The notes under the pieces were generated by a model. It ran no database searches and had not been told where the DNA came from. It worked only from the letters and a program-made list of their open reading frames with translations. A stretch of DNA of 64,000 nucleotides from NCBI GenBank assembly GCA_018714445.1, contig DVNK01000051.1, positions 1 through 64,000 of the forward strand. Reading direction: 5' to 3'. Positions 1-64,000 of this stretch are shown in pieces. A program made the translations under genes and the position numbers. Origin of the DNA: Candidatus Fimadaptatus faecigallinarum (lineage in GTDB: Bacteria; Bacillota; Clostridia; Christensenellales; Aristaeellaceae). Numbering within the stretch: the first letter of the stretch is position 1; each line of letters starts with the position of its first letter.

Positions 1-1407
1 GCAATCATAATTTCAATTGCGCTGATGCTGTTCTGTGGGTTTGCGATGACCCGCCTTACCAAGCGCCTGCGATTGCCAAATGTGACGGCTTACATCGTGA
101 CCGGCATACTGATAGGCCCGTTTTTCATGAACCTGATACCCAAGTCGGTCATAGATGGCATGGATTTTCTGTCCGATATAGCGCTGGCATTCATTGCATT
201 CAGCACTGGCGAATTCTTCACGCTGTCCACGCTGAAGAAAAACGGCATGAAGGTCGTCGTTATAACCGTACTTGAGGCATGTATGGCATCGGTTGTGGTT
301 TTCGTAGCGACATATTGCGTGCTGGGCGTGGATCTGGTGTTTTCGATTGTACTAGCAGCGCTGGCATCTGCCACTGCGCCGGCATCTACAATGATGACGA
401 TACGTCAGACTGGCGCGCATGGCGATTTTGTCGATACGCTATTGCAAGTGGTTGCGCTGGATGATGTGGTCGGACTTATAGAGTACAGCATAGCGATATC
501 GCTGGCGCTGGCTGTGAGCACCGGCAACTCACATCTCGGAATGGGCAGCGTACTCAAGCCGATAGCCGTAAACATAGGCGTACTGTTGCTGGGCGGGCTG
601 TTCGGCGTGATACTCAAACTGCTTATGCCCCAAAAGCGCTCGACCGACAACCGCCTCATAATCACGGTCTCGCTGTTGTTCGCGTTTTGCGGGATATGTA
701 CGATGCTGGATGTGTCGCCACTGCTGGGCTGCATGTCCATGGGTACCGTATACATAAACATAACCCATGACGAAAAGCTGTTCAAGCAGCTCAACTACTT
801 CACGCCTCCGATACTGCTGCTGTTCTTTGTGCATTCGGGGTTGTCGTTCCAGCTGGACGCGCTGGTCAACACATCCGTTTCGGTGGGCAGCACGCCGCTG
901 CTGGTGGTAGGCGTTGTGTACTTCTTCACGCGCATACTGGGCAAGTACGCCGGCGCATTTATTGGATGCATATGCGTGCATAAGCCCAATACGGTGCGCA
1001 ACTACCTGGGACTAGCACTGATACCTCAGGCAGGCGTGGCGATAGGCCTGGCCGCGCTGGGCGCAAGGACGCTGGGCGGCGACACGGGCATAGCGCTGGA
1101 GACGGTTATACTGGCATCCAGCGTACTGTACGAGCTAATTGGGCCGGGCTGTGCCAAGCTTTCGCTATACCTTTCCAAGTCGTACTCAAACAAGCTCGAG
1201 GACATTGTACCCACACCCGCACTGGATGCGGCCTGCACACAGCCCAGCGCCGTAGAACTGCTGATAAAGCGCATACAGGCAATACAGGCTGAACTGCCAC
1301 GCAATACGGTGTCCGACGAAGAGCAGGCATTCCTTGAAGCCGCAGAGGACCAGATGGCCGCGCTGAGCCGCATACACGCAGGCGTAGGCCGCAACAGGAG
1401 GGGCTGA
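1..1407 (+). CDS. Cation:proton antiporter (CPA2/KefB-NhaP type), probably 5'-truncated by the window edge
   Basis: Multi-TM ORF 25..1407; open frame continues to the window start (IIISIAL upstream of the first Met); 'LRLPNVTAYIVTGILIGP' and 'ATAPASTMMTIRQ' are typical of Na+/H+ exchangers. Confidence 0.85.
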   Translation, partial: AIIISIALMLFCGFAMTRLTKRLRLPNVTAYIVTGILIGPFFMNLIPKSVIDGMDFLSDIALAFIAFSTGEFFTLSTLKKNGMKVVVITVLEACMASVVVFVATYCVLGVDLVFSIVLAALASATAPASTMMTIRQTGAHGDFVDTLLQVVALDDVVGLIEYSIAISLALAVSTGNSHLGMGSVLKPIAVNIGVLLLGGLFGVILKLLMPQKRSTDNRLIITVSLLFAFCGICTMLDVSPLLGCMSMGTVYINITHDEKLFKQLNYFTPPILLLFFVHSGLSFQLDALVNTSVSVGSTPLLVVGVVYFFTRILGKYAGAFIGCICVHKPNTVRNYLGLALIPQAGVAIGLAALGARTLGGDTGIALETVILASSVLYELIGPGCAKLSLYLSKSYSNKLEDIVPTPALDAACTQPSAVELLIKRIQAIQAELPRNTVSDEEQAFLEAAEDQMAALSRIHAGVGRNRRG

Positions 1408-1408
1408 C

Positions 1409-2125
1409 ATGGCACAGGATTATATAGTAAGCATACTTGGCGCATGGGCAGGCGAACTGAACACCGGTTCGATATTGCTCAGAATCGTGCTGTCGCTCAT
1501 ACTTTCGTCGATAGTCGGCTGCGAGCGCTCAAGCAAGCGTCATTCAGCTGGGCTGCGCACTTTCATGATCGTGTCATTGGCGTCGACGACCGCCGCAATA
1601 ATCGAAATATACATGTTGGGCAGCGGGCAATCCGTCATGTGGATAACCGCAGCGGTCATAGTTGGGTCGGCATCGATATCCGGCTATTCTATACTGTTCA
1701 GCTCCAAAGGTCAGATCAAGGGCCTTACGACCTCGGCCGGCCTGTGGGCGTGCGGCATAATTGGAATCGCAATTGGGATCGGTCTGTATACCGCTGCACT
1801 TATAGCTTATGCAGCGCTGCTATGCAGTCTATCGTTCTTCCCGGCATTTGAGAAGTACCTGAAGGACAAGTCCAACCACTTTGAGGTGCACCTCGAACTC
1901 AAAAACAAGACCGACCTGGGCTACTTCACGACAACCATACGCCGCCTGGGCATGCGCATAGACGACATTGAGCTCAACCCCGCTTACCTGAATTCAGGTC
2001 TGAGCGTGTATACTGTGTCGTTCACAATAAGCAGTCAGGAACTCAAGAAGTACAAAAAGCACAGCGAAATAATCGAGGCGCTGCGCTCGCTCGACTACAT
2101 ATCTTATATAGAAGAAATAGGCTGA
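1409..2125 (+). CDS. MgtC/SapB family membrane protein
   Basis: 'RIVLSLILSSIVGCERSSKRHSAGLRTFMIVSLASTTAAII' MgtC signature plus C-terminal ACT-like region; start nearly abuts the upstream stop. Confidence 0.88.
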   Translation: MAQDYIVSILGAWAGELNTGSILLRIVLSLILSSIVGCERSSKRHSAGLRTFMIVSLASTTAAIIEIYMLGSGQSVMWITAAVIVGSASISGYSILFSSKGQIKGLTTSAGLWACGIIGIAIGIGLYTAALIAYAALLCSLSFFPAFEKYLKDKSNHFEVHLELKNKTDLGYFTTTIRRLGMRIDDIELNPAYLNSGLSVYTVSFTISSQELKKYKKHSEIIEALRSLDYISYIEEIG

Positions 2126-2248
2126 CCTACGCGGGCACTGCGCGGCGCACGGCATGTCACGTGCGCCGCATTGCTGTATATAAACGCACATCAGCGCCTG
2201 TCCCGTCCCCCTGTGCTGTATGCAAGGCTAAATGAAATGTCGTACTTT

Positions 2249-2290
2249 TCAATAAACGCTGTTGCGTTTGTTGAATGACCGGTCTATAAT
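2249..2290 (+). promoter_or_regulatory. Promoter with overlapping inverted-repeat operator upstream of the methyltransferase
   Basis: TTGCGT (2262-2267) - 17 nt - TATAAT (2285-2290); inverted repeat TCAATAAACGC (2249-2259)/GCGTTTGTTGA (2264-2274), one mismatch, covering the -35. Confidence 0.6.
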
Positions 2291-2336
2291 GTTTCTATAT
2301 AAATTACCCCAATAATGCCGCACAAAGGAGGTCAAC

Positions 2337-3176
2337 ATGAAATCAATCGACAAGGACGTGCTGGCCACATACAATTCCGGCGCGGAACGAAATCGCCTGC
2401 GCACGGGAATAGGACTCATCGAGTTCGAACGCTCGCGCGAACTGCTGCGCGAATACCTGCCGCCTGCGCCTGCTACGGTCTACGACATAGGCGGCGGTTA
2501 TGGCGAATACGCGTGGTGGCTCAGCTCATTGGGGTATCAGGTCCACCTGTTCGATCTGGCTCAGACCAATATCGCCATGTCGACTGAACTGTCTGCCGAA
2601 TACCCCGGCTGCCAGCTTAAAGCCGCCGAAGTCGCTGACGCGCGCAACATAGACCGTCCATCCGGCTCGGCCGACGCAGTGCTGTGCATGGGCCCGCTAT
2701 ATCACATAGCGCAACGCGAAGAACGCCTGGCAGCACTGAACGAGTGCGCGCGGCTTTTGCGACCGGGCGGCGTGCTGTGCGTTGCGGCAATAACGCGCTA
2801 TGCCACGCTACTGTGGGCTACGACGGTATTCGGCGCCGCCAACAGACTGCTCGAGGAGGATGCGTTCATGCAAATGGTCGAGACTGAGTTGCGTACCGGC
2901 GAGCATGTGCGTCCGGCTGATTCCGCATACAGAGGCATAGGCCGCTCACACTTCCACGCGCCCGACGAGCTGAAAGGCGAACTTAGCGATGCCGGCTTCA
3001 AAGACATAAAGCTTCACGGCGTAGTAGGCTGCGGTTGGCTCGCCCCCAATCTGGACGCGCTCTGGCAGGACGATAAGGCGCGCGCCGCCATCATGCGCGC
3101 CGTGCGGCTGCTGGACGGTGAGACCGACGTGATTGGCTTGAGCACACACCTGCTCGCAATTTGTCAAAAGCATTGA
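2337..3176 (+). CDS. Class I SAM-dependent methyltransferase
   Basis: 'VYDIGGGYGEYAWWL' motif I and 'ADAVLCMGPLYHI', 'LLRPGGVLCVA'; RBS AAAGGAGG upstream. Confidence 0.85.
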   Translation: MKSIDKDVLATYNSGAERNRLRTGIGLIEFERSRELLREYLPPAPATVYDIGGGYGEYAWWLSSLGYQVHLFDLAQTNIAMSTELSAEYPGCQLKAAEVADARNIDRPSGSADAVLCMGPLYHIAQREERLAALNECARLLRPGGVLCVAAITRYATLLWATTVFGAANRLLEEDAFMQMVETELRTGEHVRPADSAYRGIGRSHFHAPDELKGELSDAGFKDIKLHGVVGCGWLAPNLDALWQDDKARAAIMRAVRLLDGETDVIGLSTHLLAICQKH

Positions 3177-3209
3177 TATGTCAATAATAGGATATGTCAT
3201 AATAAAGAC

Positions 3210-3256
3210 AAAGGCTCTGCCCGACGACTCATACGTTCGCCGGACAGAGCCTTTTT
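3210..3256. terminator. Bidirectional rho-independent terminator
   Basis: AAAGGCTCTG...CAGAGCCTTTTT hairpin between convergent genes, A tract on one side and T tract on the other. Confidence 0.85.
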
Positions 3257-3306
3257 GCGCTACTATAAACAGCAGCGATGTCGATTCTTCTATCTAAGAG
3301 ATGCGC

Positions 3307-4731
3307 TTACCATTGAGCACGCAGCACCGGATTGCGCGCGGCGTTGACCTCGTCAAGCCGACGCACCTGTGCCGTCACAGGCGCAGCGTGCAGCTCCTCG
3401 GGTGCAGTGCGCGCCTTGTGCGCCAGCTCAATGTACGCCTGCGCCGCAGCGTCCAGCGTCTCGGGCGTCTCGGTCTCGGTCGGCTCAAACATCAGCGCCT
3501 CATGCACTATCAGCGGGAAGTACATCGTCGGCGGATGCATATGGCAGTCCAACGCACCCTTGGCTATATCCATAGCGCTGACGCCGGTCTGCTTTTTGAG
3601 CTCCTCAAGCGTAAGCACGAACTCATGCATGCAGATGCCCGCAAACGCCGGAGTATATTCAGGCAACAACTTGTGCAGCAGATAGTTCGCATTGAGCACC
3701 GCTCCACGCGCCGCCTCGGGTATGCCCTCGCGTCCCAGCGACATTATGTACGCCAGCGCACGCATTACCACCAGGTAGTTGCCATAGAAGCTGCGCACTT
3801 TACCCACGCTCTTGTCGCTGTACACGAACTTCAGCTCATCGCTAATGCGCGGATTGGGCAGATACGCCTCCAACAGCCGCTTGCAACCCACTGGACCGCT
3901 GCCCGGACCGCCGCCGCCATGCGGAGTTGAGAACGTCTTGTGCAGGTTCAGATGAACCACATCAAAGCCCATGTCGCCCGGCCGCGCTATGCCCATTATC
4001 GCATTCAGGTTTGCGCCGTCGTAATAGCACAGGCCGCCGGCTTCGTGTACAATGCGGGTTATTTCGCTTATGTTGTGGTCAAACTTGCCCACGGTGTTGG
4101 GATTGGTCAGCATTAGACCGGCGGTATCGTCGCCAACTGCCTTGCGCAGCGCATCCAGATCCACCAGTCCATCCGGCGTCGACGGCACGCTTACCACGGT
4201 AAATCCATCCATGACCGCGCTGGCCGGATTGGTGCCATGCGCCGAATCGGGCACTATTATCTTGGTGCGCTTGGTATCGCCGCGATCCATGTGATAAGCC
4301 TTGATTAGCATCACGCCGGTGAATTCACCATGCGCGCCCGCCGCCGGCTGGAATGTCATGGCATCCATACCGGTTATCTCGCACAGGTATTTCTCGGCCA
4401 GCTTGAGCGCTTCCAGGCTGCCGCGCACACTCTCCTCGTCCTGCAGCGGATGCACGCCAGTAAATCCCGGCAGCGCCGCAACTTCCTCGTTGAGCGCCGG
4501 ATTGTACTTCATGGTGCAGGAACCCAGCGGATAGAAGCCGCTGTTTACTCCAAATGCGCCCTTGCTGAGCGCCGTATAATGCCTGGCCAGCTCATTTTCG
4601 CTTATTTCGGGCAGCCTCAGCTCCTGCTTGCGCCTGAGCGATTCAGCAGGCGCGTATTCAGGCGTGTCCAGCGGCGGCAGATACTGAGTGCCCCGACCCG
4701 CATGACTGCGTTCAAACAGTGTAAGCATCAC
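3307..4731 (-). CDS. gcvPB: Glycine dehydrogenase (decarboxylating) subunit 2
   Basis: Full-length; 'FYPLGSCTMKYNPALNE', 'NLHKTFSTPHGGGGPGSGP' PLP-lysine region. Confidence 0.96.
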   Translation of the reverse strand: MMLTLFERSHAGRGTQYLPPLDTPEYAPAESLRRKQELRLPEISENELARHYTALSKGAFGVNSGFYPLGSCTMKYNPALNEEVAALPGFTGVHPLQDEESVRGSLEALKLAEKYLCEITGMDAMTFQPAAGAHGEFTGVMLIKAYHMDRGDTKRTKIIVPDSAHGTNPASAVMDGFTVVSVPSTPDGLVDLDALRKAVGDDTAGLMLTNPNTVGKFDHNISEITRIVHEAGGLCYYDGANLNAIMGIARPGDMGFDVVHLNLHKTFSTPHGGGGPGSGPVGCKRLLEAYLPNPRISDELKFVYSDKSVGKVRSFYGNYLVVMRALAYIMSLGREGIPEAARGAVLNANYLLHKLLPEYTPAFAGICMHEFVLTLEELKKQTGVSAMDIAKGALDCHMHPPTMYFPLIVHEALMFEPTETETPETLDAAAQAYIELAHKARTAPEELHAAPVTAQVRRLDEVNAARNPVLRAQW

Positions 4732-6044
4732 GCACGCACCTCCTTGAGCAGCTCCGCCAGCGCGTCTATCTCAGCGCGGGTATTCATTTCGGTAAAGCAC
4801 CACAGCAGATCGCCATTAACGTTAAGTCCACCCAGTATATCATGCTGTTTGAGCCGTGCATTCAACTCGTCGGCATCTATCGGGCAGCACGTAACGAACT
4901 CCATGCCGAACTCGCCTGCGTACCGCCGCTCAAAACCGGGTATCGCGCATATCTTCTCGGCCGCGTAGTGCGCCTTGGACCAGCACTGCCGCGCCGCCTC
5001 GGTCATTCCCGCAGGGCCCATCGCCGCCATATATACCGATGCAGTCATCGCGCACAGCGCCTGGTTGGAGCATATGCTCGACGACGCCTTCTCACGGCGA
5101 ATGTGCTGCTCACGCGCCTGCAGCGTCAGCACGAACGCGCGCTTGCCCTCGGCATCCACGGTCTGGCCAACTATGCGTCCCGGCAGTTTGCGCATCAGTT
5201 CGCTGCGGCACGCCATTATACCCAGGTACGGCCCGCCAAAGCTCAGCTCCATGCCCAGCGGTTGACCTTCTGCAACGCAGATGTCAGCGCCGCATTCGCC
5301 CGGAGTCTTGATAAGCGCCGTCATTATCGGATGCACCGCGACTATCACCTTGGCGCCCGCTGCATGAGCAAGCTCAACTATCGCCTCTACATCCTCTATC
5401 TGACCAAAGTAGTTGGGCTGCTGCACTATCACGCAGCCAACATCCGCACCAAGCTCGGCCTTTAATGCCTCCAGATCGGTCACGCCTTCGCGTGCCGGCA
5501 CCATGTCGACCGGACGGTTGCCCGCCCAGGCATAGGTGCACACTGTCTGTGCATATTCGGGATTGACGGTAGCCGACACCAGCGCCCGCATCCGCTTGCG
5601 TTCGCAGCACATATGCGCCGCCTCAGCCGCCGCGCTCGCTCCGTCGTACACCGACGCATTGGACACATCCATGCCCGTCAGCTCACAGACCATCGTCTGA
5701 TACTCAAATATCGACTGCAAAACGCCTTGGCTGATCTCGGCTTGATAAGGGGTGTACGCCGTCAAAAACTCATCGCGATTGGTCACGCGCTTGACTATCG
5801 ACGGTATGTAGTGCCGGTAAGCGCCTGCGCCACGGAATATCGTGCGATATACATGGTTGTGCGACGCCAGTTCGCTCATCTCACGCTTGACTTCCAGCTC
5901 GCTCTTGCCCGCGGGCAGGTCAAGTTCACCCTTAAACAGCAGTTCGTCAGGTATCGCCTGGTACATCTCGCGATAGCTGCTCAGCCCCAGCTCGCCCAAC
6001 ATCCGCTCGCGCTCAGCGGGCGTGGAAGGAATATATCCTGCCAT
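4728..6044 (-). CDS. gcvPA: Glycine dehydrogenase (decarboxylating) subunit 1
   Basis: 'YIPSTPAERERMLGELGL', 'TPYQAEISQGVLQSIFEYQTMVCELTGMDVSNASVYDGASAAAEA'; ATGA-type overlap with gcvPB. Confidence 0.96.
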   Translation of the reverse strand: MAGYIPSTPAERERMLGELGLSSYREMYQAIPDELLFKGELDLPAGKSELEVKREMSELASHNHVYRTIFRGAGAYRHYIPSIVKRVTNRDEFLTAYTPYQAEISQGVLQSIFEYQTMVCELTGMDVSNASVYDGASAAAEAAHMCCERKRMRALVSATVNPEYAQTVCTYAWAGNRPVDMVPAREGVTDLEALKAELGADVGCVIVQQPNYFGQIEDVEAIVELAHAAGAKVIVAVHPIMTALIKTPGECGADICVAEGQPLGMELSFGGPYLGIMACRSELMRKLPGRIVGQTVDAEGKRAFVLTLQAREQHIRREKASSSICSNQALCAMTASVYMAAMGPAGMTEAARQCWSKAHYAAEKICAIPGFERRYAGEFGMEFVTCCPIDADELNARLKQHDILGGLNVNGDLLWCFTEMNTRAEIDALAELLKEVRA

Positions 6045-6045
6045 A

Positions 6046-6423
6046 TCACTTCTCCTCCGCGATTACCTGCTCATACGCAGCAGCGCCCAGCAGTTCGCCG
6101 GTACCGCTCACGTTCTCAACCTCGATAAGCCACGCGTCATAAGGCGCATTGTTTATGGTCTCCGGCGCATCCAGCAGCGCCTCGTTTACCGCGCGCACGG
6201 TGCCGCTGACCGGGCTGTATACCGGCGACACAGCCTTGACCGACTCGACCTCACAGCAGCTCTCGCCCGCCGTCACCGCGTCGCCCACCTGCGGCAGATC
6301 CACAAACACCAGATCGCCCAGCTCCTGCTGAGCATAATCGGTCAGGCCTATGCGCACCGCGCCATCGTCAAGTTTGAGCACCCACTCGTGGGACTTGGTG
6401 TATTTGAGCGTATCAGGTATCAT
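6046..6423 (-). CDS. gcvH: Glycine cleavage system H protein
   Basis: 'CCEVESVKAVSPVYSPVSG' lipoyl-lysine motif; start refined to Met at 6423. Confidence 0.95.
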   Translation of the reverse strand: MIPDTLKYTKSHEWVLKLDDGAVRIGLTDYAQQELGDLVFVDLPQVGDAVTAGESCCEVESVKAVSPVYSPVSGTVRAVNEALLDAPETINNAPYDAWLIEVENVSGTGELLGAAAYEQVIAEEK

Positions 6424-6456
6424 ATGCGTTCCTCCACAAATTTTATTATATTTCAT

Positions 6457-7557
6457 TTACTTGGTTGTCTTATGCTTGACGCGGCTATAGAACGGCAGCG
6501 GCACGACCTCACATTTGAGTCGGCGTCCACGCACATCCACTTCCAACTGAGTGCCAACCTCAGCACAGCCCACGTCAACCAGCGCCATGGCTGCCGCATA
6601 GCCCACATACGGGCAATGCGTACCGCTGGTCGTATGCCCCACCTGCACGCCGTCGCGGTATACCGGCAAATGCTCGCGCGCTATACCGCGGTCGATCATC
6701 TTGAGGCCCACGCGCGTAATCGTCGGCGTGCCGCGCGCTATCAGCGCAGCCTTGCCGATGAAATCCGGCTTATCGAGCTTTACAAAGCTGCCCAGCCCGG
6801 TCTCCAGAGGCGTGATGTCGTCATCCATCTCATGACCATACAGCGGCATGCCCGCCTCCAACCGCAGCGTGTCGCGCGCACCCAGTCCGCACGGCACAAG
6901 CCCAAACTCCGCGCCGCCCGCAAGCAGCGCGTCAAACAGCTTGACCGCATCGCCCGCCGCGCAATACAGTTCATACCCAGCCTCACCGGTATAGCCAGTG
7001 CGCGACAGCATGCACTTGACGCCGCACAGCTCAACTTCCGGCACAAACGAGTAGTACTTGGGCGGCAACGTGATGTCCGGCGCGAGCGCGCGCACTATGT
7101 CGCGTGCCTTGGGGCCCTGCAGCGCGATCTCCGCAACTGAATCCGAGATGTCTTCCAGCTGCGCGTCGCCTGTCAGGTGCGCGCGCATCCAGTCGACATC
7201 CTTTTCACGGTTGGATGCGTTTATCACGATCAGGTACTTGTTCGCGTCATAACGGTACACCAGCAGGTCGTCCACCACGCCGCCACGCTCATTGCACATA
7301 GGACTGTAGCGCACGCGGCCATCCTCCAGGTTTGTGTAGTCATTAGTCAGCCACAGATTCAGATTTTTCAACGCATCCGGGCCGGTCAGCATCGCCTCGC
7401 CCATGTGCGACACGTCAAACAGACCTGCTGCCGTACGCACCGCGTTATGCTCCGCAATGACTCCCTGGTACTGCACCGGCAGTAAGTACCCCGCAAACGG
7501 CACTATCTTGCCACCCAGTTCCTTGTGCCGCTCGTACAGCGGCGTCACCTTGTCCAT
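6457..7557 (-). CDS. gcvT: Glycine cleavage system aminomethyltransferase
   Basis: 'TPLYERHKELGGKIVPFAGYLLPVQY', 'GLFDVSHMGE', 'RTGYTGEAGYEL'; start refined to Met 7557 preceded by GGAGGTGT. Confidence 0.95.
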   Translation of the reverse strand: MDKVTPLYERHKELGGKIVPFAGYLLPVQYQGVIAEHNAVRTAAGLFDVSHMGEAMLTGPDALKNLNLWLTNDYTNLEDGRVRYSPMCNERGGVVDDLLVYRYDANKYLIVINASNREKDVDWMRAHLTGDAQLEDISDSVAEIALQGPKARDIVRALAPDITLPPKYYSFVPEVELCGVKCMLSRTGYTGEAGYELYCAAGDAVKLFDALLAGGAEFGLVPCGLGARDTLRLEAGMPLYGHEMDDDITPLETGLGSFVKLDKPDFIGKAALIARGTPTITRVGLKMIDRGIAREHLPVYRDGVQVGHTTSGTHCPYVGYAAAMALVDVGCAEVGTQLEVDVRGRRLKCEVVPLPFYSRVKHKTTK

Positions 7558-7629
7558 ATGTACACCTCCATGTTTGCTCACCGCCCGACAAAATGCGCAA
7601 AGGCGCATGCCATGCGCCACATATGCAGC

Positions 7630-7815
7630 GCACGCACGCGCCTCTGTTCATATCGCCTGAAAGATTCTCCCCGCACCCTGGCAGGGGATTGCTTCTTCGG
7701 CGCCGCGCATCATGCCGCGGCTTTCCAGAGTCTCGTCCAGGCCCGGTCCTTTTGCCTGAGAGTTTATTGCATCTACCCCTTCGGCGGCGCTAATGCGCTC
7801 TCTCCCGGCCCCTTC
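7630..7815 (-). promoter_or_regulatory. Tandem (two-aptamer) glycine riboswitch in the gcv leader
   Basis: Minus strand reads GGGAGAG...GCCGAAGGGGTAGATGC...AACTCTCAGGCAAAAGGACCG...GACTCTGG (aptamer 1), then GCGCCGAAGAAGCAATCCC...GGGGAGAATCTTTCAGGCGATATGAACAGAG (aptamer 2). Confidence 0.92.
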
Positions 7816-7877
7816 ATCCGATACTATTCAGTTTTAGACTAAAACCCGAACTATTTCGGCGTCATCCCAACGCTCAT

Positions 7878-10472
7878 TCATATTATAGGCCCATCCGCGT
7901 CCTTTGTCAATATCGGAACGTCCGGACATTTGAACTCATACGCGCCCGAACCGAAATCTTTACGGAAATCGCCCAGCTTAAACATGCACAGCGTGTTCTC
8001 GGGCACTTCCAGCTTTACCGCAAGCTCGTCATCTTCGCGCTTGAGCGCAATCGAGATGCGGCCGTACAGGCTGTCGTAATGGCAGCTCAGGTGATCCCAG
8101 TTCTCCGGCAGATGCGGCGCAACGCTGAAGCGCTTGTATCCCGCCATGCGCTCGTCGACATTTATGCCCGCCAATACTTCGACCATCCAGTCGAGTATGC
8201 AGCCATATGCATAGTGGTTGAACGAGTTCATGGCGTCGCTCCAGAAGGAGCCATCCGGCTTTATGCCATCCCAGTGTTCCCAGATAGTCGTCGCACCCTG
8301 TTTGACCGAGTACAGCCACGACGGGAACTCCTCGCGTTCAAGCAGCTTGAGCGCCACATCCAACCGCCCGTACCGGCTCAGCACATAGCACAGGTATGGC
8401 GTGCCCAGGAAGCCCGTCGTGAGATGATTGTCGTTGGTCTCGATGAGCTTGACCAGCGAATCCACTGTGCGCTGCACGGCGCCCTCGGGAACCAGGTCAA
8501 ACATCAGCGCCAACACGTGCGCAGTCTGCGTAGGCACAGCCAACCGACCGTTTGCCGTGAAGAACTCGCGCTTGAAGAAGTCCACTATATCGTTATGCAG
8601 GCGCATATAGTTGGCGCTCTCCGCGCTGTAACCCAGCACCTGCGCGGCCTTACTCATTATAAGCGTCGAGTAGGCATAGTATGCCGTCGCAGTCAGATCG
8701 TTGGGAGTCGCACCCAGATAGCTGCCTTCCTTGGCATCCAGTGCCAGCCAGTCACCATAGTGGAATCCGCTGTCCCAGTACACGCCCTTGTTGGCGACGC
8801 TGCGCACATGTTCTACCCACTTTTTCATCATCGGGTAGTTCTTCTTTAGTTCGCGCTTGTCGCCGTAGCAGATATAAAGCGTCCACGGGCAGATGGTCGC
8901 CGCGTCAGCCCAGCCGCACGCCGAATCGCCGTTTTTCAGCACATCGGGTATCACGTGCGGTATGCCGCCGTTTTCAAGCTGATCGCATGCCATGTCGTCC
9001 AGCCACTTGGAGTAGAACGCGCGCGTATCGTTCAAGAAACACGCTGTGCGAATAAACACCTGCGCGTCTCCGGTCCAGCCCAGCCGCTCGTCGCGCTGCG
9101 GGCAATCAGTGGGCACATCGACCGAGTTTCCCTTAAAACCCCAACGCACATTGCTTACCAACTGGTTTATAAGCGGATTGGAGCACTCGAAGTCACCGGT
9201 CGAAGCCATGTCCGAATCCAGCACTACGCCCTCAAAGTTGTCGCTCTGCGCAAACCCCGGGAACTCTATAACGCGTATGTACCTAAATCCCTGGAACGTG
9301 AAGTGCGGCTCGAAAACTTCCTCGCCATCGCCCGAAAGTATGTAGTTTATGTCGTTGCGCGCTTTACGCATGTTGGCGGTGTAGAAGTTACCGTCCTTGT
9401 CCAGCACCTCGGCAAAGCCCAGCCGTACTCTATCGCCCTTGGCGCCGCTCACGCGCACGCGCACAAAGCCTACCATGTTCTGGCCAAAGTCGAACACAGT
9501 CTCGCCGGCGGGCGTCTTGATCTTGGCTATGGGCTTGATTGTCTCCTGCGGGCGCACGAACTCACCGGTCTGCATAGTCATTATGCGCTTGTCCACGCGC
9601 ACCAGCTCGCACTTTACAAAGTGTCCGCCGTCAAGCGTATCGCACCAGCGCGGATCGGCCAGATTGGCGTCGTACGTCTCGCCGTGGTACAGCTCGCTAA
9701 ACGTTATCGGTCCCAGCCCGCTCTGCCAGTCCTCGCCGGTCTGTATCACCTGGCGACGGCCGTCGGCATAAGTTATATGGAGCTGTACAAACAGCGCGTT
9801 TTTCTTGCCAAACGTATTGCGGTTGTCCTGCCAGACCAGATCGCCCTTGTACCAGCCCGCTCCCACTACGGCGCCTACGACGTTTTGCCCCTGACGCAAC
9901 CGCTCAGTGACATCATATGCCTGAACCTGCAGGTGCTTGTTATACGAAAGGAAGCCCGGCGCAAAGTATGCGTCGCCGACCTTGCTGCCGTTCAAGTGGA
10001 AGTCATACATGCCCAGCGCAGTCACATACGCCTTGGCGTGAACCACCTCGCCATTGACGTCAAAGCCGTTTCGGAAGTATATGCCACACGAATCCTCAGG
10101 CTTATCCAACGGCGATGCTATGAAATCAGCATGGAATCCATCGGGATCAAATATGCCGGTTTCAAACGACGAGGTCGCCCATTCGCTCTTTTCGCGATGG
10201 TTGTCCTCAATGCGCACGCGGAACCAGTAACGCGTATCGGGCGCAAGCGGCTCACCACGATACTCGCAAAGCTGGCTCTGATCGCCTGAGAGCCGGCCGC
10301 TATCCCATACCAGCGACTCAAAGCTCTGATCCGTTGACAGCTGTATCTGATAACAGCTCTGAGCACACGCACGCGCATCGCTGTGAATCTTCCAACTGAA
10401 GCGCGGCTTATCGGTCGCAATGCCTATTGGCGAGGCAAAGTTTTCGCATTTTAAGTCGTAAATCGTAAGCAT
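7878..10472 (-). CDS. Alpha-L-rhamnosidase (GH78)
   Basis: 'NPLINQLVSNVRWGFKGNSVDVPTDCPQRDERLGWTGDAQVF' and 'TTIWEHWDGI...SFNHYAYG' are GH78 catalytic-region motifs; N-terminal Fn3-like region. Confidence 0.93.
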   Translation of the reverse strand: MLTIYDLKCENFASPIGIATDKPRFSWKIHSDARACAQSCYQIQLSTDQSFESLVWDSGRLSGDQSQLCEYRGEPLAPDTRYWFRVRIEDNHREKSEWATSSFETGIFDPDGFHADFIASPLDKPEDSCGIYFRNGFDVNGEVVHAKAYVTALGMYDFHLNGSKVGDAYFAPGFLSYNKHLQVQAYDVTERLRQGQNVVGAVVGAGWYKGDLVWQDNRNTFGKKNALFVQLHITYADGRRQVIQTGEDWQSGLGPITFSELYHGETYDANLADPRWCDTLDGGHFVKCELVRVDKRIMTMQTGEFVRPQETIKPIAKIKTPAGETVFDFGQNMVGFVRVRVSGAKGDRVRLGFAEVLDKDGNFYTANMRKARNDINYILSGDGEEVFEPHFTFQGFRYIRVIEFPGFAQSDNFEGVVLDSDMASTGDFECSNPLINQLVSNVRWGFKGNSVDVPTDCPQRDERLGWTGDAQVFIRTACFLNDTRAFYSKWLDDMACDQLENGGIPHVIPDVLKNGDSACGWADAATICPWTLYICYGDKRELKKNYPMMKKWVEHVRSVANKGVYWDSGFHYGDWLALDAKEGSYLGATPNDLTATAYYAYSTLIMSKAAQVLGYSAESANYMRLHNDIVDFFKREFFTANGRLAVPTQTAHVLALMFDLVPEGAVQRTVDSLVKLIETNDNHLTTGFLGTPYLCYVLSRYGRLDVALKLLEREEFPSWLYSVKQGATTIWEHWDGIKPDGSFWSDAMNSFNHYAYGCILDWMVEVLAGINVDERMAGYKRFSVAPHLPENWDHLSCHYDSLYGRISIALKREDDELAVKLEVPENTLCMFKLGDFRKDFGSGAYEFKCPDVPILTKDADGPII
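7882..7910 (-). promoter_or_regulatory. gcv operon promoter
   Basis: Minus strand TTGACA (7910-7905) - 17 nt - TATAAT (7887-7882), overlapping the 3' end of the GH78 ORF. Confidence 0.75.
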
Positions 10473-10638
10473 TGGCGTGCCTCCTGTATTTTATATGTAG
10501 ATTATAGCACATGCTTTTCGCGTTTGCCAGCGCATTTTACAACTTGTGGCAGAATTGCGGAAAATTCGCTTGACCATAGGCATCATTGGGTGTGCAAAAG
10601 CCGTGCCCGATCATTCATGCATCTGCTTCGCGCAACGC

Positions 10639-10669
10639 AAAAAAGAACCGCCCACATACAGGCGGCTCT
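10639..10669 (-). terminator. Rho-independent terminator after the cobO/signal peptidase operon
   Basis: Minus strand AGAGCCGCCTGTATGTGGGCGGTTCTTTTTT. Confidence 0.8.
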
Positions 10670-10673
10670 ACCA

Positions 10674-11201
10674 TCAATACTCTATTCCTCTGCGCGCTGC
10701 TATGCCCTGATCCATCGGGTGGCGCAACATGCGCATTTCTGTCACGTAATCGCACACGGCTATCAGCTCATCGCCCGCGCCGCGACCCGTAAGCACAATC
10801 TCCAACCCCGGACGCCGCGACCTGACCAGTTCACACAATTCGTTCTGGCTGAATGCGCCCAGATATGTCGCGCTCAGCGCTTCATCCAATATGAGCATCT
10901 GTGCGCTGCCGGATGCGCATTCTGTCCGCGCTCGCTCGAACAGCTCGCGCTGCGCCTGCGTATATTCGGCGCGCTCGACATCGTTCATGTCCCACACAAA
11001 CTTATCGCAGTCGGTGAGCGCACGCTCGAACTCCACGCCCAACGACTCCAGTTGCCGCTGCTCTCCAGTGGGTTGTTGCTTCATGAACTGCATCACGCGC
11101 ACTCGCATGCCGCACCCACGCGCTCTGACTGCCAGTCCCATCGCCGCGGTGGTCTTGCCCTTGCCGTCGCCGGTATACAGATGTGCCAGCGCTATGCTCA
11201 T
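10674..11201 (-). CDS. cobO: Cob(I)yrinic acid a,c-diamide adenosyltransferase
   Basis: 'LYTGDGKGKTTAAMGLAVRARG', 'LILDEALSATYLG', 'VLTGRGAGDELI'; BtuR/CobO family. Confidence 0.92.
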   Translation of the reverse strand: MSIALAHLYTGDGKGKTTAAMGLAVRARGCGMRVRVMQFMKQQPTGEQRQLESLGVEFERALTDCDKFVWDMNDVERAEYTQAQRELFERARTECASGSAQMLILDEALSATYLGAFSQNELCELVRSRRPGLEIVLTGRGAGDELIAVCDYVTEMRMLRHPMDQGIAARRGIEY

Positions 11202-11860
11202 TGCGCATCCTCCGTGTACTGCTGTTCGACGGTGCCCGCACGATCAAACGGATAGAACAGGTACCGCACGCGGCCCACTATCTGCGAGCGGCTCAGCGGC
11301 CCCACTGAACGCGAGTCATTTGAATTGGCGCGATTGTCGCCCATCACAAAGTACTCGTCTTCGCCCAACGTTATTGGGCCAAAGTCGCGCGTTGTCGGAT
11401 ATGAGATGAAGTCTTCATCCAGCGCTTCGCCATTTAAATATGTAACTCCGCCCCTTATCTCAAGCGTATCGCCCGGCAGGGCTATCAGGCGCTTGATATA
11501 GTTCTCCTTGGAGTTCGGATAGTGGCAGATCACGACCGTGCCACGCTCGGGTTCGCCGATCAGATAGTCAAACTTGGTCACAAACACGCGGTCGCCAGTA
11601 AACAGCGTATCATTCATCGAAGGGCCGTCTACCACTATCGGCTCGAACACATACGAGCGCACCAGGAACACAACTGCCAGCGTGCAGACGATCAGTACCA
11701 GCCAATCGCGCGTCTCCTTGACGATCTTCTTCCTGCGCTCAGCCTTGCGCTTGAGCTCGCCTTCATCCTCGGCCAGCTCGAGCAGCTTCTTGGGCGCTTC
11801 TGCGCCTTCATCTTGCGGCTCAGGCTTTTGTTGATTTTCGAGCTCAGGCTTGTTATCCAT
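11198..11860 (-). CDS. lepB: Signal peptidase I (copy 1)
   Basis: 'VDGPSMNDTL' Ser motif, 'YIKRLIALPGD' Lys motif, 'VMGDNRANSNDSR'; N-terminal TM. Confidence 0.93.
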   Translation of the reverse strand: MDNKPELENQQKPEPQDEGAEAPKKLLELAEDEGELKRKAERRKKIVKETRDWLVLIVCTLAVVFLVRSYVFEPIVVDGPSMNDTLFTGDRVFVTKFDYLIGEPERGTVVICHYPNSKENYIKRLIALPGDTLEIRGGVTYLNGEALDEDFISYPTTRDFGPITLGEDEYFVMGDNRANSNDSRSVGPLSRSQIVGRVRYLFYPFDRAGTVEQQYTEDAQ

Positions 11861-11947
11861 ACGAATACTTCCTTTCGCAATGCTGTATCATATATCGTCT
11901 TGCGCGCCACCGCGCAACCATGTCCCGTAAAAGTGCTTTGGCAGTAC

Positions 11948-12439
11948 TCACAGCCGCCAGCCGATCCGGCCCGCACGCGCAATCGGCCATATCCTCAACA
12001 CCGCTACCGCGCGAATATCCCGCGCACGCAACGGCCCCACGGATCGACTGTCCCGCGAATTAGTCCTGTTATCACCTAGCACAAAGTACTGACCCGCACC
12101 AAGTTCAATCGGCCCGAATCTACGCCGGGTAATCCGCGTGACATACCCTTCGTGCAATTGCCGGCCGTCTATGAACAATTCGCCGTCGTGCAACTCAAGC
12201 TTTTCGCCCGGCAGCCCAATCAGCCGCTTTATATAGTACCGCCGCTCGTTAGGGTATCGGCATATTACGACGTCTCCGCGCCGCAGCCGCCCCAACCGCG
12301 CCGGCAGTTTGAGCGATATCAGCCTGTCGCCGCTATGCAATGTCTCGCGCATCGAGTCGCCCTTGACGCACACCGGCAGCACAACCAGCCATCGCAACAG
12401 CGCCGCAATACTGAGCGCCAGCACAACATCAAACCACAT
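11948..12439 (-). CDS. Signal peptidase I (copy 2)
   Basis: 'VKGDSMRETL', 'YYIKRLIGLPGE', 'VLGDNRTNSRDSRSVGPL'; probable start 12439 (ORF open to 12490). Confidence 0.9.
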   Translation of the reverse strand: MWFDVVLALSIAALLRWLVVLPVCVKGDSMRETLHSGDRLISLKLPARLGRLRRGDVVICRYPNERRYYIKRLIGLPGEKLELHDGELFIDGRQLHEGYVTRITRRRFGPIELGAGQYFVLGDNRTNSRDSRSVGPLRARDIRAVAVLRIWPIARAGRIGWRL

Positions 12440-12461
12440 CGCGCTCAAACCTGCTTCCGCA

Positions 12462-13349
12462 CTAATTGGCCACCTCGCGCACAGCGTCAAACGGGTACAC
12501 TACCCATCGCACGCGCCCAACCATATCATCGGCACGCAGCGTGCCCACGTCGCTGGCACGACTATCGTGGCTTATCGCGCGATTGTCGCCCAGCAGCATG
12601 TACTGTCCATCGCCTATGAGCACCGGACCATAGTCTTCCGTGGCCGCAAACTCGACGTAGCTCTCGGCGATCTGCGCGCCGTTTACGTAAGTGCATCCGT
12701 CCCTTATCTCAAACTCGTCACCCGGCAACGCTATGACGCGCTTTATAAACGTGCCGTCGCGGTTGGGATATCGGCATACCACTACGTCGCCACGCGCTGG
12801 TTCGGCGGTCAAATAGTCAAAGCGCGTGACCAACAGCACCTCGCCGCTTGCAAGCGTGGGACTCATTGACGGACCTTCGACGCGCACCAGTTCGAACACA
12901 AACCCGCGCACGACAAACCCCACCAACGCTGCAAGCGCCAGTGTGACGACCCATGACCCAATCTCGCGCCATACGCGCCGGCTGTGCGTTGATCTGCGCG
13001 CTCTGCGCCGCGCATGCTCAGCGCCATGAGGCGCAGGCGTCCGTTTACGGCGGGCCTGAGTTCGCGGCGTACTTTGAGCCGGTGCAGGCCGTGCACTGCG
13101 TGAAGCGTGGCCGACTCCCTCGTTATACACATAAGCCGGGCGCGAATCCGATCTGCGTTGCCCAGCTTGTGCATCTCCCGAAGCTGTACGCGACCGCACT
13201 GACGTTTCGGCCTGACGTTGACCTCGATCAGGCCGCGCGCCACGGTGTCGCGACACATAGCCCAGTTCGTCTGCGCCAGATCCATGGGGCAAGCTCCGAC
13301 TGCGCGCCGCGCTCTGTGCACCCCGCGTCGGTTCACGCGCGTTCATCAT
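12462..13349 (-). CDS. Signal peptidase I (copy 3) with a long basic cytosolic N-terminal extension
   Basis: 'VEGPSMSPTL', 'FIKRVIALPGD', 'LLGDNRAISHDSR'; start at 13349/13346 supported by a GGAGGCGG Shine-Dalgarno; about 140 Arg/Ser/Ala-rich residues precede the TM segment. Confidence 0.87.
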   Translation of the reverse strand: MMNAREPTRGAQSAARSRSLPHGSGADELGYVSRHRGARPDRGQRQAETSVRSRTASGDAQAGQRRSDSRPAYVYNEGVGHASRSARPAPAQSTPRTQARRKRTPAPHGAEHARRRARRSTHSRRVWREIGSWVVTLALAALVGFVVRGFVFELVRVEGPSMSPTLASGEVLLVTRFDYLTAEPARGDVVVCRYPNRDGTFIKRVIALPGDEFEIRDGCTYVNGAQIAESYVEFAATEDYGPVLIGDGQYMLLGDNRAISHDSRASDVGTLRADDMVGRVRWVVYPFDAVREVAN

Positions 13350-13539
13350 CCGCCTCCGATGCGTGCTGCACGAGCTTCCTGACCCGCTTTTCAAACTCGG
13401 CGCGGTCTAGCATGACCAGTCGCCCGCAGCCCTGACAGCGTATCTTTACGTCCGCACCCGTGCGCACTATCGTCCATTTATCGCTGCCGCACGGATGCGC
13501 CTTGCGCATCTGGACCACATCGCCTAACGCTATCAGCAT
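13333..13539 (-). CDS. DUF951 family small protein
   Basis: 'ALGDVVQMRKAHPCGSDKWTIVRTGADVKIRCQGCGRLVMLDRAEFEKRVRK' is the DUF951 pattern. Confidence 0.88.
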   Translation of the reverse strand: MLIALGDVVQMRKAHPCGSDKWTIVRTGADVKIRCQGCGRLVMLDRAEFEKRVRKLVQHASEADDERA

Positions 13540-13694
13540 CCATTACACCTCGCAACAGTACGGGCCGCCGCATCCATACGGCAGCCACTTGCAATTATAG
13601 ACCGTGATATCAGTATATTCAAGTGTTTTTGTGTTATGAAGCAGGTACATACTTTCGCGCATATCGCCGCTCGCGCCACATTTGCGCCACAGTA

Positions 13695-15461
13695 TCACAC
13701 ATTATGCGCTTCGCCATTGTAAACATAGCCGCTCATCGGATCGAGCGTTATGGTCGTGCCGGTGCGCAATACCGAGCAGGCATTCTCAGCCGAATGTATG
13801 ACCGGTATTTCAAGCGTCAAGGCGGCAATCGACGCATGGCATGCCGAGCCTTCGCACTCGACTATGACGCCCGACGCCCGACGCAGATACGGCAGGAAAC
13901 TGTTATCAGTCTGCTTGGCGACGAGTATATCGCCCGGGGTAAAGTTGCTCGCCGCCTCAGCCAGCGTATGCGCAACGCATACCCGCCCTACGACCGGCTC
14001 ATCGCCTATGCCGCGTCCACGCAGCAACACGTCGCCTATAACATGCACCTTTATCAGATTCGTGGTGCCGCTCATGCCCACCGGCACGCCTGCCGTGATT
14101 ATAGCCACGTCGCCCACATTCAAAAAGCCGTGCGCCAGCGCCGCGTCTATCGAGCGCGACACCATTTCATCGGTATTGTCGCTGTGCTGTACCAGCAGCG
14201 ACATCACGCCCCACACGCAGGCCAACTGATTATAGACGCGTTGATTCTCGGTAGTGGCAATAAGCGTACACGCCGGACGGTACTTCGACACCTTGCGCGC
14301 AGTCGAACCGCGATGCGTGGGCGTGATTATGGCCGCCGCATTGAGGTCAGCGGCTATCGTAGTGCAGGCATAGCTGACCGCGTTGGTTATTGAGAAGTTG
14401 ACGTCAAAGCTCTCCTGAACGCCCTTGGGCTCGGAGTTGCGGTGAGCTTCGGTGTGATTGGCTATGCGCACCATCGTCTTGAGCGCCTCCAGAGGATACC
14501 GGCCTGATGCCGTCTCTCCGGACAGCATGATGCAGTCCGTGCCATCCAGTATCGAATTGGCTACGTCGGAAACCTCGGCGCGCGTCGGACGCGGGTTGCG
14601 TATCATGGAATCAAGCATCTGAGTCGCGGTGATTACAGGCTTGCCCAGGTGATTGCACTTGGATATCATGTTCTTTTGAATCAGCGGTACCTCCTGTATC
14701 GGCACCTCAACGCCCAGATCGCCACGCGCGACCATCAAACCATCGGCAAGCGTAATTATCTCGTCTACGTTTTGCACGCCCTCTTCGTTTTCGATTTTGG
14801 CGTATATCTGCACGTCTTCGCTGCCGGTTTCCTCAATCACATGCCTGAGTTCCAGCACGTCCGCCGCCTTGCGCACGAATGACGCTGCGATAAGATCTAT
14901 GCCCATTTTGCAGCCGAACTTTATGTCGTCGACATCCCGCTCAGTCACCGCCGGCAGGTTCAGCTTTACGCCCGGTACGTTTATGCCCTTGTGATTGCTT
15001 ATCACGCCGCCATTGAGCACATTGCAGATTATGCGATTTCGGTCTATCTCCTCGACCGTCATCTCGACCAAACCATCGTCTATCAGTATGCGCGAGTCCT
15101 GACTCACATCCTTGCAGAGGTTGTCATAGGTTATGCAGGCGTAGTCCTTCGTGCCGGGTATGTCCTCGCCGCAGATCAGCGTAAACTTCTGTCCGGGCTC
15201 GAGTTGCACGCTGTCACCTTCGAAGTTGCGCAGCCGTATTTCGGGACCCTTGGTATCCAGCATGATCGCCAGCGGCACACCCTTTTCGGCGCGCAGTCGT
15301 TTGAGCAGTTCAATGGTCTCGCCGTGCGACGCATGGTCGCCGTGGCTCATGTTCAGTCGCGCGACGTTCATGCCCGCGTCTATCAGCGCGCGCAACATCT
15401 GCTCGGAACGGCTCGCCGGGCCGATAGTGCAAATTATCTTAGTCTTTCTCACGCAAACCAT
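13695..15461 (-). CDS. pyk: Pyruvate kinase with C-terminal PEP-utiliser-like domain
   Basis: 'TKIICTIGPASRS', 'MVARGDLGVEVP', 'TQMLDSMIRNPRPTRAEVSDVANSILDGTDCIMLSGETASG'; 588 aa with 'HASIAALTLEIPVI' C-terminal extension. Confidence 0.95.
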   Translation of the reverse strand: MVCVRKTKIICTIGPASRSEQMLRALIDAGMNVARLNMSHGDHASHGETIELLKRLRAEKGVPLAIMLDTKGPEIRLRNFEGDSVQLEPGQKFTLICGEDIPGTKDYACITYDNLCKDVSQDSRILIDDGLVEMTVEEIDRNRIICNVLNGGVISNHKGINVPGVKLNLPAVTERDVDDIKFGCKMGIDLIAASFVRKAADVLELRHVIEETGSEDVQIYAKIENEEGVQNVDEIITLADGLMVARGDLGVEVPIQEVPLIQKNMISKCNHLGKPVITATQMLDSMIRNPRPTRAEVSDVANSILDGTDCIMLSGETASGRYPLEALKTMVRIANHTEAHRNSEPKGVQESFDVNFSITNAVSYACTTIAADLNAAAIITPTHRGSTARKVSKYRPACTLIATTENQRVYNQLACVWGVMSLLVQHSDNTDEMVSRSIDAALAHGFLNVGDVAIITAGVPVGMSGTTNLIKVHVIGDVLLRGRGIGDEPVVGRVCVAHTLAEAASNFTPGDILVAKQTDNSFLPYLRRASGVIVECEGSACHASIAALTLEIPVIHSAENACSVLRTGTTITLDPMSGYVYNGEAHNV

Positions 15462-15633
15462 CCTCTACGTTCTGAATTCAGAGATATTATATCAGAAATT
15501 TGTGCAAATTAACAGCGCAAATTGGCAAATCTCATCGATTTGCCGTATGCACGGCAATTTTACGCCATTTGTCGATGGCCCTTGCCTTAGGCAGCGATAT
15601 GTATTATAATCCAAGTCTGGGACTCGAACAGCA

Positions 15634-15670
15634 AAAGGCGGCGGCCAGATGAACTCCGACCGCCGCGCGG
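15634..15670 (-). terminator. Rho-independent terminator after the aldo/keto reductase
   Basis: Minus strand GGCGGTCGGAGTTCATCTGGCCGCCGCCTTTTGC. Confidence 0.6.
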
Positions 15671-15674
15671 CATG

Positions 15675-16823
15675 TCACCTTCCAAACAGCGACAGCGCAC
15701 GCTGCATGCGCGCCTTGACCGGCACATCGAACGGACAGCGTATCTCACACCGCCCGCACGCAATGCAGTGACGCGCTGTATGCTCAAGCGATAAGTAGTG
15801 CTCGCGCACGCTTTGGGGCACTTCCTTCTGCGACAGCGCCAGATCGAGGTACTTGTTGACCTGCGCGATGTCTATCTTAGCCGGACAGGGCAGACAGTGA
15901 TTGCAGTACATGCAATGCCCCACCAGCGAAAACTTGGGCGCATGCATCATAAGCCGCGCATAATCGCGCTCCTCTGCCGACGCATCCTCATAGGCCACGG
16001 CGGCATATACCTCCTCGGGCGTCTGCGCGCCCACCAGCACGCTTGCAACTGCCGGCCGCGTCAGCGCATAGCTCATCAGCTGATGCACAGTGAAGGCCTT
16101 GCCAAACGGCGAACCCGCATCGCTGAGCAGTGATCCCGCGCCCAGGCTCTTCATTACCGTTATGCCCACGCCGCGCGCCTCGCACTCGCGGTACAGCTGC
16201 GCCCGCACCGGATTGGGCGTCAATTGGTCGAGCTGGTAACTCTCGGACTTGAACAGGTCGTCGATCTTGGTGCTCTCGCTGAGAAGGTCATAAGCCGGAT
16301 TGAGCGAGAACATAAGCACCTCAATCAGCCCCGAGCGCACCGCCGCCAGCGCCGTCGCCGGATTATGCGACGACATGCCCAACGCGCGTATCACGCCGTC
16401 GCGTTTGAGCTTTAGCGCATATTCCATTACGTCGCTGTGCTCCAGCGCCGCCCAGTCGTCCGGCTCGTCGACGAAATGCAGCATGCCTACGTCGATGTAG
16501 TCGGTACCCAGCCGCTTCAGGTAGTCCTCGACAAACGCCCTGCATGCACCCAGATCGCGCGAACGCGCATACTGGCCATCCTGCCATACTGAGCCGATGT
16601 GGCCCTGAAGCATCACGCGCTCGCGCCGGCCGCGCAGCGCCGCACCTATATTTGAGCGCACCTCGGGCTCGGACATGAACGTGTCCAGGTAATTGATTCC
16701 CGAGTCCAGCGCCGCGCTTATGACCGCGCTCACCTGACTTGCGGGCTTGCCCTGCAGGTGTTCGCAGCCCAGTCCAACCTCGCTTGCCATCATGCCGGTC
16801 CGGCCCAGCGCACGCATTTTCAT
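15675..16823 (-). CDS. Aldo/keto reductase with C-terminal 4Fe-4S ferredoxin-type domain
   Basis: 'LGRTGMMASEVGLGCEHL', 'CMYCNHCLPCPAKIDI', 'CIACGRCEIRCPFDV'. Confidence 0.88.
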   Translation of the reverse strand: MKMRALGRTGMMASEVGLGCEHLQGKPASQVSAVISAALDSGINYLDTFMSEPEVRSNIGAALRGRRERVMLQGHIGSVWQDGQYARSRDLGACRAFVEDYLKRLGTDYIDVGMLHFVDEPDDWAALEHSDVMEYALKLKRDGVIRALGMSSHNPATALAAVRSGLIEVLMFSLNPAYDLLSESTKIDDLFKSESYQLDQLTPNPVRAQLYRECEARGVGITVMKSLGAGSLLSDAGSPFGKAFTVHQLMSYALTRPAVASVLVGAQTPEEVYAAVAYEDASAEERDYARLMMHAPKFSLVGHCMYCNHCLPCPAKIDIAQVNKYLDLALSQKEVPQSVREHYLSLEHTARHCIACGRCEIRCPFDVPVKARMQRALSLFGR

Positions 16824-16954
16824 AACGCTCTACCTCCGTTGCCGCGCGCGGGCATGCCGCACGCATATTGTCAATTTGTATTACTTCCATTATAGCGCGT
16901 CGAACGCCGATTTACAAGCTAATTCCGGCCGTGCAGGCCGATTGGAGGGATTTT

Positions 16955-17245
16955 ATGGCCTATACTATAATGTTGGCGGTGCTGCCGTTTGTAATAATAG
17001 GGCTCAATGTAGGCGCCTTTGCGCTCATGGGCATTGACAAGCGCCGCGCGCGCCGCAATCAGTGGCGCATCAGCGAACGCACGCTCTGGTTAAGCGCACT
17101 GCCATTTGCCGCGCCCGGCGCATATGCCGGCATGCGCGCATTCCACCACAAGACGCGTCATCGCGCATTCCGGTTCGGCATGCCGGCATTAGCGCTGGTT
17201 CAACTTGCGTTAATGGCATGGCTGAGCTATATAGTGCTGCGCTGA
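16955..17245 (+). CDS. DUF1294 family membrane protein
   Basis: 'NVGAFALMGIDKRRARRNQWRISERTLWLSALPFAAPGAYAGMRAFHHKTRH'; start 16955 preceded by TTGGAGGG. Confidence 0.88.
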   Translation: MAYTIMLAVLPFVIIGLNVGAFALMGIDKRRARRNQWRISERTLWLSALPFAAPGAYAGMRAFHHKTRHRAFRFGMPALALVQLALMAWLSYIVLR

Positions 17246-17976
17246 GCGCCGATGATGTGCAGCACTGCCTCACGCGCCAGCATTATGCCCGCAACCGGCG
17301 GTACGAACATGGTCGAACCTGGAGTCGCACGCCGCGCTCTTGATTCATCAGATGTACCGTCCGAGTACGCATCTGGTTCAACGCGCGGTGGAGTCGGCTG
17401 CTCGCGCGAATACACGACCTTGAGCGCCGATACGCCGCGCTTGCGCAGCTCGCGCCTCATAACACGGCACAGCGGACATACATCCGTCGAATAGATGTCG
17501 GCGACCTCCAGCCGCGTCGGGTCGAACTTGTTTCCGGTACCCATGCAGCTTATAAGCGGCACATCCATGCCGATGCACAACTCGGCCAACGCAAGCTTGG
17601 CTGCTACCATGTCGACCGCATCTATAACGTAGTCCACATCCGTGCCAAACGGCGCCGCATCCCCGGGCATGAACATGCGCGCCAACGCATCTACGCGCAT
17701 TTCAGGATTGATGTCCAACATGCGCCGGCGCGCCGCTTCGACCTTATACTCGCCCAATGTCGAATGCAGCGCAACGATCTGACGGTTTATGTTGCTCATG
17801 GCGACGCGGTCGCCGTCGATAAGCGTCACATGTCCTACGCCGCTGCGAGCCAGCGTCTCGGCGGTAAATCCGCCCACGCCCCCTACGCCAAACAGCACTA
17901 CATGCGCCTGCGCGAGCCGGCTCAGCGCATCTGAGCCTATCAGCATGTTCAACCTGTCAAATTCGCCCGCCATCAC
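17227..17976 (-). CDS. tcdA: tRNA threonylcarbamoyladenosine dehydratase (TcdA/CsdL-type ThiF/E1-like)
   Basis: 'VVLFGVGGVGGFTAETLARSGVGHVTLIDGDRVAMSNINRQ' and 'CPLCRVMRRELRKRGV'. Confidence 0.9.
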   Translation of the reverse strand: MMAGEFDRLNMLIGSDALSRLAQAHVVLFGVGGVGGFTAETLARSGVGHVTLIDGDRVAMSNINRQIVALHSTLGEYKVEAARRRMLDINPEMRVDALARMFMPGDAAPFGTDVDYVIDAVDMVAAKLALAELCIGMDVPLISCMGTGNKFDPTRLEVADIYSTDVCPLCRVMRRELRKRGVSALKVVYSREQPTPPRVEPDAYSDGTSDESRARRATPGSTMFVPPVAGIMLAREAVLHIIGAQRSTI

Positions 17977-19172
17977 TGCCCTCCGAGCTTCGAATACTCC
18001 GATAGTATCGCCGCTGCATCCAGCTGCGCCGGCGCGCCGCCCTGCGCAAAGTTGGGCCTGCCGCCGCCGCGTCCGCCGTATTCGCTCAGCGCTGCGCGCA
18101 TAAACCTGCCCATGTCGCCCTGCACATCGTCTGCACGCGCAAATACGGCAATGTCGCCCGCTGAATCCGCCGAACCTGCCATCAGCAACGCAACTGTACC
18201 CGGCTGCTCTATCAGTTCCGACGCCGCGCGTATCAGCGCCTCGCGCCCAGCCTTATCGAATCTATGCGCCACAACGCGCACGCCCTGCACATCCTGCGCC
18301 GAGTTCAACAGCTCCGGCAGCTCGCGCATAAGCTCAGCCTGACGCAGCACGGCTACCTCATGGCCGCGTTCGCGAGCCTCATCCAGCACGCGCTGAGTCG
18401 CCTCAACCAGATCCTCATGCGTCGCACTCAGCAGCAACCCGGCATCGCGACATGCCAGCGCCTCGTCATGCAACCGCTGATACGCCCGTGAGCCGCACAG
18501 GAACGAAAACCGCGTCTTGCCGCGCGCCGGATGCGCTCCCAGCACCGCGATCAACCCGATCTGACCGCTGGACGTGGGATGTGTTCCACAGCACGCTACG
18601 CATTCAAAATCGCCGGTCATGACTATGCGTATGTTCTCGCTGACCGTTGGCCGCTTGCGCAGCGGCAAAGTAGCAAGCTCCTCATCGCTGGGAAACCACT
18701 GTCTTACCGGCAGGTCGCGCCAGATCAGCTCATTTACATCCTGCTCAAGCTGATTGAGCTGCTCTCTTGAGGGAGCCTGCTTCAGGTCAGTGTCTATCGT
18801 GCACTCCTGAGCGCCTATGTGCAATCCATACGTATAGCCGCCAAACCGCTTGTATATCGCCCAGCTGAGCAGATGCTGACCGCCATGCTGCTGCATGTTC
18901 GAAAACCTGCGCGCCCAGTCTATCGCGCCATGCACTGTACCGGACAACGGCGCGTCGACTATATGGCAGATGTCTTCACCCTCCTCCTGTACGTCCAGCA
19001 CCTGTGCGCCGCCCAGCGTACCCAGGTCGCATGGTTGCCCACCTGCCTCGGCATAGAATGCCGTGCGATCCAGCACTACGGCGTATCTGCCGTCATCAAG
19101 CGCCTTACAGCTGAGCACCTGCGCGTCAAATTCACGGATGGTCACGTCGTCATGGAACAATTTATGCGTCAT
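17973..19172 (-). CDS. Alanyl-tRNA editing protein (AlaX-like, with DHHA1 domain)
   Basis: 'LDRTAFYAEAGGQPCDLGTL', 'QQHGGQHLLSWAI', 'CVACCGTHPTSSGQIGLI', C-terminal 'GRGGGRPNFAQGG' DHHA1 motif. Confidence 0.9.
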   Translation of the reverse strand: MTHKLFHDDVTIREFDAQVLSCKALDDGRYAVVLDRTAFYAEAGGQPCDLGTLGGAQVLDVQEEGEDICHIVDAPLSGTVHGAIDWARRFSNMQQHGGQHLLSWAIYKRFGGYTYGLHIGAQECTIDTDLKQAPSREQLNQLEQDVNELIWRDLPVRQWFPSDEELATLPLRKRPTVSENIRIVMTGDFECVACCGTHPTSSGQIGLIAVLGAHPARGKTRFSFLCGSRAYQRLHDEALACRDAGLLLSATHEDLVEATQRVLDEARERGHEVAVLRQAELMRELPELLNSAQDVQGVRVVAHRFDKAGREALIRAASELIEQPGTVALLMAGSADSAGDIAVFARADDVQGDMGRFMRAALSEYGGRGGGRPNFAQGGAPAQLDAAAILSEYSKLGGQ

Positions 19173-19267
19173 TATATTGCTCTCCTTGTGCGGTTATTTG
19201 CATTGTGTTTTGATATCGTGGTTCGCGGCAGTGCACAGACCGCATTCCATGCTCGAATGCCTCCGGT

Positions 19268-21298
19268 CTAGCCTTCATTGCCTGTCGGAAGCAGCTCGCC
19301 ATCCAACCTGTGCACCAGCTTGGATATGTACTCGCGCGCCTGGCTTGCCAGAAGCATCTGCTGTTCAGGCGTAGGCACGCTGTCGCCCATCAGTCCTACA
19401 AACTGGCTGACCTTCAACCCCAGCGCCAGCTGCATCTCCTGATCCGAACCGCGCGGACTGACCAAATAGTAGCAAAGCAGCGAATCGCGCTGACCTATGC
19501 GGTGAGCACGGTCTTCAGCCTGCGAATGAACCGCCGGCGACCAGTCAAGCTCGCCAAACACTACACATGTAGCCTTTTGAAGGTTCAATCCGCTCGCTGA
19601 ACGCAGCGATATACAGCAAAGCGCAGTCTCTCCGTCCATGAATGCCCTGACCGCCGCATCCTTTTCGGATTCGCTCTCGCGGCCGGTTATGAACACCGGG
19701 TGCGCGCGCTTTAATTCGCGCCGGTATATGTCCATCACCGCATGATGATGCGCAAACAACAACACCCGCTCGCCCGCCTCCAGCAGAGCGCGCACACATG
19801 CGCACACATACGGCGCCTTGGCTATGCCGGTTGCCTGGCGCTCGGTCTGCGATATCGCATCCTCGATTATCGCGCGACGCGATGCGTCCGTCTCACCACG
19901 CAGCGTGCGCAGTGCGTCGACAACTGGGCGCATGTATTCACGGTATGCCTCGTCGTCCCAGTCGATCGACTGCACCAGCCGGCGCTTGGGCGGCAGCTCG
20001 GGCAGCACCTCCCGCTTGGTGCGCCTGAGCATCAGTCCCTCGCGCTTGAGATGCTCGCCCAGTTCCTCGGGCCGCGCGACTATGTCGCTGCCATAGCCGC
20101 AGCACCACTCGCGCGTGAAGCTCTCCCAATCGCCCAGGAAGTGGTAATCTATGACGTTTATCACATTCCATATCTCGCCGCCGCGATTGTATATCGGCGT
20201 GCCCGACAGGCCTATCACTGTCTCGCAGTCGCCGGCCAGCAGCGTCGCCGCCGAATACTTTTCAGTGCCCGCGCGCCTCAGTTCCTGAACCTCATCAAAC
20301 ACCACGGCGCGAAAGTTCTGGCGCGGCAGCACCTTTTTCCAACCCCGCAGCAGCAGGTAGTGGATTATGTACACGTCGGCCTCAGGCAACTCATACGGCG
20401 TGAGCCCGCGCACGATGTGCACGCGCGTGCCGCCCGGCAAATCCACAAACCGCGCGATCTCGCGCTCCCAGTTGCGCACCAGATGCGGCGGCGCAACGAC
20501 TATCGCCGGAAATGCTCCGCGCGCACACAGCAGCGCCAACGCCTGCACCGTCTTGCCCAGGCCCATTTCGTCCGCCAGCAGCGCGCGCGGATTGTCCATC
20601 AGAAAGCCCAGCCCCAATTGCTGAAACGGCATCAGCTCGCCCGTGAATGTGGCCGGCGGCCGCACACGCGATGGGTTGGCGCGCGCCCGCTCGCGCCGCG
20701 CAGCATACTCGCGTGCCGAGGCTATTGCTTTTTGCCAGCGCGCGCGGTCGCGTTCAGCCACCTCCAGCGGATAACGCAACATAAGCCAGTTCAGTTCGCC
20801 TATGATCCGCGCATGCGCCGCAAACCGAGCCACGCCGCGTCCACGTCCATCGCACCCCGGAAACAATCGCTTGGCCAGTTCGACCACACATGGTTCGCCG
20901 CGTATCGTCCATACCCGACTGCGGGCATTGTAACTCAACGTGCCATAGCTATGTACTCGCGCATCCGGCTCGGCCAGGTACGGCGGTAGCCAGCCAGCCT
21001 GTAAAGCCGCCGTCTGATCCGCATCGGCAGTATCCATTGCGCGCGCATCATCCATGCCCCTTCCGCATTCGTCAAGCGCGTCCGGCGCATCTGTACCTGC
21101 CCCGCACGTTTCAGCCAAGCTCTGCGGATCGCCCGTCTCCGCGTCAGGGCTGCACTCCGCAGACTTGGGCTCAGTTGACAAGCGCTGCATAGGCTGCTCA
21201 TCCGCAATGTTTTCAGCACCAGCGTCCGAGTCCTCGGCATCGCCATAGCGCTGACGTATGTACTCGTCGCGCGACGCATATATTTCCCGCGCCTGCAT
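19268..21298 (-). CDS. SNF2-family DEAD/DEAH-box helicase
   Basis: 'LLADEMGLGKTVQALALL', 'VVFDEVQELRR', 'GLSGTPIYNRGGEIW', 'SLRSASGLNLQKAT', 'QAEDRAHRIGQ'; start taken as Met 21298 (ORF open to 21532). Confidence 0.9.
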   Translation of the reverse strand: MQAREIYASRDEYIRQRYGDAEDSDAGAENIADEQPMQRLSTEPKSAECSPDAETGDPQSLAETCGAGTDAPDALDECGRGMDDARAMDTADADQTAALQAGWLPPYLAEPDARVHSYGTLSYNARSRVWTIRGEPCVVELAKRLFPGCDGRGRGVARFAAHARIIGELNWLMLRYPLEVAERDRARWQKAIASAREYAARRERARANPSRVRPPATFTGELMPFQQLGLGFLMDNPRALLADEMGLGKTVQALALLCARGAFPAIVVAPPHLVRNWEREIARFVDLPGGTRVHIVRGLTPYELPEADVYIIHYLLLRGWKKVLPRQNFRAVVFDEVQELRRAGTEKYSAATLLAGDCETVIGLSGTPIYNRGGEIWNVINVIDYHFLGDWESFTREWCCGYGSDIVARPEELGEHLKREGLMLRRTKREVLPELPPKRRLVQSIDWDDEAYREYMRPVVDALRTLRGETDASRRAIIEDAISQTERQATGIAKAPYVCACVRALLEAGERVLLFAHHHAVMDIYRRELKRAHPVFITGRESESEKDAAVRAFMDGETALCCISLRSASGLNLQKATCVVFGELDWSPAVHSQAEDRAHRIGQRDSLLCYYLVSPRGSDQEMQLALGLKVSQFVGLMGDSVPTPEQQMLLASQAREYISKLVHRLDGELLPTGNEG

Positions 21299-21327
21299 GG
21301 CGTGCTTGAAAGATTTCGACCTGCGCC

Positions 21328-21708
21328 TCAAGGCAACGCCACCCCCCACAGCCTGGCCAGCGCTACACACCGTACCGGTACCCCGCCTATCGCGCGCGGC
21401 AACCGCAGGTCGCCCGGTGCGACTACGATCAGCGCTCCTACTGCTCCACTTAACGCATATCTGCGCAGCTGGCTGAGCACTGCCGCGCGCGCAGGCTTGC
21501 CTTTCTTCACCTCTATGCCCACGCCGCCGCACATAAAGTCAATGCGCCTGCCCGGACCCAGCCTCACCTCATGCGCTACGGGCAGTTCTGCCTGCTCAAG
21601 CGCCCGCTCTACCAATTCATGCATATCATACTCACCCGGCGCAGCGGGCAGCCTTAACACGCTCAGCGCGCGCGCTATCTCCTCCACGCGCCGCATGACC
21701 TCTTCCAC
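21328..21708 (-). CDS. Small putative PD-(D/E)XK (VRR-NUC-like) nuclease
   Basis: 'VRLGPGRRIDFMCGGVGIEVKKGKPARAAVLSQLRRYALSGAVGALIVVAPGD' gives D...ExK plus an arrangement expected of this fold; GTG start 21708 (or ATG 21696) after GGAGGTGA; located immediately upstream of the SNF2 ORF. Confidence 0.6.
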   Translation of the reverse strand: MEEVMRRVEEIARALSVLRLPAAPGEYDMHELVERALEQAELPVAHEVRLGPGRRIDFMCGGVGIEVKKGKPARAAVLSQLRRYALSGAVGALIVVAPGDLRLPRAIGGVPVRCVALARLWGVALP

Positions 21709-21799
21709 CCGCTCACCTCCATCCGCACCATTATAGCATGATTTGCGCCGCGCGACAAACCGTATTTGACCGGCAAGTGTGAAATCATTGCGCAGCACA

Positions 21800-21828
21800 T
21801 TGAATGTAAATAAAAACCGTGATATAAT
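21800..21828 (+). promoter_or_regulatory. Promoter for the ybaK / fusion operon
   Basis: TTGAAT (21800-21805) - 17 nt - TATAAT (21823-21828). Confidence 0.7.
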
Positions 21829-21855
21829 CGCATACGAGAAAGCGAGGTAAGCGGC

Positions 21856-22353
21856 GTGAAAGATACCAAGACTAACGCCATGCGCATACTGGAAGGCCTG
21901 CGCATAGCCTTCGACGTACACTCATACGACACATCCGACGGCGCACTGGACGGCGTAACCGCGGCGCGCAAGCTCGGCATAGATCCGGCCCGCGTATTCA
22001 AGACGCTGGTGACACAGGGCAAATCCCGCGCGCACTATGTGTTTGTGATACCGGTGGCCTGCGAACTTGACCTCAAGGCCGCCGCCGCTTGTGTGGGAGA
22101 AAAGTCAGTCGAAATGATACCGCAAAAAGAACTGCTCAAGACCACCGGCTATGTGCACGGCGGCTGCAGCCCGATAGGCATGAAAAAGCAGTTCCCCACC
22201 GCAATAGACATGTCCGCGCTGGAGCAGTCGCGCATATGCGTGTCGGCCGGGCGCGTGGGGCTTCAGGTCGACCTCGATCCGCGCGCACTCATCGCCGCCA
22301 CCGGCGCGCAGACGGCTCACCTGGCGGTGGCGCGCACTGATTCGGAGGTGTAA
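21856..22353 (+). CDS. ybaK: Cys-tRNA(Pro)/Cys-tRNA(Cys) deacylase YbaK/EbsC
   Basis: 'TNAMRILEGLRIAFDVHSYDTSDGALDGVTAARKLGIDPARVFKTLV', 'TTGYVHGGCSPIGMKKQFPTAID' are YbaK hallmarks. Confidence 0.94.
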   Translation: MKDTKTNAMRILEGLRIAFDVHSYDTSDGALDGVTAARKLGIDPARVFKTLVTQGKSRAHYVFVIPVACELDLKAAAACVGEKSVEMIPQKELLKTTGYVHGGCSPIGMKKQFPTAIDMSALEQSRICVSAGRVGLQVDLDPRALIAATGAQTAHLAVARTDSEV

Positions 22354-22355
22354 AT

Positions 22356-23636
22356 TTGTCTGTTGAACGAGTAAAGAAGTATCTGGAACAATTCGGCGCT
22401 CAGCAGCGCGTAATGGAGTTCGACAAGTCCAGCGCAACGGTCGAGTTGGCCGCTCAGGCAGTAGGCGCGGATGCCGCGCGCATAGCCAAGACACTGTCGT
22501 TTGAAACCGATGGCGGCTGTATGTTGCTCGTTGCCGCCGGCGACGCGCGCGTGGACAACCCCGCATTCAAGCATCGCTTTGGCCGTAAGGCGCGCATGCT
22601 TACACCTGAGCGCGCGCTGGAATTGACGGGTTATGCCGTCGGCGGCGTGTGCCCGTTCGATGTAAAGTCCGATTCGGTCGAGATATACCTGGACGAGTCG
22701 CTCCGACGCTTTGGCACGGTTTACCCCGCCTGCGGAAGTTCCAACTCGGCAATCGAGCTGACCTGCGATGAGCTGGAGCGCTTTTCGCATGCCGATGGCT
22801 GGGTGGACGTATGCCGCGGCTGGCGCGAAACCTATCCGCGCGTGATCGATATGCATGCCCACATGTTCCCCGACGCCATAGCTCAGCGCACCATGGACAA
22901 GCTCGTGACCGTAGCCGATGGTCTGCGCCCAGTGACCGACGCAACTCACGACGGCACAGTGCGCCATATGCGCAACTGCGCGATATCCGCGTTTGCCGCG
23001 CTCCCAATCGCGACCAAGCCCACGCAGTGCACGTCGATCAACAACTGGACCGCGTCCATGTCCGACGACTATGTGCTGGGCTTTGGCACGGTGCACCCCG
23101 ACTTTGAAAATCCGATAGCCGAGATAGAGCGCGTTAAGGCGCTGGGGTTGCACGGAATAAAGCTCCATCCGGACTATCAGCACATCTATCCCGACGAGGA
23201 GCGCATGTTCCCGCTCTATGAAAAGATGGCCGAACTCGGGCTGCCGGTAGTGCTGCATGCGGGCTGGGATCCGGTTTCGCCCGATCTGACCCGCTCTACT
23301 CCTGAACGGCTGCGCAGGGTGCTGGACCGCGTACCAGGGCTGACGATGATAGCCGCGCACATGGGCGGCATGAAGATGTCAGACGACGTCATTAAGTATC
23401 TGTGCGGATGCGATGTCTACTTCGACACGTCAATGAGTTATGTATACCTGACGCCTGAGCGCTTCCGCCTGCTGATCGATCAGCACGGCGTTGACCACAT
23501 ACTCTTTGGCAGCGACTGTCCCTGGAGCGATGCCAAGCGTCAAATCCAGATGCTGCGCGATGTGGGCATAGAAGGCGATGCGCTGGACAAGATATTGTAC
23601 CGAAACGCCGCAAAATTGCTGGGGCTTGAGGAATAA
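22356..23636 (+). CDS. Fusion protein: N-terminal YbaK/ProX-like editing domain + C-terminal amidohydrolase (Amidohydro-rel family)
   Basis: Residues about 1-155 'SVERVKKYLEQFGAQQRVMEF...AARIAKTLSFETDGG...LTGYAVGGVCPFDVKSDS'; residues about 160-426 'VIDMHAHMFPD...GIKLHPDYQHIYPDEERMFPLYEKMAELGLPVVLHAG...AAHMGG...ILFGSDCPW'. One uninterrupted frame. Confidence 0.9.
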   Translation: MSVERVKKYLEQFGAQQRVMEFDKSSATVELAAQAVGADAARIAKTLSFETDGGCMLLVAAGDARVDNPAFKHRFGRKARMLTPERALELTGYAVGGVCPFDVKSDSVEIYLDESLRRFGTVYPACGSSNSAIELTCDELERFSHADGWVDVCRGWRETYPRVIDMHAHMFPDAIAQRTMDKLVTVADGLRPVTDATHDGTVRHMRNCAISAFAALPIATKPTQCTSINNWTASMSDDYVLGFGTVHPDFENPIAEIERVKALGLHGIKLHPDYQHIYPDEERMFPLYEKMAELGLPVVLHAGWDPVSPDLTRSTPERLRRVLDRVPGLTMIAAHMGGMKMSDDVIKYLCGCDVYFDTSMSYVYLTPERFRLLIDQHGVDHILFGSDCPWSDAKRQIQMLRDVGIEGDALDKILYRNAAKLLGLEE

Positions 23637-23681
23637 ACCCGTAAGCCAATGCGGATAAGATAAGTTAATATGTGATCCCCA

Positions 23682-23716
23682 CACGGGCCGCGCACAGCAT
23701 CGCGCGGCCCGTTTTG
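23682..23716 (+). terminator. Rho-independent terminator after the fusion gene
   Basis: GGGCCGCGCACAGCATCGCGCGGCCCGTTTTGT. Confidence 0.75.
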
Positions 23717-23751
23717 TACTCAGCTTTTTCAACTTTCCACTCAAAATGAGC

Positions 23752-23790
23752 GCAAAAAACGGCGCGCAACCCAAACCGGGCTGCGCGCCG
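23752..23790 (-). terminator. Rho-independent terminator after the surface protein
   Basis: Minus strand GGCGCGCAGCCCGGTTTGGGTTGCGCGCCGTTTTTTG. Confidence 0.85.
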
Positions 23791-23837
23791 CAATTCCCTC
23801 TGGCGCTATCGCTTACTGCCCTTTCGGGCATTAAGGC

Positions 23838-25277
23838 TTATTGCTCGCTCTGCTTACGGCGCAGGCCCACGACAGCCGCTACCGCAACCGCCGCCGACAT
23901 CAGCATCAGCGCAATGTAGAGCTGGTTGTTGCTGTTATCGCCGGTCTTGGCCAGACCTTCGTCATCCTTATCAACGAAGGTGTTGGTCACGCGGGCAGTG
24001 GTGTCCTTGGTCAGCGTACCGCTGCAGTTGCTGTAAGTGGTGTCATAGCCGTTCTCATCGGCCTCGCGCTCGCGAACCTTATACGTCGTGCCCTCGGGCA
24101 GGTCGTATATCGTCACGCTCTCGCCACCCTTGAGGGTGATGCGATCGCCGCTCTTGATGCGGTCGCCAGTGGAGGTCTTGTAGCTGCCGTCGGCGTCAAA
24201 GGTCACGGTCATGGTGAACTTGTCGCTCTTGTCAGCGCCGTCGCCCTTGAGCACCTTGGTGATCTTCAGATCATAGTAGTTGCTGGGCTTCTCGGTCGGC
24301 TCGGGAGCATCGCCCGATACGAAGGTGTTGACGTAAGCCACAGTGGTGCGCGCGCCGCTCAGCACATCAAAGGATGCAACAGTGCTCGGCACCCACTCGC
24401 CGCCGTTGACCTGGTTCTTGGTGGTGCAGCCTATCGAAGTGAGCTGCTGCGACAGCGCGTAATTGGCCGCCGGCAGGCCGGCTATCACCGCGGTCTTGCC
24501 CGCAGGCACAGTGAAGCTGCCGTCCGCGCCCAACGCAACCTGCGTACCGTCTATCTCAACGGTGCCAACCACCGGCGCACCGTTGGAAGTCAGCTTATAG
24601 GTGAAGCTGGCGTCGCCCAAGTCGGCCATGTTGCCGTCCTTGGAAACGCTGATCGCAACTTCGCCCTTTTCTACCGGGGTAGCGGTTACTTCAGGAGTCG
24701 CGGTTACTTCAGGAGTCGCGGTGACCTCAGGGGTCGCAGTGACCTCAGGAGTCGCGGTGACTTCCGGGGTCGGGGTAACCTCGGGCGTCGCGGTCACTTC
24801 AGGCGTCGCAGTCGGAGCAGCGCCATACACATTCATGAAAGCCACCTTGGTGGTGCCTTCGCCAACGCTTACCGACGCGCTGTTGCTCTCGGTCGCCGCG
24901 CCGCCGTTCACGCTGACGCTGACCTTGGCGTTCGCAGGCGCCAGTTCAGTCACAGTAAAGCTGCCAGTCACGCCGGTTATCGTCGCGCTCTGACCAGCCT
25001 TGAGTCCTATCGTCGAGCCGCTGCTTATGTTGCTGCTCGTTCCGCCGACCACACAGGTCGCCTCGAACGCCGTAGCGCTGGTTATAGTGACCGTGTAGGT
25101 CGCGCCGGCGTCATCGCCCTGAGCGCCAACGCTTATTTCAAGCGTACCGCCGGCCTGTTGCGGGGTTCCCGCCGTATCGCCCTCGGCCAGCGCGGCCATG
25201 GGCATAAGGCATACCAACATAGCGGTAATAATGGCCAGGATCCTGGCAAACCCGGAATTATTCAGTTTACCAAACAT
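23838..25277 (-). CDS. Cell-surface protein: signal peptide, Cna-B/SpaA-like domains, TPEV repeat linker, sortase-type C-terminus
   Basis: Signal peptide 'ILAIITAMLVCLMPMAALAEG'; 'LKGGESVTIYDLPEGTTYKVREREADENGYDTTYSN'; C-terminus 'GLAKTGDNSNNQLYIALMLMSAAVAVAAVVGLRRKQSEQ' (LAKTG, TM, basic tail). Confidence 0.85.
   Translation of the reverse strand: MFGKLNNSGFARILAIITAMLVCLMPMAALAEGDTAGTPQQAGGTLEISVGAQGDDAGATYTVTITSATAFEATCVVGGTSSNISSGSTIGLKAGQSATITGVTGSFTVTELAPANAKVSVSVNGGAATESNSASVSVGEGTTKVAFMNVYGAAPTATPEVTATPEVTPTPEVTATPEVTATPEVTATPEVTATPEVTATPVEKGEVAISVSKDGNMADLGDASFTYKLTSNGAPVVGTVEIDGTQVALGADGSFTVPAGKTAVIAGLPAANYALSQQLTSIGCTTKNQVNGGEWVPSTVASFDVLSGARTTVAYVNTFVSGDAPEPTEKPSNYYDLKITKVLKGDGADKSDKFTMTVTFDADGSYKTSTGDRIKSGDRITLKGGESVTIYDLPEGTTYKVREREADENGYDTTYSNCSGTLTKDTTARVTNTFVDKDDEGLAKTGDNSNNQLYIALMLMSAAVAVAAVVGLRRKQSEQ
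24676..24815 (-). repeat. 18-bp coding tandem repeat (TATPEV)n
   Basis: Translation TATPEVTATPEVTPTPEVTATPEVTATPEVTATPEVTATPEVTATP; near-identical 18-nt units. Confidence 0.9.
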
Positions 25278-25396
25278 ACCATTACCTCCCAGTTAACAAT
25301 TGCTTTCCTTTCCAGAGGACTACAATATTGACGGATTCAACCATACTTTTGCTCCAATTTTTCTGTTAACTATACGTTAAGTATGGAGAGTCGTAC

Positions 25397-26350
25397 TCAG
25401 CGGTCCTCGCGGTAGTAATTCAGACCGCAACTGCGCGGCTGCTGATGCTTATGCGACGGACGTATCGACGTCACGACCAGCACGATCGCAGTAGCTATAA
25501 AAGGCAGCATCATGAATATCGCCTGCGGCACATTGGCCACCGACGCCGGCGTATACAGCCTCAACACGCTCAGCGCGCCAAACACCAGCGATCCCAACAC
25601 GACACGGTACGCGCTCCAGCCCGCAAATATGACCAGCGCCACCGCTATCCAGCCCAGACCGTTGATGCAGTTGTACGTCCACAGGCCGTTGCATGTCACG
25701 ATAATTACATACGCGCCACCCAGCGCGCATATGCCGCCGCCCAGCAGTATGTGCACATATTTGTACAGCGTCACATTGACGCCCATAGCGTCGGCCGCAG
25801 CCGGATTCTCGCCTACGGCGCGCAGCGAACGCCCCTGAGACGTGCGGTTTATATACAGTCCCATGCACATGCACAGCACCACGCCAAAGTACACAAACGG
25901 ATTATAGTTGAGCAACAGCTTGCCCACATACGGTATATCGCTCAGGCCCGGTATGTTCAGCGCCTTGAACACGCTCATCACGTTTTCGGACAGCGCGCCC
26001 GACGCCGTGTAGTTGCTGCCCAGCAGGTTGGCGACGCCCGTGCCGAATATGGTCAGCGTAAGACCTGTAACGTTCTGATTGGCCTTGAACGATACGGTCA
26101 GCACCGCGTATATCAGCGATCCCAGCAGTCCCGCGCCAAACGCAGCCAGCAGCGCCAGCGCCGCGCTCTGAGTGTAAAACCCTGCCATGAACCCAAATAT
26201 CGCGCCCATGTACATGAGGCCCTCTACGCCCAGATTCAGATTGCCGGCCTTTTCGGTCACTATCTCGCCCAGCGTGCCGTACATAAGCGGTACGCCCGCC
26301 AGCACCGCCGCGTACAGGAACTTGATAATGTAATCCAGCGTCTCGTTCAT
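25397..26350 (-). CDS. ABC transporter permease, BMP/nucleoside family (NupQ/YufQ-like)
   Basis: 'GTLGEIVTEKAGNLNLGVEGLMYMGAIFGF', 'TIFGTGVANLLG'. Confidence 0.9.
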   Translation of the reverse strand: MNETLDYIIKFLYAAVLAGVPLMYGTLGEIVTEKAGNLNLGVEGLMYMGAIFGFMAGFYTQSAALALLAAFGAGLLGSLIYAVLTVSFKANQNVTGLTLTIFGTGVANLLGSNYTASGALSENVMSVFKALNIPGLSDIPYVGKLLLNYNPFVYFGVVLCMCMGLYINRTSQGRSLRAVGENPAAADAMGVNVTLYKYVHILLGGGICALGGAYVIIVTCNGLWTYNCINGLGWIAVALVIFAGWSAYRVVLGSLVFGALSVLRLYTPASVANVPQAIFMMLPFIATAIVLVVTSIRPSHKHQQPRSCGLNYYREDR

Positions 26351-27459
26351 GCCTTAACGCCTCCCCTGTCCAGCTTGTCGCCGCGCCACATTATCTTATA
26401 CTTGAAGAAGAACTCGCTGCCCAGCACGAAGAACAGCAGTATGCCCTGCAACACGTCCGCCGCAGCAGTGGATATGTTGTACGTCGACTGCACCGTGCCC
26501 GAACCCTTTTCAAGTATCGAAAACAGCGTAGTTACCAGCAGTATCGCCAGCGGATTGAGCTGGCCCAGATAGGCGATTATTATCGCCGTAAAGCCCACGC
26601 CGCCTGCAACCGAATCGGTCAGCGTCCGGTCTGGTCCGGCGACCTGTATCATGCCCGCCACGCCGCAGATCGCCGCCGACAGGAACATCGTGCGCATTAT
26701 AATAACCTTATTGTTCATGCCCGCATAGCGCGCAGTGCGCGAGTTGCCGCCGACGACGCTTATCTCATAGCCATGCTTGGTATAGTTCAGATATACATAC
26801 ACCAGCGCCACCAGCACCAGCGCAAATATCCAACCTATGTGCACGCCCAGCACCTTGGGCAGCTGCGCGCTCTTTTCAAACGTCGCAATGAAGTTAAATC
26901 CCATAGCCTCCGGGCTTTTCCAGGGGCCGTCGCGCAGGTACTGTATCAGATACAGCGCCACATAGTTGAGCATCAGCGTAAACAGCGTCTCGTTGGTGTC
27001 GAACCTGGCCTTGAAATACGCCGGTATCATGCCAAACAGTCCGCCACCTATAGCCGCCGCCAGGAACATTATCGTCAGCAGCAGCCACTGCGGCAGATAC
27101 GAGTAATTCAGCGCAAAGTATGTCGCGCATGTCGCGCCAAAGCAGATCTGACCCTCGGCACCGATGTTCCAGAAATGCATCCTGAACGCAAGCGTTATGC
27201 CCAGCGCCGATATCAGCAGCGGCACCGCCTGCTTTACGGTCTCGCGTATGACCATCTGCGAGCCCAGCGAGCCCGATATCATGGTGCCATAAACCGCAAA
27301 CGGATTATACCCCATCGCCAGTATGAACAGCCCGCCGGTAAACAGCGCCAACAGTATCGCCAGCACCCGGTATATAACCATCTGCCGACGCGATATGTGG
27401 CCGCGCTTGCCTATGTGTATTCCGCCCCATTTACTCATTGGCGCCGCCCTCCTCGACAA
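26347..27459 (-). CDS. ABC transporter permease, BMP/nucleoside family (NupP/YufP-like)
   Basis: 'LTLAFRMHFWNIGAEGQICFGATCATYFALN', 'AARYAGMNNKVIIMRTMFLSAAICGVAGMIQVAG'-type content; overlaps downstream permease. Confidence 0.9.
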   Translation of the reverse strand: MSRRAAPMSKWGGIHIGKRGHISRRQMVIYRVLAILLALFTGGLFILAMGYNPFAVYGTMISGSLGSQMVIRETVKQAVPLLISALGITLAFRMHFWNIGAEGQICFGATCATYFALNYSYLPQWLLLTIMFLAAAIGGGLFGMIPAYFKARFDTNETLFTLMLNYVALYLIQYLRDGPWKSPEAMGFNFIATFEKSAQLPKVLGVHIGWIFALVLVALVYVYLNYTKHGYEISVVGGNSRTARYAGMNNKVIIMRTMFLSAAICGVAGMIQVAGPDRTLTDSVAGGVGFTAIIIAYLGQLNPLAILLVTTLFSILEKGSGTVQSTYNISTAAADVLQGILLFFVLGSEFFFKYKIMWRGDKLDRGGVKA

Positions 27460-29062
27460 ATCCGGTCATGAGCGCGCCCAGCTTCTCCTTGAGTTGCTGA
27501 CGCAGGCGCATCTCACCCGAGTCCTCCTCGCTGTCCTCGTGGGATACGGAGAGCGCGTTGCCCTGCTCGTGCATCTCAGCGCGCACATCCAGTATGCCGG
27601 TCACGCGCCCGGCGCACATGACCATTATCCGGTCGCACAGCTCTATAAGCACATCCAGATCCTCGCCGACGAACAGCACGCCCACACCCTTGGCCTTCTG
27701 CTTGTTGAGCAGATCAAATATCTTATACGACGAGTTTATATCCAACCCGCGCACCGGATAAGCCACCAGCAGCACTTTGGGGTTCAGGTGTATCTCACGG
27801 CCGACCAGCACTTTCTGCACATTGCCGCCCGACAGCTGACCTACCGGATGCATGACGGAAGGCGTCGCTATCTCCAGTTCGTCCACGACCACCTTGGACA
27901 GCTTGCGCGCCGCTGCGCGGTCTACAAACATGCCGTGATTTTCCTGATAGCTCTTGAGCAGCACGTTGTCCGACACGCTCATGCTGCCCACCAGACCCAT
28001 GCCCAGCCGGTCCTCCGGCACGAAGGACATCGCCACGCCGCGCCGCATTATCTCGCGGGGGTTCAGTCCCTCAAGGTTCTGGCCTTCCAGCTGCACTTTG
28101 CCAAAGCTTATCACCTGCAATCCGGCTATCGCCTCGCACAACTCCTTCTGGCCCGAACCCGCTATGCCTGCCACGCCCAGTATCTCGCCCGTATCCAGCT
28201 CGAACGACACATCTGTCAAAGCCGGCAGGCCATCCTCGTCCTTTACACACAGGTTGGACACTTCCAGCAACCGCTCGGCCTTGCCGCGCGGCGTGCGCTC
28301 TATCTCCAGCTTCACGCTGCGGCCGACCATCAGCTCGGTCAGCTGTTTTACATTGGTCTCGGCCGTCACCACGCTGCCCACGCTCTCGCCCTTGCGCAGT
28401 ATCGTCACACGGTCGGAGATTGCCATAACCTCATTGAGCTTATGGGTTATTATGATTATCGCGCAGCCCTGCTGCTTCATGCGGCGCAGTATATCAAACA
28501 ATCCCCGGGTCTCCTGTGGAGTAAGCACCGCTGTCGGCTCGTCGAGTATCAGTATGTTGCAGCCGCGGTAGAGGACCTTGAGTATCTCCACAGTCTGCTT
28601 TTCTCCGACCGACATGCTGTGCACCGGCTTGTCCGGGTTTATGTCCAGCCCGAACTTCTCGCTCAGCGCGCGTATCTCACGCGTGAGCTCGCTTGAGCGC
28701 ACATGCTTGTGCGTGCCCAGCACTATGTTCTCCTTGGCGCTCATCACGTCCACAAGCTTGAAGTGCTGATGGATCATGCCCACGCCCTGCTCATATGCGT
28801 CGCGGGGCGAATGGATCTGCGTCAGCCGGCCGTTTATGTATATCTCGCCGGCGTCGGGACGGTATATGCCCGATATCATGTTCATAAGAGTGGTCTTGCC
28901 CGAACCGTTTTCGCCCAGCAGCGCGAGTATCTCGCCATGCCGAAGCGTAAAGTTTACATTGTTGTTGGCCAGTATCGAGCCAAAGCGCTTTACTATGCCC
29001 TTGAGCTCTATGGCATAAGGCTGCTCCTGTGCCACGGCATACACATCCCTTTCGTAAGCCAA
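27431..29062 (-). CDS. ABC transporter ATP-binding protein, BMP/nucleoside family (NupO/YufO-like, two ABC domains)
   Basis: 'LLGENGSGKTTLMNMISGIYRPDAGEIYINGR', 'SVGEKQTVEILKVLYRGCNILILDEPTAVLTPQE', second domain 'GVAGIAGSGQKELCEAIAGL', 'LSGGNVQKVLVGREI'. Confidence 0.94.
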   Translation of the reverse strand: MAYERDVYAVAQEQPYAIELKGIVKRFGSILANNNVNFTLRHGEILALLGENGSGKTTLMNMISGIYRPDAGEIYINGRLTQIHSPRDAYEQGVGMIHQHFKLVDVMSAKENIVLGTHKHVRSSELTREIRALSEKFGLDINPDKPVHSMSVGEKQTVEILKVLYRGCNILILDEPTAVLTPQETRGLFDILRRMKQQGCAIIIITHKLNEVMAISDRVTILRKGESVGSVVTAETNVKQLTELMVGRSVKLEIERTPRGKAERLLEVSNLCVKDEDGLPALTDVSFELDTGEILGVAGIAGSGQKELCEAIAGLQVISFGKVQLEGQNLEGLNPREIMRRGVAMSFVPEDRLGMGLVGSMSVSDNVLLKSYQENHGMFVDRAAARKLSKVVVDELEIATPSVMHPVGQLSGGNVQKVLVGREIHLNPKVLLVAYPVRGLDINSSYKIFDLLNKQKAKGVGVLFVGEDLDVLIELCDRIMVMCAGRVTGILDVRAEMHEQGNALSVSHEDSEEDSGEMRLRQQLKEKLGALMTGFVEEGGANE

Positions 29063-29147
29063 GTTTATAGGCGTGCCGGGTTGAACCGGCCAAGGCCCGG
29101 TCCGTCGCTTCGTGAGGCGCGGATGAGCACAGATTTATCAATGCCAA

Positions 29148-29181
29148 AGCGGCCGCCCCAAACGGAATTCGGAGCGGCCGC
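29148..29181 (-). terminator. Intercistronic hairpin between the BMP substrate-binding protein and the ATPase (possible attenuator)
   Basis: Minus strand GCGGCCGC-TCCGAATTCCGTTTGGG-GCGGCCGCTTTGG. Confidence 0.5.
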
Positions 29182-29196
29182 AAGGCAATGCTTATA

Positions 29197-30300
29197 TTAC
29201 GCGACGACAGCGCCCTCGACCAGCCAGTCGATGGAGGTTATCTCCGCGTCGGTCAGACGCTGACCTTCCTCAACGCGCACAACGCCGGTGTTATCCTTGA
29301 TCTCGCCGTCGAACACGTCAAACGAGCCGTCCATTATCTTGGCGGTCCACTCGTCTATTACCTCCTGAGTGCCCTCAGCGCAGTTCTTGGTCAGCGGCGA
29401 AAGGCCTACCATGCCTTCCTGCATGCCCAGGAAGTAGTTCTCGCAGGTCCAGGTGCCGTTGATCACGTTTTCCAGCTCGGCTTTGTATACGACAGTCCAG
29501 TTCCATATCGGAGCGCACAGATGCGCATCGGGCGCAGCCTCGGTCATGTCGGCATTGTAACCGCAGCCCCACACGCCGGCTTCCTGAGCGGCGACCATGG
29601 CCATCGTCGAATCCTGATGCTGCGCTATAACGTCGCAGCCCATGTCTATCAGCGCGTCAGCGGTCTGGCGCTCGATGGTGGGATCATACCAGGTGTTGGT
29701 GTACTTTACGTACACGGTCGCGTCGGGATTGACCGCGCGCACGCCCAGCGTGAAAGCGTCTATGCCGCCGTTGCACTCGGGATTATCCATCGCCGAGACA
29801 TAGCCGATCTTGTTGGTCTGGGTCTTCATGCCCGCCGCCAGGCCGGACAGGAAGCGCGGCTGATAGATGCGGCCAAAGTAGTTATTCATGTTCACGCCAT
29901 TGTTTATGTAGCCCGAGCAATGCGAGAATATGACCTCGGGATACTCCTCAGCGATGGGCTCCATGTAGTACATGTGGCCAAAGCTGTCGGCGAAGATTAT
30001 CTGGCAGCCCGCCTCGACCAGCTCGCGCAGCGCGGTCTCGCAGGTCGCGTCCTCGGGCACGTTGGTCTTTTTGATGACCTGGCTCTCGTCCAGGCCCAGC
30101 TCTTTAACCGCCGTCATCAGCGCGTTGTCATGCGTGTAGTTGTAGCCGCCGTCGGAAGTGTCGCCGACGTAAATCATGCCTATCTTGAGATCTTCCTTGG
30201 CTACTGCCGGGAAAGCGCTCGCAGCCTCTTCGGCCTGCGCCGGAACCATGACCAGCGCCATCATCATAACCAGGGCCAAGGCCAGCATCTTCTTGAACAT
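29197..30300 (-). CDS. BMP family ABC transporter substrate-binding protein
   Basis: 'LKIGMIYVGDTSDGGYNYTHDNALMTAVKELGL', 'IIFADSFGHMYYMEPIAEEYPEVIFSHCSGY'; start refined to MFKKMLALALVMMM at 30300. Confidence 0.93.
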   Translation of the reverse strand: MFKKMLALALVMMMALVMVPAQAEEAASAFPAVAKEDLKIGMIYVGDTSDGGYNYTHDNALMTAVKELGLDESQVIKKTNVPEDATCETALRELVEAGCQIIFADSFGHMYYMEPIAEEYPEVIFSHCSGYINNGVNMNNYFGRIYQPRFLSGLAAGMKTQTNKIGYVSAMDNPECNGGIDAFTLGVRAVNPDATVYVKYTNTWYDPTIERQTADALIDMGCDVIAQHQDSTMAMVAAQEAGVWGCGYNADMTEAAPDAHLCAPIWNWTVVYKAELENVINGTWTCENYFLGMQEGMVGLSPLTKNCAEGTQEVIDEWTAKIMDGSFDVFDGEIKDNTGVVRVEEGQRLTDAEITSIDWLVEGAVVA

Positions 30301-30352
30301 GTGCTCTCTCCTCCATAGTTTTCTGACGGCATATGCCGCCGGATTCAGCTCA

Positions 30353-30381
30353 AGTATACTCCATTTAAGGCCAACTTTCAA
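30353..30381 (-). promoter_or_regulatory. Promoter of the BMP transporter operon
   Basis: Minus strand TTGAAA - 17 nt - TATACT. Confidence 0.65.
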
Positions 30382-30470
30382 CGAACATTCGATTACTTTT
30401 TTGATTTTTAGTTGGGATTTTGCAAATTTGTATACTTACGTGCCCCAAATATGTGCATAATGCGGCGAAA

Positions 30471-31511
30471 TCAGTCAAACAATGCCTCAAACTCCGCCGA
30501 GCCCAGGTAGGCCGTCTCAAGCGCGGTCATGTCCCCGCCCGAGACGTACAGCCGCATATCCTCGCGCGCAGGCAGCATAAGCGCCATGTCCAGCCGCGAC
30601 TGTGCGTCCTCGGACGCAAGGTAAGCAACCACCTCACGGCAGACATCTGCGCGCGCCTGCGCATCCTCCAGCCCGGTGTCGACTATCGCAGCGGCAAAGT
30701 ACTGATCGGTATATCCGATCTGAGATGGGTAAAACTTCCATGGCGGCGCAGTTCCTTCGGCGTCGAGCAGCGCTATCTGGCGCAACTGCCACTGGCTGGC
30801 GGGTATGCACGCGACCATGCCCTGCTTAAAGTCAGCCCAAGCCTGAGTAACCGTGCACTCAAGGTAATCGTCGGGCAACAGCTCGCCCGCAGTCGGCAGT
30901 CCTCCCAGCATCTCAGCCGTAACCTCCGCCCAGCGCGCCTCGCCCGGCACCTGCAACGCATACGTCCCGCTTTTGCGCCGTGTGGGCGCGCTGTACACGC
31001 TCTCAAGCGCCTGCTGCCAGTCGCCGGGCAGTTCGGCCATCAGATCTGAATTTATCAGCAATCCATAACCGCCATAGCACAGCGGCGTCGCATACTGCGT
31101 CTCGCCGACCATGCACGCCTCGCACAGCGCGTCGATGAGCCCCTCCGATTCCTGGGCTATGAGCCCCTGCACATCCTTGAGCGCACCGGGCGTGAATATC
31201 AGCATGTCCGGACGCGGCGAGTCCTGATAGCGCAAGAGCGCCGCCGACGACACTGTCTCGACATGTATATACACGCCCGAATTTCGCTTCTCGAACGCGC
31301 TCAGGCACTCGTTCAGCCAGGGCACTATCGATCCGGTACCGCTTTTAAACCCCTGATATACCTGCAAACGCACCACGCCCGACCACCCTTCGTACGGACG
31401 CGAGGTCAGTCCCTCGGGCGGCGCGGGCAGTTTCTCGACCAGTACCGGGCTAAATGCCGCAAGCAACACACAAAAGATCGTACACAAAGCGCAAACGGCG
31501 CGTCGAAGCAT
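30471..31511 (-). CDS. Extracellular solute-binding-like protein
   Basis: N-terminal signal/TM; 'LNECLSAFEKRNSGVYIHVETV', 'YGGYGLLINSDLMAELPGDWQQALES' resemble family-1 SBPs. Confidence 0.6.
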   Translation of the reverse strand: MLRRAVCALCTIFCVLLAAFSPVLVEKLPAPPEGLTSRPYEGWSGVVRLQVYQGFKSGTGSIVPWLNECLSAFEKRNSGVYIHVETVSSAALLRYQDSPRPDMLIFTPGALKDVQGLIAQESEGLIDALCEACMVGETQYATPLCYGGYGLLINSDLMAELPGDWQQALESVYSAPTRRKSGTYALQVPGEARWAEVTAEMLGGLPTAGELLPDDYLECTVTQAWADFKQGMVACIPASQWQLRQIALLDAEGTAPPWKFYPSQIGYTDQYFAAAIVDTGLEDAQARADVCREVVAYLASEDAQSRLDMALMLPAREDMRLYVSGGDMTALETAYLGSAEFEALFD

Positions 31512-31571
31512 ACCAATTCCACCCCCATGGGTGATTGTATGCCCCGACGCGCCGCAGCTTGCACGTTCTGC

Positions 31572-31886
31572 CTATTGGATATTCAGCTTTGTCATCAGCC
31601 AGTCGGTCACCTGCGCCAGCAACTCGGGATTGCCAAAGTACACGTACAGCATCGCCATCAGCGCGCCTACGCTCACCAGCGCGCACAGTATGCTCAGCGC
31701 CGTGTATATCGCATAACGCGCGCGGTTGCCCGGCACATACGACGATAACACGCCGAACAACCCTCCCAGCGACAGCAGCGCTCCCAGCCCCGGTACCCAG
31801 CACACCATGACCCCCGCCACTGACATCACCATGCCCCGCCCCAGCTTGCGCCTCTGTGCGGGATTGGCCATATTCTCCTCAGACAT
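31572..31886 (-). CDS. Small integral membrane protein
   Basis: 104 aa with three hydrophobic segments; consistent with neighbouring codon usage. Confidence 0.55.
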   Translation of the reverse strand: MSEENMANPAQRRKLGRGMVMSVAGVMVCWVPGLGALLSLGGLFGVLSSYVPGNRARYAIYTALSILCALVSVGALMAMLYVYFGNPELLAQVTDWLMTKLNIQ

Positions 31887-32017
31887 TTGCGGCCTCCATA
31901 TGCGTCATGTATTTAGCAAATTTTGAGCCGATCGCTGCCCCAATCGCGGCAGACCTCTACCCGCCTTACCCGTGAACCGGCCGCACATGATCCGTTCGTA
32001 CGCAGTGGAATGGCGCC

Positions 32018-34288
32018 TTATCCGTTCAGCAGCTCCAGCAGCTCGTTCAACTGCTCCTCGCCAAACAGACCGCCCGACAGCATCGACAGACCCCTCAGCG
32101 GCATGTACTCCATCATGCGCCGCATCATGTTCGCCATATCGGCATCGTCGTCGGGCTTTTCCATCGCGCCCAGGAACGCATCCAGCAGCGGCTTTACGCG
32201 CTCGCACGCCGCCTCGTCGCGAAGTATCGCGCCCAGGCAAGAATTGCGGTCGTACACGGGGCGATAGGCGCTGGTAGAATGCAGCGTCACGTCAAACGCC
32301 GCGCGCACATCCTGGCTCGACGCGCACACGAGCAAGCGGTATTTGCCGCTATCTGTGACGAATGCGCCTGCCTTTTCGTTCCAGTACGAGAACGCGCGCA
32401 TGTTAAGATTCAGCTTCACATGCCCGCTCTGACCGGGTTCCAGCTTTACCTTGGCAAATCCCTTCAACTCCATGCGCGGCTTGAGCGCCGTGCCGCACAG
32501 CTTTTGCACATACACCTGCACTACCTCAGCGCCCGCGCGCTCGCCCGCGTTGCGCACATCCAGCTCAACGCTCACGCCCTGCGCGTCGGTAAACTCCTCG
32601 GCACTGACGCGCGCATTCTCGTATTCAAAGCGAGTGTAGCTCAGACCGTGTCCAAATGGGAACCTCACGCCGCCATCCGGCCGGTTCATCATGCCGTAAT
32701 AGCGATATCCCACGAATATATCTTCATTATAGTGCACCTTCTCCCCATCGCCCGGGAAGTTCAGGTAGCACGGCGTGTCCTCCAGTCTGTACGGGAACGA
32801 CTCGGCCAGCTTGCCCGACGGGTTCGCCTCGCCGCACAGCAACCGCGCCAATGCCTCGCCGCCGCCCTGTCCGCCCAGGTAAGCCATCATTATGGCGTTT
32901 ACGCTGTCCGCCCATGGCAGCTCGACCGGCGCGCCACACTCCAGCACGACCGTCACACGCTTACTCGGCAGCGCCGCAATGCGCTCAATAAGCGCACTCT
33001 GAGCCTCCGGCAGGCGCATATCTGTGCGATCACCGCCTTCGGTATCGTAATAGCCCGCAAATACGATTATGTCGTCGCAATCGTTAGCCGCCAAAATCGC
33101 CTCATCCAGCAGCGCAGCCGCGTCGGCCCCGCTTGCAGTGTCGCCCGCCTCCAGCCCGGACGCATCGTATCCGCGCACATACGTCAGTTCCGGAAAGCGC
33201 GCCTTCAGACAGTCAAGCGGCAAGGCCAGCTGCGTTGGCTTTATATGAGATGAACCGCCGCCCTGGTATATCGGCCGCGCGGCCAACTCGCCCACAACGC
33301 ACAGCTTGCCCGGCTTGAGTGGCAACATGCCGTCATTTTTGAGCAGCACCATCGTCTCAAGCGCCGCATCTACCGCCAAAGCGTGATGCTCAGCCGCGTC
33401 GACGCGCACATCCTGCCTGTGATTGCGCGCCGACCAGTCCAGCACGCCCAACAGCCGCTCGACCGCGCGATCCAGTATACGCTCATCCAGGCTGCCATCC
33501 TTTACCGCGTTCACCAGCTTTTTAGCGCCTTCGCCGCCGTCGCCCGGCATCTGCAGCTCAAGCCCCGCTTCAAGTGCCGGCACGCGCTGATCCACCGCGC
33601 CCCAGTCGCTCATGACAAAGCCCTTAAAGCCCCATTCGCCGCGCAGCAGCTCGTCCAACAGCCATTTATTCTGGCACGCATATACGCCGTTCACGCGATT
33701 ATATGAACACATGAAGGTCTTGGGATCGGCGCGCCGCGCGACCTGCTCGAATGGATAGAGATATATCTCGCGCAACGCGCGCTCGGACACCCGCGCGTCT
33801 ATCGTCATGCGCGCAGTCTCCTGGTTATTGACCGCATAGTGTTTGACGGACGTGGCCACGCCTTCGCCCTGCATCGCGTTCACATAGCTAACCGCCATCT
33901 CGCCCGCAAGGTATGGATCTTCGCTCAGATACTCGAAATTGCGCCCGCACAGCGGCGAGCGCTTTATGTTGATCGCCGGGCCCAGCACTATTCCCACGTT
34001 CTGCGCCTGGGCCTCGTGCGCTATCGCGCGCGCCACCCGTGCCGCCAGGTCGGTGTTCCAGCTGGAACACAATCCCGCGCCCGACGGGAAGCAAGTCGCC
34101 GGCTCGGAATCGTTTATGCCCAGATGGTCTGCCGCCTCCGACTGCTTGCGCAGGCCATGCGGGCCGTCAGTCATCATGACCGATGGTATATTTGCCTCCG
34201 GCACCGCGCACGCATGCCAGAAATCCCGCCCCACGCACAGCGCAGCCTTTTCTTCAAGCGTCATGTGCCTTATAACTTCTTCGTACAT
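32018..34288 (-). CDS. Glycoside hydrolase family 3 (beta-glucosidase type)
   Basis: 'MTDGPHGLRKQ', 'KHYAVNNQETARM', 'GFKGFVMSDWGAVDQRVPALEAGLELQMPGD', C-terminal Fn3-like domain. Confidence 0.94.
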   Translation of the reverse strand: MYEEVIRHMTLEEKAALCVGRDFWHACAVPEANIPSVMMTDGPHGLRKQSEAADHLGINDSEPATCFPSGAGLCSSWNTDLAARVARAIAHEAQAQNVGIVLGPAINIKRSPLCGRNFEYLSEDPYLAGEMAVSYVNAMQGEGVATSVKHYAVNNQETARMTIDARVSERALREIYLYPFEQVARRADPKTFMCSYNRVNGVYACQNKWLLDELLRGEWGFKGFVMSDWGAVDQRVPALEAGLELQMPGDGGEGAKKLVNAVKDGSLDERILDRAVERLLGVLDWSARNHRQDVRVDAAEHHALAVDAALETMVLLKNDGMLPLKPGKLCVVGELAARPIYQGGGSSHIKPTQLALPLDCLKARFPELTYVRGYDASGLEAGDTASGADAAALLDEAILAANDCDDIIVFAGYYDTEGGDRTDMRLPEAQSALIERIAALPSKRVTVVLECGAPVELPWADSVNAIMMAYLGGQGGGEALARLLCGEANPSGKLAESFPYRLEDTPCYLNFPGDGEKVHYNEDIFVGYRYYGMMNRPDGGVRFPFGHGLSYTRFEYENARVSAEEFTDAQGVSVELDVRNAGERAGAEVVQVYVQKLCGTALKPRMELKGFAKVKLEPGQSGHVKLNLNMRAFSYWNEKAGAFVTDSGKYRLLVCASSQDVRAAFDVTLHSTSAYRPVYDRNSCLGAILRDEAACERVKPLLDAFLGAMEKPDDDADMANMMRRMMEYMPLRGLSMLSGGLFGEEQLNELLELLNG

Positions 34289-34482
34289 ATATGCGCCTCC
34301 TGCTGACGTTTATTTGCGTGCGTCGCTGCCGCATTATCTGACTCGCGCCCGGTTTATTATGCGCTATCCGGGCCATGAACACTCATTTGACTATCGATCA
34401 ATTTCATGTGGTATCCAAAACAGGTCTGATATCTGTCATCAACAGCAAGCCCGTTCATCCATATTAACGTTTTGACTCTTGG

Positions 34483-35514
34483 TCAAAACTGTTCTCTTCG
34501 CGCCTTTGGCTTGCGAAAGCGCATCAATGCCGCCTTTTTGCCGTTTACGAATATGTCAAGCCGGCCCTCCGGCAGCAGGCCAACCTGCCGTGCCGCGCGC
34601 ATCAGCTCTGACTTTGCCGCCGACAGCATGACCAGCGTACCACCCGGCCGCAATACCCGCGCGATCTCGGTCAACGCATCCAAATAAAACGCCGCGATGT
34701 CCGGATAGCGCTCCGCGTCATACACTCCCCAAGGCGGATCGGTTATAACGCGGTCAATCGAATTGTCTGGCAGCGCATTCATATGCCGCGCATCCCAGCG
34801 TTCAAGCTGCGCCGCACCGCGCTGAACATGCTCCGCCAGTGCACGCCGGAGTTTGCGCACCGCGGCCTCATCGATGTCGCCTGCCAACACCCGTATGCCG
34901 CGATGCATCGCAAACAGCTGCATCGGTATCGAGCCATGGCCTGCAAACGGATCCAACACCGTGTCACGCGGACCTACGCCCGCATATACGCACATGCAAC
35001 GCGCCAGCTCCGGCCGCAATGCACCGCGCGGCAGATCGCGCTCAGTCTGCTCGCGCCGGTTGACCAACATGCAGTACAGCCCTATATTCTCTGAGCGGAT
35101 GATGTACCAGAACTCCCAGTCCGGATTCTCGCGGTCAACTCTGAGCCGCGCTCGCCGTGATATCAGCTGCTCTGCCTGTGCATGCAGCGCCGGGTCCACA
35201 TGCTCAAGCCGCCCATTGCGCTGAAACCTCACGCGGAAGCTCTGCCCTGCGCGCACCCGAGACATGTAAATCGGTTCCGCCTTGCCCGCCTGCAACACCA
35301 TCGAGCGAAATGTTGGACTGTTCTGCCGCGCAAGCACGAGATACGTGTTTGCAAATATGCCCGGACGTGCCAACTGCTCAGGTTTGCCCTCAAAGCGGTA
35401 GACTATCAGGCCATTGTATATGTCGTAGATCTGGCTGCCGCGCAGCAGCCGCGGAAAGCACTCCTTGACCAGCGGCTCCAGACCGCTGGTGAATGTTGAT
35501 GCGTATATCGGCAT
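34483..35514 (-). CDS. THUMP-type/TRM11-like SAM-dependent RNA methyltransferase
   Basis: 'VLDPFAGHGSIPMQL', 'RVITDPPWGVYD', 'RPGGTLVMLSAAKSELM'; N-terminal 'YASTFTSGLEPLVKECF'. Confidence 0.82.
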   Translation of the reverse strand: MPIYASTFTSGLEPLVKECFPRLLRGSQIYDIYNGLIVYRFEGKPEQLARPGIFANTYLVLARQNSPTFRSMVLQAGKAEPIYMSRVRAGQSFRVRFQRNGRLEHVDPALHAQAEQLISRRARLRVDRENPDWEFWYIIRSENIGLYCMLVNRREQTERDLPRGALRPELARCMCVYAGVGPRDTVLDPFAGHGSIPMQLFAMHRGIRVLAGDIDEAAVRKLRRALAEHVQRGAAQLERWDARHMNALPDNSIDRVITDPPWGVYDAERYPDIAAFYLDALTEIARVLRPGGTLVMLSAAKSELMRAARQVGLLPEGRLDIFVNGKKAALMRFRKPKARREQF

Positions 35515-35710
35515 AGATAACCTCCACACCGCGCCGTCCTGAACCGCTCAGGATCCAGCCGCGCAAGAGCCGCCAGGCCCATTGCAACTGCCCGCGACCG
35601 CACGCCGCTCTGCGCGATCATATCATTATATTACACAAATACCAAACGCCTAATGCGATTGTCACGGCTTATGTCGGCAGATGCATTGCTGCCGTTAGCC
35701 CAATATGCGC

Positions 35711-36820
35711 TCACTCGTCGCCGTTGTCAAAGAAATCGTCGCCGTCTCCGCCGGCAAACTTGTCGTGCATCCACTTTGAAATCGCGCCATGCGAACCAAA
35801 CAGCGCACTGGCTAGACCTATAAGCGCGACCGGCAGCCTGAACATCGCCACAGCCACTGCCATCATCGGCCCGCGCAATCCTCGCCTCATGCCGTACTCG
35901 CGCAGCCGCCGCTCAAGTACCGCCACGCCCTGAACGCACATCAGCACATAAACGCACTGCTTTATGGCGTAGTCGACGCCATACCACCACTCGGGCATAA
36001 ACACAACTATCATGGAAGTGATGATGTACAGCCCACATGAGTACAGCGTGGTCTCCGCGCTCAGGTACCAGTCGCGCAGCGGCACAAACGGCACCTCCGG
36101 CTCCTCGCCGCGCCGGACCGCGGCCATGCGCGGCCATGCAGTCATTATAATACCCACAGCCAGTGCCGATGAAGCCACATTGCCCGTCACCTCGTAGTTG
36201 ACTACTAACTTGAGCGTGTAGATGACGTACTCTATGCAGCGCGTATACAGCTCCGCCGACGGCGACTCGGCCAGTTCCATAATAAGCGACTCGCTGAGCA
36301 GCCCGCGCGACGCCAACAGCGACAGCAGTTGCAGCCGGTTTTGAGCCGCCGCAAACAAGCCGCTCAGTCCACTCAAGCCCTGCGTCATCTGCGCATCCCA
36401 AAGCCGTTGTACGTAATCCGCCTCTACATCGGCTATGCCGCCGTGGAACAGGCGCACAAGCGCCAACGCGCACACCCCCAGCGCCATGAATGCACCGATG
36501 TTTATGGCTGCGGCACGCTTAAATTCCACACGCCGCCGATACGTTATGTACTGCACCACAACCGGCAGTGCCAGCCCGATCAGCGCCGCGCCCGCCATGA
36601 CCGCGTCCATGCTGATAAACGCGCATACTACCGCGCCCAGCGCACCGGCAGCCGCCCACTGCCACCCCGAGTATACGCTCACAAACGCCAGCAGCGCCGG
36701 CACAAACGCTATCGCCCGCGGGTAAAATACCGCAAGCGGCAGCATGAACCAGGCCGCTGCACACGACGCCACACACCCAAACACACCCAGCACATGCCGG
36801 GACCAATCATCATAATTCAA
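35711..36820 (-). CDS. Polytopic membrane protein (YybS/DUF2232-like)
   Basis: Multiple TM helices, 'LPLAVFYPRAIAFVPALLAF' and conserved length; family assignment tentative. Confidence 0.55.
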   Translation of the reverse strand: MNYDDWSRHVLGVFGCVASCAAAWFMLPLAVFYPRAIAFVPALLAFVSVYSGWQWAAAGALGAVVCAFISMDAVMAGAALIGLALPVVVQYITYRRRVEFKRAAAINIGAFMALGVCALALVRLFHGGIADVEADYVQRLWDAQMTQGLSGLSGLFAAAQNRLQLLSLLASRGLLSESLIMELAESPSAELYTRCIEYVIYTLKLVVNYEVTGNVASSALAVGIIMTAWPRMAAVRRGEEPEVPFVPLRDWYLSAETTLYSCGLYIITSMIVVFMPEWWYGVDYAIKQCVYVLMCVQGVAVLERRLREYGMRRGLRGPMMAVAVAMFRLPVALIGLASALFGSHGAISKWMHDKFAGGDGDDFFDNGDE

Positions 36821-36976
36821 CCGCTCTACCTCCGCGCGCAGCCCGGTCGCACGCCCATGCGCCTCGCCGCGATGGTTTGATTATACCATACTTTGCCTGT
36901 GATGTAAATGCAGCGCATGTGTTGTAACATTGCCGCCATAACAGGATTGGAGTCATTCGTGTTTATGTATTCTTCT

Positions 36977-37231
36977 TTAATATGGATAATTCTGGAATGG
37001 CGCGTGCGGCGTACCGCTTAAGTTAGCGCCCGGCGCGTTATATAAAATCGTCACATCATTATTAGGGACATTTCTTGAACGCACGTGGGCTTTCGCGATT
37101 TGCATTGCAGCCTTCGAGTCCAAGCATAGCATCGCGCTGCCGGTCTTATTTGATATCAGATCGTATAAAAATGTATACGATATATTATTGCGAATCCAGC
37201 CTGAACGGCGTATAATGGAGATATATTCCAT
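36977..37231 (-). other. Possible small ORF or coding remnant in a lower-GC intergenic stretch
   Basis: 84-aa frame with protein-like composition, but no recognised family and it overlaps the plus-strand promoter at 37189-37216. Confidence 0.2.
37161..37216 (+). promoter_or_regulatory. Promoter with upstream palindrome for the alpha/beta hydrolase operon
   Basis: TTGCGA (37189-37194) - 17 nt - TATAAT (37211-37216); perfect inverted repeat TCGTATA-N6-TATACGA at 37161-37180. Confidence 0.6.
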
Positions 37232-37263
37232 TCAGCCCTGTGTGGCGCTCAGGAGGTTTTGTG

Positions 37264-38178
37264 ATGGCCCGGCATATCGACTTTATATCCTCAGACGGCC
37301 GCACCACAATAGAAGCACTGCACTGGCCCTGTGCACAGGCGCGCGGCGTCGTGCAACTCTGCCATGGCATGTGCGAGCACATCGGCCGCTACGCCGAGTT
37401 CGCGGAGTTCCTAAACGCAAATGGCTTTGCAGTGGTCGGCAACAACCACCTGGGCCACGGCGCATCGTTGATAGACGGCCAATTCGGCTACTTTGGCGAC
37501 TCAGGCGCATATAACAACCTAGTTGAAGACCTGGAGATTTTGCGGCGCAGGACCGCGCAGCTCTACCCCGGCTTGCCATATATGCTGTTTGGTCACAGCA
37601 TGGGCTCTTTTATCGCCCGGATATATGTTGCGCGCTACGGTCAACACCTCAGCGGCGCAATATTCTGCGGCACCAGCGGCCCCAATTCGCTGACCTCAAT
37701 CGGCCTTGCGCTTGCGCGCGCCGTATGCGCGCTGCGCGGTCCGCGCTATGTGAGTCATTTTCTGGAACGTCTGGCCGGCTCCGACAACCTCAAGCGCATA
37801 ACCGACGCCCGCACGCCTTCCGACTGGCTCAGCCGCGATGCTTCGCGAGTGGATGCATTCATATCCGATCCGCTTTGCGGATTTACATTCACATGCTCTG
37901 CATACTGCGAACTGGCACGCATGCTGGACAATGTGTCCGACGATGCATGGTATCATGCCGTGCCCACAGATCTGCCAATACTGCTGATATCGGGCGACGC
38001 CGATCCGGTGGGCAAATGGGGGCAGGGCGTGCGCCAGGTATACGATGGGCTGCGCGCTGCCGGCGTTGCCTCAGTCGAGCTCAAGCTCTACCCCGACGCG
38101 CGCCACGAGCTGCTCAACGAGCTCAACCGCGCCGACGTGTTCAACGACATACTTGCGTTCATAACGGCGCATATATAG
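37264..38178 (+). CDS. Alpha/beta hydrolase (monoacylglycerol lipase / serine aminopeptidase S33 type)
   Basis: 'LCHGMCEHIGRYAEFAEFLNANGFAVVGNNHLGHG', 'MLFGHSMGSFIARIY', catalytic Asp/His region 'GDADPVGKWG...YPDARHELLNE'. Confidence 0.92.
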   Translation: MARHIDFISSDGRTTIEALHWPCAQARGVVQLCHGMCEHIGRYAEFAEFLNANGFAVVGNNHLGHGASLIDGQFGYFGDSGAYNNLVEDLEILRRRTAQLYPGLPYMLFGHSMGSFIARIYVARYGQHLSGAIFCGTSGPNSLTSIGLALARAVCALRGPRYVSHFLERLAGSDNLKRITDARTPSDWLSRDASRVDAFISDPLCGFTFTCSAYCELARMLDNVSDDAWYHAVPTDLPILLISGDADPVGKWGQGVRQVYDGLRAAGVASVELKLYPDARHELLNELNRADVFNDILAFITAHI

Positions 38179-38194
38179 GAGTGCATATCACATT

Positions 38195-38755
38195 ATGAAT
38201 ATAATTCTGATTGGCATGCCCGGCGCAGGCAAGAGCACGCTCGGAGTGCTGCTGGCCAAGCTCATGGGATACATGTTCGTCGACACCGACATACTGCTCC
38301 AGCAAAAGCACGGCGCGCTGCTGGGCCGTATACTGCGCCGCAATGGCAACCGCGCATTCCTCAAGCTTGAAGAGGAGATGTTCCTGAGCCTCGAGCTGGA
38401 CGGCGCAGTCATCGCGACCGGAGGCAGCGCCATTTACTCTGAAGCCGGCATGGCGCATATGAAGCGCACCGGGCCCTGCGTATTCCTGAATGTGCCGTAT
38501 GAGCTGATTGCTTCGCGCCTGGGCAACCTGCGCCAGCGCGGCGTCGTACTGCCCAACGGCTATACGCTGCGCGATCTGTACGACGAACGCCTGCCGCTGT
38601 ACCGCAAGTTTGCCGACATAACCGTAGACCTTGACAAACCCGGGTCGCTGGACGTCGCCGCAAAAGCGGTATTCGATCAGATTCGCGCGCGCTATCCTGA
38701 TGCGTTTTCGCAGGACGTCCCGGATGCCGCCGACGGCACGCAAAACTGCGACTAG
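38195..38755 (+). CDS. aroK: Shikimate kinase
   Basis: 'IILIGMPGAGKSTLGVLLAKLMGYMFVDTDILLQ', 'GGSAIYSEAGMAHMK'; TAG stop. Confidence 0.88.
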   Translation: MNIILIGMPGAGKSTLGVLLAKLMGYMFVDTDILLQQKHGALLGRILRRNGNRAFLKLEEEMFLSLELDGAVIATGGSAIYSEAGMAHMKRTGPCVFLNVPYELIASRLGNLRQRGVVLPNGYTLRDLYDERLPLYRKFADITVDLDKPGSLDVAAKAVFDQIRARYPDAFSQDVPDAADGTQNCD

Positions 38756-38795
38756 GTTTTTTTGTGATATTAACCCTATCGAGCGAGGTAACTAA

Positions 38796-39647
38796 ATGTA
38801 CGATAACGCACTGCTGCTGGAAGGCGGCGCGATGCGCGGGCTGTACACTGCCGGCGTGCTGGATGCATTCATGGAAGCCGGGCTGGAATTCGGCTGCGTG
38901 TATGGCGTCTCGGCAGGCGTGCTCAATGCAGTGAACTACGTGGCGCGCCAGCCCGGACGCAGCGCAAATGTCAACTATACCTGCATAAACGACCGCCGAT
39001 ACCTGAGCATGACCAACCTGCTGCACGGTCAGAGCATATTTAACTTCGATTACCTGTTCAACCAGGTGCCGCTGAGCATACCGTTTGACTATGACGCGTT
39101 CTCTGCCAGCCCTCAGCGCCTGATCGCAGTGGCCACGAATTGCCTGACCGGAGAGCCTGTTTTGTTCGAAAAGGGCCGTTGCGCACAGTTTTTCGACGCG
39201 TGCGCCGCATCGTGCTCTATGCCATTGGTATCGCGCGTAAAGTTGGTAGAAGGTATACCCTGTCTGGATGGCGGCGTGAGCGCGCCAGTGCCCCTTGACG
39301 TTGGGCTTAAGACCGGCAATGGCCGGCCCGTGCTGGTATTGACGCGCCACAAGGGCTACCGCAAAACTCCGCTGAGCAGGCGTTCGCTCAGACTGAGCGC
39401 AATTCGCTGCCGGCGCTATCCCGCGTTGTACAAGCTTATGAGCTCAGCGCCCGAACGCTATAACGAGCTGATGGAACGCATAGACGCACTGGAAGCCGCC
39501 GGGCAGATCTTCGTGATCCGGCCTGAAACGCCCATCGAAATAGCTCGCCTCGAAAAGGACGTGAACAAGTTGCGCGCACTGCACGATTCGGCTTATGCCC
39601 AAACCAAATCGCTGCTGCCGGCTTTAATGGAGTTCTGCGCGCAGTAA
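38796..39647 (+). CDS. Patatin-like phospholipase
   Basis: 'LLLEGGAMRGLYTAGVLDAF', 'VYGVSAGVLNAVNYVARQPGR', 'LDGGVSAPVPLD'. Confidence 0.92.
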   Translation: MYDNALLLEGGAMRGLYTAGVLDAFMEAGLEFGCVYGVSAGVLNAVNYVARQPGRSANVNYTCINDRRYLSMTNLLHGQSIFNFDYLFNQVPLSIPFDYDAFSASPQRLIAVATNCLTGEPVLFEKGRCAQFFDACAASCSMPLVSRVKLVEGIPCLDGGVSAPVPLDVGLKTGNGRPVLVLTRHKGYRKTPLSRRSLRLSAIRCRRYPALYKLMSSAPERYNELMERIDALEAAGQIFVIRPETPIEIARLEKDVNKLRALHDSAYAQTKSLLPALMEFCAQ

Positions 39648-39874
39648 ACATTCTAACGTATGCAATAGGATAAACGCAGCGCAGGCGTCCCCACTCTGAA
39701 ATGTAGCGAGGACGCCTGCGAACATTTATCAATCCATAGCCGTGTATGCCATTATGTCCAGCAATCAATGCGGCTAAAACTGTATACGATCCCGTCAAAT
39801 CAGCAAATCATCCGAATATCGCACGTTCATGCGCTTATATTCGGTAAATGTCTGAAGATTTAATACGGTTTATT

Positions 39875-39960
39875 ATTCGGCCCTTGCCAATAGTACAGTC
39901 GACCTTCAGCTTGGGACATGTCTGGCGAAGGCACATCGATTCGGCCTTTACCAACAGTAC
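39875..39960. repeat. Two degenerate direct repeats ATTCGGCCYTTRCCAAYAGTAC
   Basis: Copies at 39875-39896 and 39939-39960, 64-bp period, in the convergent intergenic region. Confidence 0.6.
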
Positions 39961-40033
39961 GAGCGGCCACGCATTGCGATTGTGCACGGCCGCTCTTTGC
40001 TGTCTATAATGACTTGTGATTTAATACAACCCG

Positions 40034-41932
40034 TTATCGCCGCACACAAGCCAACTCGGGCTCGGCCACAGCCAAAGGCTTTTCACCGACTTCAGCGTCA
40101 GCAGCAAGGGCCTCCGCCGCGCGCGCTGTCGCGCCCGTCTGCGTGTTATACATGCGCGCGTAGCGCCCGTTCAGCGCCATGAGCTCGTCGTGACTGCCCA
40201 TCTCGGCGATTCCGCCATCCTCAATCAGTATAATTACGTCCGAGTCGCGTATCGTCGACAGCCTATGCGCTATGATAAACGACGTGCGCCCACGTGTCAT
40301 GTTGAGCATCGCCCTGCGTATCTTCTGCTCGGTCAGCGTATCTACCGAACTTGTAGCCTCGTCCAGTATCAGTATCGGCGCGTCGGCCAGTATGGCGCGC
40401 GCTATCGTTATAAGCTGCCGCTCGCCCTGGCTGAGCGTGCCGCCATCCTGTCCCAACACAGTATCGTAACCATTGGGCAGCCGCCGTATAAACGAGTCCG
40501 CCCCCGCCGCCCTGGCCGCCGCTTCCACGCTCTCGCGCGGCGCATCGGCATGGCCGTAGCGTATGTTGTCCATTACGCTCATCTCAAACAGCGCCGTGTC
40601 CTGCAGCACCACGCCAAACGCCCGCCGCAAATCCGCTCGCCTGTACTCACGCAGGTCATGACCATCCAGCAGTATGCGCCCGCCGTTTACATCGTAAAAC
40701 CGCGTGAGCAGACTTATTATCGTCGTCTTGCCCGCACCGGTCGCACCCACTATCGCAGCGCGCGTGCCCGCCGGTATCTTGACGCTCACGTCGCGCAGCA
40801 CCGGCGCGTTCGGGTCATATCCAAACGTCACGTGATCCAGCTCCACATCGCCACGCGGCCGCTCAAGCGGCAGCGCATTCGGCACGTCGGCGGGCTCGCT
40901 ATCCTGATCGAATATCTCGAATATGCGCTCGGCGCCCGCAACCGCCGTCTGGAATGTATTGTAGATGTTGGCTATGTCGGTAAACGGCCGCGCAAACTGG
41001 CGCGAGTACAGCAAAAAGCTCGATATGACGCCCACAGTTATGAGGCCATTGGCCGCCATGACGCCGCTTACAGTGGCAACTGCAATGTAGCTGAGGTTGT
41101 TTATGACATTCATAAGCGGCATCAGATAGCCCGACCAGATCAGCGCCCGCGTCGCCACACGCCTGAACTGGTCATTGTCGGCTTCAAACTGAGCATACAT
41201 GTCGTCCTCACGGTTGAAAGCCTTGACCATGGTCATGCCGGATATTCCCTCTTCGACCTCGGCGTTCAGCTTGCCCAGCACGACCTGCTGCTCCTTGAAC
41301 AGCTTGCGGGTGCGCCGCGTCACGGTGCGCGTAAGCACAAACACAAGCACTACCGAAATGAGCGCCACCAGCGTAAGCGGCAGGTTCAACATCAGCATCG
41401 CAATCAACACGCCCAGTATCGAAAAGCCCTGCATCATCAACTGCGTAAGCGAATCCGATATCGTAGTGGAGATGTTGTCGACGTCATTTGTAAGCCGGCT
41501 CATCAGATCGCCGCGCTGGCTGCGGTCGAAAAATGAAAGCGGCAAAGTCTTCATTACGCCAAACAGTTCCTTGCGTATATGGCATACCACGCGCTGGCCC
41601 AGTCTCGCCATTATGAAGCCCTGCAAAAACCGCACCAGCCAGTCGCCGACGTACAGCGCCGTCAGCAGCCCCAGCACCATCACGACCGGATCGCCGCCAT
41701 ACAACCCATTCACCGCCTCGCCTATCAGCAGCGGCGACAATACCGCCGAGCCTGAAGCCAGCGCGCTGAGCAGGAAGACCCAGCCCAATCCGCGCCTGTG
41801 CCCGCGCGTTATGTCCCACAGCCGTTTAAGCGTGCCCCGCATGTCCTTGGGCTTTACGACAACCGCCATACGCGACCGCCCAAACGTCGCCGAAGGCGTA
41901 ATGGGTCCGCGATTATCCGACATCCTGAACAC
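40034..41932 (-). CDS. ABC transporter ATP-binding/permease (heterodimeric multidrug exporter half)
   Basis: TM domain plus 'IVGATGAGKTTIISLLTRFYDVNGGRILLDG', 'LSQGERQLITIARAILADAPILILDEATSSVDTLTE'. Confidence 0.95.
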   Translation of the reverse strand: MFRMSDNRGPITPSATFGRSRMAVVVKPKDMRGTLKRLWDITRGHRRGLGWVFLLSALASGSAVLSPLLIGEAVNGLYGGDPVVMVLGLLTALYVGDWLVRFLQGFIMARLGQRVVCHIRKELFGVMKTLPLSFFDRSQRGDLMSRLTNDVDNISTTISDSLTQLMMQGFSILGVLIAMLMLNLPLTLVALISVVLVFVLTRTVTRRTRKLFKEQQVVLGKLNAEVEEGISGMTMVKAFNREDDMYAQFEADNDQFRRVATRALIWSGYLMPLMNVINNLSYIAVATVSGVMAANGLITVGVISSFLLYSRQFARPFTDIANIYNTFQTAVAGAERIFEIFDQDSEPADVPNALPLERPRGDVELDHVTFGYDPNAPVLRDVSVKIPAGTRAAIVGATGAGKTTIISLLTRFYDVNGGRILLDGHDLREYRRADLRRAFGVVLQDTALFEMSVMDNIRYGHADAPRESVEAAARAAGADSFIRRLPNGYDTVLGQDGGTLSQGERQLITIARAILADAPILILDEATSSVDTLTEQKIRRAMLNMTRGRTSFIIAHRLSTIRDSDVIILIEDGGIAEMGSHDELMALNGRYARMYNTQTGATARAAEALAADAEVGEKPLAVAEPELACVRR

Positions 41933-43631
41933 CTCCTATCTGCGACTCGTACAGCGCACGATATACCGCGCAGTCGCGCATCAGCTCAGCATGCGTGCCC
42001 AGCCCACGCATCTGGCCATCCTCCAGGCACAACACCCGGTCGCAGCGCATGACAGTCGATATGCGCTGGCTGATCAGCAGCACCGTCATGCCCTCAGCCG
42101 CGCTGCGCACGCCGTCCAGCACCGACGCCTCGGTGTTTGCGTCCAGCGCACTGGTGCAGTCGTCGAGTATGAGTATCTGCGGCTTTTTGAGCAGTGCGCG
42201 CGCTATCGATAGGCGCTGCTTCTGGCCGCCCGACAGGTTCACGCCACCCTGCCCCAGCACTGTCTGATAGCCCTGTGCAAATCCTCGCACAAATTCATCG
42301 GCACAGGCCACCTTAGCCGCTTCGCGCAGTTCCAGCTCGCTCGCGTCGCGCCGACCCCAGCGCAGATTTTCCTCTATCGTGCCCGAGAACAGCAACGCCT
42401 TTTGCGGCACTACCGCGATGGCATCGCGCAGGTAGTGCTCGTCTATATCGCGCACATCCACGCCGTCCACCAGCACACGCCCCTCGCTTGCATCGTAAAA
42501 GCGCGGCACCAGGTTGACCAGCGTGCTCTTGCCCGAACCCGTAGAGCCGATTATGCCCAGCATCTCGCCCGGGGCCAGTTCAAAGTCGATATCGCTGAGC
42601 GCCGCGCGCGGCGAACCCGCATACTTGAACGTCACGCTCTCAAACCGCAACCCACCCTCAAGCGCGGGCTTTAACGGATGTTCCGGGCTAAGCTGCGCGG
42701 GCTGCTCGTCGATTATCTCCTTTACGCGCGCCGACGACGCCGTGGCACGCACAGCCATGTTCAGTATATTGGACACCATGCCCAGTGAAAACAGCACCTG
42801 CGTCATGTAGTTGACCGATGCCATTACCTTGCCAATTTCGCCGGCATTGCCCGAACCGGTGCGCCAGAGCAGAAGCACTATGCCAAAGTTTACCGTGAGG
42901 TTTATAAGCGGCGAAAACAGCGCATTCACGCGCATCGCCGACACGCCCGCCTCGGCCAGTTCGTCCGCCGCACCGCCAAACCGCGCCGCCTCCTGCTGCT
43001 CTGCGCCAAAGGCCTTGACCACGCGTATCGAGTCCAGAAACTCACGGCTGACCGTATTTAGCCGGTCAAGCCGCCGCTGCATGTTGACAAAGCGCGGATA
43101 GCCCATCACCATATTGCCCGCAATCAGCGCACCGGCAATTACAAGTATAACTACCAATACCGGGATCTGCGCCGGCGTCTGAATGATTATCAGCGCTATC
43201 GCGCCCACGCAGGTTATCGGCGCCTTGACCAGTATGCGCATGCAGCCATTTATGAAATTCTGTATCTGCGTCACGTCATTGGTTATGCGCGTTATCAGCG
43301 ACGCCGGTTGCAGCCGGTCTATGTTCTCAAACGAAAACGTCTGCACCTTGGCATACAACCTGCCGCGCAATTCCTGACCGATCAGCTGCGAAGTGCGGCT
43401 GGCCAGTATATTGCGCCCGACCGCGCCCGCAGCGCCTATCAGCGCCACGCCCAGCATGAGCCCGCCATAGCGCAGTATCATGCCCACGTCCTGCGACGCC
43501 ACGCCATTGTCCACTATCAGCGACATCAGCGTCGGCTGCAACAGATCCGCCAGTGCTTCCACCGTCAAAAACGCCACCGCTACCAGAAACATGGCCAGAC
43601 GTCCACGTATCAGCTTTCCGATGAGTTTCAC
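41913..43631 (-). CDS. ABC transporter ATP-binding/permease (heterodimeric multidrug exporter half)
   Basis: 'IIGSTGSGKSTLVNLVPRFYDASEGRVLVDG', 'LSGGQKQRLSIARALLKKPQILILDDCTSALD' (degenerate-site half, Asp in place of Glu). Confidence 0.95.
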   Translation of the reverse strand: MKLIGKLIRGRLAMFLVAVAFLTVEALADLLQPTLMSLIVDNGVASQDVGMILRYGGLMLGVALIGAAGAVGRNILASRTSQLIGQELRGRLYAKVQTFSFENIDRLQPASLITRITNDVTQIQNFINGCMRILVKAPITCVGAIALIIIQTPAQIPVLVVILVIAGALIAGNMVMGYPRFVNMQRRLDRLNTVSREFLDSIRVVKAFGAEQQEAARFGGAADELAEAGVSAMRVNALFSPLINLTVNFGIVLLLWRTGSGNAGEIGKVMASVNYMTQVLFSLGMVSNILNMAVRATASSARVKEIIDEQPAQLSPEHPLKPALEGGLRFESVTFKYAGSPRAALSDIDFELAPGEMLGIIGSTGSGKSTLVNLVPRFYDASEGRVLVDGVDVRDIDEHYLRDAIAVVPQKALLFSGTIEENLRWGRRDASELELREAAKVACADEFVRGFAQGYQTVLGQGGVNLSGGQKQRLSIARALLKKPQILILDDCTSALDANTEASVLDGVRSAAEGMTVLLISQRISTVMRCDRVLCLEDGQMRGLGTHAELMRDCAVYRALYESQIGGVQDVG

Positions 43632-43634
43632 CCG

Positions 43635-44072
43635 TCATTCCTCCTGCAGCGCGCCGCTCCAGGCGGCGAGCAATTTTTCGAGCAGCCCGGCCAACTGCGC
43701 CTGTTCGGCTTCGCTGAGCACGCAAAACAACTGATGAGCCGTTTCGGCGCGTTCGCGCTGGGCTTCATGCGCCGCATTAAGCCCGGCATCTGTGAGCGCT
43801 ATATCTACGGTGCGCCTGTCCTCGTCGCTGCGCTCGCGCGATATCAGTCCGCTCTGCTCCATTTTTTCCAGCAGTTCGCTCAGCGACGCCGAACGTATGT
43901 CCATCCTGTCCTGCAATTCGCGCTGTGTCATGCTGCCATCGCGCAACAGCAGCGTAAGCAGCCGCCCCTGCCCCGGATAGCGCTGCTTGCGGTGATGCAC
44001 CATGTGCGCACAGCGCATGAACGCTCTAAACAGTTCCTGTTCCCGCTCGCCTTCCAATCGTTCTCCCTCCAA
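43635..44072 (-). CDS. MarR family transcriptional regulator
   Basis: 'GQGRLLTLLLRDGSMTQRELQDRMDIRSASLSELLEKMEQSGLISRERSDEDRRTVDIALTDAG' winged-helix signature. Confidence 0.93.
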   Translation of the reverse strand: MEGERLEGEREQELFRAFMRCAHMVHHRKQRYPGQGRLLTLLLRDGSMTQRELQDRMDIRSASLSELLEKMEQSGLISRERSDEDRRTVDIALTDAGLNAAHEAQRERAETAHQLFCVLSEAEQAQLAGLLEKLLAAWSGALQEE

Positions 44073-44079
44073 GCATTAC

Positions 44080-44129
44080 TAGGTACCTCGACATATTGTA
44101 GTATAACGCCTCGCGCATGTCAAGGTACC
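44080..44129 (-). promoter_or_regulatory. Promoter of the marR-ABC operon with paired AGGTACCT operators
   Basis: Minus strand TTGACA (44122-44117) - 17 nt - TACAAT (44099-44094); inverted repeat AGGTACCTCGACAT (44080-44093) / ATGTCAAGGTACCT (44116-44129). Confidence 0.8.
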
Positions 44130-44171
44130 TTGCAATTTTAATATGGCTTTGCGACAATATTAACCCGCGCA

Positions 44172-44200
44172 TTGACACGCGGCAATGCAGGTGATAAAAT
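44172..44200 (+). promoter_or_regulatory. Promoter of the Gfo/Idh/MocA oxidoreductase
   Basis: TTGACA (44172-44177) - 17 nt - TAAAAT (44195-44200). Confidence 0.65.
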
Positions 44201-44269
44201 TCTTGGGGAGTATGACGGCAATGCGCACGCATTATCCGAGCGCGTGCAAACCGGAAAGGATGTACAAAT

Positions 44270-45247
44270 ATGCTTAAAATGGCAATTATCGGTCAGGAGG
44301 GACACTATAACTACGCAATGGAAGGGCTTGCCGAGCGCAACGACATAAAGCTCTGCGCCATCGCCCCTGGTCAAACGGGCGGCGACATAAGTGCGCTAAA
44401 GCAACGCACTGCGCCGTTCTCGCCGCGCATATACGCCAACCATGGCGAACTGCTCGCAGCAGAACGCCCCGACATAGCTGTAATCAATCCCGTGTTCTGT
44501 TACACGGCCGGCATAACGATGGCTTGCCTGCGCGCCGGCGCCCACTGTTTCAGCGAAAAACCCGTTGCCACTGAGTTGCATGATCTGGACGCCCTGCGCG
44601 AGTGCTACGCGCACAGCGGTCGGGCATTGTGCGGCATGTTCGGCATAAAAGGCGAACCCTGGTTCCAAGCGCTGAAAGCCGCCGTAAATGCTGGCGAGAT
44701 CGGCGAAGTGCGCCAGATTCACGGACAAAAGAGCTACCGCATGGGCACCAGACCCGAGTTCTACTCAAAGCGCGCGCTGTTTGGCGGCCTGATTCCCTGG
44801 GTAGCGATTCATGCGGTGGACTGGGCAATGGAGATCGGAGGACATTGCCAAAGCGTCGCCGCATCGCACTCGACTCGCGCCAATCGCGGCAACGGCGAGA
44901 TGGAAGCCACATCGGCTCTGCTGATGGAACTGGACAACGGCGTGATCGCTACGGTAACCGCTGACTTCCTGCGTCCCACGGCGTCCGCGCGCCACGACGA
45001 CGACCGCCTGCGCGTGACCGGCACGCAAGGCATGATCGAAGCCATAGATGGCAAGGTATATCTCGAAAACGACAAGCCCCGGCGCGAACTCGAACTGCCC
45101 GCACGCGAATCATACTTCTCGCGGTTCGTAGACGCGATACTTGACGGCTCAGCCGAGCCGCTGGCACAGGAGGCATTCGAGGTAACCCGCGTTTGCCTGC
45201 TCGCGCGTCAAAGCGCCGACGAGGGCACTCGCATCAGCATCGATTAG
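44270..45247 (+). CDS. Gfo/Idh/MocA family oxidoreductase
   Basis: N-terminal Rossmann region, 'AHCFSEKPVATELHDLDALRECYAHSGRALCGMFG' EKP motif, C-terminal domain. Confidence 0.88.
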   Translation: MLKMAIIGQEGHYNYAMEGLAERNDIKLCAIAPGQTGGDISALKQRTAPFSPRIYANHGELLAAERPDIAVINPVFCYTAGITMACLRAGAHCFSEKPVATELHDLDALRECYAHSGRALCGMFGIKGEPWFQALKAAVNAGEIGEVRQIHGQKSYRMGTRPEFYSKRALFGGLIPWVAIHAVDWAMEIGGHCQSVAASHSTRANRGNGEMEATSALLMELDNGVIATVTADFLRPTASARHDDDRLRVTGTQGMIEAIDGKVYLENDKPRRELELPARESYFSRFVDAILDGSAEPLAQEAFEVTRVCLLARQSADEGTRISID

Positions 45248-45372
45248 GCCGTCGGAGATTTGAGCACAATGCTCCGATTCTTATACGTTTTTCGATAACC
45301 GTTCAATTTGCAACTGTATATACAAGATAAGCGGGGTCGGCGCTAAAGCCTGCCCCGCTCGGCTTATATAAG

Positions 45373-46224
45373 TCATTCGTTTATATCTCGCCGATGTGCC
45401 AACGCATACTGATACGGAGTTTCACCTATGTTGCGTTTGAACGTCGTGATAAAGAATGTATCGCTTCTAAACCCCGACAGCCGCGCCGCACTGCTCACAC
45501 TCTCACCGATACGCAGCAGCGCCATCGCACACGACAACCGACGATAGATGATGTAATCATGTATGCAAAAACCCGTCTCGCGCTTAAACAGCCGGCACAG
45601 ATAGCGCTTGTTGAGATAGCAACAGGCGCTCAGCTCATCAAGCGATATGTCGCGCGCATAATCAGCATCTATAAGCGCTATCACCGCGCGTATACCGGGA
45701 TGCTTCGAGCGCTCAATCCCCGGCGGACTGTCCAACTCGCGCATGCGGACGCGACACAGCAAGAGCAGCATCCGGCTCAGCTCCAGCCACCGCCCCAATT
45801 CGGCAAGTGCAGCCGCCCGCTGATTTTCTATGCCGTCGGCCGCCGCTATAAACAGCGCCTGTTCATCCGGAGTCAGCGACAGCTTGTGGTTGCAGTGGAC
45901 GCCCATACCGTCAAAACACCCGAGCAACTGCGGTCCATCACCCGGTAAATTGCGCAGCATTCCGGGCTCAAACAGCACTACGTACCGCTCATACGGCGCG
46001 CCGGGCGGCACGCTGACCTTGTGCAGGTCGGTATTGGTAAACAGCATAACGTCGCCCCGGTTTAGCGCGTACACGCGATCGTTAACGAAAAACCGTACGC
46101 CCTCGCTCAGCGCCATGTATATCTCATATGAGTCGTGTATGTGCATCGCGCGCATATCGTAGCCCTGAGATATGCTGTGCCTGCTGGACACGCGGCCGTC
46201 GCCGTACACGTTCAAAGCGTTCAT
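45373..46224 (-). CDS. AraC family transcriptional regulator with cupin-type sensor domain
   Basis: 'HIHDSYEIYMALSEGVRFFVNDRVYALNRGDVMLF' and C-terminal HTH 'ISLDELSACCYLNKRYLCRLFKRETGFCIHDYIIYRRL...FRSDTFFITTFKRNIGETPYQY'. Confidence 0.93.
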   Translation of the reverse strand: MNALNVYGDGRVSSRHSISQGYDMRAMHIHDSYEIYMALSEGVRFFVNDRVYALNRGDVMLFTNTDLHKVSVPPGAPYERYVVLFEPGMLRNLPGDGPQLLGCFDGMGVHCNHKLSLTPDEQALFIAAADGIENQRAAALAELGRWLELSRMLLLLCRVRMRELDSPPGIERSKHPGIRAVIALIDADYARDISLDELSACCYLNKRYLCRLFKRETGFCIHDYIIYRRLSCAMALLRIGESVSSAARLSGFRSDTFFITTFKRNIGETPYQYALAHRRDINE

Positions 46225-46243
46225 TTGGCGCCACACATCCAGT

Positions 46244-46699
46244 TCACTTTATTTCGACATTCCACTTATCGCCCTCCACGCGATACCACAGCTCGCTCAG
46301 TTCCGGTTCGTCATACACCTTTAGCATGTCAAGCATACCCGGGCTAAGCTTAAGCCGCGGCAACTCGTCGCGCAGTACCCACCACACATCGCCTTCGTCA
46401 GAGGCACGCAGTTGGCCGCTGAACGCGCCCGCACGGTACATGTACACGATATACCGGCTGCCGTCTTCGTTTATCCAATCCACTATGCCGCACAGCTGCA
46501 GTTGCGATACGCGCAAGCCCGTCTCCTCGTATACCTCGCGCACGACGGAGTCCACAATCGACTCGCCCAGCTCCACGTGGCCGCCTGGCAGCGATATACC
46601 CGGCCACTTGCGTCCGTCGCGCCGCTCAACCAGTACATGTCCCGTATCGTCGCTTATCAGGCAGATATTTGTAAGTTCTACCTGTTCAAGTGTGTGCAT
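46244..46699 (-). CDS. NUDIX hydrolase
   Basis: 'GGHVELGESIVDSVVREVYEETGL' Nudix box. Confidence 0.92.
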   Translation of the reverse strand: MHTLEQVELTNICLISDDTGHVLVERRDGRKWPGISLPGGHVELGESIVDSVVREVYEETGLRVSQLQLCGIVDWINEDGSRYIVYMYRAGAFSGQLRASDEGDVWWVLRDELPRLKLSPGMLDMLKVYDEPELSELWYRVEGDKWNVEIK

Positions 46700-46732
46700 G
46701 ATATCGTCCCCCTTGCGCGCGTTATTGTCCAC

Positions 46733-46769
46733 TATAAAACAAAATCCGAACATGCTTAGCATGTTCGGA
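46733..46769 (-). terminator. Terminator of the tRNA operon
   Basis: Perfect 10-bp stem CCGAACATGC-TAA-GCATGTTCGG followed on the minus strand by ATTTTGTTTTA. Confidence 0.85.
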
Positions 46770-46775
46770 TCGACA

Positions 46776-46848
46776 TGGACCGCCAGGGACTCGAACCCTG
46801 GACACCCTGATTAAGAGTCAGGTGCTCTACCAACTGAGCTAGCGGTCC
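46776..46848 (-). tRNA. tRNA-Lys (CTT)
   Basis: Cloverleaf; anticodon loop CTCTTAA; no encoded CCA. Confidence 0.95.
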
Positions 46849-46851
46849 AAG

Positions 46852-46926
46852 TGGAGCGGTAGACGAGATTCGGACTCGCGACATCCACCTTGGCAAGGTG
46901 GCACTCTACCACTGAGCTACTACCGC
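46852..46926 (-). tRNA. tRNA-Gly (GCC)
   Basis: Cloverleaf; anticodon loop TTGCCAA; encoded CCA. Confidence 0.95.
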
Positions 46927-46933
46927 AGATAAG

Positions 46934-47006
46934 TGGACCGCCAGGGACTCGAACCCTGGACACCCTGATTAAGAGTCAGGTGCTCTACCAGCTGAGCTAG
47001 CGGTCC
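46934..47006 (-). tRNA. tRNA-Lys (CTT), second copy
   Basis: Near-identical to 46776-46848, one D-loop difference. Confidence 0.95.
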
Positions 47007-47014
47007 ATAAGGTA

Positions 47015-47085
47015 AGCGGGTGATGGGAATCGAACCCACGTAACCAGCTTGGAAGGCTGGCGCTCTACCATTGAGCTACACCCGC
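47015..47085 (-). tRNA. tRNA-Gly (TCC)
   Basis: Cloverleaf; anticodon loop CTTCCAA. Confidence 0.95.
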
Positions 47086-47117
47086 GCAGCCAAGCGCAAT
47101 AGCCGTGGATCAAATGA

Positions 47118-47192
47118 TGGAGCGGTAGACGAGATTCGGACTCGCGACATCCACCTTGGCAAGGTGGCACTCTACCACTGAGCTACTACCGC
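47118..47192 (-). tRNA. tRNA-Gly (GCC), second copy
   Basis: Appears identical to 46852-46926; encoded CCA. Confidence 0.95.
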
Positions 47193-47211
47193 ACACAATC
47201 TCTCGGAATAA

Positions 47212-47293
47212 TGCGGGCGAAGAGACTTGAACTCATACGCCACTCTGGCACTAGATCCTAAGTCTAGCGCGTCTGCCATTCCGCCACGCCCGC
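47212..47293 (-). tRNA. tRNA-Leu (TAG)
   Basis: Long-variable-arm tRNA; anticodon loop CTTAGGA. Confidence 0.93.
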
Positions 47294-47306
47294 AAATATA
47301 ACCCAT

Positions 47307-47382
47307 TGGTGACCCATCGGAGATTCGAACTCCGGACACCTTGATTAAAAGTCAAGTGCTCTACCGCCTGAGCTAATGGGTC
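47307..47382 (-). tRNA. tRNA-Lys (TTT)
   Basis: Cloverleaf; anticodon loop CTTTTAA; encoded CCA. Confidence 0.95.
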
Positions 47383-47416
47383 ATGCTTCCGGGTGGCACT
47401 CGCGGCGACGAGAGAT

Positions 47417-47445
47417 AGTATACACCTTTTTCGCACAGTTGTCAA
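47417..47445 (-). promoter_or_regulatory. Promoter of the tRNA cluster
   Basis: Minus strand TTGACA (47445-47440) - 17 nt - TATACT (47422-47417). Confidence 0.8.
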
Positions 47446-47525
47446 TACCTAAATCCGCCTAATTTTAGATTTTTTTGACAGTCTACGCGCCCGGCGAGGT
47501 CTGCGCCACCTCGCCGGGACATGTT

Positions 47526-48707
47526 TCATTTAACTATATCGCCGCCCAGCAGCACATGCTTTATGTTCACATCGTCGTCAAACAGCACTATGTCCGCGCG
47601 TCGACCCGCAACCAGCACACCCCGGTCCCTCAGTCCCAGATGCCGCGCCGGCGTCGCAGTCGCCATCCTGACTGCATCCACAACGCTCGCGCCGCCCAGC
47701 TTCATCATCGTGCGCACCAGCCGGTCGGTCGTGGCCACGCTGCCCGCAAATGCGCTTCGATCCGGCAGCTTGGCCACGCCGTCCTCTATAACTATCATCG
47801 AGTCGCAGGTTTGCGAAAATATCTCGCCATCCACGCCTTCCAAGCCCGCCGCGCTGATGCCGTCCGTGACCAGCATTATCCGGTCCGGCCCTTTTATCTT
47901 ATGCGCCAGCTGCAAAAGGCTCGCAGGCAGGTGACAACCATCGGCAATCAGCTCTACGGTCATGCCATCAAGCAGATACGCCGCCTCGACGATGCCCGCA
48001 TGGCGAAACGCGTTTATACGCCTTACCGTCGATACGCATGAATACAAGTGCGTCACGCAGTCAAATCCAGCCTCGTATGCCGGTAAAACCTGCTCAAACA
48101 GCGCATCCGAATGGCCTATCGACATGCGTATACCGCGCGCAGTCATGTAACGCGCCATCTCCAGCGCGCCGGGCAGTTCCGGCGCTGCCGACCAGCGCCT
48201 TATGCACGCAAACCGCTCAGCTATCGCCTTATACTCCGCCGGGTCGGGGTCGCGTATGAACCGAGGCGACTGCGCGCCACGCTGCGCCATAGCAAAGTAC
48301 GGCCCTTCAATATGTATGCCGGCGATCTGCGGCGTGTCGGCGCGCGCCTGCTCTATCGCGGCCATGGCGCGCATGAACGCCGCGTTATCAGCAGTGGACA
48401 CCGTCGCCATGAGCGACGTAGTGCCATGCTCCAGATGCGTCCGGCACGCCCGGCGCACCGATTCCGCATCGCCACACATGAAATCAAACCCGCCGCCGCC
48501 GTGCACATGCGCGTCTATGAAGCCCGGCGCGGCATACAACCCCTGTGCGTCCAGCTTGCGCACGCCATCGCCTATTGCCCCCACAGCGCACGCTCCGGCC
48601 GCGTCCATGACCTGCTCTATCACGCCGTCGCATATCAACAGCGCGCCGTCCTCTATCACGCGCGTCTCAGTGACTATGCGACAGTTGTGTATCAGCAGCG
48701 CGCTCAT
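47526..48707 (-). CDS. nagA: N-acetylglucosamine-6-phosphate deacetylase
   Basis: 'APGFIDAHVHGGGGFDFM', 'HIEGPYFAMAQRGAQSP', 'LVTDGISAAGL', 'TPARHLGL'; start refined to 48707. Confidence 0.94.
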   Translation of the reverse strand: MSALLIHNCRIVTETRVIEDGALLICDGVIEQVMDAAGACAVGAIGDGVRKLDAQGLYAAPGFIDAHVHGGGGFDFMCGDAESVRRACRTHLEHGTTSLMATVSTADNAAFMRAMAAIEQARADTPQIAGIHIEGPYFAMAQRGAQSPRFIRDPDPAEYKAIAERFACIRRWSAAPELPGALEMARYMTARGIRMSIGHSDALFEQVLPAYEAGFDCVTHLYSCVSTVRRINAFRHAGIVEAAYLLDGMTVELIADGCHLPASLLQLAHKIKGPDRIMLVTDGISAAGLEGVDGEIFSQTCDSMIVIEDGVAKLPDRSAFAGSVATTDRLVRTMMKLGGASVVDAVRMATATPARHLGLRDRGVLVAGRRADIVLFDDDVNIKHVLLGGDIVK

Positions 48708-49465
48708 GCCGGATCCAACAGCGCCGAGCTGTCCGCATCCAGATACAGCCGCGCATCCCGGCACAGCCTCAGCGCGCTGGCCGGACACTCATTGCCTATC
48801 GGTCCGAATACAGCCGCGCGCACCGCCGCTGCCTTGGTTGCCGCCGGCACCACACATATCTGAGCCGTAGCCTGAGTCAGCGCGGGCACAGTCAGCGTTA
48901 TCGCGTACTTTGGCACGTCGTCCAGCCGCTCAAAGCAGCCGTCGTGCACCTGCTGCATGCGGCATACGTCATCCAGCTCGACGCGCTTGACCAGCAGCGG
49001 ATCGGTAATGTCGGCCACATGGGGATCGTTAAACGCTATGTGGCCGTTCTCGCCTATGCCCATGAGCACTATGTCCGGCGGGAATCGGCGCAGCAACGCC
49101 GCATAGCGCGCGCACTCGGCATCGGCATCAGCCGCGCGCCCGTCTATATAATTGACCTCCATGAACTTTGCACGGGCAAATATGTGCTCGCGCAAATAGT
49201 TGCCAAAGCTCTGCGGCGCGCCGGCAGGCAGGCCCACGTACTCATCCATATGGAACGCGCGCACACGGGCAAAATCCACGTCCTGCTCAAGCAGCGCCGC
49301 CAGCAGCTCGTTCTGCGAAGGCGCCGCCGCAAATACGACGTTTATCGCGGGACGCTTGTCAAGCAACGCGCGCATTAGCCTCGCGGCATCCTGCGCTGCG
49401 GCGCGGCCCATCATACCGCGCGTGGAATAGCGTTTTATGACAAAGCTGCACTCGTTGGGTATCAT
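48704..49465 (-). CDS. nagB: Glucosamine-6-phosphate deaminase-like protein
   Basis: 'FAAAPSQNELLAALLEQ...RVRAFHMDEYVGLP', 'LMGIGENGHIAFNDPHVADI'. Confidence 0.93.
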   Translation of the reverse strand: MIPNECSFVIKRYSTRGMMGRAAAQDAARLMRALLDKRPAINVVFAAAPSQNELLAALLEQDVDFARVRAFHMDEYVGLPAGAPQSFGNYLREHIFARAKFMEVNYIDGRAADADAECARYAALLRRFPPDIVLMGIGENGHIAFNDPHVADITDPLLVKRVELDDVCRMQQVHDGCFERLDDVPKYAITLTVPALTQATAQICVVPAATKAAAVRAAVFGPIGNECPASALRLCRDARLYLDADSSALLDPA

Positions 49466-49734
49466 CTGAACACCTCCTGTGCTGCGGTCGCGCCAATTTC
49501 AGGCGGCGCCGCATGCGGAATTTGATACGGCCACAGAAATGTGGCGCTCACGCGGACAACTTTCGCCCCGCGCCTTATGTAACGATTCTGCGATTAACGG
49601 TTTGCGATTTGATTATATCACTCTCCGCTCAAAAATGGAAGCGACGTTTTTGTGACGATAGCCGCTATATATGCTGAGCGTCACTCGGCGGTTTATACAT
49701 GGCCAACGTAAGCCCGCAGGCCGTCATACCCAAA

Positions 49735-49775
49735 ACGCAAAACGGACGCGGAGCCATATGCCCCACGTCCGCAAA
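49735..49775 (-). terminator. Rho-independent terminator after thiN
   Basis: Minus strand GCGGACGTGGGGCATATGGCTCCGCGTCCGTTTTGCGTTTT. Confidence 0.7.
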
Positions 49776-49788
49776 TGCGCCTCGCGCC

Positions 49789-50442
49789 TCACTGCCAGCC
49801 CGCCTCAAGCACCAGCAGCGTGCCCTTGCGCACCTCTATGCTGCACTCATCGTCAAGCGCCACGTTGCTCACGCCCAGCGGTTCGCCATTGGTCAGCGTA
49901 TAATCGTTCAACGGGTACTTCATGCCGCGCAGAGTCACGCCCTCCGCGACGTCGCTGTACGCCAGCACAGTCACCGTCTGGCCCTTCAGCCCCCGCAGCT
50001 TCAGCGCGCCATCCTTTACCACGCGCATGACGCCGCCCCGATAGCGCAGCTCACACCTGCCGCCATGATTGGCTATGTACACCGCCGCCGTCACATTGGC
50101 CAATTCGTGATCCAGTCGCCCACCGGTCGCGCCCAACAGCAGAAAATCCCGATATCCCTTTTCCAGCGCCAGCTTTATCGCCAGCATTGTATCGGTATCG
50201 TCCTTTTCAGGCGGAGCGCGCAACACCGGCACATCCGGCGGCAACTCGCCATGATAAGAGTCGAAGTCGCCCAGCGCCAGCGCAGGCTTAATGCCGTTGC
50301 GCAGCGCGTGCGCACAGCCCCCGTCGCACGCTATCACATAATCGTCCGCGCGCAGGCCGTCCAGCTCGCACTCAGGCGCCGCGCAGATAATCGCACACCG
50401 CCCCCGGGCCGCCGTTTCATCCGCCATTGTAAAGCCTCCCAT
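49789..50442 (-). CDS. thiN: Thiamine diphosphokinase
   Basis: 'VIACDGGCAHALRNGIKPALALGDFDSY', 'EKDDTDTMLAIKLALEKGYRDFLLLGATGGRLDHELAN'. Confidence 0.93.
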   Translation of the reverse strand: MGGFTMADETAARGRCAIICAAPECELDGLRADDYVIACDGGCAHALRNGIKPALALGDFDSYHGELPPDVPVLRAPPEKDDTDTMLAIKLALEKGYRDFLLLGATGGRLDHELANVTAAVYIANHGGRCELRYRGGVMRVVKDGALKLRGLKGQTVTVLAYSDVAEGVTLRGMKYPLNDYTLTNGEPLGVSNVALDDECSIEVRKGTLLVLEAGWQ

Positions 50443-51335
50443 CAGCCCTCGAGCGTATAGTAGGTATCCTGCGTGAACGATTCAGATGCGCCCTGAGCAT
50501 CCACCGGCTGAGTGCACTCCTCATCAGAATACAGCACGCCGCCTTCAGCCAGAATGAAATTCACAAAACCGCTATCGGTTATGGTGTAGTTGAGCTCTAC
50601 GCTGTCGCTCTTGCCGGGGTTTATTACCAGCTTCAGCGCACGCGCGCCCTCGGTGGGCACGTACTCCTCAAACGCCGCGCCATCAACGTCGTATTCGAAT
50701 GTCGTCACTTCACATATGCGCTGTTCATCGCCGCGCATGTAGTAGAGCCGCTCGCTTTTGAGCATCAGCGTCTGAGCATCGTAGGTGTATTCGTCATATA
50801 CGATCTCATTCGCGGCGGCATCATGGCCATGAGCCGCTACGACATCCTGGTCGCACTTGTCTGCGCTTATGCTCGCCGTGACGACATAATCGCCATTTTC
50901 AGCCACGCTCAGTTCCAGCCCCTCATTGAGCGCCGGATATGCGATATATGCGCCCTCGCCTATCGCCAGCTCGCTGCCGGCCTGCGCGTAAGTGCGGGTG
51001 GTATACAACATGTACGTGAGCACGCCGTCGTTTATGTTTATGTAGTAGTTGCCGCCGACCAGCATGCCGCCCACACTCTGGCCACTGTTCTCAGGGTATG
51101 TCAGCAGCATAGTATAGCCCGTCTCGCCACGCTTATATATGACGTCATTATAGTCGCGCACATTGCCATCAGCGTCGAAGTATTCTACGTATTCGCGCGT
51201 ATATGTACCGCTGCTCAGGCACGTGCCCAGGCTGTTGCCCTCCAGCAGCGACTCTGCCGTGACCTCGGCCTCGCCCAGCGCGCAGCCGCACAGCAGCAGC
51301 GCGCACGCCAGCCATGCGCACACAAACTTTTTCAT
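50442..51335 (-). CDS. Putative lipoprotein of unknown function
   Basis: 'MKKFVCAWLACALLLCGCALGEAE' lipobox (LLCGC); no family recognised. Confidence 0.7.
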   Translation of the reverse strand: MKKFVCAWLACALLLCGCALGEAEVTAESLLEGNSLGTCLSSGTYTREYVEYFDADGNVRDYNDVIYKRGETGYTMLLTYPENSGQSVGGMLVGGNYYININDGVLTYMLYTTRTYAQAGSELAIGEGAYIAYPALNEGLELSVAENGDYVVTASISADKCDQDVVAAHGHDAAANEIVYDEYTYDAQTLMLKSERLYYMRGDEQRICEVTTFEYDVDGAAFEEYVPTEGARALKLVINPGKSDSVELNYTITDSGFVNFILAEGGVLYSDEECTQPVDAQGASESFTQDTYYTLEG

Positions 51336-51387
51336 GCACTACTTCTCCCTTACATATGGTGTCTATTATATGATACCACCACAATGC

Positions 51388-51422
51388 GGCAAAAGCGCGC
51401 CTGTTATCGCATTCAGGCGCGC
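51388..51422 (-). terminator. Rho-independent terminator downstream of aarF and the 36-bp repeats
   Basis: Minus strand GCGCGCCTG-AATGCGATAA-CAGGCGCGC-TTTTG. Confidence 0.75.
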
Positions 51423-51524
51423 ACTTGAGGTTAAATTACAGAAAACTCTCGCGCATACATCAGCGGCAGCCGGGCCACCGCCGCCAACACATGGATTAAA
51501 CCCTGACTCCGCCGTTCGCCGTCG

Positions 51525-51725
51525 CGCTGCGTCACCGGCTGCCTGCGTCGTTCGCCTGCGCGCTGCGTCACCGATTACCTGCGCCGCCTGCGCGCCACGT
51601 CACAAGCTACCTGCGTCGTTCGCCTGCGCGCCGCGTCACCGGTTATCTGCACCGCTCGCCTGCGCGCCGCGTCACCAGCTACCTGCACCGCTCGCCTGCG
51701 CGCCGCGTCACCAGCTACCTGCGCC
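51525..51725. repeat. 36-bp GC-rich direct tandem repeat, about 6 copies
   Basis: Unit about GCCTGCGCGCCGCGTCACCAGCTACCTGCACCGCTC; the GCGTCACC anchor (or variant) begins at 51528, 51564, 51596, 51632, 51668, 51704 (steps 36, 32, 36, 36, 36). Confidence 0.9.
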
Positions 51726-53775
51726 GCCGCCAGCGCGCCACGACCAGTACCAGGCAGATCACGGCTGCCAATACAAACGCCCCTACCGAATGCGGCGGCA
51801 ACTGCGCCCTGCCCTGAGCCATTATGGCGCCAGCCAGTATCAATGCACTTGCAACCAGTCCCATGACCAGCACAAACGCCAGATCGAACAGGCCCTTCTG
51901 TGCTTCCTCCGAGGCGGACATCTCCAGATTCAGCTTGGACTGACCCTTGTTGTTTATCCGCAACGTATCGGCCAGCAGCGAAGGCAGATCCAGCGCCTTT
52001 CGCCCAGACTGCATGGCCGCCAGCGCTATCTTGCCCAGTTCATTGCGCAGGTTGACATTGGCAAACATAGACCCCGCAACATGCGCCGCCGTGACCGAGA
52101 TTATATCGACCTCCGGCGCCAGGCGCACGACGACGCCTTCCAATGTGCTTATGCCCCGCACCAGCATCGTCACGCCCGCAGGCATAGCAATATGATGGGC
52201 CTTGGCCAGATCCATGCCCTCGTTCATTATCTTGGCCATGTCCATGCTGCCCAGACTGGCATCGCCGTACTTGGTCAACATGTCATCCACATCCTGCTGG
52301 AGCTTTAAGCGGTCCACATGGCCTTCGCTCTTGCCCATTGCCAGCAGTATATTTGCTATGCTTTCCACATCGTGTTGCGCAACCGCGCGAATGCCCTTTG
52401 TAAACAGCGCCTGATCGCGCGCAGACAGTCGCCCCATCATGCCCATGTCAATAAAGACTATCTGCCCGTCGCGCACCATGAGATTGCCCATGTGCGGGTC
52501 GGCATGGAAGAATCCGTCATCGGTTATCTGCTTTATGTAGTTGTCAGCCAGCTTGCGCCCTATCTCGCTCAGGTCATAGCCGGCGCGCTTGAGGCTCTCA
52601 AAATCTGCCATCGCATAGCCGTCTATATACTCCATCACCAGCACGTTGCGCGTCGTCAGATTGCGATATATGCGCGGGCAGGTGACGTACTTTACATCCT
52701 TGTTGAGCCGATAGAACTTCTCGCCATTGCTGGCCTCGGTCAGAAAGTCCATCTCCTCCTGCGACGCTACCCACATCTCATCCAGCACAATATTGAGATC
52801 GACAGTATCCCCGGTACCCAGCTTTAACAGGCCTGCCGCATGACGCATCAGCGCAATGTCCTGCTCCATCATGTCGTGGATGCCCTCGCGCTGCACCTTT
52901 ACGACCACGCGCCCGCCATTTGTCAGGCGCGCCTTATGCGCCTGCGCTATCGACGCCGCGCCCAGCGGCATTCGTTCAAACTCGCTGAACACCTGCTCAA
53001 TCGGCGCGCCCAGCGACTTTTCCACGACGCGGCGCACCTCGTCGAATTCCATTGGCTGCACATCGTCGCACAGCTTCTCAAGCTCATCGCAGTACGCCTT
53101 GGGTATCATGTCAGGCCGCCCCGACATTATCTGGCCCAGCTTTACAAACGTCGGCCCGAGGTCGGTGAGTATCAGCCTAAGTTTTTCGGGCGTCAAACCG
53201 CGTACGATGTTGTGCCGGCTCAGCACCGATATTATCTCGCGCAGCCGCGCGCGCTGATCCATGGTGTGCGCCGTATCAGTGCCGGAGGTCTGCGCGTCAG
53301 TCGGCTCTGACTGCGTTTCGGGCTGTTGGGGCTTATCAGGCTCAGACTGTCCAGGCGGCGTCGGTGTGGCTGCAATCGGTTCGGACGACGATTGACCATC
53401 GGAAGTCCGGTCCGCAGCCGACCAATCGGCGGCCGGTTGATTGACGGACGGCTGATCTACTGGCTGCTGACGGTTTGACGGCTGGTCGGGCATTGGCGCG
53501 CTCGCCGGCCCGGCCACGGAACGGTCTGATGCTGATTGGCCCTTTGCAGTCCGCGGCGCATCGGGTGCGTCGCTTCCACCCGCGCCATCCAGCCGCGCCT
53601 TCGGCTTAAACCATCTCCATTTACTGCGCGGGGCGGGCGTACCCTCCGACCTCGGAGTCGATGCAGCGTCCGGCGGCGCATCATTGCCCGCGGACAAGTT
53701 AAGGCCGGACGGCGCAGCGCCGTCCGGCCGGCCATTGGACAGATTTTTGTTGGAATTAATCATCCGCTTCGTCAT
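51715..53775 (-). CDS. ABC1/AarF/UbiB family atypical kinase with long low-complexity N-terminal extension
   Basis: 'ILTDLGPTFVKLGQIMSGRPDMIP', 'LGAASIAQAHKARLTNGGRVVVKVQREGI', 'FHADPHMGNLMVRDGQIVFIDMGMMGRL', two C-terminal TM segments; about 170 aa Pro/Gln/Ser-rich N-terminus. Confidence 0.92.
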   Translation of the reverse strand: MTKRMINSNKNLSNGRPDGAAPSGLNLSAGNDAPPDAASTPRSEGTPAPRSKWRWFKPKARLDGAGGSDAPDAPRTAKGQSASDRSVAGPASAPMPDQPSNRQQPVDQPSVNQPAADWSAADRTSDGQSSSEPIAATPTPPGQSEPDKPQQPETQSEPTDAQTSGTDTAHTMDQRARLREIISVLSRHNIVRGLTPEKLRLILTDLGPTFVKLGQIMSGRPDMIPKAYCDELEKLCDDVQPMEFDEVRRVVEKSLGAPIEQVFSEFERMPLGAASIAQAHKARLTNGGRVVVKVQREGIHDMMEQDIALMRHAAGLLKLGTGDTVDLNIVLDEMWVASQEEMDFLTEASNGEKFYRLNKDVKYVTCPRIYRNLTTRNVLVMEYIDGYAMADFESLKRAGYDLSEIGRKLADNYIKQITDDGFFHADPHMGNLMVRDGQIVFIDMGMMGRLSARDQALFTKGIRAVAQHDVESIANILLAMGKSEGHVDRLKLQQDVDDMLTKYGDASLGSMDMAKIMNEGMDLAKAHHIAMPAGVTMLVRGISTLEGVVVRLAPEVDIISVTAAHVAGSMFANVNLRNELGKIALAAMQSGRKALDLPSLLADTLRINNKGQSKLNLEMSASEEAQKGLFDLAFVLVMGLVASALILAGAIMAQGRAQLPPHSVGAFVLAAVICLVLVVARWRRRR

Positions 53776-54064
53776 TCAGCTCCGCATTGAGCTTGTCGCG
53801 CAGTGCGCGCTTCTGGGCGGTCGTCAGCTTGCCGGTATCTATATCAGCATCGTCCTCATTGCACTTCTTGTCCTTGTGCTCATCATGGACGCGCTTTACA
53901 GTGCGCTTGAGCTCCTCATTCAGCACCTTGCCCTGTTCAACCGTCAATTCACCCTTCTTTACGAGCGAATCCAGTATCTCCTGCGATTTTTCAACCGAAG
54001 TGGCCAGCGCGCCCACGCCCGCAAGTAGCAATGCATTGATACCCTTGGTAAAATCGATGGCCAT
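53756..54064 (-). CDS. Phasin-like small protein
   Basis: 'GINALLLAGVGALATSVEKSQEILDSLVKKGELTVEQGKVLNEEL' amphipathic phasin-type helix; 3' end overlaps the aarF start. Confidence 0.8.
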   Translation of the reverse strand: MAIDFTKGINALLLAGVGALATSVEKSQEILDSLVKKGELTVEQGKVLNEELKRTVKRVHDEHKDKKCNEDDADIDTGKLTTAQKRALRDKLNAELNDEADD

Positions 54065-55111
54065 AACTATTCCTCCTTGCTTCAAGAGCATGTCCGACGG
54101 TCACGAACAAATCTAACCGTTTACTATATTATGCACTATTGTGTGCGTCAATGCAATCGACAAATCGGTTCATTTGTCAAAAAATCCGCTCGATTTATCG
54201 TCGGCCGCCACGGATTGACGCGACGCAGCGCGTGGTATATAATTTACGCAAATGACATCACGCGATAACCTGCGATACATATGAACGCAACGCCTGACAA
54301 CACGCGCCACAAGCGCAACTGGCGCTAATACATGTGTCAGGTTTGCCGCTTGCGCAATAGAGTATCGCGCTGGCGTACCCGGCGGTTTGCGAAATGCGCG
54401 CCGTCACAAGTGCGCTGATTGCGAATCATCCGGCTTACGTCAACTGCAAATCTGGCGGATCGTCCAATGCGCGCTGCCGTTGCGCCAACATCAAACGACC
54501 CGCGCAATTCCGGCGATTGCCAATGGCGCTTCCATGCGTCTGCGCGCTCTCGCCCGCCCGCATGGAACCCGAGGCTATATCCGTCCTGGCTGACACACTG
54601 ATTACGATTAGCGCATCAGTACAGAAGGGATGGCTCACGCGCATAAGTGCCTCCACAGGCGCATCCAGGCACGCGTTCCAGTCCAAACGCCGCCGGCGAA
54701 TGGCTGTGGCTTACCCAATCGCACACGCAGGAGCTGCGCTTATATGCATTTTTGCGCGGCATATGAGCGCATGTTACCGCCGGAAGCGACCGATTGTGTG
54801 GCAGCGCGGCGGCAGTTCAACGCCACACCCGGAATCAAAGCGCGGTTTACTGGGCATTTGCATGGCATTGACTCACAAATGGCGCGCCACATAGCGCCGC
54901 CGCCATCAGTCAACGCGCAGCCCCGGTCAACGCTTAGCTTTCAAAAAGGACCTGTACCTTGAGTGTGGACTGATACCAGCCGGCCGCGGGCACTCATGAT
55001 TCCAAGCGCATTCGAACCGCGTTGCAATGAGATCTACAACCGATTTTATCAGCATCTTTTGACCCACAAAATCCAGTGCGCGAATCACCGGCGCGCGAAA
55101 GGAGAATTATC

Positions 55112-56005
55112 ATGAAGTATGCCGAGACCGTGAGCGGTCGCCCATTCACAAAAGATCCCGCAGTTGTAAAATTTGCTGGAGAATACTATATGTATTACTC
55201 GCTGCCCGGCGAAACCGCTGAGGGACCCTGGCGCATAGGCATTGCCCGCAGCAATGACCTGGAGAACTTTGCGCCCGTGGGCCACCTGACGCCTGAAGCC
55301 GAATGCGAACGCAACGGCCTGTGCGCGCCCGGTGCGATAGTGCTAAGCGGCCAGGTCCACATGTTCTACCAGACATATGGCAACGGCAAGCGCGACGCGA
55401 TATGCCATGCATGGTCTGACGACGGCGTCAACTTTACCCGCGATCCGTCCAACCCGGTATTCTCACCCACCGGCGACTGGAACTGCGGCCGCGCCATCGA
55501 CGCCGACGTGATAGAGTTCAAGGGCGAGCTTATAATGTACTTTGCCACGCGCGATCCCGACATGCGCATACAGCAATTAGGCGTAGCCGCAGCGCCAATG
55601 GGCAGCAGCTACGGTCGCGGCACGTGGGTTCAGCGCTGTTCAGCCAGCATACTCGCGCCTGAACTGCCCTGGGAGCAGGAGTGCATTGAAGCCCCCGCCG
55701 CCTGCGTATACGGCGGTCGCGTGTACATGTTCTATGGCGGCGCCTACAACAACCACCCCCAGCAGATAGGCTGCGCGGTCAGCGATGATGGGTTCACGTT
55801 CAAGCGGCTGTTTGACGAGCCATTCCTGCCCTGCGGCGCGCCTGGCAGCTGGAATCAGTGCGAGTCCGGCCATCCGTTTGCATTCGAGGACTCCGGCAGA
55901 TATCATCTGTTCTATCAGGGCGACGACAGCATGGGCAAGACCTGGTTTATTTCACGGCGTGAGTTCGAGTTCAGGGCGGGCAAGCCCGTTCTGCTGGACG
56001 AATGA
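55112..56005 (+). CDS. Five-bladed beta-propeller glycosidase (GH43/GH117-like)
   Basis: 'RPFTKDPAVVKFAGEYYMYYSLPGE', 'GLCAPGAIVLSGQVHMFYQTYG', 'DADVIEFKGELIMYFATRD'; start refined to Met 55112. Confidence 0.75.
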   Translation: MKYAETVSGRPFTKDPAVVKFAGEYYMYYSLPGETAEGPWRIGIARSNDLENFAPVGHLTPEAECERNGLCAPGAIVLSGQVHMFYQTYGNGKRDAICHAWSDDGVNFTRDPSNPVFSPTGDWNCGRAIDADVIEFKGELIMYFATRDPDMRIQQLGVAAAPMGSSYGRGTWVQRCSASILAPELPWEQECIEAPAACVYGGRVYMFYGGAYNNHPQQIGCAVSDDGFTFKRLFDEPFLPCGAPGSWNQCESGHPFAFEDSGRYHLFYQGDDSMGKTWFISRREFEFRAGKPVLLDE

Positions 56006-56030
56006 CAGCCGTGCAGCAAGGAGGTAGCTT

Positions 56031-56999
56031 ATGGATTCCAAGCAATGGTTCCGACAGGCGCAATTCGGCATGATGGTGCACTGGGGGCTGTATTGCCTGC
56101 CCGCGGGCGAATGGAAGGGCAAACGCATGCCATACATCGGCGAATGGGCACAGGCGTACTTCCGCATACCCAACGCCGAGTACCACGCGCTGGCCAACGC
56201 GTTCAACCCGATACTGTTCGACGCTGACGAGTGGATACGGCTCGCCGCCGACGCCGGCATGAAGTACATCGTAGTCACAGCCAAGCATCACGAGGGATTT
56301 GCGATGTTCCACAGCCGCGTGAGCAAGTTCAACGTCGTCGATGCCACGCCATTCGGGCGCGATGTGATTTACGAGCTCGCAAATGCCTGCGCGCGCCATG
56401 GCGTAAGACTGGGCCTGTACTACTCGCAGGATCTCGACTGGTCCGAGCCCAACGGCGGCGGATACACGGCCGGACGCACCTGGTGCGGCGGCGCAGGCGT
56501 GTGGACCAACGACTGGGACTTCCCTGACAACGCTCACAAGGACTACGCGCAGTGCTTTGAAAGCAAGATAAAGCCTCAGGTCACCGAACTGCTGACCGGT
56601 TATGGCGACCTGTGCCTGATATGGTTCGATACGCCGCGCACCATAAGCGCCGCGCAGAGTCAGGAACTCGTCGACCTGGTACACCGGCATCAGCCCAATT
56701 GCCTGATAAACTCCCGCGTGGGCAACGGCCTGGGCGATTATTCGTCTACCGGCGACAACGAGATCCCCGCCGACTACAAGCAGGCGCTCTATGAAGCGCC
56801 ATGCACGCTCAACGATACCTGGGGCTACAAGGCGTTCGACGACAACTGGAAGTCGCCCGAGCGCGTGCTTGAGCTCAAGGCTCATCTTAATGAGCGCGGC
56901 ATAAACTATCTGCTCAACGTCGGCCCGGACTACCTGGGCCGCATACCTGCGCCCGCATGCGACATACTGCGCGAGGTCGGACGCAGATTGGGCGCATGA
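56031..56999 (+). CDS. Alpha-L-fucosidase (GH29)
   Basis: 'FGMMVHWGLYCLPAGEWKG', 'AGMKYIVVTAKHHEGFAMFHS', 'LGLYYSQDLDW', 'LCLIWFDTP', 'NYLLNVGPDYLGRIP'. Confidence 0.94.
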   Translation: MDSKQWFRQAQFGMMVHWGLYCLPAGEWKGKRMPYIGEWAQAYFRIPNAEYHALANAFNPILFDADEWIRLAADAGMKYIVVTAKHHEGFAMFHSRVSKFNVVDATPFGRDVIYELANACARHGVRLGLYYSQDLDWSEPNGGGYTAGRTWCGGAGVWTNDWDFPDNAHKDYAQCFESKIKPQVTELLTGYGDLCLIWFDTPRTISAAQSQELVDLVHRHQPNCLINSRVGNGLGDYSSTGDNEIPADYKQALYEAPCTLNDTWGYKAFDDNWKSPERVLELKAHLNERGINYLLNVGPDYLGRIPAPACDILREVGRRLGA

Positions 57000-57046
57000 G
57001 GCTTAAAATAGCCTACGCCATATAAGCGCAAAGGACGTGAATTGAC

Positions 57047-57508
57047 ATGGTCAAGGACAGCATACAAAACGCTTCACTCTATCAATCGCTCTCGCCGCGG
57101 ATTGCGCGCGCGCTCGAGTTTGCACGCAGCGGCGCGCTTGAGGGACTTGCGCCGGGGCGGCACGATCTGGATGGCGATGCGCTGTATGTCATGGTACAAC
57201 GCAACGCGCTGGGAAGGTGGGCCGACGCGCGCTGGGAAGCACACCGGCGCTATATAGACATACAGTTCGTGATTTCAGGCCAGCAAATCATCGGCTACTG
57301 TGACATATCACAGCTCGCGCCCGACAAGGGCTACGACGCCGAACGCGACTTGGAATTTCTGAGCGATGGCGACGGCGCACACCTGCTAATGCGCAAAGGC
57401 GACTTCGCGATATTCTTCCCGCAGGACGCCCATCGCCCCAATGTGCTCGCGCCCGGCCTTGATGCCGGCGCTTGCGTAGACATGGCTGTGTTCAAAGTGC
57501 TGATCTAA
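57047..57508 (+). CDS. YhcH/YjgK/YiaL family protein (DUF386)
   Basis: 'GRWADARWEAHRRYIDIQFVISGQQIIGYCD', 'FAIFFPQDAHRPNV'. Confidence 0.93.
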   Translation: MVKDSIQNASLYQSLSPRIARALEFARSGALEGLAPGRHDLDGDALYVMVQRNALGRWADARWEAHRRYIDIQFVISGQQIIGYCDISQLAPDKGYDAERDLEFLSDGDGAHLLMRKGDFAIFFPQDAHRPNVLAPGLDAGACVDMAVFKVLI

Positions 57509-57623
57509 AGCGCAAGCTCCTGCCGCAATCGGACGCATTGCCCGTGCGGCAGGAGCTTTATGTACGGCATATATCCAGGTACCGCTATCGTGCGCTATCG
57601 CTGCCCGCCTGTACCCGGCCAAG

Positions 57624-58550
57624 TCAGTCAAGGCGCGCTATGCAGACCTCGCCTAGCAGCGCTTCCGCCTTGGAACGCACCACGCAGCCAGTGCCCTTTT
57701 CCAACGCATTTGCCGCCGATACCGCCGTGGCATAGCGCAGCATCTCCTCCGGCGCGTAGCCTCGCAGCAGCGATATGGCCAACCCGGCTATCATCGAGTC
57801 GCCACAACCCGTCGCGCTTACCGCTTCTATATGCGGCGGCGTGGCCTTAAACGCGCCCGCATCGCATACCATCAGCGAACCCGATTCACCCATTGATATT
57901 ACGACATAAGCTATGCCCCGACCATGCAGCGCACGCGCCGCCTCCAGCGCGCCGTCCGCCGTGACTTTGTGGCCCAGCAGTTGAGCTATCTCATCGGTGT
58001 TGGGCTTTATCAGCGTGGGCAGCGCTTCCACGCCGCTCTTTAGCAGCGCGCCGCTGCTGTCCAACAGCACCGGCTTGCCCATGCGCCGCGCCATGGCCAC
58101 GATGCGCGCATAGCAGTCCACCGGCACGCCACGCGGCACGCTGCCCGATATCGTCGCTATGTCGCACTCGCCCATCAGCCGCTCCAGTCGCCGCTCAAAC
58201 GCCGCCAGTTCCGCCTCGCCGACCTCGAATCCCGGCTCCAGGAACTCGGTCTGGCGGCCATTCGGTTCGACTATGTTGATGCACGTGCGCGTCTCTCCCG
58301 GAACATGCTCAAAGTCATGCGCTATGCCCTGACTGGTCAGCGCCTCCTGTACCCAGCGCCCCGAGTGGCCGCCCAGCAGCCCAGTGGCCAGACTGCGTTC
58401 GCCCATCGCCGCTATTACCCTTGCGACGTTCAATCCCTTGCCACCCGGCGTCGCGACGCATTCCCTGACTCGCAGCACCTCGCCCGGCTCGTTGCGCTCG
58501 ACCGCGTACATCTTGTCTATCGCCGCGTTCATCGTTATCGTAACTATCAT
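57624..58550 (-). CDS. 1-phosphofructokinase family hexose kinase (PfkB)
   Basis: 'IVTITMNAAIDKMYAVERNEPGEVLRVRECVATPGGKGLNVARVIAAMG', 'IKPNTDEIAQLLG', 'SATGCGDSMIAGLAISLL'; start refined to 58550. Confidence 0.9.
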   Translation of the reverse strand: MIVTITMNAAIDKMYAVERNEPGEVLRVRECVATPGGKGLNVARVIAAMGERSLATGLLGGHSGRWVQEALTSQGIAHDFEHVPGETRTCINIVEPNGRQTEFLEPGFEVGEAELAAFERRLERLMGECDIATISGSVPRGVPVDCYARIVAMARRMGKPVLLDSSGALLKSGVEALPTLIKPNTDEIAQLLGHKVTADGALEAARALHGRGIAYVVISMGESGSLMVCDAGAFKATPPHIEAVSATGCGDSMIAGLAISLLRGYAPEEMLRYATAVSAANALEKGTGCVVRSKAEALLGEVCIARLD

Positions 58551-58574
58551 ACCGCATACCTCCACGCTTATGCG

Positions 58575-58616
58575 TAACGTTTCACTAATTGTACTCCTTT
58601 GCTGTGATAATGTCAA
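58575..58616 (-). promoter_or_regulatory. Promoter of the PfkB kinase with LacI-type operator
   Basis: Minus strand TTGACA (58616-58611) - 17 nt - TACAAT (58593-58588), then TGAAACGTTA (58584-58575). Confidence 0.75.
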
Positions 58617-59001
58617 TCTCACAAGCTTTGCGCGCATAAGCCGCAGCAAATGCAGCATATGAGTCGCAGGGCTCTATACCGGCGCCTCAACGCCGATGCA
58701 TTTTGCAACCGGATATCTCATCTGTTGCGCCAACAACCGCATAAAATGGCCGCGCAAACCCTGCGATACATTCAGCCGGTAATACGCGCCTTATCGCTTT
58801 CATATATGGAATGCCGCTGGCCAATATGCGCTAATCCGCATAAGCCCTTGCATATGGCGCCGTGAAATGCACTGATGTTACAAGCGTTGCCTTACCATAG
58901 CTTTACCAATTCACATAACAGTATCGCGCTCAGATGTATTTATATGATCTCAGCGCAATTTACTTTGCCTGCAAACATGTGGTCGCAGAGTTAACGCGCT
59001 G

Positions 59002-59046
59002 TTGACTTTTCGCGATAAATAGTCTATTATATACGCGAAACGTTTA
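59002..59046 (+). promoter_or_regulatory. Promoter of GH95 with LacI-type operator
   Basis: TTGACT (59002-59007) - 17 nt - TATTAT (59025-59030), then GAAACGTTT (59037-59045). Confidence 0.75.
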
Positions 59047-59061
59047 GCTCAATTATCGGAG

Positions 59062-61293
59062 GTGCGCCAAATGAATATATTCTACTCCGCGCCCGCCCCT
59101 ACTTGGAATGATGCGCTGCCGCTGGGCAATGGCTTTATGGGCGCCATGATGTTCGGCGGTACCGTTGTCGACCGCATGCAGCTCAATGAAGACAGCGTCT
59201 GGTCCGGCGATTTCCGAGACCGCACGAACCCCGACGCCCGCACAACTCTGCCTGAAGTGCGCCGGCTGCTGCGCGAGGGTCGCATAACCGAAGCCACGCG
59301 CCTGAGCGAAATGGGTCTGGCCGGCTGCCCCGACAAGCAGCGCCACTATGAACCGCTGTGTGATCTTATACTCTATATGGGCAGCGACGGCGACGAGCTG
59401 TCACTTCATTCAAAGCGCGACCTGACCCGCATACCCGACATGCGCCGCTTTGACCGCGAGTACTCGAACTACCGCCGCACGCTCGACCTGGAGCGCGCCG
59501 TGCACACCGTCGAATACCAAAAGGCCGACCGGCATGTGCGCCGCGAAGCGTTCATATCCTACCCCGACCGCGTTATGGCACTGCGCTGTGCCGGCGAACA
59601 CTTCCGCGCGGTGCTCAGTCGCGGCGCATATATGCACAACTCGATAATGCCCGACGCCAACACTATCGCGCTAACTGGTCGCACCAGCGCCGATGGTATA
59701 CGCTATGCCGTGGCGGTACGCGCACTGGGTTGCGACGTCCGTCGACTCGGCGAAACGCTGATATGCAGCGGCGACACCGTGCTGCTCGTCGCCGCCGCGA
59801 CTGACTTCCGCTACGACGACCCGCTGCGCGAGGTCTACGCCAGGCTGAACGCCGCAGAGGCCCGCGGCTATGAGGCGCTGCTGGAGGCGCATGTCGCCGA
59901 TATATCCCGGTTAACGCGCCGATGTGGACTCGCGCTCAAGTCCGACCACGAACTCGAGTCATTGCCGACCGACGCCCGCCTCAAGCGGGTGCGCGATGGA
60001 GGCTTTGATGCCGGCCTGATAAACGCTTATTTCGCATTTGGACGCTACCTGCTGGCTTCATGCAGCCGGCCGGGCAGCCTGCCCGCCAACCTGCAGGGCA
60101 TATGGAACCAGGACATGACCCCCGCCTGGGACAGCAAATATACAATTAACATCAATACCGAGATGAACTACTGGCCCTGCTAGTGCTGCAATCTGGCCGA
60201 GCTGCTAGAGCCACTGGAAACCCACCTGCGCCGCATGAAGCCCCACGGCGAACGCGTTGCCCGCGACATGTACGGCGCCGGCGGCTGGATGGCCCACCAC
60301 AACACCGACATATGGGGCGACTGCGCGCCGCAGGACATAGTGCCCAGCGCCGCGTTCTGGCAAAACGGCGCTGCCTGGTTGTGCCTGAGCCTGTGGGAGA
60401 GATATCTGTACGATGGCGATGCCGCGCATCTGCTCGAAGACGCCGACCTGATATGCGGCGCAGCTGACTTCTTCTGCGACACCTTAGAGCCTGACAAGGA
60501 CGGCTTTATGGTAGAAAACCCGACCGTGTCGCCTGAAAATACGTACATTCTGCCTTCGGGCGAGATGGGCCGACTGTGCGTGGGCTGCACGATGGACAGT
60601 CAGATACTGCGCGAGCTGTTCACCGCGGCTATCGAATGCGAACGCCTCGCAGGGCGCGACGGCGCAAAGTACGCCGCCGTACTCGCGCGCCTGCGCCCCA
60701 CGACGATAGGCAGCAGCGGCACAATACTCGAATGGCCCGAAGAATATGAGGAGTTTGAAATAGGCCATCGCCATATATCGCACCTGTTCGGACTCTACCC
60801 CGGCAGCGAGATAACGCGCGCTAAGCCTGAGCTAATGCAGGCCGCACGCGCCACCCTCGAGCGCCGTCTCAGCCATGGCGGCGGCCACACCGGTTGGAGC
60901 CGCGCATGGATAATCTGCATGTGGGCTCGACTGCTCGACGGCGACAAGGCCGGCGAAAACGTGCAGGCACTGCTGTCCAGGTCGACGCTGGACAGCATGT
61001 TGGACAACCATCCGCCATTCCAGATCGACGGCAACTTCGGTTCCATTGCAGGCATCGCGGAAATGCTGCTCCAGAGCCACGAAGGCTGCCTTCATCTGCT
61101 GCCGGCGCTGCCTTCGGCCTGGCGCGACGGCGCAGTGCACGGACTGCGCGCGCGCGGCGGCATAACGGTCGATATCGCATGGCAAAACGGCGCGCTTGTC
61201 GAAGCGTGGCTGACGGCGGATCGCAATTGCGAGGTCGACGTGGACGGGATGCATATGGCACTTGAGGCCGGCAAGCGTACCCAAATCAGGTGA
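59062..61293 (+). pseudogene. GH95 alpha-L-fucosidase-type glycoside hydrolase interrupted by one in-frame TAG (60181-60183)
   Basis: ORF 59062..60183 ends 'TININTEMNYWPC*', and the same frame continues '[46 protein letters not shown]...' to 61293, matching GH95 across the stop. Confidence 0.85.
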
Positions 61294-62118
61294 TCCGCAC
61301 AGTAGCTGACTGCGGATGATGGCGGCGCAGCAGGCATCCGGCAAATGCCACGGGCTGCGGAACGCCTTGCGTTGCGCCGCTATATCGTTAACATTGCGAG
61401 ATTGCCGATCGTATGGTCGGCGTCGCCATATGTCGGACATGAGGTCTGCAATATAACTGCTACAATAAAGAGCTGACCGCTCGACCGGATATCCGGCGCC
61501 GATAAGAGCTGACGACGCCTATGCATTAAATGTGGCTGAGCGACGAATACATAGCGACTGATTATGAGCAATTCAAGCGTTGTGACCTCGCGCTGTGGTT
61601 TGAAACGACCGTTTGAGAATCAACCCGGCATTCAACGCTATGCGATACAGCTCGGCTATGGCGATACATTGATATGAAGCGTTAACCTCTACGATATCAG
61701 CCATAGATGTATCTATAAGCATTTTATCGGCAGCGCGGCAAACCGCGATAAGTGATATGGCGCTTCGGCAATAATCCCGATGCCGGACTACGGCTTAACA
61801 CCGTGAACTTGCACAACAACACGCTGTCGATAAACGCAGGCAACGCAGCGGGGATAGCCTGCTATAAAAGTTGGCTCCACAGAAACTGCTCGCAGGCGCG
61901 AGTGGGTGTCTTAACGTTGAGCACACACCGGCGCGATATATGAACATGTTGGAACATGAGTTCCGCCAGAAGTATTGTACCAATGGCGCGCTGAATCCAG
62001 ACTGCACTCGCATAAGCTCAGTGCGCATGTAACGGGCGCATGATTTATATGCGCGCACCAAGGCATGACGCACGATCGAAGCGCGCCATGCCGGTAATTT
62101 GATTGGAGAGTGTTACCA

Positions 62119-63303
62119 ATGTCAATGGAACAGCAGATAAATAGGCTGATACAGACCGAGATCGATTCGGGCGACCTGGCAGGCTCCGCGCTCAGCGTGA
62201 TTAAGGATGGCCATGAAGTGTTCAGGCATAGCTATGGCGCACTGGACATCGATTCAGGTGCGCCTATGCCCGACAATCCGATATTCCGCATGTACTCGAT
62301 GAGCAAGCCCGTTACGTCTGCCGCCGCAATGATGCTGATAGAGCGCGGCGTAATCACGCGCTCCGCACCGGTCAGCGACTACCTGCCCGCCTTCGCCGAC
62401 CAGACCGTGTGGCAAGACGGCCGCGAAACATCCGTACAACGTCCTATGACTATAGACGACCTGCTCAACATGACCTCGGGACTGAGCTATCCCGACGCCT
62501 CTACCGAGACCGGCCGGCGCATGGAGGCACTGTTTAACGAGGCCATCGCGCGCGCCCATTCGGCAAACGCCTGGACTACGCTTGAACTGTGCGAACGCAT
62601 AGGCCGCATACCGCTGCTGTTCCAGCCCGGAGCGCGCTGGCAGTACGGCACGTCGGCCGATGTGCTGGGCGCGGTTATAGAAGTTGCTTCGGGACGCAGA
62701 TTCGGCACATTCCTGAAAGAAGAGCTGTTCGAACCGCTGGGCATGTGCGATACGGGCTTCTATGCGCCTGAACAAAAGCGCGAGCGCTTTGCAACGATGT
62801 ATAAATGGAGCGCTCAACCGCCCAAACTCAGTCGCTATACCGGCAGCCACCTGGTAATACTGGACTTTGCGCAGCCACCGGCATTTGAGTCGGGCGGCGC
62901 AGGGCTCGTCTCCACGCTGGACGACTATGGCCGATTCGCACAGATGCTTATCAACGGCGGAGAGCTAAACGGACGCAGACTGCTAAAACCTGAAACCGTC
63001 GAGTTCATGCACAGCGCTCGCCTGACCCCGGAGCAGCAGCGCACATTTGAATGGGCACAGTTGCGCGGCTTTACTTACGGCAATCTGATGCGCGTGCTGA
63101 CGCGCCCGGAAGCCGTCGATCCGGTACTGTGCGGACTGGGCGTCAAGGGCGAGTACGGTTGGGATGGCTGGGCAGGCACTTACTTTATGGCCGATCCCAC
63201 TAATCGGCTCATTATTATCTACCTGATATCGCGTATCGATCTGGATCCGCATCCAATGCGCGCACAGCTAAAGCGCGTGATATACGATAATCTCGTAAAG
63301 TAA
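62119..63303 (+). CDS. Serine hydrolase, class C beta-lactamase/esterase family
   Basis: 'FRMYSMSKPVTSAAAMMLIERGVI' SxxK, 'WQYGTSADVLGAVIEVASG' YxS/N-type motif. Confidence 0.92.
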   Translation: MSMEQQINRLIQTEIDSGDLAGSALSVIKDGHEVFRHSYGALDIDSGAPMPDNPIFRMYSMSKPVTSAAAMMLIERGVITRSAPVSDYLPAFADQTVWQDGRETSVQRPMTIDDLLNMTSGLSYPDASTETGRRMEALFNEAIARAHSANAWTTLELCERIGRIPLLFQPGARWQYGTSADVLGAVIEVASGRRFGTFLKEELFEPLGMCDTGFYAPEQKRERFATMYKWSAQPPKLSRYTGSHLVILDFAQPPAFESGGAGLVSTLDDYGRFAQMLINGGELNGRRLLKPETVEFMHSARLTPEQQRTFEWAQLRGFTYGNLMRVLTRPEAVDPVLCGLGVKGEYGWDGWAGTYFMADPTNRLIIIYLISRIDLDPHPMRAQLKRVIYDNLVK

Positions 63304-63407
63304 TTCAGCAGTCATACCAGAATAAAGGCATGAGGACCGCGTTGCGTGCAGTCCTCATGCCTTATGTAATTACAGGATATATCCGATAATCCGCTTTTGC
63401 GTTGCGA

Positions 63408-64000
63408 TCATATTGATAACATAACTATGCCCGCAATGCCCGCTACCAGAGATAATATGCCCGGCAGCGTAACCTTGTCGCGGTACACTATTAGCGACAA
63501 CACCCACAGCGCCAACACAACGCTGCCCTGTACCAGCGGAAACGCCACTATCGCCGGCAGCATTGCCAGTGACATAAGCTGAAAGGTGTTGCCGCCCGCC
63601 GTGCCAAATCCTACGCCGGCCGCGCACAGCGTCAACGCCGCCCGGTGGCTGAGCCAGGGCTGATAACTCGCTCCCCTAAGCTTGAACAGCGCTACCGCCA
63701 ACCAGCATATCAAAGACGCCAACCCAAACGCTCCAAAGCTAAACTCCAGCACACCATCATTTGGAAAGTACATAGACAGCATCTTCTGCTGTATGCTGAG
63801 CACGCCATTACTTATCATCGTGATTATCGTCAGCGCCAACCACTTTACGCCGCCGCGCTTGGAGTCGCCGCCGCTGCCCAGCGCTGACAGTATCAGCACC
63901 AGCAGCATGCACGCTATGCCCAACCCCTTTAGCAGCGTCAACTGTTCGCCCCATACGACCAGACCTGCCGTCACCGGCAGCATCATCGACATATTGATTA
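63408..64000 (-). CDS. DMT/EamA-like transporter, truncated by the window edge
   Basis: Multi-TM; 'LPAIVAFPLVQGSVVLALWVLSLIVYRDKVTLPGILSLVAGIAGIVML'; open at the window end. Confidence 0.75.
   Translation of the reverse strand, partial: INMSMMLPVTAGLVVWGEQLTLLKGLGIACMLLVLILSALGSGGDSKRGGVKWLALTIITMISNGVLSIQQKMLSMYFPNDGVLEFSFGAFGLASLICWLAVALFKLRGASYQPWLSHRAALTLCAAGVGFGTAGGNTFQLMSLAMLPAIVAFPLVQGSVVLALWVLSLIVYRDKVTLPGILSLVAGIAGIVMLSI

Follow-up and report, generated by a model that had tools for sequence, protein, structure and literature searches.

How did a tRNA-editing domain and an amidohydrolase-type domain come to share one reading frame, and are their functions joined as well? The question is raised by a gene in the 64,000-nucleotide stretch of Candidatus Fimadaptatus faecigallinarum DNA that we analyzed as a whole (the window). 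We consider it likely, with a probability of about 0.7, that the gene arose opportunistically, when two adjacent genes became fused by stop loss, and that the two activities of the resulting bifunctional protein are independent.

The gene (22356-23636, + strand) is a single frame of 426 aa with a TTG start and without internal stop. The initial annotation, made from the DNA letters, expected PF04073 and PF04909 in this one frame, and the Pfam scan matched both. PF04073 (tRNA_edit) lies at residues 26-143 (E=1.3e-25, 90.3 bits vs a cut-off of 25.5), and PF04909 (Amidohydro_2) at residues 164-424 (E=1e-35, 124.4 bits vs 26.4), the latter covering positions 1-289 of the 289-position profile. The protein is made of two complete domains in one polypeptide, with practically no linker between them. 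The editing half, a member of the INS superfamily, comprises residues 1-159 (22356-22832, +), and the Amidohydro_2 half residues 163-426 (22842-23633, +). As also proposed at the outset, the frame directly follows a stand-alone ybaK (21856-22353, +), gene 1 of a two-gene unit, whose product scored 182.6 bits against TIGR00011 (cut-off 153.25) and is a YbaK-type Cys-tRNA(Pro) deacylase. The Shine-Dalgarno (SD) sequence of the fusion gene, GGAGGTG (22344-22350, +), lies within the 3' end of ybaK.

We then compared both active sites with those of relatives by alignment. The residues singled out initially (the K of A-K-T-L, and the HxH, HAG, AAHMGG and GSDCPW motifs) correspond to K45 in the editing half and to H167/H169, H301, H335 and D387 in the hydrolase half. 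K45 (IAKTL) and the GxxxP loop (G96-P100) are invariant or nearly so across 14 aligned editing domains. In the hydrolase half, H167/H169 (DMHAH), H301 (LHAGWD), H335 (AAHMGG) and D387 (GSDCPW) are all present, and these five columns are invariant among 18 aligned hydrolases. When family-conserved columns were defined as those shared by at least 90% of relatives, 3 of 60 such columns deviated in the editing half and 3 of 42 in the hydrolase half. Since both values fall within the range of intact stand-alone relatives, neither half looks decayed. The initial annotation had named loss of catalytic residues in one half as a point against its reading, and both sites proved intact. An AlphaFold model of the fusion protein had a mean pLDDT of 91.5 and a pTM of 0.72; it was folded from an alignment (A4) in which the first ~20 residues of the hydrolase rows are misplaced. 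The model predicts two well-formed domains whose mutual orientation is uncertain.

The editing half had been described as a YbaK/ProX-type domain, and the assignment to YbaK did not hold. With 57.8 bits against the TIGR00011 cut-off of 153.25, it falls below the YbaK equivalog and belongs to a different branch of the INS superfamily. It shares with YbaK the superfamily, the Lys and the GxxxP loop; it differs in this score, and a true YbaK is encoded right upstream. The nearest solved relative is TTHA1699 of T. thermophilus (2cx5, 2z0k; phmmer E=3.7e-17), and a fold search with the AlphaFold model aligned the editing half to 2z0k with a TM of 0.89 (to target), an rmsd of 1.9 and 35% identity. 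2CX5 is the structure used for ProXp-x, whose reported substrates are 2-aminobutyryl-tRNA and, with weak activity, Ala-tRNA(Pro) (PMC11295145). Among solved structures, the editing half is closest to 2CX5, as a ProXp-x should be; ProXp-x is also a single-domain protein, and here PF04909 is fused. The fold, the position of the catalytic Lys and the GxxxP loop are common to the editing half and the ProXp-x/TTHA1699 type, and the length of the single-domain relatives (about 157 aa) matches as well. The differences are the C-terminal hydrolase and the loop, which reads GGVCP instead of GGVPP. Judging from these features, we regard the editing half as a ProXp-x-like candidate, which might also belong to ProXp-7, -8 or -9.

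For the hydrolase half, sequence and fold searches gave BB4693 (3irs) as the nearest relative, followed by decarboxylase-type Amidohydro_2 enzymes. The AlphaFold model matched 3irs with a TM of 0.76 (to target), and no specific NCBIfam model scored above its cut-off. BB4693, 5-carboxyvanillate decarboxylase and ACMSD have the same TIM barrel and the same HxH/His/His/Asp motifs, and the Pfam match here is full-length. Unlike these enzymes, the hydrolase half is joined to an editing domain, and it falls in a Clostridia branch of its own in which no tested member was found.

The prolyl-tRNA synthetase (ProRS) of the genome belongs to family I (592.8 bits). PF04073 occurs at three places only in the assembly, which is 91% complete: in the fusion, in ybaK, and in a 181-aa protein on another contig that, from its sequence, appears ProXp-ala-like. 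Because the two other places are ybaK and this ProXp-ala-like protein, the fusion would carry the genome's only copy of its editing type. Within about 3 kb of the ybaK-fusion pair lies a further tRNA-editing gene, which encodes an AlaX-like alanyl-tRNA editing protein (DHHA1 + tRNA_SAD, 17973-19172) beside a ThiF-family protein (pair 17227-19172, -). The window also encodes an SNF2-type helicase at 19268-21532 (-), with a long N-terminal extension from a mechanical GTG start, the true start being probably further in. Just downstream of the fusion gene, at 23838-25277 (-), a 479-aa surface-type protein is encoded that has TPEVTA repeats, DUF7601/DUF5979 domains and, towards the C-terminus, a hydrophobic stretch.

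The anatomy of the junction shows the origin of the gene. Among the matches listed, the nearest editing relatives finish with ...GWVDVCKGWREA (...WVDVCKGWREA) followed by the stop codon TAA (L007). The matching stretch of the window reads ...GWVDVCRGWRET-TAT-CCG-CGC-GTG-ATC-GAT (...WVDVCRGWRET-TAT), so that TAT (Tyr160) occupies the position of their stop codon. The hydrolase begins three codons past TAT, after the junction codons TAT-CCG-CGC (Y160 P161 R162; 22833-22841, +). Most hydrolase relatives start M-[I/V/L]-I-D, where the fusion reads R-V-I-D, and the initiator is found at the column of R162 in 27 of 35 hydrolase relatives. Measured against the genes of the window only, in which clear starts pair with the anti-SD at -8 to -12 kcal/mol and several others are mechanical ORF starts, pairing was -10.8 kcal/mol at the TTG start, -1.5 at GTG 22842, and 0 at both ATG 22851 and ATG 22863. 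The earlier view of one polypeptide lacking an internal SD sequence agrees with these values.

Two other explanations of this junction were weighed. In the first, an artefact of sequencing or assembly, the draft consensus would have lost a stop or the frame of what are really two adjacent genes. The gene comes from one draft genome, with 65 contigs and a completeness of 91.1%, the relatives found keep the genes separate, and TAT is only one base away from TAA or TAG. However, the column of the start Met is Arg (CGC), which differs from ATG at more than one base, and an SD sequence is absent at the junction; a slip would account for neither loss, although GTG 22842 is still conceivable as an SD-less start. 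The junction sequence occurs just once in the genome, which rules out a repeat-driven misjoin, and GC3 is similar on either side (0.70 and 0.73). Loss of the stop, the start Met and the ribosome site all together argues that the fusion is real and settled, not a sequencing slip, and we hold an artefact to be unlikely. In the second, one mRNA would yield two products, the hydrolase being also or mainly translated from GTG 22842 or ATG 22851, and a product from these in-frame codons would retain HxH. Yet neither codon has an SD sequence, whereas the closely spaced ybaK-fusion pair retains a strong one, and we give internal initiation very little credence.

To see how widespread the fusion is, we looked for the same architecture in other genomes, as the initial annotation had suggested. 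No other match spans both halves among the matches listed from 308 family, 391 class and 399 phylum genomes (overlapping sets), at a strict limit of 1e-62 that very distant independent fusions could escape. The carrier is one genome, the sole representative of its genus in the sets searched. Among annotated plasmids no record covered 80% of the fusion query, and nothing was found in the viral contigs scanned. Long open frames around the editing genes of four genomes (G076, G070, G118 and G084) proved not to be fusions. Homologues that always occur as separate genes had been put forward as a sign of an assembly artefact. The homologues found are indeed separate, but the artefact part of that argument is opposed by the loss of stop, Met and SD sequence described above. 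The gene is a genuine fusion of two familiar enzymes, and probably a one-off.

We wondered whether gene neighbourhoods might point to a shared substrate, because a substrate-coupled editing function had been considered possible. Such an enzyme would use its hydrolase to make or destroy a non-protein amino acid (or a derivative), and its editing half to clear tRNA mischarged with it. Both active sites are preserved, 2-aminobutyryl-tRNA is a ProXp-x substrate (PMC11295145), and a few genomes have a GNAT acetyltransferase fused with, or next to, a related editing domain. However, a homologue of this hydrolase was adjacent in 0 of the 71 editing-domain loci read, and editing genes were absent from the first set of hydrolase loci. 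Downstream of the editing gene we counted 60 Pfam families among 35 ORFs, the commonest (methyltransferases and GNAT) in few members only. In Caproiciproducens, the hydrolase homologue is preceded by an ssb-like gene and followed by a branched-chain amino acid transporter-like operon, and the stretch examined contains no editing gene. With homologues as separate genes and no adjacent hydrolase in the 71 loci, there is no conserved pointer to a shared substrate; the coupling suggested by the initial annotation is unsupported, and we judge it improbable.

The GNAT cases bear on the same point. In G297, a genome of the same order, the frame of the orthologous editing domain runs on, from the same fusion point, into a GNAT acetyltransferase. 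In the sister species, G221, the stop of the editing gene and the start of GNAT share bases (GAATGATCC, ATGA), and one extra G gives a fused frame (loci of the pair: L068:1342-2337, -, and L073:1829-2817). The G297 frame could be natural, a second fusion at the C-terminus, or stem from a one-base indel in long reads. The editing gene of a third species in this genus has no GNAT beside it, which again speaks against coupling. Since unrelated genes frequently lie close up against the editing gene, C-terminal fusions arise from time to time; these cases do not demonstrate a common substrate. Two other arrangements were seen. A Cetobacterium somerae plasmid (L074, NZ_CP092521.1, 3487-4998) carries GNAT, a YbaK/EbsC-family editing gene and GNAT with overlapping ends, and in G304 the editing gene (L095:1323-1808, -) is followed 2 bases on by a YbaK-like gene, the reverse of the order seen in the window.

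Taken together, we favor the stop-loss fusion of two neighbours with independent activities. The ancestor would have carried a ProXp-x-like trans-editing gene directly upstream of an Amidohydro_2 gene on one transcript (ybaK - editing gene - hydrolase), a former adjacency that we infer; no relative examined showed this arrangement. The stop codon of the editing gene would have mutated to TAT, after which the start Met and ribosome site of the hydrolase may have decayed, so that the hydrolase would now be produced solely as the C-terminal part of the fused protein. Deacylation of mischarged tRNA through the K45/GxxxP-loop site is the most likely role of the editing half, which, with the YbaK and ProXp-ala-like proteins of the genome, may cover the family I ProRS. 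The C-terminal TIM barrel would have an activity of its own, that of a metal-dependent hydrolase or decarboxylase with a putative small substrate. The two halves would thus be co-expressed in a fixed ratio, without their substrates being coupled.

INS-superfamily editing proteins are called single-domain except for the ProRS INS domain, and ProXp-ala fusions are noted too (PMC11295145, a 2024 review). Set against this review, the editing-hydrolase fusion is an undescribed architecture: in the literature searched, we found no description of the editing + Amidohydro_2 combination, in keeping with the initial annotation, which knew of no established role for it. As in the ProXp-ala-ProRS and plant ProXp-ala-CTD fusions (PMC11295145), an INS-superfamily editing domain is joined to another domain; there, the partners serve tRNA charging or binding, whereas here the partner has a small-molecule hydrolase fold. 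The novelty is the domain combination within a known superfamily.

Little is learned on mechanism unless the two substrates turn out to be linked. We think there is only a slim chance that the protein both detoxifies and proofreads, its hydrolase processing a non-protein amino acid or precursor that the editing half strips from tRNA; if it does, the editing-GNAT fusion would be a second case of the principle with different chemistry. Naming such proteins after one half misleads, which is a warning for annotation pipelines. The junction itself illustrates how a stop-loss fusion settles, the start and ribosome site of the second gene being gone along with the stop of the first.
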